Assembly: GCA_014382125.1 (NCBI GenBank)
Contig: JACNKI010000071.1
Coordinates: 1-38,178 of the forward strand
Length of the DNA: 38,178 nucleotides
Direction of reading: 5' to 3'
From: Bacteroidota bacterium
Lineage (GTDB): Bacteria > Bacteroidota > Bacteroidia > Bacteroidales > FEN-979
In this document: in pieces, positions 1 through 38,178 of the stretch
Numbering within the stretch: position 1 is the stretch's first letter
Layout of the letters: each line of letters opens with the position of its first letter
The notes under the pieces: model-generated
What the model was told of the DNA's origin: nothing
The model's input: only the letters and a program-made list of their open reading frames with translations
Database searches by the model: none
Position numbers and translations under genes: made by a program

Positions 1-36
1 ATCCAGGATCCAGCATCCAGTTATCCAGCATCCAGG
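1..36. repeat. ATCCAGN heptamer array, truncated by the window start
   Basis: ATCCAGG ATCCAGC ATCCAGT T ATCCAGC ATCCAGG. Confidence 0.85.
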
Positions 37-659
37 TTATAAATCTCCTGGATATCTTTCAATTGTTCCTGAAAATTAATGTTTAAATCAACCAACTCAC
101 CAGTTTTTACATTGAAAATCCAACCATGTACCAGGGGAAACCCTTTTGTCAGATAGGTTTTCTGAACTACAGCTGTTTTGATGACATTAAGGCATTGTTC
201 TACAACATTCAACTCTACCAGACGATTATATTTCTCATCTCTATCGGAGATGGCATTTAATTCCGTTTTATGTAACCGATAGACATCCCTGATATTCCTA
301 AGCCAGGGATTCAAAATCCCCATATCTTTCGCCTGCATTGCAGCTTTTACTCCACCACAAAAATAATGGCCGCAAACTACGATATGTTTCACGTGCAGAT
401 GATCCACTGCATAGTTGATGACACTCATCACGTTCAAATCAAGATTGCTGACAATGTTACCTATGTTCCGGTGTACAAAAACCTCACCGGCCTCGACACC
501 CATCAACTCCCCAGAGTCAACCCGACTATCACTGCATCCTATATAAAGAAAATCCGGGTTCTGCCCTTCAGCGAGCCGCTCAAAGAACTCTGCATCACTG
601 GCCTTTTTTTCAGCAACCCATCGTTTGTTATTCTCAAAGATTTGCTTGTAACTGTTCAT
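21..659 (-). CDS. Beta-class carbonic anhydrase
   Basis: Protein contains the beta-CA motifs CSDSRVDSGELMG and HRNIGN..., and VVCGHYFCGGVKAA. The last residues (LDAG) and stop lie in an ATCCAGN heptamer array. Confidence 0.93.
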   Translation of the reverse strand: MNSYKQIFENNKRWVAEKKASDAEFFERLAEGQNPDFLYIGCSDSRVDSGELMGVEAGEVFVHRNIGNIVSNLDLNVMSVINYAVDHLHVKHIVVCGHYFCGGVKAAMQAKDMGILNPWLRNIRDVYRLHKTELNAISDRDEKYNRLVELNVVEQCLNVIKTAVVQKTYLTKGFPLVHGWIFNVKTGELVDLNINFQEQLKDIQEIYNLDAG

Positions 660-678
660 TGAAGATTCGTTTGAATGT

Positions 679-686
679 CAAAGATA
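679..686 (-). promoter_or_regulatory. Bacteroidota -7 box (TATCTTTG on minus strand) upstream of carbonic anhydrase
   Basis: CAAAGATA on + reads TATCTTTG on -, matching TAnnTTTG about 20 nt before the ATG. Confidence 0.55.
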
Positions 687-712
687 CGATTACTCTATTT
701 TATAGGGATAGC

Positions 713-3664
713 TCAGAATGTCACTCCCCATAGAAACCTCCATACCCATTGATCTTCATTAGGAAGAAATGCTCCCTGGACGCCCAGCTCAAACGGAGCC
801 AGGAACCTGAGGATGTGCATTTCGGATGTGAGTTCAAAGCCGGTGGAAAGACTTTCATGATTTTCATTGTGACCATACCCGTGTGCCCAGTCGCAGAAGA
901 GATTCAGTTTGAACCGTTTGATGTAGAGGAGAGAACCCAGGCTGACATCCAGCCGCAGGAAGGGAAATTTATAGTTTACCGACAAAGAGGTTAACTCTGG
1001 TGTGTATATCGCTTCTGTGCCACGTGGGAAGGCGATCAGGTTGGCAAACTTGTAACCGTAAACGAGGTTATCACATCTTCGCTGATATCCACCATAGATT
1101 CGAATTCCATGGTGTCGAAAGATACCCGGGAAATAGAGATTCCCTGAGATTCCAAAAACGGCTCCCATATCGTTCCCGACAAAGGGGGTATGCCGGTATT
1201 GTATGTCCAGGTTCTGTCCCCACTTTGGGTACATATCCTGATAATTCGACCGGAGATAGTTATACATGTATAGGCGGTAATCCAGGGTATTGATCGATCC
1301 TTTGGTAAACTTGTCAGGGGTTGTTTTATCATGGATCACATAGATCCATGAACTTCCGATCCGGGGTTGGATCCGCATGTACCATAAGCCCCGGGAGAGA
1401 TTCAGCGGGACGCTAATCGTCGCCTTGAGGTTGCTCTCATTCCAGGTATACCGGAACGTCTCACTGGTTTGGGAGTACTTGCCAGTTCCTGCACGTTTGC
1501 CATATGAATATCGCATATCAATCACCGGGAACCATCCCTCGTAGGAAAGATCGAGGTAAAATTTTCCGGTTCGTTCACTCAGATCATACTCGTAGCCGGC
1601 TCCGGCAAACATGGTGCTGAGAAGATTCTGGGAGAGAACCGAAACGCCCGGTTTCAGCGTTAGATTATTGGCATCAATGGAGACCGGCGCCCAGCTATGG
1701 ATGTTGAAGAGATGTGCGATCTTCTGATATCTGGTAACTGGATAACTGGATGACTGGATAACTGGATGAATCGAGTCATCGAGCATCGAGCATCGAGCAT
1801 TGAGTAACATGCTGTCCTGAATATTAACCCCTTCCTGCCTAGCCAACATTTCAGCCAACGCAAAGGGTTGTTGATGAATGCTGTCCAGGCGGATCCAACG
1901 GGAAGAATCGTTATCCCGTGAAACGACCATCATTCCATCAGCTCCATAATCGGAGTAGGTAAGCCTTTTTCCATCGGGAGAGATCGCCGGATCTGACGCC
2001 TGAAACCGGGCAGAGGTTACCTGGTAGATCTCCCGTGAAACAGTATCGATGGCATAGATATTTTCAATGCCTGAGTAATCTGCCGAAAAAAGCAGGTGGT
2101 TTTGGAAAAAGAGGGGAGGACCCCAGATTTCCCTGAAGGAAGGGGCGAGAATGGTCGTGGTATGTTGGTTCTTAAGATCCTCTATCTGAAGAGATTTCCC
2201 TTCACTGGTCAGGAGAATATAGGCAATCTTCTTTCTGTCAGGTGACCAGCTTGGCTCCAGTAAAAGCCCGTCGTCAGGGGCGGCAATGGATTGGAGGAGT
2301 TTTCCGGTTGTTGTTTCCAGGATATCGATAAAGGAGTGATTCTCCTCTGTGATCCTTACAGCCAGAATCCGTTCTCCATCAAACGACAATGCTGGCGCAA
2401 AATAACGGCTCTTCCGCGTTAACTCCTTAACACTACCTGCCTTCCATGCCTCTATGCCTATATGCCTTTGTCCCTTTGTTCCTCTGTCACGCTGTCCCTT
2501 ATTCCTCTTCTTCCGTATTTCTAATGACCGTATCACCGAATAACTCCTGTTCTCCCACCGGATGTCAGGCCTGTACTCGGTCCAGATCACCAGGTTCCCG
2601 GCAACAGAATGACTCCCAAGTTGATAAGCACCTAACCGGCAAAGATTCTCCTCCCGGCCTTCAGGACTCATCAACACCAATCGCCGTACACCTTCATTAC
2701 TCCATCTGGAAGCAATGTAGATGGAATCGTTCAGGAATTGTGGCCGGCTGTAGCTGGTATAGTCAGAGGCATCTGGTTTGGTGACACGACTAAAGGCAGA
2801 GCGCCAGGTAGAGTCCTCCTGCTGAAGCCAGGCGATCACAAGTTCTTCCATCACCTCTCTGTAGAAACCGGTTTTCCATAAACCCGTTTTTTGCTTGATG
2901 CCGGCATTGAAAGGGACAACCATAAACGGGAGCCGGGCTACCTTGTTCAGAGTGTGATTCCATAGCTCGTAGCCATATTTTTCCCTTCCTTTTGCTACCA
3001 GTTGGTATCCAAGCGTGTAGGCGTTGGGAGTGAATGTTTTGTAAGAACCCATTGTGGCGAGGTCGTAGGTGTAGATCCCTTTTTGTAGCAGTTGAGCCCG
3101 CAGAGGAGCAGAAAAAGAGGCGACCCTTCCACGACCTGAATTTGACAGTGCAGTCTCCGTTACCGTCGCATCTCCTTCCAAAAACCACTGAGGAAGGTAT
3201 AAACCCAGGACAGCACCCGCAGCCTGCTCCCCAAAAAGGTAGTATAAGGCTTTTGTAAATCCACGGTTCATCATGCTGGTTTGAACAGCATGCCGGTATT
3301 CATGAAGCGCCAGCTGCTCGAGCCACGGTTCAGCATAGATATCCTGTGGTGGGCATGAGTAGAGCTCTATCCGCCTGGGAGCCCATATTGTCATACCATT
3401 CGAAACAGTTGAATGGGAATGGATGATAAATGGCATCCGTGGGACTTTCGCTTGTAACGACTTCGTTTCAAATTTCGTTGTCAGGTTAAGAATCCTGGCC
3501 AGGGATTGGGCGTTGGATTCAAAACTGCAGGGAAAGATGATTTCAAAAGAATCGGTTTTGATCCGGCTCCAACGGATGGAAGCAGGATCCTGGCCGGTAG
3601 AAAAATATTGGCCTGAAACAGAAATGGTTAATCCCAGGAGAATTAGCAGAAAATATCGCTTCAT
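713..3664 (-). CDS. Large secreted/outer-membrane-associated TolB/WD40-like beta-propeller protein with an N-terminal peptidase-like region
   Basis: Signal peptide MKRYFLLILLGLTISVSG; HEYRHAVQ (HExxH-like); propeller repeats such as ISPDGKRLTYSDYG and WSPDRKKIAYI. Start chosen at MKRYF rather than the ORF-track start at 3700. Confidence 0.7.
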   Translation of the reverse strand: MKRYFLLILLGLTISVSGQYFSTGQDPASIRWSRIKTDSFEIIFPCSFESNAQSLARILNLTTKFETKSLQAKVPRMPFIIHSHSTVSNGMTIWAPRRIELYSCPPQDIYAEPWLEQLALHEYRHAVQTSMMNRGFTKALYYLFGEQAAGAVLGLYLPQWFLEGDATVTETALSNSGRGRVASFSAPLRAQLLQKGIYTYDLATMGSYKTFTPNAYTLGYQLVAKGREKYGYELWNHTLNKVARLPFMVVPFNAGIKQKTGLWKTGFYREVMEELVIAWLQQEDSTWRSAFSRVTKPDASDYTSYSRPQFLNDSIYIASRWSNEGVRRLVLMSPEGREENLCRLGAYQLGSHSVAGNLVIWTEYRPDIRWENRSYSVIRSLEIRKKRNKGQRDRGTKGQRHIGIEAWKAGSVKELTRKSRYFAPALSFDGERILAVRITEENHSFIDILETTTGKLLQSIAAPDDGLLLEPSWSPDRKKIAYILLTSEGKSLQIEDLKNQHTTTILAPSFREIWGPPLFFQNHLLFSADYSGIENIYAIDTVSREIYQVTSARFQASDPAISPDGKRLTYSDYGADGMMVVSRDNDSSRWIRLDSIHQQPFALAEMLARQEGVNIQDSMLLNARCSMLDDSIHPVIQSSSYPVTRYQKIAHLFNIHSWAPVSIDANNLTLKPGVSVLSQNLLSTMFAGAGYEYDLSERTGKFYLDLSYEGWFPVIDMRYSYGKRAGTGKYSQTSETFRYTWNESNLKATISVPLNLSRGLWYMRIQPRIGSSWIYVIHDKTTPDKFTKGSINTLDYRLYMYNYLRSNYQDMYPKWGQNLDIQYRHTPFVGNDMGAVFGISGNLYFPGIFRHHGIRIYGGYQRRCDNLVYGYKFANLIAFPRGTEAIYTPELTSLSVNYKFPFLRLDVSLGSLLYIKRFKLNLFCDWAHGYGHNENHESLSTGFELTSEMHILRFLAPFELGVQGAFLPNEDQWVWRFLWGVTF
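1735..1805. repeat. In-CDS composite array: ATAACTGG octamers followed by ATCGAGC heptamers
   Basis: TAACTGG ATAACTGG ATGACTGG ATAACTGG ... ATCGAGC x3 ATTGAGT. Confidence 0.85.
2437..2508. repeat. In-CDS octamer array, 9 units (72 bp = 24 codons)
   Basis: CTGCCTTC CATGCCTC TATGCCTA TATGCCTT TGTCCCTT TGTTCCTC TGTCACGC TGTCCCTT ATTCCTCT. Confidence 0.85.
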
Positions 3665-3690
3665 GCACAACGCTTTTCCAGACTCTAAAA

Positions 3691-4656
3691 TTAAAAACAA
3701 GTTCCAGCCATCAGATACCCCTGCACATACTCCATGATCCCTTGTTCAATGGAGGTAAACGGTTTTTTATACCCGATAGATCTCAATTTACCCATGTCAG
3801 CTTCTGTAAAATATTGGTATTTATCTCGGATATCAGCGGGGGTATCAATGAAATTGATCTGTGGGGAAAGGTTAAGAGAGTTAAACACAGCCGTGACAAG
3901 ATCAATAAAGGTGCGCGCATTTCCGGTGCCAAGATTGTAGATCCCCGAATCCTGCTGATGATTCATCATAAAGTACATCACATCGATCACATCTTTCACA
4001 TAAATAAAATCACGAAGCTGTTCGCCATCCTTATATTCCGGATTATGAGAGCGAAACAGTCTCACGGATCCCGTATCGCGGATCTGATTGTATGCATGAA
4101 AAACCACAGAAGCCATTCGTCCTTTGTGGTATTCATTTGGGCCGTACACATTAAAGAACTTCAGTCCGCACCAGTAGGGGGGAGTGCTTGTTTGTGTCAA
4201 CACCCACTTGTCAAATTCATTTTTGGAAATGCCGTAGGGATTCAGTGGCTGAAGTTTCGGGATGAGATCATGATCATCGCGATATCCCAGGGAGCCATCT
4301 CCATAAGTAGCTGCGGAGGATGCATAGATTAATGGAATCTGGTACTCAACACAAAGTCGCCAGATCTCTTTGGAGTAATTCAGGTTGAGTTCATCAAGCA
4401 CCGACATGTCGAACTCGGTAGTATCTGTACGTGCACCAATATGAAAAACAAACTCTACCAGCTTATTATTTTCCCGGAACCACTCGGCAAACCCGTTACG
4501 GTCGATCACTGCTTCAACGGCTTTATCTTCTGTATTTCGGGTTTTCTCCGGATGGGAAAAATCATCCACAATCCCAATCTCCTTGATCCCTTTATTGTTG
4601 AGCTTGCCAACAAGACAACTTCCGATAAATCCGGCCGCTCCGGTGATGATAATCAT
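3691..4656 (-). CDS. hldD: ADP-L-glycero-D-manno-heptose 6-epimerase-like NAD-dependent epimerase
   Basis: GAAGFIGS Rossmann motif, YASSAATYG, KFFNVYGPNEYHKGRMASV (HldD/RfaD-like). Start at MIIITGAAG. Confidence 0.85.
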   Translation of the reverse strand: MIIITGAAGFIGSCLVGKLNNKGIKEIGIVDDFSHPEKTRNTEDKAVEAVIDRNGFAEWFRENNKLVEFVFHIGARTDTTEFDMSVLDELNLNYSKEIWRLCVEYQIPLIYASSAATYGDGSLGYRDDHDLIPKLQPLNPYGISKNEFDKWVLTQTSTPPYWCGLKFFNVYGPNEYHKGRMASVVFHAYNQIRDTGSVRLFRSHNPEYKDGEQLRDFIYVKDVIDVMYFMMNHQQDSGIYNLGTGNARTFIDLVTAVFNSLNLSPQINFIDTPADIRDKYQYFTEADMGKLRSIGYKKPFTSIEQGIMEYVQGYLMAGTCF

Positions 4657-4674
4657 GTGTGTGCGATTTTTGAA

Positions 4675-4682
4675 CAAAGATA
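4675..4682 (-). promoter_or_regulatory. Bacteroidota -7 box (TATCTTTG) upstream of hldD
   Basis: CAAAGATA on +, about 20 nt before the chosen start at 4656. Confidence 0.55.
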
Positions 4683-4701
4683 GTGAAAGTCCACTAGTCT
4701 G

Positions 4702-6042
4702 CTAGGTCCAGAATCTTGCAATCTCCTCAAAACTCTCCCGCTCCTTGAGTACAGAAAATACTCCATCCCTGATTCCGAGAATTCGCGGTGTCTGCCGGCT
4801 GTTGTATCTCGACCACATCGAAAAGGTATACCCCCCTGTGTCGTGGATGATGATGTAATCTCCTTCTTCTACTTTAGGTAAGATCACGTGTTTTGCTACA
4901 ATATCGCCTGCGAAACAAAGTGGACCAGCCAGGTTATAGGGATGTTCATCCTTGCCCTCTTTGAGGTTGCCCTCTTTGTCAAGTACGCTGTATTCATGCA
5001 TCCAGTCAGTCGGATTCAGACACTCACGAACAAACAGATCAGCACCCACGTGAATCATCGCCGTGTTGATCCCCGGATCCCGTTTCACATACTCTACCCG
5101 GCTGATCGTAAAGCCGCTATTCACAAACACCCACCGCCCGAACTCAGTAATTAGACCCCACTTGTCCTCTTGCCCGCTCGTCCGCTTGTTCATTTCCATG
5201 CCTCCATGCCTCCATGCCTCCTTCCCTCCAAACAATCCCGGCGCCCTTACCTTCAATGCTTCCACATAATTTTCCATCCGAGGTGGGTCATGATCATACC
5301 TGTATGAAACAGGCAATCCACCACCAATATCGAAAATGGTTATTGGCTGTTCGCCGTTCGCTGTTCGCTGTTCATTTATTTCGAGTGCAAAATCATAAAG
5401 TATCCCTACCCCTTCAACCAACATCTCAACTGAGCAGCCCTGGGATCCTACATGCAGGTGAACTCCCGTTAACCAGGGGTAGGTCAAAAAAGCTTCTGTC
5501 AACTCATTCCGGTTTGTTTGGATTGGAACCCCGAATTTGGAATAATCGCCGGCAACACTCGATTCAAGGATTGTTCCAAATCCTACCTGGGGATTGATCC
5601 GGATCCCAATGGTAGAAGAAGAATCAACTTCCTTGAGTAGAATATTTACTCGTTTTAATTCAGAGAGGTTATCGCAATTCAGATGGATTCCCTTCTTCAA
5701 GGCAAACTGAAGATCGGAAATGGTTTTGACAGGAGAATCGAACACAATCTTATCAGGCGAAAACCCTGCTTGTAGAGAGAGATTAATCTCTCCAACTGTA
5801 GCCGCCTCAGCACCGACACCCAGACTCCGGGTAAATTCCAGGATCTTTGCCAGTGGGTTTGTTTTAATAGCTAATCCATGGAGAGTATCAGGTGGGAAGA
5901 GAGATATGAGATCCGAGATTCGCGATTTCAGGTAGCCCAGATCCTGAAAAAGAATAGCCGTATCCTCTTCACGTACAAGTCCTTCTTTCAACGCTTGTTG
6001 AACTATATCAGAGATCTGATGTCGCGAGATATTCATTTGCAT
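4702..6042 (-). CDS. PLP-dependent decarboxylase of the diaminopimelate/ornithine decarboxylase fold (fold type III)
   Basis: AIKTNPLAKILE (PLP lysine region), HVGSQ, FDIGGGLPVSY, GPLCFAGD. Contains repeat-derived insertions (see findings). Confidence 0.82.
   Translation of the reverse strand: MQMNISRHQISDIVQQALKEGLVREEDTAILFQDLGYLKSRISDLISLFPPDTLHGLAIKTNPLAKILEFTRSLGVGAEAATVGEINLSLQAGFSPDKIVFDSPVKTISDLQFALKKGIHLNCDNLSELKRVNILLKEVDSSSTIGIRINPQVGFGTILESSVAGDYSKFGVPIQTNRNELTEAFLTYPWLTGVHLHVGSQGCSVEMLVEGVGILYDFALEINEQRTANGEQPITIFDIGGGLPVSYRYDHDPPRMENYVEALKVRAPGLFGGKEAWRHGGMEMNKRTSGQEDKWGLITEFGRWVFVNSGFTISRVEYVKRDPGINTAMIHVGADLFVRECLNPTDWMHEYSVLDKEGNLKEGKDEHPYNLAGPLCFAGDIVAKHVILPKVEEGDYIIIHDTGGYTFSMWSRYNSRQTPRILGIRDGVFSVLKERESFEEIARFWT
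5159..5229. repeat. In-CDS octamer array inside the PLP decarboxylase gene
   Basis: CTTGTCCT/CTTGCCCG/CTCGTCCG/CTTGTTCA-type units passing into CCATGCCT x3, all in an 8-bp period. Confidence 0.82.
5343..5370. repeat. In-CDS heptamer array TTCGCTG (4 units)
   Basis: TTGGCTG TTCGCCG TTCGCTG TTCGCTG. Confidence 0.75.
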
Positions 6043-6044
6043 TG

Positions 6045-6839
6045 TTAATCATCGATTTTATTTCCTAACTCAATCAATGTTTGAATCGCTCTTTTCCCCT
6101 CTTCCCCTGGATCCAGGGTAAATTTGTTCACATATAGGTTGATATGTTTTCTCATGACCTCCTCATCCATCTCCCGGGCATGCAATCTCACAAACGGCAT
6201 CGCTTCATCCGGATGATCCATCGCATGTTGAACACTTCGGCTCATGATCCTGTTCAGTTTGTCAATCACCTCTTTACCCAGTCCTTTCTTAACAACAATG
6301 CCTCCCAGAGGAATAGGACTCTGTGTCAGATCTTCCCAGTATTCACCCAGGTCCATGATCTTGACCAATCCTTCCTGCTCATAAGTAAAGCGATTTTCAT
6401 GGATGATCACCCCGGCATCAACTTCCCCTGAAAGAATAGCATCCTCGATGTCGGAGAAACGCATGAACTCCTTTTTTCTTGCCTGGGGGAAAGCAGTCTT
6501 AAATAACAGATGAGCTGTAGTTTGCTCCCCGGGTAACGCAATCCGGATATCCGGTATCCGCTCATCCGGTATCGGACTTCTGGCAATCAGCAACGGCCCA
6601 TTCCCGAATCCCATCGCACTGCCGCTGTTTAATAACTCATACCGATCCTGCATCGATAACCAGGCATGAAAACTGACCTTAACCATATCTGTCTTCTCAG
6701 TTATCGCTGTTAAGTTCAGCTCCTCAATATCCGCCAGCCTGTAATCAAATAACAATCCTTCTAGGTCAATCCTCCTGTGTACAATAGGATCGAAGATAAA
6801 GGTGTCGTTCGGACAAGTAGAAAATGCGAGAGAAAACAT
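6045..6839 (-). CDS. mqnD: 1,4-dihydroxy-6-naphthoate synthase (futalosine menaquinone pathway)
   Basis: MFSLAFSTCPNDTFIFDPIVH... is MqnD-like. The ORF-track start at 6902 extends into AT-rich heptamer repeats; MFSLAF start preferred. Confidence 0.85.
   Translation of the reverse strand: MFSLAFSTCPNDTFIFDPIVHRRIDLEGLLFDYRLADIEELNLTAITEKTDMVKVSFHAWLSMQDRYELLNSGSAMGFGNGPLLIARSPIPDERIPDIRIALPGEQTTAHLLFKTAFPQARKKEFMRFSDIEDAILSGEVDAGVIIHENRFTYEQEGLVKIMDLGEYWEDLTQSPIPLGGIVVKKGLGKEVIDKLNRIMSRSVQHAMDHPDEAMPFVRLHAREMDEEVMRKHINLYVNKFTLDPGEEGKRAIQTLIELGNKIDD
6541..6575. repeat. In-CDS ATCCGGT-type 7/8-bp array inside mqnD
   Basis: ATCCGGAT ATCCGGT ATCCGCTC ATCCGGT ATCGG. Confidence 0.6.
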
Positions 6840-6842
6840 TTG

Positions 6843-6889
6843 ATTACGAATTACGAATAAATAAGCCCAATTTCTAATTTCAAATTTCT
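6843..6889. repeat. AT-rich heptamer arrays ATTACGA x2 and AATTTCN x3 between mqnD and mqnB
   Basis: ATTACGA ATTACGA ... AATTTCT AATTTCA AATTTCT; overlaps the mqnB stop codon. Confidence 0.65.
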
Positions 6890-7572
6890 TTGAATAACTC
6901 ATCTAACACTGCCATAAGGACTTCATCAAGCCTCTTAATAGCCAGCTTCAGATCCCATTTCGCCTTATCTCTCTCTCCAACCAGGTTAGAGACGGCCCGG
7001 ATCTGGGTGCAAACAACACCTTCAACCTGACATGCCCAGAAAAAAGCCGCTCCCTCCATACTCTCCACATCTGCTGGAAAGAGAGTTTTTAACTGTCTTA
7101 ATTTTCCGGGATCTGTTAACATGGTATTGACCGTATTTCCTGTACCGGTTTTGAGTTGAATCAATCTTGTCATCTTAGGGTAGTTCAAGTTGATCAGCTT
7201 TCCTTGATCAAATGGAAATTCATCGAAATCCAACAGTCCCGCCTCAAACAGGGAGAGGAATCTCCCATCTTCTTCAACACCCGCTTCCGGAATACACTCC
7301 TCGGTCACATGGATCACAGATCCGATTGGAATATCTTTGGAATAAGTTCCACAGATACCGGCATTGATAGCTAGATCATAGTCGCTATGAGCCAGGTATT
7401 TACCAAGGTAGAAAGCAGTTTGTACCATTCCGATGCCTGGTGTCAGCAAGTCAATCTCCAGATAATCATTACGCAATTTATGCAAAATGGAAGGGATTAG
7501 CGCGATGTTTTCAAAACGGGCAGCCAGAGGCTCAACCTCAAATCGGGTAGCAGAAACGAGCAGGATTTTCAT
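6880..7572 (-). CDS. mqnB: Futalosine hydrolase (nucleosidase family)
   Basis: MKILLVSATRFEVEPL start; TPGIGMVQTAFYLGK, NAGICGTY, ESMEGAAFFWACQ nucleosidase motifs; next to mqnD. Confidence 0.85.
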   Translation of the reverse strand: MKILLVSATRFEVEPLAARFENIALIPSILHKLRNDYLEIDLLTPGIGMVQTAFYLGKYLAHSDYDLAINAGICGTYSKDIPIGSVIHVTEECIPEAGVEEDGRFLSLFEAGLLDFDEFPFDQGKLINLNYPKMTRLIQLKTGTGNTVNTMLTDPGKLRQLKTLFPADVESMEGAAFFWACQVEGVVCTQIRAVSNLVGERDKAKWDLKLAIKRLDEVLMAVLDELFKEI

Positions 7573-7578
7573 AACAAA

Positions 7579-7607
7579 CAAAAATACACACAAAATGTGT
7601 ATTTTTG
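7579..7607. promoter_or_regulatory. Perfect 12-bp inverted repeat with 5-nt spacer (CAAAAATACACA-CAAAA-TGTGTATTTTTG) in a divergent promoter region
   Basis: Arms read directly. Each arm contains TATTTTTG (TAnnTTTG) pointing towards its own gene. Confidence 0.7.
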
Positions 7608-7639
7608 GCTCCTGCAAACACATCTCTAACAACATTTTC

Positions 7640-9049
7640 ATGGAACAGATCAAAAAGACTCTCAGAGAATCGGCGAAAATGCGATGGGCTATGATGCTGC
7701 TGGTTAGTACGTTGATGGCAGCCAACTACTATTTTTACGATGCCTTGTCACCATTAAAATCGATTCTTCAGGAGCACCTGAACTTCTCCTCGCAGGATTA
7801 CGGAATTGTAGCCGGTTTTTATGCATTTCCAAACACCTTCCTACTGATGGCGATCCTGGGTGGGATCATCCTGGATAAACTTGGGATTCGCCCAACCGGG
7901 TTTCTTTTTGCCGTTTTCATGCTGATTGGTGCGGTGTTGACAGCCTATGGTGCCACAGACTATTTCAATAGTGGTGGCTTTGGGTACGCTTTCCTGAACT
8001 CTTTCTGGACAGCATATTCACCGGGATTAAAGATGATGGCATTGGGGATGTTGATATTCGGACTGGGTGCAGAAACCAGTATCGTAGTGATCAGTAAGAT
8101 CCTCGTAAAATGGTTCAAGGGATATGAGATTGCACTTGCCTTCGCAATCAACTTGGGTATTGCACGAATAGGAACAGCCCTGGCATTCAATGTTTCACCA
8201 CGATTGATCATGCCAGATTTCTGGACCTTTCCCATCTGGTTTGCCGTGATGCTTCTCCTGATTGGATTCCTGGCCTTCTTAATCTATATGATGTTTGATG
8301 TCAAACTCGACAGACAGATTAAAAGTTCAGTGAAGCTGCTGGATGCTGAGGAGAAGTTCAAACTTGCAGATCTTGGTAAACTCTTTACCAACAAGTCCTT
8401 TCTCTACATAGCCTTCCTCTGTGTTACCTTCTATGCCGCCGTCTTCCCATTTCTCAAATATGCCCCTGATTTCTTTTATCACAAATTCGGAATATCCCGG
8501 GCAGCCAGTGGCGATATTGCATCGCTATTGCCCTATGGAACGGTACTCTTTACGCCACTTTTTGGTTGGTTTGTGGATAAACGAGGGAAAAGCGCGTCGC
8601 TGATGATATACGGCTCGTTGTTGCTTGTTGTGGTCCATCTGCTTTTTGCCCTGACGAATTTTAGTCCCTATGTCCTAATGGTACTTCTGGGGATAGCATT
8701 TTCCCTGGTACCTGCGGCAATGTGGCCCTCTGTAGCGAAACTTGTTCCCGAATACAGGATCGGTACCGCATATGGCGCGATGTTCTCCTTGCAAAACCTG
8801 GGATTGTTCGCCGTTCCGATCCTTGCCGGATATATTCTCGATAAAACCAACCCAGGTATAACCCCGGAAGCTATAGAAGCCGGGGCGACCCTTGTTTATA
8901 CACCAACAATGCTCATGTTTGTTGGTTTCGGGGTCATTGGATTCCTCTTTGCACTGCTGTTGAAGTGGAACGACAAATCCTCCGGCTATGGTCTTGAACT
9001 GCCATCTAATATGCAAGTGGAAGCGAAGGAAATGGAGGAGAGAGTTTAA
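7640..9049 (+). CDS. Major facilitator superfamily transporter
   Basis: About 12 hydrophobic helices; GGIILDKLGIRPTG and GWFVDKRGK loop motifs. Start at MEQIKKTLRES is in frame with the longer ORF. Confidence 0.85.
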   Translation: MEQIKKTLRESAKMRWAMMLLVSTLMAANYYFYDALSPLKSILQEHLNFSSQDYGIVAGFYAFPNTFLLMAILGGIILDKLGIRPTGFLFAVFMLIGAVLTAYGATDYFNSGGFGYAFLNSFWTAYSPGLKMMALGMLIFGLGAETSIVVISKILVKWFKGYEIALAFAINLGIARIGTALAFNVSPRLIMPDFWTFPIWFAVMLLLIGFLAFLIYMMFDVKLDRQIKSSVKLLDAEEKFKLADLGKLFTNKSFLYIAFLCVTFYAAVFPFLKYAPDFFYHKFGISRAASGDIASLLPYGTVLFTPLFGWFVDKRGKSASLMIYGSLLLVVVHLLFALTNFSPYVLMVLLGIAFSLVPAAMWPSVAKLVPEYRIGTAYGAMFSLQNLGLFAVPILAGYILDKTNPGITPEAIEAGATLVYTPTMLMFVGFGVIGFLFALLLKWNDKSSGYGLELPSNMQVEAKEMEERV

Positions 9050-9061
9050 ACGCCAACTGGA

Positions 9062-10723
9062 ATGAGATACTGTTGTATAAAAATATTGATCTTCATATAT
9101 CTTGGAATTTTATCCTTCTCCGGGTTTGCTCAGTTGAACCGGAGAGGAACACCTTTTAGCTCCCTCTATCAAATTGATCAACCAACCAGTGCAGATCGAA
9201 TACTCACTCCCCCCAATAAGGAAGTTGTAGAAGCTGAAGATATTCTTCATCCAATACCATATCGCTTCGCAATTAACTTGCCGGTAAATGTCTGGATCTT
9301 TGATCCAGGATCCGGGATAGAATTGCCCGGGAATAAACTTATGTATCGTTATACTATCCACGCTCCCGGAGCTAAAGCCATAACAGTCTATTTCGATCAA
9401 TTTTTCATCCCCGAAGGAGGAAAATTATTCCTCTACAATCAGGAGAAGTCAAAAATTATTGGTGCCTTTACAGCAATGAATAATAACTCGGAGAAACTTT
9501 TTTCCACTGCATTGATCCCCGGTGACAGGATTATCCTGGAATATAATCAGGCTGCAGGGATCTCAGAAGTTCCACAACTCCATATCTCTGATATCGCTTA
9601 TGCCTATAGAGGAGTTCCTGAGTTTAAAGAGATCACCGGTTTTGGGTCATCAGGTCCTTGTGAAGTGAATGTCAACTGCGTGGAAGGAGCCGACTGGCAG
9701 GATGAAAAAAAAGGCGTGATGCGCATCGGTGTAAAGAAGTTTGGAGCCACCTTCTGGTGTTCAGGATCGCTTCTGAACAATACCAGGCAGGATAAAACTC
9801 CTTATGTCCTGACTGCCGATCACTGTGGTAATGGAGCTACTCCTCAGGATATCAGTGAGTGGATCTTCTACTTTAATTATGAATCAGTAACCTGTCCAAA
9901 CCCACCGCTTGAGCCACTTTCTCGTTCAATGACAGGTGCAACCGTTAAAGCAGCCAGCGGGGATGTCAATATCAAGGGTTCTGATTTTTTTCTTCTGATG
10001 CTCAATCAAACAATTCCGGATACATTTGATGTTTGGTTCAATGGATGGAACCGTCGGGATACCGCCAGTCAATATGGAGTAGGTATCCATCATCCCCAGG
10101 GAGATATAAAGAAGATCTCTACCTATACAACTCCGCTTATTTCTACCAATTGGAATGGACACCAGGAGATGACTCATTGGGAGTTAACCTGGTCCGGAAC
10201 ACTTAACGGACATGGTGTTACTGAAGGAGGCTCCTCGGGATCCCCGCTGTTTGACCCTGTTGGAAGAATTGTTGGCGCCCTGACAGGAGGAGAAGCTTCA
10301 TGTGATTCGTTTGCTTTAAACCTGCCCGACTATTACGGGAAATTCTCCTGGTCGTGGGATATGAATGGCCCCGATACTTCCGAACGATTAGATCACTGGC
10401 TCGATCCGGATAATACAGGAGTGGAAGTATTGGATGGGATTCCTCTTGGTATTCCGGAACCCATTATTATTCCTGCAGAACTTCAGGTTTACCCGAATCC
10501 GTCATCCGGCATCATCCATTTGAAATCCAAACTTTTTGACTTTGGAAACATCATCCGGATCACCATCTTTGACTCATGGGGAAGGCCTGTTCTGAGATCA
10601 GGAAGAAATATTGATGATTCGGATGAAATACAGCTGGATCTCTCCACTCTGCCAAATGGATTCTATGTTATACGGATACAACTGGAGGATCAAATCCTGA
10701 CGGGAAGGATTATCAGACAATAA
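9062..10723 (+). CDS. Secreted lysyl-endopeptidase-like trypsin-fold serine protease with T9SS C-terminal sorting domain
   Basis: Signal peptide; FWCSGSLLNNT, VLTADHCG (His), GSDFFLLML (Asp), EGGSSGSPLFD (Ser); C-terminus VYPNPSSGIIHL...GFYVIRIQLEDQILTGRIIRQ. Confidence 0.85.
   Translation: MRYCCIKILIFIYLGILSFSGFAQLNRRGTPFSSLYQIDQPTSADRILTPPNKEVVEAEDILHPIPYRFAINLPVNVWIFDPGSGIELPGNKLMYRYTIHAPGAKAITVYFDQFFIPEGGKLFLYNQEKSKIIGAFTAMNNNSEKLFSTALIPGDRIILEYNQAAGISEVPQLHISDIAYAYRGVPEFKEITGFGSSGPCEVNVNCVEGADWQDEKKGVMRIGVKKFGATFWCSGSLLNNTRQDKTPYVLTADHCGNGATPQDISEWIFYFNYESVTCPNPPLEPLSRSMTGATVKAASGDVNIKGSDFFLLMLNQTIPDTFDVWFNGWNRRDTASQYGVGIHHPQGDIKKISTYTTPLISTNWNGHQEMTHWELTWSGTLNGHGVTEGGSSGSPLFDPVGRIVGALTGGEASCDSFALNLPDYYGKFSWSWDMNGPDTSERLDHWLDPDNTGVEVLDGIPLGIPEPIIIPAELQVYPNPSSGIIHLKSKLFDFGNIIRITIFDSWGRPVLRSGRNIDDSDEIQLDLSTLPNGFYVIRIQLEDQILTGRIIRQ
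9292..9319. repeat. In-CDS GGATC-type heptamer array in the T9SS protease gene
   Basis: CTGGATC TTTGATC CAGGATC CGGGATA. Confidence 0.55.
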
Positions 10724-10725
10724 GA

Positions 10726-11847
10726 ATGGAAAAGGGGATTCTTGAAGAGGTTAAAAAACTCGTGGTGGATACAAACTGCCCGGTTGAATCCCGGGTCATT
10801 GCTGAAAAGATTTGTAACGGCGCCCGGATCACATCAGAAGAAGGACTCTGGCTCTATGAACATGGCGAACTGGGCTGGCTGGGTATGCTTGCTGAATTGA
10901 TCAGGCATCAACTACATGGCAATCACGTTTACTTTATCCGTAACTTCCATATCGAACCAACAAATATTTGCATCAACAAGTGCCGCTTTTGCTCCTTTTC
11001 CCATCACTTCAGCCAGACTCATTGGGAACTGACTGTCGATGAGATCTTAGAAAAGGTCTGCGAACAACCCGAGGATATGCAGGAAATTCATATCACGGGG
11101 GCGGTCCACCCCGATCGTGATTTATATTATTATGGAGATATTCTGAAACAGATCCGGGAAATTCGGCCTGGATTGCATATGAAAGCCTACTCTGCGGTTG
11201 AAATGGATCATATGATCCGGCAGGCTGGACTAACCATTGAGGATGGATTGAAATACCTGAAGGAATGTGGCCTGGGATCTATCCCGGGAGGAGGAGCAGA
11301 GATCTTCGATGAAACCATCCGGAGTGATATTGCCGGGATGAAGTCATCATCGGAAATGTGGCTTGAGATCCACGAAAAAGCACACCGGTTGGGGATCTCT
11401 TCAAATGCTACGATGTTATATGGCCATCTGGAGACCTATACCCACCGGATTGATCACATGGATCGGCTACGACACCTTCAGGATAAAACGAAAGGATTCA
11501 ACGCATTTATTCCACTGAAGTTCAAAAACTGGAATAATGAGATGGCACAACTCCCCGAACTTCCTGTCGTGGAAGATATGCGGAACTATGCTGTAGCACG
11601 CATATATCTCGATAATATTCCACATCTGAAAGCGTATTGGCCGGCTATTGGAAAAAAGAATGCCCAACTTACTCTTTCCTTTGGCGTTGATGATATGGAT
11701 GGCACCATCAACGACTCAACGAAGATTTACTCTCTCGCCGGCGCTGAAGAGCAAAGTCCTCGATTCACGGTTTCAGAAATGCAGGAATTTATACATCAGG
11801 TTAAGCGCATACCTGTAGAGCGGGATTCACGTTACAACCCCCTCTGA
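10726..11847 (+). CDS. mqnE: Aminofutalosine synthase, radical SAM
   Basis: CINKCRFC (CxxxCxxC) radical-SAM motif; HITGAVHPD, GLGSIPGGGAEIFD; ends RDSRYNPL, typical of the MqnE/MqnC group. Confidence 0.88.
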   Translation: MEKGILEEVKKLVVDTNCPVESRVIAEKICNGARITSEEGLWLYEHGELGWLGMLAELIRHQLHGNHVYFIRNFHIEPTNICINKCRFCSFSHHFSQTHWELTVDEILEKVCEQPEDMQEIHITGAVHPDRDLYYYGDILKQIREIRPGLHMKAYSAVEMDHMIRQAGLTIEDGLKYLKECGLGSIPGGGAEIFDETIRSDIAGMKSSSEMWLEIHEKAHRLGISSNATMLYGHLETYTHRIDHMDRLRHLQDKTKGFNAFIPLKFKNWNNEMAQLPELPVVEDMRNYAVARIYLDNIPHLKAYWPAIGKKNAQLTLSFGVDDMDGTINDSTKIYSLAGAEEQSPRFTVSEMQEFIHQVKRIPVERDSRYNPL

Positions 11848-11851
11848 TTCT

Positions 11852-11875
11852 CCCCCTCTCCTTCAGGAGAGGGGG
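11852..11875. terminator. Perfect 11-bp inverted repeat CCCCCTCTCCT-TC-AGGAGAGGGGG between convergent mqnE and plsC; REP-like palindrome or bidirectional terminator
   Basis: Arms read directly. Lies 4 nt after mqnE and overlaps the plsC stop region. Confidence 0.7.
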
Positions 11876-12693
11876 TCGGGGGGTGAGGTGATTTGATCCT
11901 CAACGCCGGGGGGTGAGGTGATATGATCCTCCATGCCAGGGGGTGAGGTGAGTTCTCTTTCAATCCGTTCATGCACCAGATTCGCTAGCTGTTTTGGTTC
12001 CAGGTGTTTAAAGGATTGATAGGGAATAGGTTCGAGGATTACCACTTGCATGTTGTGCTGTTTGGAGATCAGAAAGCCTCCTTTTTTAATTGCATGGGAG
12101 GTTCCTTTGATCACGATAGGAAGGATGGGTGAATGGGTGTCGAGTGCCAGGTGAAAAGCGCCTGATTTAAAAGGCTGCAACCGGCCGTCTTTGGAACGGG
12201 TTCCTTCCGGAAAGATCATCATCGAATTGCCATTGTATAATGCTTCACGGGCTTTTTCCATCATCCGGTGCATGCTCGACTTTTTGCCTCTGCGGAGAGC
12301 GATGTACTGGTTCATTGCCATGTTCCAGCCGATGAATGGGAAGAAGAATAGGGAGCGTTTGGACACCCATTTAAAGTGAATTCGAGGGGTAAAGAGAACC
12401 AGGATATCCGCCCCCGATTGATGGTTAGAAACGATGACATAGGTGGCTTTGCGATCAATGTTTTCTTTGCCCGATATATGTAACTTCCACATGGGATTTA
12501 ACCAGAACACGATATTCGACCAGATGCAGGAGAATTGATGCGTTAGATATCTCCTTCTGTCAAATGGGAATGTCACAAGCCAGATTATCAATGCGACTGG
12601 AAACAATATAGCAGAGCTTCCGAACATCTCTACCCAGAAATACACCGATATGATATATGTTCCTAGTTTTTTAATACTTCCTCCATTTCTCAA
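11863..12693 (-). CDS. plsC: 1-acyl-sn-glycerol-3-phosphate acyltransferase
   Basis: NHQSGADILVLF (HxxxxD) and MMIFPEGTRSKDG motifs. The C-terminus is encoded by a 30-bp tandem repeat. Confidence 0.87.
   Translation of the reverse strand: MRNGGSIKKLGTYIISVYFWVEMFGSSAILFPVALIIWLVTFPFDRRRYLTHQFSCIWSNIVFWLNPMWKLHISGKENIDRKATYVIVSNHQSGADILVLFTPRIHFKWVSKRSLFFFPFIGWNMAMNQYIALRRGKKSSMHRMMEKAREALYNGNSMMIFPEGTRSKDGRLQPFKSGAFHLALDTHSPILPIVIKGTSHAIKKGGFLISKQHNMQVVILEPIPYQSFKHLEPKQLANLVHERIERELTSPPGMEDHITSPPGVEDQITSPPDPLS
11877..11955. repeat. 30-bp tandem repeat, about 2.6 copies (CGGGGGGTGAGGTGATNTGATCCTC...GC)
   Basis: Units at 11877-11906 and 11907-11936, partial at 11937-11955; translated as ITSPPGxED repeats. 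Confidence 0.9.
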
Positions 12694-13687
12694 TCAATTG
12701 TTGAAAGTCTTCCGGCAATTTTGAATCAAACTCCATCTTCTCCCCGGTGGAGGGATGAATGAAAACCAGCGATTTTGCATGTAACGCTTGCCTGGGCAGG
12801 ATTTTGAAACAGTTATGAATAAATTGTTTATATTTAGTAAAGGTTGTCCCTTTCAGAATCTGAGCTCCTCCATATTTTTCGTCATTAAACAGCGGGTGTC
12901 CGATGTATTTGAAATGAATCCGGATCTGGTGCGTCCTGCCAGTCTCCAGCACGCACTCCACAAGGGTAACATACCTGAAACGCTCAAGTACTTTGTAATG
13001 AGTAACCGCATGGCGTCCGATCTCCAGGTCTTTAGAAACATTCATTACTGTCCTGTCACGTGAGCTGCGGGCGATATTACCTGTAATGGTTCCTTCATCC
13101 TCTTTCAGGTCCCCCCACACCAATGCAACATAGTTGCGGTCGATGGTATGATCAAAGAACTGCCTGGCAAGCTTGGATTGTGCCAGTTCGTTTTTAGCGA
13201 TCAGTATAAGTCCGGTTGTATTTTTATCAATCCGGTGTGCCAGGTATGGAATAACATCAGAGTTTTCATCTCCTGGAGAATTCTGAAAATGGTAGACCAG
13301 GGCATTCAAAAGGGTTCCTGTGAAATTGCCATGCCCGGGATGGACAACCATCCCAGCCTCTTTGTTAATGATCAGGATATCGGTATCTTCGTATATGATA
13401 TCGATGGAAATCTCTTCAGGATGGATTTCCGTATCTCGTGGAGGATAGGCAAGCACGATGGTAATGACATCAAGCGGTCTCACCTTGTAATTGGATTTTA
13501 CAACCCGATTATTTGCCAGTATATTTCCTGCTTTGGCTGCCTGTTGAATTCGATTTCGGGAGGCATTAGCGATTTTCGAGAAGAGAAATTTATCAATCCT
13601 GAACGGTGTCTGACCCTTATCTGCTTCAAACCGGAAATGCTCATAAAGTTCACCTGATTCTTCTGTATGTTCATGGAACTCACTCAT
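12671..13687 (-). CDS. RluA/RluD family 23S rRNA pseudouridine synthase
   Basis: S4-like N-terminus; AHRIDKNTTGLILIAKN catalytic motif; ETGRTHQIRIHF. Confidence 0.9.
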   Translation of the reverse strand: MSEFHEHTEESGELYEHFRFEADKGQTPFRIDKFLFSKIANASRNRIQQAAKAGNILANNRVVKSNYKVRPLDVITIVLAYPPRDTEIHPEEISIDIIYEDTDILIINKEAGMVVHPGHGNFTGTLLNALVYHFQNSPGDENSDVIPYLAHRIDKNTTGLILIAKNELAQSKLARQFFDHTIDRNYVALVWGDLKEDEGTITGNIARSSRDRTVMNVSKDLEIGRHAVTHYKVLERFRYVTLVECVLETGRTHQIRIHFKYIGHPLFNDEKYGGAQILKGTTFTKYKQFIHNCFKILPRQALHAKSLVFIHPSTGEKMEFDSKLPEDFQQLIEKWRKY

Positions 13688-13713
13688 GATAACACAAATT
13701 AGGTAATAGGTAA

Positions 13714-15675
13714 TTAACGAGTGATGACCAGCTTGGATGTAGCCAGGGTCTGATTCGACCTCCCGGAAAGGGTAATAATATAAATTCCGGGTACAAATCC
13801 GGAAACATCTATTTCTCCGGTAAAGAGTCCTTTTTGTATCTCCTGCCCATAGAGATTGTAAATATGGATCATTGTTCCTTCGCTGTTTTTGATAGTTGCA
13901 GGCATTTCAATATGGATCATGCCGGTTGAAGCCGGATTGGGATAAATTTTCAGATGAAGTCGTTCTTCCATCTCATCAGGAATGCCCAGTGGAATGGGTT
14001 TCCCAACGATTGGTCGGATCATCAGTGAGCCGTTAAAAGCACTTGTAACCCACTCTCCTGCAACATTATACATGATCTGCTCCCGGTGGTTATTGTACCG
14101 GTCGAATCCCAGATTCAGATTGTCGTTTGTGGTCTGTTCCCACCCCACATAGAACGTGGTTGTAATCCGCAGGGGAGGATCCAAATGGTAGGTAACGAAT
14201 TGATTCAGGCTATCAGCAAATCCAGGTTCTACAAGCGAATAGTATAGTAACTCTCCGGGTTTGCTGTTGTTGTCATTCCAAACGGTTAAATAGAACCACT
14301 GGACATTATCGCCACTCAAGGTCTCGTTGAAGAAGAATTGAACCGCTCGTAGCGTATCCGGGGTTTTGTTCAATTTGAAACGATAGGCCAGCATCGAACC
14401 GGCCGGAGAAAGTCCATATCCGGCATCCGGCGTGCCGTCATCATAAGCGTAATAGTTATAAAACACCTGGTTGGCGATCATGGAGTCTCCCAGGTTAGAA
14501 CCGTCAAGGGCTCTTACCACGTGTTTGATAGCAAAGAGTGCGCTATCTCCTGTACTGATAGGAAACAGGTATTGTACCGGTGGATGAGCAAATGGGATGT
14601 ATGTCACATATCCGAAAGTATAGAACGGTTTGATGATATACTCTCCCCCGTCATACTCTTTTTCCCATGCCCCTCCGGGTGTACTCATGATATAATCGTA
14701 GCTGGAATTGTGATTCACAAGATCCCTGTTACTAATCAGAATACCCAGTGTATCAGCCATTTCGTTTGTAGGATTATCTGAATATTGAGGATATGGCATG
14801 GCGGAATAGTGCTTGAGCATCGAAGGAGGACGTTCAATGAAAGTGATCTCGGGTCGCAGTGTATCTGAATTGGCACGACCGATGTTTAAGTAGATGTTAT
14901 CGAGGTTCCATTGAGAACAATTACTTTGCCAGCTTGGTTCGGCGGAACTGGCCAGACTGACGAAGTTATAAAACTGAAAGCGGAATTTCTTTTTAAAGAA
15001 CTGGGAATCGACAATTGGGATCATGACCTGTACAAAATACTGGTTATTTTTCAGGTAGAAAGTGTCAAGTGATAGCCCTTCAATCCCCCAGATCTCTTGC
15101 CAAACAGCCTCGATGTGTGTTGTATCGGTAGGAGTAATACTATCCCAGGCTGGCTTGATCAGGAATTGCAGGAGCAGTGAATCGGATGTGTGAGGTGGCT
15201 TCCCTCTTCCCTGCGGTTGGTACCAGAAGCTCAGGTAGACCGAGTCGGCCGGAGAAAGAGCTTTCGGAACCGGAGTAAATATGCTGTCCAGTCGAATGTA
15301 GCGAGAAGTAAGATGGTCTGCCAGAAATGTAGTTGGCCCCGGAACAGCATCCGGATACATCTGTCCCGAATCGCTGATCGCATCCATCGTCACAGCTCCA
15401 CGGTTTACAGGAAAAACCGGGATATCTGAATTCACAAAGGCATAACGGTCGATCCAACGTTCAGGACTTGGGAAGACGGTAGGTTCACGAAAATCGTCAA
15501 AGAAAGGTAGCTCCATTGGAATGGTATCCATGCCATTTGTAATCGCTTTCAGAAAGCCGTTCTCAGCTATCTTCGCCTGAACAACCGGATTCATTTGCAA
15601 TCCAACAAGCTGCTCCTGAGCATAGGAAGAGACGAAAAAAAGCAGGAATATTATAATATATGATAAACGCATCAA
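13714..15675 (-). CDS. Secreted protein with T9SS type A C-terminal sorting domain
   Basis: Signal peptide MMRLSYIIIFLLFFVSSYAQ; C-terminus LKIYPNPASTGMIHIEM...VPGIYIITLSGRSNQTLATSKLVITR. Confidence 0.82.
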   Translation of the reverse strand: MMRLSYIIIFLLFFVSSYAQEQLVGLQMNPVVQAKIAENGFLKAITNGMDTIPMELPFFDDFREPTVFPSPERWIDRYAFVNSDIPVFPVNRGAVTMDAISDSGQMYPDAVPGPTTFLADHLTSRYIRLDSIFTPVPKALSPADSVYLSFWYQPQGRGKPPHTSDSLLLQFLIKPAWDSITPTDTTHIEAVWQEIWGIEGLSLDTFYLKNNQYFVQVMIPIVDSQFFKKKFRFQFYNFVSLASSAEPSWQSNCSQWNLDNIYLNIGRANSDTLRPEITFIERPPSMLKHYSAMPYPQYSDNPTNEMADTLGILISNRDLVNHNSSYDYIMSTPGGAWEKEYDGGEYIIKPFYTFGYVTYIPFAHPPVQYLFPISTGDSALFAIKHVVRALDGSNLGDSMIANQVFYNYYAYDDGTPDAGYGLSPAGSMLAYRFKLNKTPDTLRAVQFFFNETLSGDNVQWFYLTVWNDNNSKPGELLYYSLVEPGFADSLNQFVTYHLDPPLRITTTFYVGWEQTTNDNLNLGFDRYNNHREQIMYNVAGEWVTSAFNGSLMIRPIVGKPIPLGIPDEMEERLHLKIYPNPASTGMIHIEMPATIKNSEGTMIHIYNLYGQEIQKGLFTGEIDVSGFVPGIYIITLSGRSNQTLATSKLVITR

Positions 15676-15713
15676 AGATTTACAATTTGCGATTTTCTCA
15701 CTATTTTACCATT

Positions 15714-15753
15714 TCACCAACTCACCAGTTCACCAGCTCGCCAATTCACCATC
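15714..15753. repeat. Octamer array, 5 units: TCACCAAC TCACCAGT TCACCAGC TCGCCAAT TCACCATC
   Basis: Exact 8-bp period, read directly; ends at the first base of the stop codon of the PASTA gene. Confidence 0.85.
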
Positions 15754-16385
15754 TATCCCCCAATATAGTCTTCAACATCATACCCCCCAATATCAGGAAT
15801 TGTATCTTTCTTCTCCTCTTTGATCGGGATCTGGTAGCTGCCACTCCCGGTTCCAACCACCAGATCGATCCTGGTTCCTTTATAGATTCGTACTTCCGGT
15901 TCGATAGGCTGACCATCAATAAGTTGTTGCTGGACTGCATCTGCATCAAATGCAGGGGTATAAAAGAGATTTCCTACCTTTAATCCGTAACTTTCCAGCA
16001 TCGATTCAGCTTGCCGTAGTGTCAGGAATTTCAGATCGGGCATCGAAACTTTATCTGGTGTAGCTGAGGAGATAGTTATATAGATCTGCCTGTTCTTTTT
16101 AACCCGTGAATCAAACCAGGGATCCTGGTAGATGATCGTTCCACGAGGTAAGTCCGGGTCAAAAACCGAATCCAGGACAATAAAACGGAAATCGGAATAG
16201 TATTCATTATGAATAACATCTTCCATGAGCTTTCCTCTCAGGTCGGGAACAGGGAGGTACTTATTATGTCCGGTATATTTTGACAGGAAGATCAGTGTTC
16301 CCCAGATGATTGCCGCTGATATCACAGAAGCAATAAGGAGTTGCTTGATAAATTTCCAGCTGAAAAGAAACCTGATGAAATCCAT
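15753..16385 (-). CDS. PASTA-domain membrane protein
   Basis: N-terminal TM helix followed by PASTA-like repeats (VPDLRGKLMEDV..., MPDLKFLTLRQAESMLESYGLKVG). Confidence 0.85.
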   Translation of the reverse strand: MDFIRFLFSWKFIKQLLIASVISAAIIWGTLIFLSKYTGHNKYLPVPDLRGKLMEDVIHNEYYSDFRFIVLDSVFDPDLPRGTIIYQDPWFDSRVKKNRQIYITISSATPDKVSMPDLKFLTLRQAESMLESYGLKVGNLFYTPAFDADAVQQQLIDGQPIEPEVRIYKGTRIDLVVGTGSGSYQIPIKEEKKDTIPDIGGYDVEDYIGG

Positions 16386-16491
16386 TCCTCTATTTCCTAA
16401 AATAACCTGAAAATGTAAAATTTATTGTATTCACGACCCAATGGCAAACATACGAAAAATTGCCTTTTCTGCCACGGTCGTTTTTTTATGT

Positions 16492-16499
16492 TATTTTTG
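16492..16499 (+). promoter_or_regulatory. Bacteroidota -7 box TATTTTTG upstream of ddl
   Basis: TAnnTTTG match 20 nt before the ATG at 16519; inside the longer ORF-track reading, which supports the shorter start. Confidence 0.5.
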
Positions 16500-16518
16500 C
16501 CATAAAGGAATTCTATCC

Positions 16519-17487
16519 ATGATAACGGTTGCAATAGTTGCCGGAGGTGATTCAGGAGAGTATCATATCTCCATGATGAGTGGCAGACAGGTCGAAAAGA
16601 ATATCGACCGGGAACGATTCGATCCTTATATTATTGAGATCAGGAACGATCACTGGAAGTGCATTTCGAAGGGAAAAGAGGCTGAAGTTGATAAAAATGA
16701 TTTTACATTAAAACGGAAGGGTAAACAAATCAACTTCGACGTGGTCTTTAATGCCATTCACGGAACTCCGGGCGAAAATGGAAAGTTACAGGGCTACCTC
16801 GACATGCTAAAGATCCCGTATACATCCAGTAACCTTACAACATCTGCCCTGGCATTCAATAAATCATTCTGCAAACGTGTGGTGGACTCTTACGGGATTC
16901 ATATTGCCAGTTCGGTTCATCTTAATCAATATCAACGAGATTCAGCACTGACTTTGCTGGAAGATATCTCCCTGCCCTGTTTTGTGAAACCCAACTGTGG
17001 CGGATCCAGTGTGGGAATGACACAGGTTACCCGGGAGGCCGATCTTCAGGATGCGTTGGATCTGGCATTTGCAGAGGATGATGAGGTGATTGTCGAAAAG
17101 TTCATTGTGGGGAGGGAACTAACCTGTGCAGTCCTACGGTCGGATGGCAGCATGGTGACCTTTCCTGTGTGTGAGATTGTGACAAAAAAGGAGTTCTTCG
17201 ATTACGAAGCGAAATATTCTCCCGGACTCACAGATGAGATTGTTCCGGCCCCTGTTCCCGAAGAGGTAATCCGGGAATGTCAACGAATCTCAGCCTTTCT
17301 CTATAATAAACTAAATTGCAAAGGGATCGTCCGGATCGATTACATCTACTCCGGAGATACCTTTTATTTCCTTGAGATCAATACGGTTCCTGGCCTTACC
17401 GAAGACAGCATTGTTCCGAAGATGATCGAAGCTTATGGATGGAGCTATGCTGAGTTGGTCACCAGAATGATCGATGAAATTATATGA
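16519..17487 (+). CDS. ddl: D-alanine--D-alanine ligase
   Basis: MITVAIVAGGDSGEYHISMMSG; FVKPNCGGSSVGM; EINTVPGLTEDSIVPKM. Confidence 0.92.
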   Translation: MITVAIVAGGDSGEYHISMMSGRQVEKNIDRERFDPYIIEIRNDHWKCISKGKEAEVDKNDFTLKRKGKQINFDVVFNAIHGTPGENGKLQGYLDMLKIPYTSSNLTTSALAFNKSFCKRVVDSYGIHIASSVHLNQYQRDSALTLLEDISLPCFVKPNCGGSSVGMTQVTREADLQDALDLAFAEDDEVIVEKFIVGRELTCAVLRSDGSMVTFPVCEIVTKKEFFDYEAKYSPGLTDEIVPAPVPEEVIRECQRISAFLYNKLNCKGIVRIDYIYSGDTFYFLEINTVPGLTEDSIVPKMIEAYGWSYAELVTRMIDEII

Positions 17488-18059
17488 AACTTTTATTTGC
17501 TACCAACAACTCCCACAAACTCCGTGAAATTCGTGAAATCGCCGGAAAGGATTACCAGATCCTCAGCCTGAATGATGTAAACATGGCTACTGATATTCCG
17601 GAGACCCGGGATACCCTGGAAGACAATGCCCGCCAGAAAGCACAGTTTATCTACGATAAAACCGGATTCAGTAGCTTTGCCGACGATACGGGTTTGGAAG
17701 TTGATGCCCTTGATGGTCGTCCGGGAGTCTATTCGGCCCGCTATGCCGGCGAAGGATGTTCGTTTGATGATAATGTCAGTAAGATCCTGGAAGAGCTGGA
17801 TACCATAGAGAACAGGAAAGCATGCTTTCGATGTGTGGTTTGCCTGATCCTGGATGGCAACGAATATCTTTTCGAAGGCCGGATACCGGGAGAAATTAGC
17901 CGGGAACGAAGAGGAACGGATGGCTTTGGATATGATCCCGTGTTCCAGCCTGATGGTCATATCCAAACATTCGCCGAGATGCCTCCTCACCTGAAAAACG
18001 GCATCAGCCACCGGGGGATAGCGGCTTCTAAAATGTTTCGTTTTTTACAAAAAAAGTAG
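17484..18059 (+). CDS. rdgB: XTP/dITP diphosphatase (RdgB/HAM1)
   Basis: MKLLFATNNSHKLREIREI; SFADDTGLEVDALDGRPGVYSARYAGE; GFGYDPVF. Confidence 0.93.
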   Translation: MKLLFATNNSHKLREIREIAGKDYQILSLNDVNMATDIPETRDTLEDNARQKAQFIYDKTGFSSFADDTGLEVDALDGRPGVYSARYAGEGCSFDDNVSKILEELDTIENRKACFRCVVCLILDGNEYLFEGRIPGEISRERRGTDGFGYDPVFQPDGHIQTFAEMPPHLKNGISHRGIAASKMFRFLQKK

Positions 18060-18089
18060 GGGCGACCGGTCCGGTCGCCCCTACTTTTT
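18051..18089. terminator. Perfect 19-bp-arm palindrome AAAAAGTAGGGGCGACCGG-T-CCGGTCGCCCCTACTTTTT; REP-like element or bidirectional terminator
   Basis: Symmetric about position 18070; left arm contains the rdgB stop codon; ends in T5 on + and T5 on -. Confidence 0.8.
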
Positions 18090-18099
18090 GTATTCCAAG

Positions 18100-18125
18100 T
18101 AAAGACGAGGCATGCCTCGTCTTTA
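18100..18125. repeat. 26-bp perfect palindrome TAAAGACGAGGCATGCCTCGTCTTTA
   Basis: Self-complementary over its full length; lies between convergent genes. Confidence 0.85.
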
Positions 18126-18131
18126 TGGATA

Positions 18132-19454
18132 TTACGGGAATAACACCCCGGGATATTTAGTGATATCCACATACGGGAGAGTACTTCCATACTGGGCGTT
18201 GATCGATTCAATGAAAAAGTTCGCAGCAACAGCATTTCCACGGGGAGTAAGATGAATGCCATCCAGGGAGAAGCCTCCACCTTCGATAAACTTTGTATTC
18301 ACTTCTACACCGTCCCAGATCATACCGGGTTGTAACTCTTTCAGTTTGGCGTTCATATCCACCCAGGCTATACCGTTGGTCTGTGCCAGGCCTTTTATGG
18401 TCTGATTGTAACCGGCAATTGCAGTTTCAATGTTGGTGATCTCATCCTGTGTCAGCACAAACTGACTAGGAATCGGCCAGGGAGTTAAGGTGATGGAACT
18501 GATCAGACCCATCCCGTAACACTTCATGGAATCCTGGGGAGCGGTTAACAGAACAAGCTCTCCAGGTTGCATCTGGCGAACCTTAAAGAGAGGATGAGGC
18601 GAGGTAGGATCTGCTACCAGAAAAGGATTGGGGCCAGCATGATAAACAAAGGGCAATTGGAATAAAGACATGGCGTGGTTGACCAAATTCGCAAGGCTGT
18701 CGTTCAGCACCAACCCGTTGTATGGGATAGTTGTAAAGAATGGAACGGTTGTGATTTCCGGGATATTGGCAATAATCCCTTTCGCACCGTTGCCAACCAG
18801 ACTTTGAACCACCTGACCCATCGCAAATCCGAAGGTCTGCTGATCTGTAATCGAATCACCAACCCCACCGGATGTAGCGTATCCAAGTACATCGTTATTG
18901 CCTAGCCAGAGAGCAAAGAATGTAGGATTCAGCGGAGCAATCTCCTGGATCACCATATTGGTAGGAGAGGTAGCGAAACGGGCGTAATAGGGATTCATCA
19001 GAGCATATCCGGGAACAAGCAGATGGAATGATTTGGCGCCCGGGATCCCCAGATTATTCACCAGATACCCAACGGGCCCAAGTGGTTCTCTGGGACCAAT
19101 ATCGGGAACAGGCCCAAGAGAAGTTCCAGCACAACTGGTTGCGTAACCCAGTTTTAACCTGGGCATTGAACCTGGAAATTCCACACCATATTCACTGGTG
19201 ACAATCGGTTGTACAAAATTACCACCCCCGACAAGTTTAAACTGGTTGGCCATCAGGTTTGCGAAAGAGGTTTCCTGTGCTGATTTGTATAATGCTCCGT
19301 CAGCAAATCCAGCCATAAGTGAATTTCCAACCGCAACGAAGCTTGTGAAGTTTGCACTGCCCGTGGTGGGCGTCAATTCGTCAATCTTCGGTTCACAACC
19401 GGCAAGAATGACGAAGGAGATAAGGATATAAATCAGTTTTTTCATAGCGTTCAA
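18132..19454 (-). CDS. SGNH/GDSL-like hydrolase lipoprotein
   Basis: Lipoprotein signal LAGCEPK; FVAVGNSLMAGFADG (block I); FALWLGNNDVLGY; SLDGIHLTPRGNAVAANFF. Confidence 0.8.
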   Translation of the reverse strand: MNAMKKLIYILISFVILAGCEPKIDELTPTTGSANFTSFVAVGNSLMAGFADGALYKSAQETSFANLMANQFKLVGGGNFVQPIVTSEYGVEFPGSMPRLKLGYATSCAGTSLGPVPDIGPREPLGPVGYLVNNLGIPGAKSFHLLVPGYALMNPYYARFATSPTNMVIQEIAPLNPTFFALWLGNNDVLGYATSGGVGDSITDQQTFGFAMGQVVQSLVGNGAKGIIANIPEITTVPFFTTIPYNGLVLNDSLANLVNHAMSLFQLPFVYHAGPNPFLVADPTSPHPLFKVRQMQPGELVLLTAPQDSMKCYGMGLISSITLTPWPIPSQFVLTQDEITNIETAIAGYNQTIKGLAQTNGIAWVDMNAKLKELQPGMIWDGVEVNTKFIEGGGFSLDGIHLTPRGNAVAANFFIESINAQYGSTLPYVDITKYPGVLFP

Positions 19455-19464
19455 GATTTTAGAG

Positions 19465-20691
19465 TTAGAAATTGTATGTTAAACCGATACCGGGAATATA
19501 GATTTGGCTCTTGTATGTGCCGGAGAAGTTCTCCGGGCTATAGGTGCCTTCCCGTTCCAATCCCATCACATATAGAAACGCAGCATCGATACTGAATCCT
19601 TTGAACGGAAATACAGATAATCCTGCTGTGAGTCCGATTTGATTCATGCTCGGTGTCTGTGGATTGAGAAAACCATCCGGTACGGGTGTAGGATCAAAAT
19701 ACCCACCCAACCTTGCCGTGATGATTTTGTTGATCTTGTACTGAAAACCAATACGTGGGATCAGCTTGTTCTCATACATGGCCGGTGCCACTGTTTGATC
19801 GAGGGTAGCTGTTTTAGTTTTAAAGTCGAATACCAGCGTATCATAAGCATTCCAGAAGACATAACAGAGGTTGATCCCGATCAGGAATTTTTCTTTAATC
19901 TCATAGGAGATGCCAAAGTCAAGGTTTGCCGGAAGAGGTAATGATGTAGAAACCTTCGTGTCAGGAAAACTTGATTGAAGGGCAGACGGAACGCTAAAGG
20001 TGGCATCGCCTTCATCAACCTTCATGTTGATCCGCGAACGATAACTCACTCCAATATCCAACCCTTTGACAGGCCGGACAAAGATCCCGCCGTTAAATCC
20101 GACGTTGTATGCGTTTCCGGTAATTGTAGCTTTCCCTTCGGTACCATTCTGTCCCTCAAGTGGTAACGCTTTGTTAAGTTCCACGTTACCGAATGCAAGC
20201 ACAAGGCCAAAACCGATACCGAAGACATCTTTGATCTTGTAAGAGAAAGAGGGCTGAACAGTAATGGCTTTGAAAGCCAGGTCCTGAATCAGGTAACGCC
20301 CCTGCCAGGTTTCTCCCCAGGATAATTTGTTGCCGTATGGCGTATTCACAGCAATCCCGATACTAAGGTCATCAAAGGGTTTAAACGCTGCATAAAAGTA
20401 TAAAGGAGTGTTGAGGATATTGTCGATGTTGTATTGGCCCATCACATCCTTTGGCTGGAAAGTCGTCCGGGCCATCAGCAGGCTGACACCTCCTGAGAAG
20501 CTGAATTTAGACGATACAAAAGCCATCGCACCAGGATTATAAAAGATGCTGCTTGCATCATACGCCAGGGAGGTTCCAATCAAACCCATCCCAATGTTAC
20601 GCATGCTATGCAAACTCACCTGGTAACCACCGCCGAAAGTTGTGGTTACTGCCAGACAGATACCCAGCAGTAAAGCTGTAAATCTCCGCAT
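19465..20691 (-). CDS. OmpP1/FadL-family outer membrane transporter
   Basis: GGGYQVSLHSMRNIGMGLIGTSLAYDASSIFYNPGAMAFV; beta-strand pattern; GTYKSQIYIPGIGLTYNF C-terminus. Confidence 0.85.
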   Translation of the reverse strand: MRRFTALLLGICLAVTTTFGGGYQVSLHSMRNIGMGLIGTSLAYDASSIFYNPGAMAFVSSKFSFSGGVSLLMARTTFQPKDVMGQYNIDNILNTPLYFYAAFKPFDDLSIGIAVNTPYGNKLSWGETWQGRYLIQDLAFKAITVQPSFSYKIKDVFGIGFGLVLAFGNVELNKALPLEGQNGTEGKATITGNAYNVGFNGGIFVRPVKGLDIGVSYRSRINMKVDEGDATFSVPSALQSSFPDTKVSTSLPLPANLDFGISYEIKEKFLIGINLCYVFWNAYDTLVFDFKTKTATLDQTVAPAMYENKLIPRIGFQYKINKIITARLGGYFDPTPVPDGFLNPQTPSMNQIGLTAGLSVFPFKGFSIDAAFLYVMGLEREGTYSPENFSGTYKSQIYIPGIGLTYNF

Positions 20692-20788
20692 AGTGTTTGT
20701 TTTTGGTTAATACTTGGTTGCAATAATACAAAAAAATAAACTTGCAAGTAATTATCTGGTCAAAATGTTATGGCTTCATCATATCATC

Positions 20789-20900
20789 ATCGAGTATCGA
20801 GCACCGAGCATCCAGCATCGAGCATCGAGCATCCAAAATCGAGCATCCAGCATCGAGCATCGAGCATCCAACATCGAGTATCGAGTATCGAGCATCCAAT
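20789..20900. repeat. Degenerate heptamer array, 16 consecutive units of ATC[G/C]A[G/A]N (112 bp)
   Basis: ATCGAGT ATCGAGC ACCGAGC ATCCAGC ATCGAGC ATCGAGC ATCCAAA ATCGAGC ATCCAGC ATCGAGC ATCGAGC ATCCAAC ATCGAGT ATCGAGT ATCGAGC ATCCAAT, with no phase slip. Confidence 0.97.
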
Positions 20901-20907
20901 TAATTAG

Positions 20908-20915
20908 TACTTTTG
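20908..20915 (+). promoter_or_regulatory. Bacteroidota -7 box TACTTTTG just downstream of the heptamer array
   Basis: TAnnTTTG match 20 nt before the ATG at 20935. Confidence 0.55.
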
Positions 20916-20934
20916 CGCCTTAAAATTATCGAGA

Positions 20935-21639
20935 ATGAAACTAAGCGTTGGAGATAAAGTAAAATACCTGAATGCTACAGGAGGAGGTGTTGTCACGAAG
21001 GTGATCGACAGCAAGATGGTAATGGTTTCGGATCAGGATGGATTTGAGATTCCGACCCTGATAAGCGAGCTGGTCAGGATCGTTCACGAGGAGGCAGGAG
21101 CCAGGTTTTTTAATGAACGTTTTGAGACACCATCAAATCCGGAGAATGATCATGGAAAAGTGCGTTCTGAGGAAGAGGAACTTCAGCTGGAATCCCTTGA
21201 TCCACGCTTGATAAGAAACCGTAAGTCCGAGGATATCTACCTGGCATACGTCCCTCACGATCAGAAGTGGCTGATCACAGGCCTGGTAGATATCTATCTC
21301 ATTAACAACACATCTTTTGATCTGATCTATAACCTTTTTCACCGAATTACCCGGGACCAATACAGGGGAATCGATTACGGCTCACTCTACGCTAATACCC
21401 GATATCTGTTGGATACGGTCAGCCGTGAAGATCTTAACCTGTGGTCTGATGGATCCCTTCAGTTTCTCTTTCATAAAGAACAACTGAATAATGTTCTTCC
21501 CCCATTTAATTCAGATTTTAGAATCGAGGGAAAGAAATTTCATAATGAAGGAGCCTACCGCGAATCTCCACTAATCAGAGAGAAAGGGATTATTGTCAAG
21601 GTGGTCTCACTAAGTGACTATCTGCTAGAGAAGGAATAA
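20935..21639 (+). CDS. DUF2027-like protein lacking the usual C-terminal Smr domain
   Basis: MKLSVGDKVKYLNATGGGVVTKVIDSKMVMVSDQDGFEIPTLISELVRI resembles the N-terminus of Bacteroidota DUF2027/Smr proteins; the ORF stops at 234 aa. Confidence 0.7.
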   Translation: MKLSVGDKVKYLNATGGGVVTKVIDSKMVMVSDQDGFEIPTLISELVRIVHEEAGARFFNERFETPSNPENDHGKVRSEEEELQLESLDPRLIRNRKSEDIYLAYVPHDQKWLITGLVDIYLINNTSFDLIYNLFHRITRDQYRGIDYGSLYANTRYLLDTVSREDLNLWSDGSLQFLFHKEQLNNVLPPFNSDFRIEGKKFHNEGAYRESPLIREKGIIVKVVSLSDYLLEKE

Positions 21640-23331
21640 CTATCGGCTAACCGATATTTTCCTCGTATAGACTTTATTACCTGTGGTTAATTGCAGGATA
21701 TAGACACCTGGCGTCAGGTTCCGTGCATCAATCTCAACCTGGTGTTCACCGGCTGACAGATACCCCGGTCGGAGATTCCGAACCTTTTGTCCGAATGTGT
21801 TGTATAAGTTTAACTCCACGTTATCCGGATTAACCAGATAGAAATAGGCTCTGGTTACACCTGAGGTTGGATTGGGAAAGACCTTGAGTGCACGTGTTTG
21901 ATCAAAGAGATCAAGGGCAGAAACCAGATTGGCATTAAATTCTGTCATCTCTTTATCTGTGAAGTTTCCTCCCGAAGCAATTTCGGTACCCTGATCATCT
22001 TGTAACATGTAGAGCCCGTTTCCATGACTACAGCAGATCCCTTGTCCGCCGGCATCATAAATAGTAAAGGTGTAACACCCTTCAACCGGAATCTCAATGG
22101 TATCGCGGTGGATGACTCCGGGAACGGAATAGGGCCCACCACTTTCAATCACCGTGCCCTGATCATCTTTTACATCCCATGTAGTCTCTTCAGGATTATC
22201 ATCGGTTTTGACAAAAAGATAAAGTGTGAATGTGGTAGCCTCAGCACTGATAATGCCAAAGTTGATAGTGTCATTCTTAGGATACTCATCTGTATTGCTG
22301 TTCGGGTTATCAGTATATACCTTGAGTACATTGGTGGCTTCTGGTGTAAAGGCGTATTCCGGTAAATTAATAATAGCCCTCTCCAGTGGACCAATTGAAC
22401 CTGTCCAGCTTTCAGTGACTACTGAACCATCATTGACCTTATAACTGAGGTCAAACGATGTGATGTTATTATTGCCGTTGTTTCGTATTGTTACAATTGG
22501 ATTAACTAAGCCACTGCAGTTTGTGACAGAGACGTTGGAGACATCAAGAACCTGGAGATCCCGGTCGTATGGAAGGGTCACCATGTCGGTCGAACTGTTG
22601 GCAGCCTGGTGAACCTCTTTGGTTGTTTTATCCTGAACGAAACCGACTGCGGCAAGCTCATCAATTTCATATACCTGATCAGGTTCAAAAGGCCAGCTTG
22701 TCTCAATGATAAGATAATCACCCGCTTCAAAGTCTGAGAAGGAAGTTCCAATATGGGATGGTAACATTTTTTTCATGACGTGATCAAAATCGGTCTCTCC
22801 GTTAGTACCTGGAGGGGAAGCGAATTGAACCAACTTCTCGATGACGACATTATGCGCAACCATGTTTCCACTAACAGCCTCAGTCGCAGAGGCAACCATA
22901 GTAACGAATATCTCATCCTGTGCGGCGGATATCGTGTGTTGAAGTGAGATCTCGAAAGGAGATGAAACAGCACTTCGGTTATTGATCACAGACCACTGTA
23001 GACTATTACCACTTCCATTATAGACATTTCCGTCAACTACTGAATATGGGACGAAATTGACATTGTAGTAACTCCTTCTGGCATTATTTTCGGGAATATT
23101 TGCCAGATACATCGGATCATTCCCGGGAGCCGGCCAGCTCATATGGTAAAAGATTGCCGTAAAGACAGTTGGATTGGACATTAGCCACCCGTGAATTTTG
23201 GCATTTGCTGTCACGCAGGGCCCGCATGTTGAGGAGGTAAACTCCTCTAATAAAACCAACCGTTGTGTTTGCCCGAGTCCAACTGAACTCAGAACAAAAA
23301 CCAATACGATAATAAAGAGTAATTTTTTCAT
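21640..23331 (-). CDS. Omp28-like/thioredoxin-fold secreted protein with T9SS sorting domain
   Basis: LVLLEEFTSSTCGPCVTANAKIHGW; C-terminus VFPNPTSGVTRAYFYL...GVYILQLTTGNKVYTRKISVSR. Confidence 0.82.
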   Translation of the reverse strand: MKKLLFIIVLVFVLSSVGLGQTQRLVLLEEFTSSTCGPCVTANAKIHGWLMSNPTVFTAIFYHMSWPAPGNDPMYLANIPENNARRSYYNVNFVPYSVVDGNVYNGSGNSLQWSVINNRSAVSSPFEISLQHTISAAQDEIFVTMVASATEAVSGNMVAHNVVIEKLVQFASPPGTNGETDFDHVMKKMLPSHIGTSFSDFEAGDYLIIETSWPFEPDQVYEIDELAAVGFVQDKTTKEVHQAANSSTDMVTLPYDRDLQVLDVSNVSVTNCSGLVNPIVTIRNNGNNNITSFDLSYKVNDGSVVTESWTGSIGPLERAIINLPEYAFTPEATNVLKVYTDNPNSNTDEYPKNDTINFGIISAEATTFTLYLFVKTDDNPEETTWDVKDDQGTVIESGGPYSVPGVIHRDTIEIPVEGCYTFTIYDAGGQGICCSHGNGLYMLQDDQGTEIASGGNFTDKEMTEFNANLVSALDLFDQTRALKVFPNPTSGVTRAYFYLVNPDNVELNLYNTFGQKVRNLRPGYLSAGEHQVEIDARNLTPGVYILQLTTGNKVYTRKISVSR

Positions 23332-23435
23332 TTTTTAAATGCGAATGTTTCAATTGGTAAAGATACCACTTTTCCTGTTGGGTTGCTTAAGTATCCAAAA
23401 AAACGGAAATAGAAACAGAATTGGATTTTATATAG

Positions 23436-23443
23436 TATCTTTG
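23436..23443 (+). promoter_or_regulatory. Bacteroidota -7 box TATCTTTG
   Basis: TAnnTTTG match about 45 nt before the downstream CDS. Confidence 0.5.
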
Positions 23444-23481
23444 CAAACACCAATAAAAATTCAACAAACCATCATACCTTA

Positions 23482-24213
23482 TTGATTATGAAAAAATTGT
23501 TATTATCTGTTTATTTACTTAGCATGGTAGCTTTTTTTGGCTATTCTCAAAGTCTTTCCCTCGATCATGAGGGTACTCCAGTACCAAACAATGGCAACGT
23601 AATCTATCCCGGGGAGCCTTCAAGCGCTTTGATTGAAGCCCATATCGGCGTGACCAATAATAGTGCAGCCACCTTAGATGTAATGTGCAAAAAAGTAGAA
23701 ATCTCCCTCATTCCTGGTTCCAATAACACCTTTTGCTGGGGGGGGCTTTGCTATGATACCCTTATTTATGTTTCATTGGATCCAGAGGTAATCGCACCAG
23801 GCGAGACAAATACAATGTTTATTGGGGAATATAAACCCAAAGAACATGCAGGGGAAACGATAATCAGGTATGTGTTTTTCGACCGGAGCAATGCCAATGA
23901 TTCTGTTTGTTTCCAATCGTTGTACCAAGCCTATCCGTTAGGTATTGAGGATCAGAAAGGCTTAGCTGCACTCTCCAAAGCCTATCCGAACCCAGCTACC
24001 ACACAAACATCTTTCAATTACGTTGTTGAGACGGGTGCACATGCAACGCTGGTAGTAAGGAATGTCCTTGGTTCAACTGTGAAGGAGGTGTTATTGGCAG
24101 GATCAGGAGTCGCACGTATCTCCACACTGGATCTCTCAGAAGGAATCTATTTCTACAGCCTCGTTATGAACGGACAGATTAAATCAACCAGAAAGCTGGT
24201 CGTTTCACACTAG
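23482..24213 (+). CDS. Small secreted protein with T9SS sorting domain
   Basis: Signal peptide MKKLLLSVYLLSMVAFFGYSQ; C-terminus AYPNPATTQTSFNYV...GIYFYSLVMNGQIKSTRKLVVSH. A start at 23488 is also possible. Confidence 0.78.
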   Translation: MIMKKLLLSVYLLSMVAFFGYSQSLSLDHEGTPVPNNGNVIYPGEPSSALIEAHIGVTNNSAATLDVMCKKVEISLIPGSNNTFCWGGLCYDTLIYVSLDPEVIAPGETNTMFIGEYKPKEHAGETIIRYVFFDRSNANDSVCFQSLYQAYPLGIEDQKGLAALSKAYPNPATTQTSFNYVVETGAHATLVVRNVLGSTVKEVLLAGSGVARISTLDLSEGIYFYSLVMNGQIKSTRKLVVSH

Positions 24214-24216
24214 GTT

Positions 24217-24305
24217 ACGTAGGGACGTAGGGATGTAAGGAAGTAGGGACGAGGTTCAAGATTCAAATATCCAGTTATCCAGTTATCCAGGATCAAGCAT
24301 CAAAC
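24217..24305. repeat. Composite array: four ACGTAGGG-type octamers (24217-24248), then ATCCAGTT/ATCCAGG/ATCAAGC/ATCAAAC units (24269-24305)
   Basis: Periods of 8 then 8/7, read directly; overlaps the metK stop codon. Confidence 0.8.
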
Positions 24306-25643
24306 GTTAAAAGCTTTTTTCAATCTCTCTACGTAATCCAGCTTCTCCCAGGCAAAGAACTCTACCTTTTTCAGGTAAATATCTTTGTTGAGGCCATTCC
24401 CTTTTTTCGCTTTAGATCCTTTCACCGGATAATAAACTTCAATGGTTTTCGTGTATGGATCCCGTCCTAAATGCCCGTAAGATGCGGTAGGCAGAAAAAT
24501 AGGATTCTTCAGACCGAATCGTTCAATGATGGAAAATGGTCGCATGTCAAAGACCTTATTGATCTTCTCAGCGATCTTGCCATCAGTGAGTGTTCTGCCC
24601 TTTTTATCTGTAACTTTTGCTGTTCCCAATGTATCGACGTAAAGTCCGACCGGTTGGGCTATACCAATTGCATAGGCAACCTGGATCAGCACTTGATCGG
24701 CAATGCCTGCTGCCACCATATTTTTGGCAATATGGCGTGCTGCATAGGCTGCTGAACGGTCAACTTTCGAAGGATCTTTCCCGGAAAAAGCACCGCCACC
24801 ATGTGCCCCATGGCCACCGTATGTGTCGACAATGATTTTACGACCGGTTAAACCGGTATCGCCGTGAGGTCCCCCGATCACAAATTTTCCGGTCGGATTC
24901 ACAAAAAGTTTGTAATCATCTGAAAAAAGCCTCTTTACTCGGGCCGGTAATGTCTTCTTCGCCCTGGGGATCAGGAATTGTTCCACATCTTCGCGGATCT
25001 TATCCTGCATCTCTTTTTCTGCTGTTTTCAAAGCCCTGGCCCCTTTGTTTCTAGGGAGAATAAAATCATCATGCTGAGTGCTGATCACGATCGTATCGAT
25101 CCGTTTTGGTTGACCCTTATCATCGTATTCAATCGTTACCTGTGATTTGGAATCGGGTCTCAGGTATTTCATTTTTCGTCCTTCCCTGCGAATGGCAGCC
25201 AGTTCCTGTAGCAGAATATGAGCTAATTCACTTGAGAGAGGCATTAAGTTGTCCATCTCACGGCAGGCATAACCGAACATCATGCCTTGGTCACCGGCTC
25301 CTTGATCTTCTTTTTTTTCTCTTACAACTCCCTGGTTAATATCAGATGATTGTTCATGAATAGTTGAAATGACCCCGCATGAATCGCTATCGAAACGGTA
25401 TTCAGCCTTTGTATATCCAATATCCCGGATTACTCGTCGTACCGTCTCCTGAACATCCACCCAGCCTTCCGTACGAACTTCTCCACCACATACCACAAGG
25501 CCGGTAGTAACAAAGGTTTCACAAGCAACTTTGGATTCTGGATCCCAGCGTAAAAATTCATCAAGTAATGCGTCCGATATCTGATCGGCAACTTTATCCG
25601 GATGCCCTTCGGAAACTGACTCCGATGTAAATAAAAATCCCAT
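24300..25643 (-). CDS. metK: S-adenosylmethionine synthase
   Basis: [80 protein letters not shown]. Confidence 0.97.
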
Positions 25644-25710
25644 AATCTGAATGTCTTTAGTTTTGATTTAGTTAACTTACGAAAGGGAAGGGATTTGATA
25701 GTTGGAATGG

Positions 25711-25764
25711 CTATTGGTTTAGCATTTTTTCCAGTGGTTGCAATCAATCAAATCTTTCCACCCT
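25711..25764 (-). ncRNA. Candidate SAM-II riboswitch aptamer in the metK 5' leader
   Basis: Minus-strand AGGGUGGAAAGAUUUGAUUGAUUGCAACCACUGGAAAAAAUGCUAAACCAAUAG. P1 GGUGG/CCACU; pseudoknot UGC(A)/(A)UGC... and AUUG/CAAU; conserved-looking GAUUU, AUUGCAA and GCUAAA blocks; upstream of metK. Confidence 0.78.
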
Positions 25765-25771
25765 GCAAGTG

Positions 25772-25779
25772 CAAAATTA
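25772..25779 (-). promoter_or_regulatory. Bacteroidota -7 box (TAATTTTG on minus) upstream of the candidate riboswitch
   Basis: CAAAATTA on +; places the TSS just 5' of the aptamer. Confidence 0.5.
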
Positions 25780-25836
25780 CACCTTTTTTAATTAGGAATG
25801 AAGAAAAGTTTGAATGAAACAATGTTGCAATATATC

Positions 25837-25884
25837 AATGCAGGAATGCAGGAATGCATTTTTACGTCTCACGTCTCACGTTTT
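25837..25884. repeat. Composite array: AATGCAGG octamers (25837-25860) and ACGTCTC heptamers (25864-25884)
   Basis: AATGCAGG AATGCAGG AATGCATT ... ACGTCTC ACGTCTC ACGTTTT; the second part overlaps the gldA-like stop codon at 25876. Confidence 0.75.
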
Positions 25885-26817
25885 CGTCAGTTCCTGAAAC
25901 ACCTCCTCCAGTTTTTGTTCGTCACGTTGAAGGGAGAGAACGGTAAGACCATTATCAACTGCAAACTGAAAAACAGCCGGCCGGATATCTATTTCGGTTG
26001 TGGATTCAAGATGCCAGATATTGGATCCTGGATCCCGGGTCCTTGATGCTGGAGAGATCGTATTCTTAACTCCATGAATCGATTTGAGGTTCTTTTCTTC
26101 GACCAATTTATCGAATTCGACTTTGACGATTACCTTCGACGATTGAATCTTCTGCAGGTTTTTCGTTTTATCATCGGCAACGATCTCACCTTTGTGGATA
26201 ATGATCGTCCGGTTACATATCGCCTCCACCTCCTGAATAATATGGGTCGACATCATGATCGTCTTTTCGCGTCCGATCTGACTGATCAGGTTCCGGATCT
26301 CCACAATCTGGTTGGGATCCAGCCCTGAAGTTGGCTCATCCAGTATTAACACTTCCGGATCGTGAAGCAATGCCTGCGCCAGACCCACCCGCTGCCGGTA
26401 CCCCCTCGATAACGTCCCGATCTGTTTGTGCTGCTCAACCTGTAATCCGGTTAATTCAAGTATCTCTGAAATCCGGGATCTGGGATCCGGGATCTGGGAT
26501 CCGCGATGCTCAATATTTCCAATGAACTGCAAAAACTCCTTCACATACAGATCAAGGTACAACGGATTGTTTTCCGGCAGATAACCTACCCGTCTCCTCA
26601 CCTCAATCGATTGTTCCAGTACATCAAACCCGCAAACAGATGCATCCCCCGAAGTAGGAGGGATGTAACAGGTCAGAATCTTCATCAAAGTACTTTTACC
26701 AGCTCCGTTCGGGCCCAATAATCCAACCACCTCTCCCGGCTTGATATCGAGAGAAACATCATAAAGGGCTTTTTGAGTGCCGAACAATTTGGTAATATGA
26801 TCGACTTTGATGGACAT
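25876..26817 (-). CDS. gldA: ABC transporter ATP-binding protein, GldA-like
   Basis: GLLGPNGAGKSTLMKIL (Walker A), LSRGYRQRVGLAQALLHDPEVLILDEPTSGLDP (signature/Walker B); C-terminus VLSLQRDEQKLEEVFQELT. Start at MSIKVDHITKLFG. Confidence 0.83.
   Translation of the reverse strand: MSIKVDHITKLFGTQKALYDVSLDIKPGEVVGLLGPNGAGKSTLMKILTCYIPPTSGDASVCGFDVLEQSIEVRRRVGYLPENNPLYLDLYVKEFLQFIGNIEHRGSQIPDPRSRISEILELTGLQVEQHKQIGTLSRGYRQRVGLAQALLHDPEVLILDEPTSGLDPNQIVEIRNLISQIGREKTIMMSTHIIQEVEAICNRTIIIHKGEIVADDKTKNLQKIQSSKVIVKVEFDKLVEEKNLKSIHGVKNTISPASRTRDPGSNIWHLESTTEIDIRPAVFQFAVDNGLTVLSLQRDEQKLEEVFQELTKT
26021..26055. repeat. In-CDS heptamer array (5 units) in the gldA-like gene
   Basis: TTGGATC CTGGATC CCGGGTC CTTGATG CTGGAGA. 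Confidence 0.7.
26471..26505. repeat. In-CDS heptamer array (5 units) in the gldA-like gene
   Basis: ATCCGGG ATCTGGG ATCCGGG ATCTGGG ATCCGCG. Confidence 0.85.
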
Positions 26818-26840
26818 ATCTATTAGTTTGAAACAGGTTG

Positions 26841-26848
26841 CAAAAGTA
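26841..26848 (-). promoter_or_regulatory. Bacteroidota -7 box (TACTTTTG on minus) upstream of the gldA-like gene
   Basis: CAAAAGTA on +, about 24 nt before the chosen start. Confidence 0.5.
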
Positions 26849-26887
26849 CGGATATTTTCAATCTGCGGTAATCTGTAACATTCAATG

Positions 26888-27601
26888 TCATCCGCATTCC
26901 ATTTTTTTTCGGTTACGATAAATGAAAAAAGCAATGGCAATAATGAACAACAACTCGCCTAACAGAAACAACCACCAGTCAAATGACCTCGGGATATATT
27001 TTGTGACATGATCCATGGCCTCAGAATGATTGGAAAATGAAAGCCACTCAGAGAAAGAGAACTTGTCGAGCATATGCCTGGAATAATCAAGTATATAGGC
27101 CAGTATTGTGATCAGAGATCCCGTGATCAGGAATCCCCACTCTAATGTGGAGAGACGAACGCGATCTCGTGTTTGACCAGCCTGGATAATGACTACAGCA
27201 AGAAGGATCATTGTAATGGAATTAATCAGAGGCGCCAGAACCGGACCAACCCAGGTAGTAGGGATCAGGAAAAGAATGTCCCAGGTCAGTAACGACTCAG
27301 GCCAGCCAAGTAAAGCCCACAGGAATAGATAATAGAAAATATCCCAGATGGCAAACATATAGATGAACCAGGCAAACCGGATAATCCACCGGCGGGTGAC
27401 AAGAAAAGAGACTGTCCCCAGCATAATGATTGTAGCTGCTTCCCGGATTATCTCCGTGACAGCGATAGGGCCTTCAATGATCTTCAGTGGGAAATCAAAT
27501 CCTTCCGGATAATATATCGCACGCAGGTAGATTACGACCGCACTCTCCAGAAACCCCATTGCAATGGCGAACAGGGATATAATAAGTAAGATACGGAGCA
27601 T
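26888..27601 (-). CDS. Uncharacterised multi-pass membrane protein
   Basis: About 6-7 hydrophobic helices; no recognised domain. Confidence 0.7.
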   Translation of the reverse strand: MLRILLIISLFAIAMGFLESAVVIYLRAIYYPEGFDFPLKIIEGPIAVTEIIREAATIIMLGTVSFLVTRRWIIRFAWFIYMFAIWDIFYYLFLWALLGWPESLLTWDILFLIPTTWVGPVLAPLINSITMILLAVVIIQAGQTRDRVRLSTLEWGFLITGSLITILAYILDYSRHMLDKFSFSEWLSFSNHSEAMDHVTKYIPRSFDWWLFLLGELLFIIAIAFFIYRNRKKMECG

Positions 27602-27669
27602 GTCACGATTTTTAGTTCAAAGTTAAGAAATCTTCAGTGCAGGTTCCACAGAAACTTATAACTCACCAG

Positions 27670-28626
27670 CTAACTCTTCACAAACTTCATAAATCCCTCC
27701 AGATGCTCCCTGATCTTCCCCGCCAGAAAATAGGGCAGCGACATCAGGTAAAATGTTTTGCCCCGGATGGTCTTCGTCTCTTTAACCGCAAGTGGTCCGG
27801 CATAGAGTCGGACTGCATAGGGATGCGGAGCTTCATCTACAAACTGATGCAGGGAACGAAGCCGGCCGGGTTCTCCCGGTTTGACCTCCACAGGGATTAT
27901 CAGATCATTGTGTGCGATGACAAAATCGACTTCAGCCGAGGATTGTGTTTTGTCCCTAACCCAGAAATGGACAGCCGGTTGCTCAACCTTTTCAGAAGCA
28001 ATCAATTCCTGGGCAACAACATGAAGGGAAATCTGTCGGTTGAAGACAGCAGAAAGATCTTCCTGATCTACCAGTACTTCCTGGATCCCGTTGAAAAAAC
28101 TGACCAATCCGGTATCCGGTAGCTGGATCCTGGGCGATCGGCCTGTGTCAATTTTCCAAGGTAGACCTGTATGGTTTGTAGGATAGATCAGCTGGATGAG
28201 AGCATGTTCATGAAGGAGACGAAATGCTCTTCCCACCTCCCTGCTACGATATTTCATATTACTAAAACCGCTATATTTGATACGGGTGGCAGCATATGGA
28301 AAAGTATCCTGATAGATCTGCACCAGCCGTTCACGGGTTTTTTGGGTGAAGGCAATCGATGACGCTTTCGTGAATAGCCTCTCTAACTGCTTGTCATAGA
28401 TGGGAGCTAGTTGAGGAACGCTTCGTGTCACTGCAAACAACTCTACGACATCGGGGATTCCTCCAACAAGGCAAAACTGATGAAAAAGTCGTAGGAGTTT
28501 TTCGTGACCATAATTCGGAAAAGGCACCTCCCAGAAAAGATCCAAAGACTCTTTATCTCCTGCAATCATCAGAAATTGCTCGAAATTCAATGTCCGAATT
28601 GCAAAACTCATACCCTTTATAATCAC
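27670..28626 (-). pseudogene. C-terminal part of a DUF4143-type AAA ATPase; N-terminal ATPase domain missing
   Basis: Retains FCLVGGIPDVVELF, LPDTGLVSFF and SSAEVDFVIAHNDLIIPVEVKPGEPGRLRSL typical of DUF4143 ATPase C-termini; no Walker A/B; only about 140 bp upstream before rplM. Confidence 0.7.
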
Positions 28627-28712
28627 CAGCTCATAAATTCACCAGTTAATTCCTCACAAATGTAACAAAACAAACCATAACGTCAAAAATATCACTTTTA
28701 TAGATCAAATTG

Positions 28713-28744
28713 TTTGGCAGATATTTTTTTTCATTCTAACTTTG
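28713..28744 (+). promoter_or_regulatory. Bacteroidota promoter for the rplM operon: TTTG-N20-TAACTTTG
   Basis: -33 TTTG at 28713-28716 and -7 TAACTTTG at 28737-28744; ATG at 28768. Confidence 0.75.
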
Positions 28745-28767
28745 CACCCCTTTTTTAAACTAAATCC

Positions 28768-29223
28768 ATGAATACACTTAGTTACAAAACCATCAGTGCC
28801 AACAAAGAAACAGTAACCAAAGAGTGGGTACTGATCAATGCTGAAGATGAGGTGTTGGGAAGGCTGGCCTCGAAAGTAGCAATACTTCTCAGAGGGAAGC
28901 TGAAGCCCAATTTCACCCCTCATGTTGATTGTGGAGATAATGTAGTCATTATCAATGCAGAGAAGATCAAACTGACCGGGAAGAAGCTAACCGATAAGGT
29001 TTACATTCGTTATACAGGATATCCGGGTGGACAACGGAAGCGAACTCCAAGGGAGTTACTTGCTAAAAAGCCAACTGCAGTTATTGAGGTAGCTGTGAAA
29101 GGGATGCTCCCAAAAAGCCGTTTGGGAAGCGACCTTTTCAGGAACCTGTATGTTTACGCCGGGCCGGATCATCCTCACGAAGCACAGAAACCAAAGGAAA
29201 TCAACTTAAATTCAATCAAGTAA
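28768..29223 (+). CDS. rplM: 50S ribosomal protein L13
   Basis: [33 protein letters not shown]-like [31 protein letters not shown]. Confidence 0.97.
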
Positions 29224-29224
29224 T

Positions 29225-29611
29225 ATGGAAGTTATCAATTCCATTGGCAGACGAAAGACTGCCATTGCAAGAATCTACCTCCAGGAAGGCAAAGGAAATA
29301 TCCTGATAAATGGAAGGGATTTAAAAGACTATTTTACGACCTCCATTCTGCAGTATAAAGCGACAGAGCCTTTTATGGTGACCGAGACGGGTGGAAAATA
29401 CGATGTCAAAGTCAACCTCAATGGCGGTGGTGTAAAAGGACAGTCAGAAGCGTTGTCTCTCGCACTGGCGAGAGCCCTGTGTAAAATCAACGAGGAGTTT
29501 CGCCCGGCACTGAAAGCCAAAGGGTTGCTCCGACGTGATCCACGCATGGTAGAGCGTAAAAAGTTTGGGCAAAAGAAAGCCCGGAAAAGATTCCAGTTCA
29601 GCAAACGTTAA
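29225..29611 (+). CDS. rpsI: 30S ribosomal protein S9
   Basis: IGRRKTAIARIYL; C-terminus LLRRDPRMVERKKFGQKKARKRFQFSKR. Confidence 0.97.
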   Translation: MEVINSIGRRKTAIARIYLQEGKGNILINGRDLKDYFTTSILQYKATEPFMVTETGGKYDVKVNLNGGGVKGQSEALSLALARALCKINEEFRPALKAKGLLRRDPRMVERKKFGQKKARKRFQFSKR

Positions 29612-29629
29612 TATTATAACCGAACTATT

Positions 29630-30565
29630 ATGCCTAAAACGACATTTAATGAATTGCTTGATGCCGGTGTTCACTTCGGCCACCTGAAGAGGAAATGGAA
29701 TCCGAACATGGCTCCATATATTTTTATGGAACGGAATGGGATCCATATCATCGATCTCTACAAGACCATTGCCAAGATGGATGAAGCAGCAGCAGCGTTG
29801 AAACAGATTGCCAAATCAGGAAAAAAAATCCTGTTCGTAGCGACAAAGAAACAAGCCAAAGAACTGGTAGCTGAGAAGGTCAAAAGTGTCAATATGCCTT
29901 ATATGACAGAACGTTGGCCAGGTGGATTGCTTACAAATTTTGCGACCATCCGTAAAGCTGTCAGGAAGATGACCTCAATCGATAAGTTGATGGTCAGTCC
30001 ATCGTACAGCAATCTTTCCAAGAAAGAACGCCTTACCATTACACGTGAGCGTGTCAAACTTGATAAGAATCTTGGGAGTATCTCAGACCTGAACCGTCTG
30101 CCTGCAGCGCTGTTTATTGTGGATATCCTTAAAGAACACATAGCACTGGCAGAAGCCCGGAAATTGAATATCCCCACTTTTGCTATCGTGGACACTAACT
30201 CCGATCCACGACTTGTCGACTTCCCAATCCCTGCTAACGATGATGCTTCAAAGTCTATCCAGCTAATTGTTGAGATAATGGTGAATGCAATCGAAGAGGG
30301 TTTGATTGAGCGTAAACTTGACCGTGATAAGAAAGCAATTGAAGAAGAAAAAGAAAAAGAAGAATTAGCTGAGAAGGAACTCAAATTGAAGGCGGAAAAA
30401 GATCTGGCAGATCTTGAGACCGATGAAGAGATCAAAATCGAAAAGAAAGATTTTGTTGATGCAAAACATTCCAAAATGAAAGCAGGCGACAGAAAAGATG
30501 AAGCTGATTCACCCAAAATACCACGTAAACGGATTACCAAACCCGCCGGTAAATCAAAACAGTAA
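29630..30565 (+). CDS. rpsB: 30S ribosomal protein S2 with charged C-terminal extension
   Basis: LLDAGVHFGHLKRKWNPNMAPYIF; RWPGGLLTNF; DTNSDPRLVDFPIPANDDA. Confidence 0.96.
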   Translation: MPKTTFNELLDAGVHFGHLKRKWNPNMAPYIFMERNGIHIIDLYKTIAKMDEAAAALKQIAKSGKKILFVATKKQAKELVAEKVKSVNMPYMTERWPGGLLTNFATIRKAVRKMTSIDKLMVSPSYSNLSKKERLTITRERVKLDKNLGSISDLNRLPAALFIVDILKEHIALAEARKLNIPTFAIVDTNSDPRLVDFPIPANDDASKSIQLIVEIMVNAIEEGLIERKLDRDKKAIEEEKEKEELAEKELKLKAEKDLADLETDEEIKIEKKDFVDAKHSKMKAGDRKDEADSPKIPRKRITKPAGKSKQ

Positions 30566-30571
30566 ATAGAT

Positions 30572-31405
30572 ATGAATATCACAGCAAAAGATGTAAGTAA
30601 ACTGCGCCAGAGGACGGGTGCCGGTATGATGGATTGTAAAAAAGCCTTGCAGGAATCAAAAGGTGATTTCGATCAGGCAGTAGATTACCTCCGGAAAAAA
30701 GGACAAAAAGTGGCTTCCAAACGGGCCGACCGAGATGCAAATGAAGGGATTGCCATAGCAAGAACAAATACAGACAAGAATTTTGGAGCTGTCGTGATGG
30801 TTAGCTGTGAAACTGATTTTGTGGGAAAGAACGAAGAGTTTATCCAGTTTGCCAATGATCTGCTCGATCTCGGTATCGATAACCAGTTAACCGAAACAGC
30901 ACAGCTAAAACCAATGAAAGTTGGTGACCTGACAGTTGAAGAAAAGCTGAATGAACTCCTGGGGAAAACCGGAGAGAAAATGCAGATAGCATCCTTTCAA
31001 TCTATTGCAGCCCCCGCTGTTTTTGTATACAATCATCATGGGAACAGACTGGCAACAATCGTAGGCTTCAATAAAAAGGATGTAGAAGGTATTGATGAAC
31101 TTGGTCGTGAAGTAGCGATGCAGGTTGCGGCTATGAATCCTGTTGCTATTGATAAAGAGGATGTGGATAAAGCCATTGTAGACCATGAGATCGAGATTGG
31201 AAAAGAACAGGCAAGGCAGGCCGGAAAGCCGGAAGATCTGCTGGAAAAGATCGCGATGGGGAAACTCAATAAATTCTACAAAGAGAGTACCCTGGTCAAT
31301 CAGGAGTTTATCAAAGATAATAAAAAGAGTGTAGGACAGTATATCAGCGAATATGATAAAGAGCTGAAGGTAGTTGCTTTCAAGCGTCTGGAGCTTGGAG
31401 TATAA
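30572..31405 (+). CDS. tsf: Elongation factor Ts
   Basis: VSKLRQRTGAGMMDCKKALQESKGDFDQAVDYLRKKG; VSCETDFVGKNEEF. Confidence 0.97.
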   Translation: MNITAKDVSKLRQRTGAGMMDCKKALQESKGDFDQAVDYLRKKGQKVASKRADRDANEGIAIARTNTDKNFGAVVMVSCETDFVGKNEEFIQFANDLLDLGIDNQLTETAQLKPMKVGDLTVEEKLNELLGKTGEKMQIASFQSIAAPAVFVYNHHGNRLATIVGFNKKDVEGIDELGREVAMQVAAMNPVAIDKEDVDKAIVDHEIEIGKEQARQAGKPEDLLEKIAMGKLNKFYKESTLVNQEFIKDNKKSVGQYISEYDKELKVVAFKRLELGV

Positions 31406-31426
31406 AAAACCAAACATCTGTTCATG

Positions 31427-31463
31427 AAGAGGCTGCCAGATACACATCAGGCAGCCTCTTTTC
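31427..31463 (+). terminator. Rho-independent-like terminator after tsf (AAGAGGCTGCC...GGCAGCCTCTT, 11-bp arms)
   Basis: Arms at 31427-31437 and 31450-31460 followed by T-rich sequence. Confidence 0.8.
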
Positions 31464-31465
31464 AT

Positions 31466-31473
31466 TAACTTTG
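31466..31473 (+). promoter_or_regulatory. Bacteroidota -7 box TAACTTTG upstream of menG
   Basis: TAnnTTTG match ending 5 nt before the ATG at 31479. Confidence 0.6.
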
Positions 31474-31478
31474 CAATC

Positions 31479-32189
31479 ATGTCCCCAAACAAAGATTCAG
31501 TTCGTACCATGTTCGATGAAATTTCGCCGCGCTATGATTTTCTGAACCATCTTCTTTCATTTGGGATAGATCACAGCTGGCGAAGGCGTGTTGTCAAGGA
31601 GATCAGAAGATTGTTTCATGAGCCTGCTTCGACCATTCGGATCCTTGATGTAGCAACAGGAACAGGGGATCTCGCTATGGCAGTTTCGACACTTCAGCAA
31701 GCTAGTATTGAGGGGATCGACATCTCCACCAAAATGATGGAGATCGGCAGAAAAAAAGTGAGAGCCAGAGGGTTGTCCGGGAAGATCGTTTTCCGGGAAG
31801 GCGAAGCGGAGAATATTCCTTTTGAAGATAACCTTTTCGATGTAGTGATGGTAGCCTTTGGTGTACGGAACTTTGAGGAACTGGAGAACGGAATCTCAGA
31901 GATGAAACGAGTATTGAAACCGGGTGGTGTGATGTTGATCCTGGAGTTCTCTCATCCTGAACGATATCCGATGAAAGCACTTTATAGCTTCTATTCCAGC
32001 GTGATCATCCCGCTTTTCGGGAAACTGATCTCCCGGCATCGCGAAGCATATACATACCTGCCTGATACGGTTGCTGATTTTCCTTCCGGTGAGGATTTTA
32101 TCGCCGTTTTGAGAAAAATGGAGCTGAAGGAGCCTTTTCAGATTCCCCTGACAGGGGGAATCGCAAGCCTCTATTGCACCGAAAAATAG
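31479..32189 (+). CDS. ubiE: Demethylmenaquinone/ubiquinone methyltransferase
   Basis: ISPRYDFLNHLLSFGIDHSWRR; ILDVATGTGDLAMAV; VMVAFGVRNFEELENGISEMKRVLKPGG. Confidence 0.94.
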   Translation: MSPNKDSVRTMFDEISPRYDFLNHLLSFGIDHSWRRRVVKEIRRLFHEPASTIRILDVATGTGDLAMAVSTLQQASIEGIDISTKMMEIGRKKVRARGLSGKIVFREGEAENIPFEDNLFDVVMVAFGVRNFEELENGISEMKRVLKPGGVMLILEFSHPERYPMKALYSFYSSVIIPLFGKLISRHREAYTYLPDTVADFPSGEDFIAVLRKMELKEPFQIPLTGGIASLYCTEK

Positions 32190-32190
32190 T

Positions 32191-32198
32191 TATCTTTG
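32191..32198 (+). promoter_or_regulatory. Bacteroidota -7 box TATCTTTG upstream of porT
   Basis: TAnnTTTG match right after the ubiE stop codon. Confidence 0.5.
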
Positions 32199-32236
32199 CG
32201 GCGAAAACCCAAAATAAAAGCGCCTGACCAGCGTTA

Positions 32237-33046
32237 ATGAATAAACAAAGCCGAATCCTGCTGTTGAAAAAACTGAAATATATTTTCCTCCTCCTTTTCA
32301 TCCCGGTTACCTTGATCCCATTAAACGGATCAGGACAACGGTTTGGTATACCGAATATGGCTATGTACGACAATGATAAGTTTCATTTCGGTTTTGTCCT
32401 GGGAGCTAATCTGAGTTATGCTACGATCAAACCCATTCCTGATCTCACAAGCCTTGTGTGGGACTCCACCCATATCCCCGATATCCTTCCGTTGCCTGAT
32501 TCAGCTATGATCTTGTCAATCGAATCAGCACCCACTCCCGGGTTTGTTATCAGTATCGTGGGCGATATGAAGATAGGTGCCCATTTTAACCTCCGTTTTG
32601 TTCCCTCTCTGGCATTTGGTGACCGTGACCTGATTTACAACCTAAAAACCTTCAGAGATGGCGATACAACCCTGGTTAATATCACCAAACGGGTTCCATC
32701 TACCTATATTAATCTGCCGATTGAAATAAGGTTTAAATCACGGCGGTACAGAAACTTTCGGACCTATTTGATGACAGGTGTTCAATATACACTCGATCTG
32801 GCGTCACAGGCAAAAAAGCGGGAACAGAAAAGCTCCGATCAGAAGATTGTCAAGTTCAGTCAGAATGATGTGTATATTGAAGCTGGTATCGGATTTGATT
32901 TTTATAACGAGTGGTTCAAATTCGGTGTTGAGCTGAAAATGATGTATGGCCTGATTGATGTATTGACTCGTGAGAATAATATTTATACAGACGGAATCGC
33001 AAAACTGAACTCCAAAGTCTTTCAACTCTCACTTACCTTTGAATAA
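32237..33046 (+). CDS. porT: PorT-family outer membrane beta-barrel protein (T9SS component)
   Basis: KFHFGFVLGANLSYATIKPI..., beta-barrel strand pattern, C-terminal LSLTFE; located between ubiE and coaD. Confidence 0.78.
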   Translation: MNKQSRILLLKKLKYIFLLLFIPVTLIPLNGSGQRFGIPNMAMYDNDKFHFGFVLGANLSYATIKPIPDLTSLVWDSTHIPDILPLPDSAMILSIESAPTPGFVISIVGDMKIGAHFNLRFVPSLAFGDRDLIYNLKTFRDGDTTLVNITKRVPSTYINLPIEIRFKSRRYRNFRTYLMTGVQYTLDLASQAKKREQKSSDQKIVKFSQNDVYIEAGIGFDFYNEWFKFGVELKMMYGLIDVLTRENNIYTDGIAKLNSKVFQLSLTFE

Positions 33047-33066
33047 GCTGTTTCCTTCCCTTTTTG

Positions 33067-33074
33067 TATCTTTG
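33067..33074 (+). promoter_or_regulatory. Bacteroidota -7 box TATCTTTG upstream of coaD
   Basis: TAnnTTTG match 17 nt before the ATG. Confidence 0.55.
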
Positions 33075-33091
33075 TTCAGTAAAGCTTTCGC

Positions 33092-33550
33092 ATGAGTAAA
33101 ATAGCTGTATTCCCAGGTTCTTTTGATCCCATCACAAAAGGACATGAGTCGGTAATTCGACGGGCCAAACCACTTTTTGATACAATCATTGTTGCGATTG
33201 GTGAAAATTCAAAGAAGAACGGATACTTTCCGATGGAAAACCGGATCGGATGGATCCGGACCGTCTTTGCAGATGACCCCATAATCAGGATAGAAACCTA
33301 TGCCGGCCTGACCGTTGATTATTGTAGAAATGTGGGCGCTAAGTATATCCTTCGTGGCCTTCGAACAGCTGCTGATTTTGAGTTTGAACGGAGCATCGGC
33401 CAGATGAATAAAACCATGTTCCCTGAACTGGAGACTGTCTTTTTATTATGCGCATCCGAATACGCTGCCCTTAGCTCATCCATTGTCAGGGAGATCCACC
33501 GGAACGGAGGAGACATTTCACAATTTGTCCCTGCTGGTGTTGATCCATAA
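33092..33550 (+). CDS. coaD: Phosphopantetheine adenylyltransferase
   Basis: AVFPGSFDPITKGHESVIRRA; ILRGLRTAADFEFERSIGQMNK; SSSIVREI. Confidence 0.95.
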   Translation: MSKIAVFPGSFDPITKGHESVIRRAKPLFDTIIVAIGENSKKNGYFPMENRIGWIRTVFADDPIIRIETYAGLTVDYCRNVGAKYILRGLRTAADFEFERSIGQMNKTMFPELETVFLLCASEYAALSSSIVREIHRNGGDISQFVPAGVDP

Positions 33551-33621
33551 ATCACCTGAAAGCGGGCAAATTGAATAACAAGTACGTTTTTTCATTAATG
33601 ACCCTAATGACCTCTTACATA

Positions 33622-35031
33622 ATGATACGGCAGTCTTATAAAATCCTGTTTTCGTTTATATTCCTTTTTATCCTGATATCAGGCATCGCAGCCCAGCAGG
33701 TAACCGTTTCCGGTTCCGCTTCCGGTGCAGAAGGGAAAACGCTAAAATTCGTTACATGGGCTGACATGATCACATTCACGGAAGAGTTGGTTGCACAAAC
33801 TACGATCGATTCATTAGGTAACTTCTCAGTGAGTTTTGAACTTCCTTCCACATCATATATCGCCTTAGCTATTGACCTTCACAGAGCCGGGCTCTATATG
33901 CAACCAGGCATGACATATCAATTAAAGATCGCACAAATCAACTACAAAGATAACCTGGAGGTCAATCCGTTTATTCTCTCTGAGGACCTGGATATCAAGT
34001 TAGTCTATCCGGGTGAGAATGGGCTGAATTTCCGGATCAATGCGTATAACGATAAATACAATCAGTTCCTGCTGGATCATTTCAATGCACTCTACCATGA
34101 ACGGAAGAAGAGTTACCTGGATACATTTCAACTGAAGATCAACAACATCTTCTCTGGGATCGAGCTGTCTTATTTTCAGAACTATATGCTTTACAAGACT
34201 GCTGGCCTGGAGCAGCTCGCACATACAAAAAGTCAGTACAATCTGGCCAGTTCATACTTCATCGATCAGCCCATACTTTACAAGAATGTGGAGTACATGC
34301 AGTTCTTCAATAACTATTTTACCAAGTACCTAACGGTCACATCCAATATCCTCCGAAAGATCGATCTGATCTCTGTAATCAAAGAGCCTGATCCTTATCC
34401 TGTTCTGATGAAAAAGCTGGCTGCCGACTCTGTGCTGAAGAATGAGAACTTACGGGAGCTGGTGTTGCTTAAAGGGCTCTTCGAACTTTTTTATTCCAAT
34501 CCGGAACTACAGGAGAACATCATCAGGATCCTGGCGACGATTCGTCAGGAAAGTCCATACGAGAACAACAGGATCGTAGGTGCAGATATGTATGATAAAG
34601 TCACAAAGCTAAGTCCCGGAACAAAAGCGCCTGAGTTTTATCTTCAGGGACGGGAGAAAGATGGCTGGAAATCGTTAGAGGATTTCAAGGGAAAACCTGT
34701 CGTCCTGAACTTCTGGACTACTTTTTGCGAAGAGTGCCTTGCCGAAATGGAACTTCAGGTCCCACTCTTTGAAAAATACAAAGATGAAGTGGAGTTTGTC
34801 AGCATCTGTATCAATAGATATTGGATTCAGATGAACTACTTTGCCGAGGTCAAACCGGAATTTGCCTGGTGGTTGCTTCATTACTCGGATAACACTGACT
34901 TGTTGATTGACTATGAGGTGAAAACATACCCCCTATATCTGATTATTGACAAACATGGGGATACATATCAATTCCCGGCTCCTCCTCCGAGCGAAGGATT
35001 GGAACGGGTGATAGAAAGCATTATTCACTAA
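33622..35031 (+). CDS. TlpA-like thioredoxin-fold lipoprotein/secreted protein
   Basis: Signal peptide after MIRQSYKILFSFIFLFILISGIAAQ; C-terminal PVVLNFWTTFCEECLAEMELQVPLFEKY (CxxC). The longer start at 33571 cannot be excluded. Confidence 0.8.
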   Translation: MIRQSYKILFSFIFLFILISGIAAQQVTVSGSASGAEGKTLKFVTWADMITFTEELVAQTTIDSLGNFSVSFELPSTSYIALAIDLHRAGLYMQPGMTYQLKIAQINYKDNLEVNPFILSEDLDIKLVYPGENGLNFRINAYNDKYNQFLLDHFNALYHERKKSYLDTFQLKINNIFSGIELSYFQNYMLYKTAGLEQLAHTKSQYNLASSYFIDQPILYKNVEYMQFFNNYFTKYLTVTSNILRKIDLISVIKEPDPYPVLMKKLAADSVLKNENLRELVLLKGLFELFYSNPELQENIIRILATIRQESPYENNRIVGADMYDKVTKLSPGTKAPEFYLQGREKDGWKSLEDFKGKPVVLNFWTTFCEECLAEMELQVPLFEKYKDEVEFVSICINRYWIQMNYFAEVKPEFAWWLLHYSDNTDLLIDYEVKTYPLYLIIDKHGDTYQFPAPPPSEGLERVIESIIH

Positions 35032-35056
35032 TTGATTCAAAGAAATAAAATAGATC

Positions 35057-38000
35057 ATGCTTGGTTTTGTAAAAAAAATGTTGGGGAGTAAATCTGAAAG
35101 GGACATTAAGGAGATTCAACCAATCGTTGAGAAGACCCTGGAGATTTACCCGACACTGAAGGAACTGTCGAATGATGAACTAAGGGCTATGACAGGTGAG
35201 TTCAAGAAGCGGATCAATGCATACCTGGTTGAGAAGGAGAAAGAGATCGAGGCATTGAAAGCTGAGATTGAATCTGAAGATGTGACAATTGAGGAGAAAG
35301 AGAAGCTTTACGCAACGCTGGATAAACTGGATAACGAGAGCTATGAACTCACACAGGAAATACTCGATGAGATTCTTCCTGAAGCTTTTTCTGTAATGCG
35401 GGAAACGGCACGGCGGTTTGTGGAGGAAGAATACCTGGAGGTGACAGTTACCGAAATGGACCGGGAGCTTGCTGCCGGAAGAGAGAGTATTGAGATAATT
35501 GGTGACAAAGCACGTTATCATAGCTCCTGGATGGCTGGAGGGAACATGATCCGATGGGATATGATTCACTACGAATGTCAGTTGGGTGGTGGGATTGTCT
35601 TGCACGATGGGAAAATCGCTGAGATGGCAACCGGAGAGGGGAAAACCCTGGTAGCGACATTACCTGTCTATCTCAATGCGCTTCCCGGGAAGGGCGTCCA
35701 TATCGTAACTGTAAACGATTACCTTGCCAGACGTGACTCGGAATGGATGGGAACATTGTATGAATTTCATGGACTGAAGGTTGACTGCATCGACAAGCAT
35801 GAACCCAATTCCGATGCCCGCAGGCAAGCTTATCTGGCCGATATCACGTTCGGCACCAACAATGAGTTCGGATTCGATTACCTGCGCGATAACATGACGA
35901 GCTTACCCGAAGAGCTGGTGCAGCGTGAACATAATTATGTCATCGTGGATGAGGTTGATTCCGTGTTGATCGACGATGCAAGAACTCCGCTGATCATCTC
36001 CGGACCCACTCCCAAAGGCGAGAACCAGCTTTTTGATAACCTGAAACCACAGGTAACCAAGTTGTACAATGCACAGCGTAACCTGATCAATAAATTGCTG
36101 GCAGAAGCGAAAAGTCTGGCATCCCAACCTGATACCCAGGACAACGTGAAGAAAATGGGAGACCAACTATTGCGTTGTCATCACGGATTACCAAAACACA
36201 AACCTGTGATCAAATACCTCAGTGAACCCGGGATGAAAGCGCTGATGCAGAAAACGCAGAACTTCTACATGCAGGAGCAATCGAAGAACATGCATATCAT
36301 AGATGATGAGCTCTTTTTCGTCATTGATGAGAAGAATAACACGATTGAGCTGACAGAGAAAGGGATCGATCTGTTGACCGAATCTTACGAGGAGGCCAAT
36401 TTCTATATACTGCCTGATATAGGGTCAGAGCTGGCTGAGCTGGATAACAAGGATCTGAAGGATTCTGAACTGATTGAAAAGAAGAATGTGTTGATGCGTG
36501 ATTATTCCATCAAATCGGAACGGGTTCATACGGTTAACCAGTTACTGAAGGCTTATGCCCTGTTTGAAAAGGATGTTGAATATGTGGTGATGGAGAACAA
36601 AGTGAAGATCGTCGATGAGCAAACAGGTCGTATCCTGGAGGGCAGACGATATTCTGATGGACTTCACCAGGCTATTGAGGCCAAGGAGAGCGTAAAGATA
36701 GAAGCTGCAACCCAGACCTATGCCACCATCACCTTGCAGAACTATTTCCGGATGTACAACAAACTGGCCGGTATGACAGGTACTGCTGAAACCGAAGCAG
36801 GTGAACTGTGGGATATTTATAAGCTGGATGTGATTGTAATCCCAACCAACAAGCCGATCGTCCGGGATGACCGGGAAGACCTGGTATATAAAACCAAACG
36901 GGAGAAGTTCAATGCGTTAATAGAAGAGATTAAAGATTTGGTGGATCATGGCAGGCCGGTGCTGGTAGGAACGACATCAGTCGAGACCTCGGAGCTTCTC
37001 AGTCGGATGCTGAAACGAGTCAATATTCCACACAATGTGCTGAATGCAAAATTGCACGCTAAGGAGGCGGATATTGTGGCTGAAGCCGGAAAGCCCGGTA
37101 CGGTAACAATCGCTACCAACATGGCTGGCCGGGGTACCGACATCAAACTTGGCCCGGGTGTGAAGGAGGCTGGTGGGTTAGCAATTATTGGTACGGAACG
37201 ACATGAATCCAGACGGGTCGACAGACAGCTCAGAGGTCGGTCAGGACGACAGGGAGACCCGGGCAGCTCCCAGTTTTTTGTCTCCCTGGAAGATGACCTG
37301 ATGCGAATGTTCGGATCGGAACGGATCGCGAAGATCATGGACAGCATGGGAATCGAAGATGGCGAAGTGATCCAGCATGGTATGATCTCCAAGTCGATTG
37401 AGCGTGCTCAGAAGAAGGTTGAAGAGAACAACTTCGGCATCCGGAAACGGTTGCTTGAATATGATGATGTGATGAACATCCAGCGGGAGGCTATTTATAA
37501 GAAGCGCCACCACGCCCTCTTTGGAGACCGGTTGGCTGTCGATATCGCCAACATGATCTACGATGTATGTGAAGCCTCATCCATGGATTACCAGGACAAT
37601 AAAGATTACGAAGGGCTCAAAATGGAGCTGTTGAAGGAGTTTGCAACCGAATGTCCGGTTTCCGAGAAAGAGTTCGAATCTATGAATAGTGATGATCTTA
37701 TCAGCAAAGTATATGAAACTGCTTACAAACGCTACAAAGATAAAAATGCAAGCATCGCTGACCGGGTTTTTCCGGTAGTGAAAAGTGTATTGGAAAATGA
37801 AACTCAGTATGAGAATATCGCAGTTCCGATCACAGATGGACTGAAAACAATGCAGGTGGTTGCTAACCTGAAGAAGGCTTACGATGACCAGGGGAAAGAG
37901 GTCGTGCTTTCCATCGAAAAAGGAGTGGTTCTGGGAATGATCGACAATGCATGGAAGGACCATCTGCGGGAGATGGATGATCTGAAGCAATCGGTTCAGA

Positions 38001-38178
38001 ATGCTGCATATGAACAGAAAGATCCGTTGCTGATCTATAAGTTTGAGTCGTTTGAACTCTTCAAGTCAATGATGATGCAAACCAACAGGGAGATCATCTC
38101 CTTCCTGATCAAATGCGATGTTCCTATGCAGGCCGATAATGTGCAGGAGGCCCAGACACGTAAACTGGATCGCCAGCG
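35057..38178 (+). CDS. secA: Protein translocase subunit SecA, truncated at the window end
   Basis: Not in the ORF track because the frame stays open. [81 protein letters not shown]. Confidence 0.96.

What the first reader, a model, noticed from the sequence alone, without database searches (positions are those of the whole stretch)
20789..20900. 16-unit uninterrupted heptamer array directly upstream of a -7 promoter box
112 bp = 16 x 7 with no phase slip. Units alternate between ATCGAGN and ATCCANN types, so it is not a simple homogeneous microsatellite. It ends 7 bp before TACTTTTG, so it occupies the -33 region of the DUF2027-like gene. Unit gain or loss could move upstream elements by 7 bp and change expression.
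Basis: partly seen in the sequence, partly recalled or inferred. Interest (0 to 1): 0.62.

Follow-up and report, generated by a model that had tools for sequence, protein, structure and literature searches.

The report
Genome-wide heptamer repeat beside a promoter
The 16-unit, 7-base repeat is real, but it is one of hundreds of fast-changing 7- and 8-base repeat arrays scattered through the genomes of this uncultured Bacteroidales family; close relatives carry different repeats, or none, at the same promoter, so a dedicated on/off switch is unlikely, although the arrays obey an unexplained strand rule.

Summary
Observation confirmed: 112 bp (20789-20900), 16 heptamers in register, ending 7 bp before TACTTTTG, far beyond chance. 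The unit types do not alternate regularly. Interpretation only partly supported. TACTTTTG is a real Bacteroidota -7 box, conserved upstream of the DUF2027 gene across the family, but no -33 element is seen there and the array is not conserved. At the same promoter, relatives carry unrelated 7/8-mer arrays (GCACCACT, CTCATCCC, GTCCGCCC, CACCCGTT) or none. The unit ATC[CG]A[GA][CT] recurs at about 30 loci of this genome. Across nine sampled family genomes, intergenic DNA is full of period-7/8 arrays (almost no period 4-6) with a vocabulary shared between genera. At orthologous gaps arrays recur (odds ratio 3.7), but the word is shared in only 11 of 94 cases. Neighbouring arrays have strict polarity: G-rich then C-rich in 63 cases, the reverse in 5, including inside genes, without complementarity, without GGG tracts, and in genomes with no detected reverse transcriptase. 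The same polarity is known for G-quadruplex heptamers of Xanthomonas/Nostoc. Best reading: a rapidly turning-over STRR-type array in tolerated space next to a core promoter; a mild unit-number effect on expression remains untested.

The parts
20789..20900 (+). 16 x 7-bp array, unit ATC[CG]A[GA][CT], C-skewed on the strand that reads into the DUF2027 gene (C 33, G 24)
20908..20915 (+). TACTTTTG, Bacteroidota -7 box (TAnnTTTG) of the DUF2027 gene; the 7 bp between array and box (TAATTAG) match the A/T-rich stretch common before -7 boxes in this family
   Evidence: conserved in orthologs; 385 of 933 5' regions against 67 in shuffles
20927..20933 (+). one isolated ATCGAGA heptamer, not in register with the array, just before the start codon
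   Evidence: sequence
20935..21639 (+). DUF2027 gene (234 aa); shorter than relatives, without their C-terminal Smr-like part
19465..20691 (-). divergent OmpP1/FadL/TodX outer-membrane protein gene; the array lies in the divergent gap
   Evidence: Pfam PF03349
1726..1804 (.). arrays of the same vocabulary (GATAACTG octamers, then ATCGAGC heptamers; on the sense strand GCTCGAT then ATCCAGTT) inside a loop of a 983-aa PD40 gene (713-3664, minus strand); other species of the genus have other arrays or repeat-free inserts at the same loop
1..40 (.). ATCCAG(C/G/TT) array; the contig begins in it
15698..15752 (.). CACCA[GA]TT/CACCATTT octamer array at an intergenic site where three other genera carry the same octamer family
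24217..24290 (.). convergent pair: G-rich octamer array (ACGTAGGG), 16 bp, C-rich octamer array (TATCCAGT)
25837..25881 (.). convergent pair: AATGCAGG octamers then ACGTCTC heptamers

Best explanation
The array is one member of a genome-wide population of short tandemly repeated arrays (STRR/LSSR type, period 7 or 8) that are gained, lost and replaced quickly in this Bacteroidales family. SHOWN: the same heptamer is dispersed over about 30 loci of this genome; dozens of other 7/8-mer words coexist; the same intergenic sites tend to hold arrays in different species, but usually with a different word; arrays tend to leave core promoters intact and have a fixed strand polarity (C-rich strand reading toward the neighbouring gene; in adjacent pairs, G-rich array then C-rich array). 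INFERRED: arrays grow and shrink by slippage or unequal exchange in 7/8-bp steps, and words spread between loci by copying from existing arrays (ectopic recombination or repair synthesis). Here the array invaded the loosely constrained stretch between the FadL and DUF2027 promoters and stops at the A/T-rich tract before the -7 box because selection keeps that tract and the box. Any effect on DUF2027 transcription is probably mild and incidental.
For: Same unit at 82 positions (61+21) of a 21-mer pattern in this genome, 0 for the reversed control pattern, as 28 perfect runs of 3 or more units in the fetched part, 18 of them intergenic. Intergenic autocorrelation: in G000, lag 7 gives 196 hits per 10 kb against 5-6 at lags 4-6 and 0 in Markov sequence; similar excess at lags 7 and/or 8 in the other sampled family genomes. 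Word sharing between loci: 105 within-genome and 145 between-genome pairs against 3.5 and 8.4 with letters shuffled. Same promoter, different arrays in relatives. Orthologous gaps: both arrays 94, one 175, none 289, odds ratio 3.7; related word in only 11 of 94 (random pairing 4.2). Arrays relative to the -7 box: upstream 46, between box and start codon 10, overlapping 2. Patchy presence inside one genus (G018 600 hits, G015 0).
Against: Array length polymorphism within the species could not be shown (one draft MAG per species). The strand polarity is not predicted by plain slippage and needs an extra cause. Recurrence at the same sites could mean a site-specific function rather than mere permissiveness. 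The spreading step is inferred only.
Confidence: 0.72

Rival explanations
1. Promoter rheostat, the first reader's idea: 7-bp unit gain or loss changes helical phasing or distance of upstream elements and so tunes DUF2027 expression (contingency-locus type).
For: The array ends 7 bp before a conserved -7 box and covers the -33 region; relatives G005 and G003 also have arrays directly upstream of their -7 box.
Against: No -33 TTG and no conserved upstream element in orthologs; arrays absent in three of five same-genus species; words differ; the same arrays lie near stop codons and inside genes.
Confidence: 0.13
2. Scars of a 3'-end extension process: at a break or gap both 3' ends are extended with G-skewed 7/8-nt repeats (polymerase slippage, template jumping onto other arrays, or a telomerase-like enzyme) and then joined, giving 'G-rich array, short spacer, C-rich array'.
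For: 63:5 polarity of adjacent opposite-skew pairs (p 8e-14), 10 of the 63 inside genes; 53 of 57 intergenic pairs have a gap of 60 bp or less; paired words unrelated, so each side is extended on its own; in the PD40 gene loops the first array often resembles repeats of the flanking sequence.
Against: In divergent promoters such as G007 and G030 the two arrays flank a conserved promoter, so they are not one break; the array-rich g4 genomes G018, G008, G021, G024 have no RVT_1 hit and none of 61 genomes has Ku, so no telomerase-like or classical NHEJ enzyme was found; the target array is single-sided.
Confidence: 0.09
3. Binding sites for a sequence-specific DNA- or RNA-binding regulator, as proposed for TAACTGA repeats in Beggiatoaceae.
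For: The same unit occurs at many loci, often near gene starts.
Against: At orthologous sites the word is usually replaced by another (83 of 94); dozens of words per genome; here the array is upstream of the -7 box, so it is not in the mRNA leader.
Confidence: 0.05
4. Assembly or binning artefact.
For: Draft MAG, 243 contigs, 84% complete; one contig end lies in an array.
Against: Comparable arrays in many independently assembled genomes of the family, including a 300-kb contig; the array is interior to a 38-kb contig and shorter than a common short read.
Confidence: 0.01

Closest known systems
GGGNATC / GGGGA(C/T)T heptamer repeats of Xanthomonas and Nostoc (Rehm et al. 2015, PMC4692102)
   Same: 7-bp units dispersed over the genome, mostly intergenic, within about 50 bp of gene ends and often overlapping stop codons; G-rich strand antisense before starts and sense after stops; convergent inverted pairs (70-75 per genome)
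   Different: One G-quadruplex-forming word, 83% of sites shared between two Xanthomonas species; here dozens of words, mostly without GGG tracts, paired words not complementary, words replaced between species, also in coding loops
STRR sequences of heterocystous cyanobacteria and long simple sequence repeats of 5-11 nt (Calothrix and Mrazek 2007, as cited in PMC4692102 and PMC4679880)
   Same: Dispersed heptanucleotide arrays with several variant units; heptamers the commonest class; slippage proposed
   Different: Other sequences, other phylum; octamers equally common in several genomes here
TAACTGA direct repeats of Beggiatoaceae, Cyanobacteria and some Bacteroidetes (MacGregor 2015, PMC4679880)
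   Same: Heptamer direct repeats, intergenic, patchy between genera, some Bacteroidetes
   Different: Unit differs; those lie in mRNA leaders next to start codons, this array is upstream of the -7 box
Tandem repeats of Borg elements (PMC9879509)
   Same: Many different fast-evolving tandem repeats in intergenic regions and genes
   Different: The Borg examples read have longer units (18-21 nt) that are perfectly repeated; here 7/8-nt degenerate units
DRT10 telomerase-like reverse transcriptase (PMC12632851)
   Same: Enzymatic synthesis of short tandem-repeat DNA in bacteria, considered as a possible source
   Different: Needs an RT and an ncRNA; the array-rich g4 genomes here have no RVT_1 hit

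Membership tests
Dispersed heptameric STRR/LSSR arrays | head-to-tail 7-bp units | tested here: met
Dispersed heptameric STRR/LSSR arrays | same unit at many loci of one genome | tested here: met
   (82 hits, control 0)
Dispersed heptameric STRR/LSSR arrays | mainly intergenic | tested here: met
   18 of 28 runs intergenic although most of the genome is called coding
Dispersed heptameric STRR/LSSR arrays | copy number varies between strains | not testable with these tools
   one genome per species held; between species arrays come and go
G-quadruplex heptamer repeats (Rehm 2015) | GGG tracts able to form a quadruplex | tested here: not met
   units contain no GGG or CCC
G-quadruplex heptamer repeats (Rehm 2015) | G-rich strand antisense near starts, sense near stops; convergent pairs | tested here: met
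   family-wide: 47:15 against 33:98 within 30 bp (p 3e-11), 39:12 against 28:71 without GGG/CCC; pairs 63:5. The target array itself is C-skewed toward the gene (33:24) and unpaired
Phase-variable promoter SSR (contingency locus) | array between promoter elements or between promoter and an activator site | tested here: not met
   wholly upstream of the -7 box; no -33 TTG and no conserved upstream element
Phase-variable promoter SSR (contingency locus) | unit-number change alters expression | not testable with these tools
   needs reporters or reads
TAACTGA leader repeats | unit TAACTGA directly upstream of the start codon in the leader | tested here: not met
   unit ATC[CG]A[GA][CT], upstream of the -7 box
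Telomerase-like RT product (DRT10) | cognate reverse transcriptase in array-bearing genomes | tested here: not met
   G018, G008, G021, G024 have no RVT_1 match

The most novel reading that the evidence does not exclude
The arrays are footprints of an undescribed DNA-end or gap repair process in Bacteroidota that extends 3' ends with G-skewed 7/8-nt tandem repeats copied from a genome-wide vocabulary, and then joins the ends, leaving convergent but non-complementary array pairs that recur at the same sites with new words.
Probability: 0.1. Interest if true: 0.8.

Novelty: new variant of a known kind. Interest (0 to 1): 0.45.

Why it matters
Heptamer arrays with this strand polarity were explained in Xanthomonas and Nostoc by G-quadruplexes. 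Here the same polarity holds for words without GGG tracts, without complementarity between partners, and inside genes. This points to a more general cause (mutational or selective) and makes it testable. It also shows that in such genomes an array next to a promoter is not evidence of a switch, because about a third of gaps of 80 bp or more carry one.

Tried and rejected
Simple microsatellite noise: rejected by lag-7 statistics. Known RNA element: Rfam found only a SAM-II riboswitch elsewhere in the window. Hairpin pairs: the complementarity of partner arrays equals within-genome shuffles (84 of 300 as good or better). G-quadruplex: polarity persists without GGG/CCC. Gene-calling artefact for the 3' polarity: in-gene arrays at 3' ends are also G-skewed (0:11; 0:14), and pair polarity does not use gene calls. 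Start/stop-codon selection alone: the polarity at stops does fade beyond about 12 bp and sense leaders are poor in start codons, so it may contribute, but it does not explain the same order inside genes. Reverse-transcriptase origin: array-rich genomes without RVT_1. Ku-dependent end joining: no Ku in 61 genomes. No strain-level data were available.

Full report
OBSERVATION. The array is as described. Positions 20789-20900 are 16 heptamers in one register. TRF scores it highest in the window, and its lag-7 periodicity (83 of 105) far exceeds 200 Markov windows (maximum 49). The two unit types do not alternate regularly. TACTTTTG (20908-20915) follows after 7 bp, and the ATG of the DUF2027 gene (PF09640) is at 20935. 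On the other side lies a divergent FadL/OmpP1 gene.

THE PROMOTER IS REAL, THE -33 STORY IS WEAK. Orthologs of the DUF2027 gene in the family, including five in the same genus, have TAnnTTTG upstream of the start while the rest of the gap is unalignable. In the nine sampled genomes of the family TAnnTTTG lies 12-120 nt before 385 of 933 genes with a 5' region of at least 70 bp, against 67 after shuffling. The bases just before it are A/T-rich, as in TAATTAG here, and TTG is enriched at -22/-23 in only about 15% of promoters. The target has no TTG there. So the array does sit in the -33 region, but no conserved element is displaced.

NOT A CONSERVED PART OF THIS PROMOTER. At the same place G005 has about six TGCACCAC octamers, G003 CTCATCCC-type octamers, G020 and G014 GTCCGCCC-type octamers, G030 CACCCGTT, G035 GCGTGAC; G001, G002 and G004 of the same genus show no 7/8-mer array detected by TRF.

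A GENOME-WIDE FAMILY. A 21-base pattern of three units hits 82 times in this genome and never in the reversed control. In relatives it is patchy: 600 hits in G018, 0 in G015 of the same genus. In 396 genomes of the phylum a stricter 28-mer is found in 10. In sampled DNA of the family, intergenic sequence shows strong self-similarity at lags 7 and 8 and their multiples, some at 9, and almost none at 4-6; an outgroup genome (G055) lacks it and another (G060) is dominated by period 10. Words are shared far beyond chance: 105 within-genome and 145 between-genome pairs against 3.5 and 8.4. Examples are ATCCAGC, TTACGAT and CACCAGTT.

TURNOVER AT FIXED SITES. Among orthologous gaps on syntenic contigs, arrays co-occur more than expected (94 both, 175 one, 289 none; odds ratio 3.7, comparisons not independent), but a related word is present in only 11 of 94 (4.2 by random pairing). 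From 80 bp upward, 30-39% of gaps carry an array. In the window's PD40 gene (713-3664, minus strand) two loops that are short in other genera carry inserts in all species of the genus for which that part is held, mostly different 7/8-mer arrays in each species.

STRAND POLARITY. Within 30 bp of gene ends arrays are C-skewed in sense at 5' ends (47:15) and G-skewed at 3' ends (33:98), p 3e-11, and this holds without any GGG or CCC (39:12 against 28:71, p 2e-8). It is strongest for arrays overlapping the stop codon (49 G, 9 C). Independently of gene calls, adjacent arrays of opposite skew are ordered G-rich then C-rich in 63 cases and the reverse in 5, with 10 of the 63 inside genes. Partner words are no more complementary than within-genome shuffles. 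Rehm et al. (PMC4692102) described the same placement and convergent pairs for quadruplex-forming heptamers; here neither quadruplexes nor hairpins can be the general reason. The target array is C-skewed toward DUF2027 (33:24) and unpaired.

MECHANISM. Most likely: slippage or unequal exchange in 7/8-bp steps plus copying of words between loci, with selection protecting core promoters and reading frames. The polarity is unexplained. Codon-level selection may contribute at gene ends, and 3'-end extension followed by joining would give the pair order, but the array-rich genomes G018, G008, G021 and G024 have no detected reverse transcriptase, no genome has Ku, and some pairs flank a conserved promoter.

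LIMITS. All genomes are treated as drafts (many contigs each); gene calls were made with a simple hexamer ORF caller in the Python box; TRF thresholds set what counts as an array; comparisons between species are not independent; no strain-level data. Mrazek 2007 and the Calothrix STRR work are cited through PMC4692102 and PMC4679880. The -7/-33 promoter grammar of Bacteroidota is from general knowledge.

Noticed in passing
window 25709-25767 (-): SAM-II riboswitch (RF01726, 61.9 bits) upstream of the minus-strand gene at 24300-25643.
   Followed up: no
window 20935-21639: The DUF2027 protein is 234 aa; orthologs run to 350-371 aa with a C-terminal Smr-like part (sub-threshold Pfam hit in G005). 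That part is not found in the window or in the other fetched contigs of this genome.
   Followed up: partly
window 713-3664 (-), loops near 1726-1804 and around residues 381-409: Two loops of a PD40 propeller protein carry in-frame inserts, mostly 7/8-mer arrays, that differ between the species of the genus; other genera have short loops.
   Followed up: yes
L230 (G005 ortholog of the PD40 gene), first loop: Instead of an array, a palindromic insert (TTACTCCCCCTTTAGGGGGTTGGGGGGTAAG) that looks like a REP/MITE-type element.
   Followed up: no
window 15698-15752: CACCATTT/CACCAGTT octamer array at a site where three other genera have the same octamer family: one of the few persistent words.
   Followed up: partly
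window 11877-11951: 2.5 copies of a 30-bp repeat at the 3' end of a predicted acyltransferase gene (in frame).
   Followed up: no
G060, sampled intergenic DNA: A genome of another family in the order is dominated by period-10 instead of period-7/8 intergenic arrays.
   Followed up: no
all sampled family genomes: Arrays very often overlap the stop codon of the upstream gene (61 cases, mostly G-skewed and stop-bearing in sense), so gene ends may be rewritten by arrays.
   Followed up: partly
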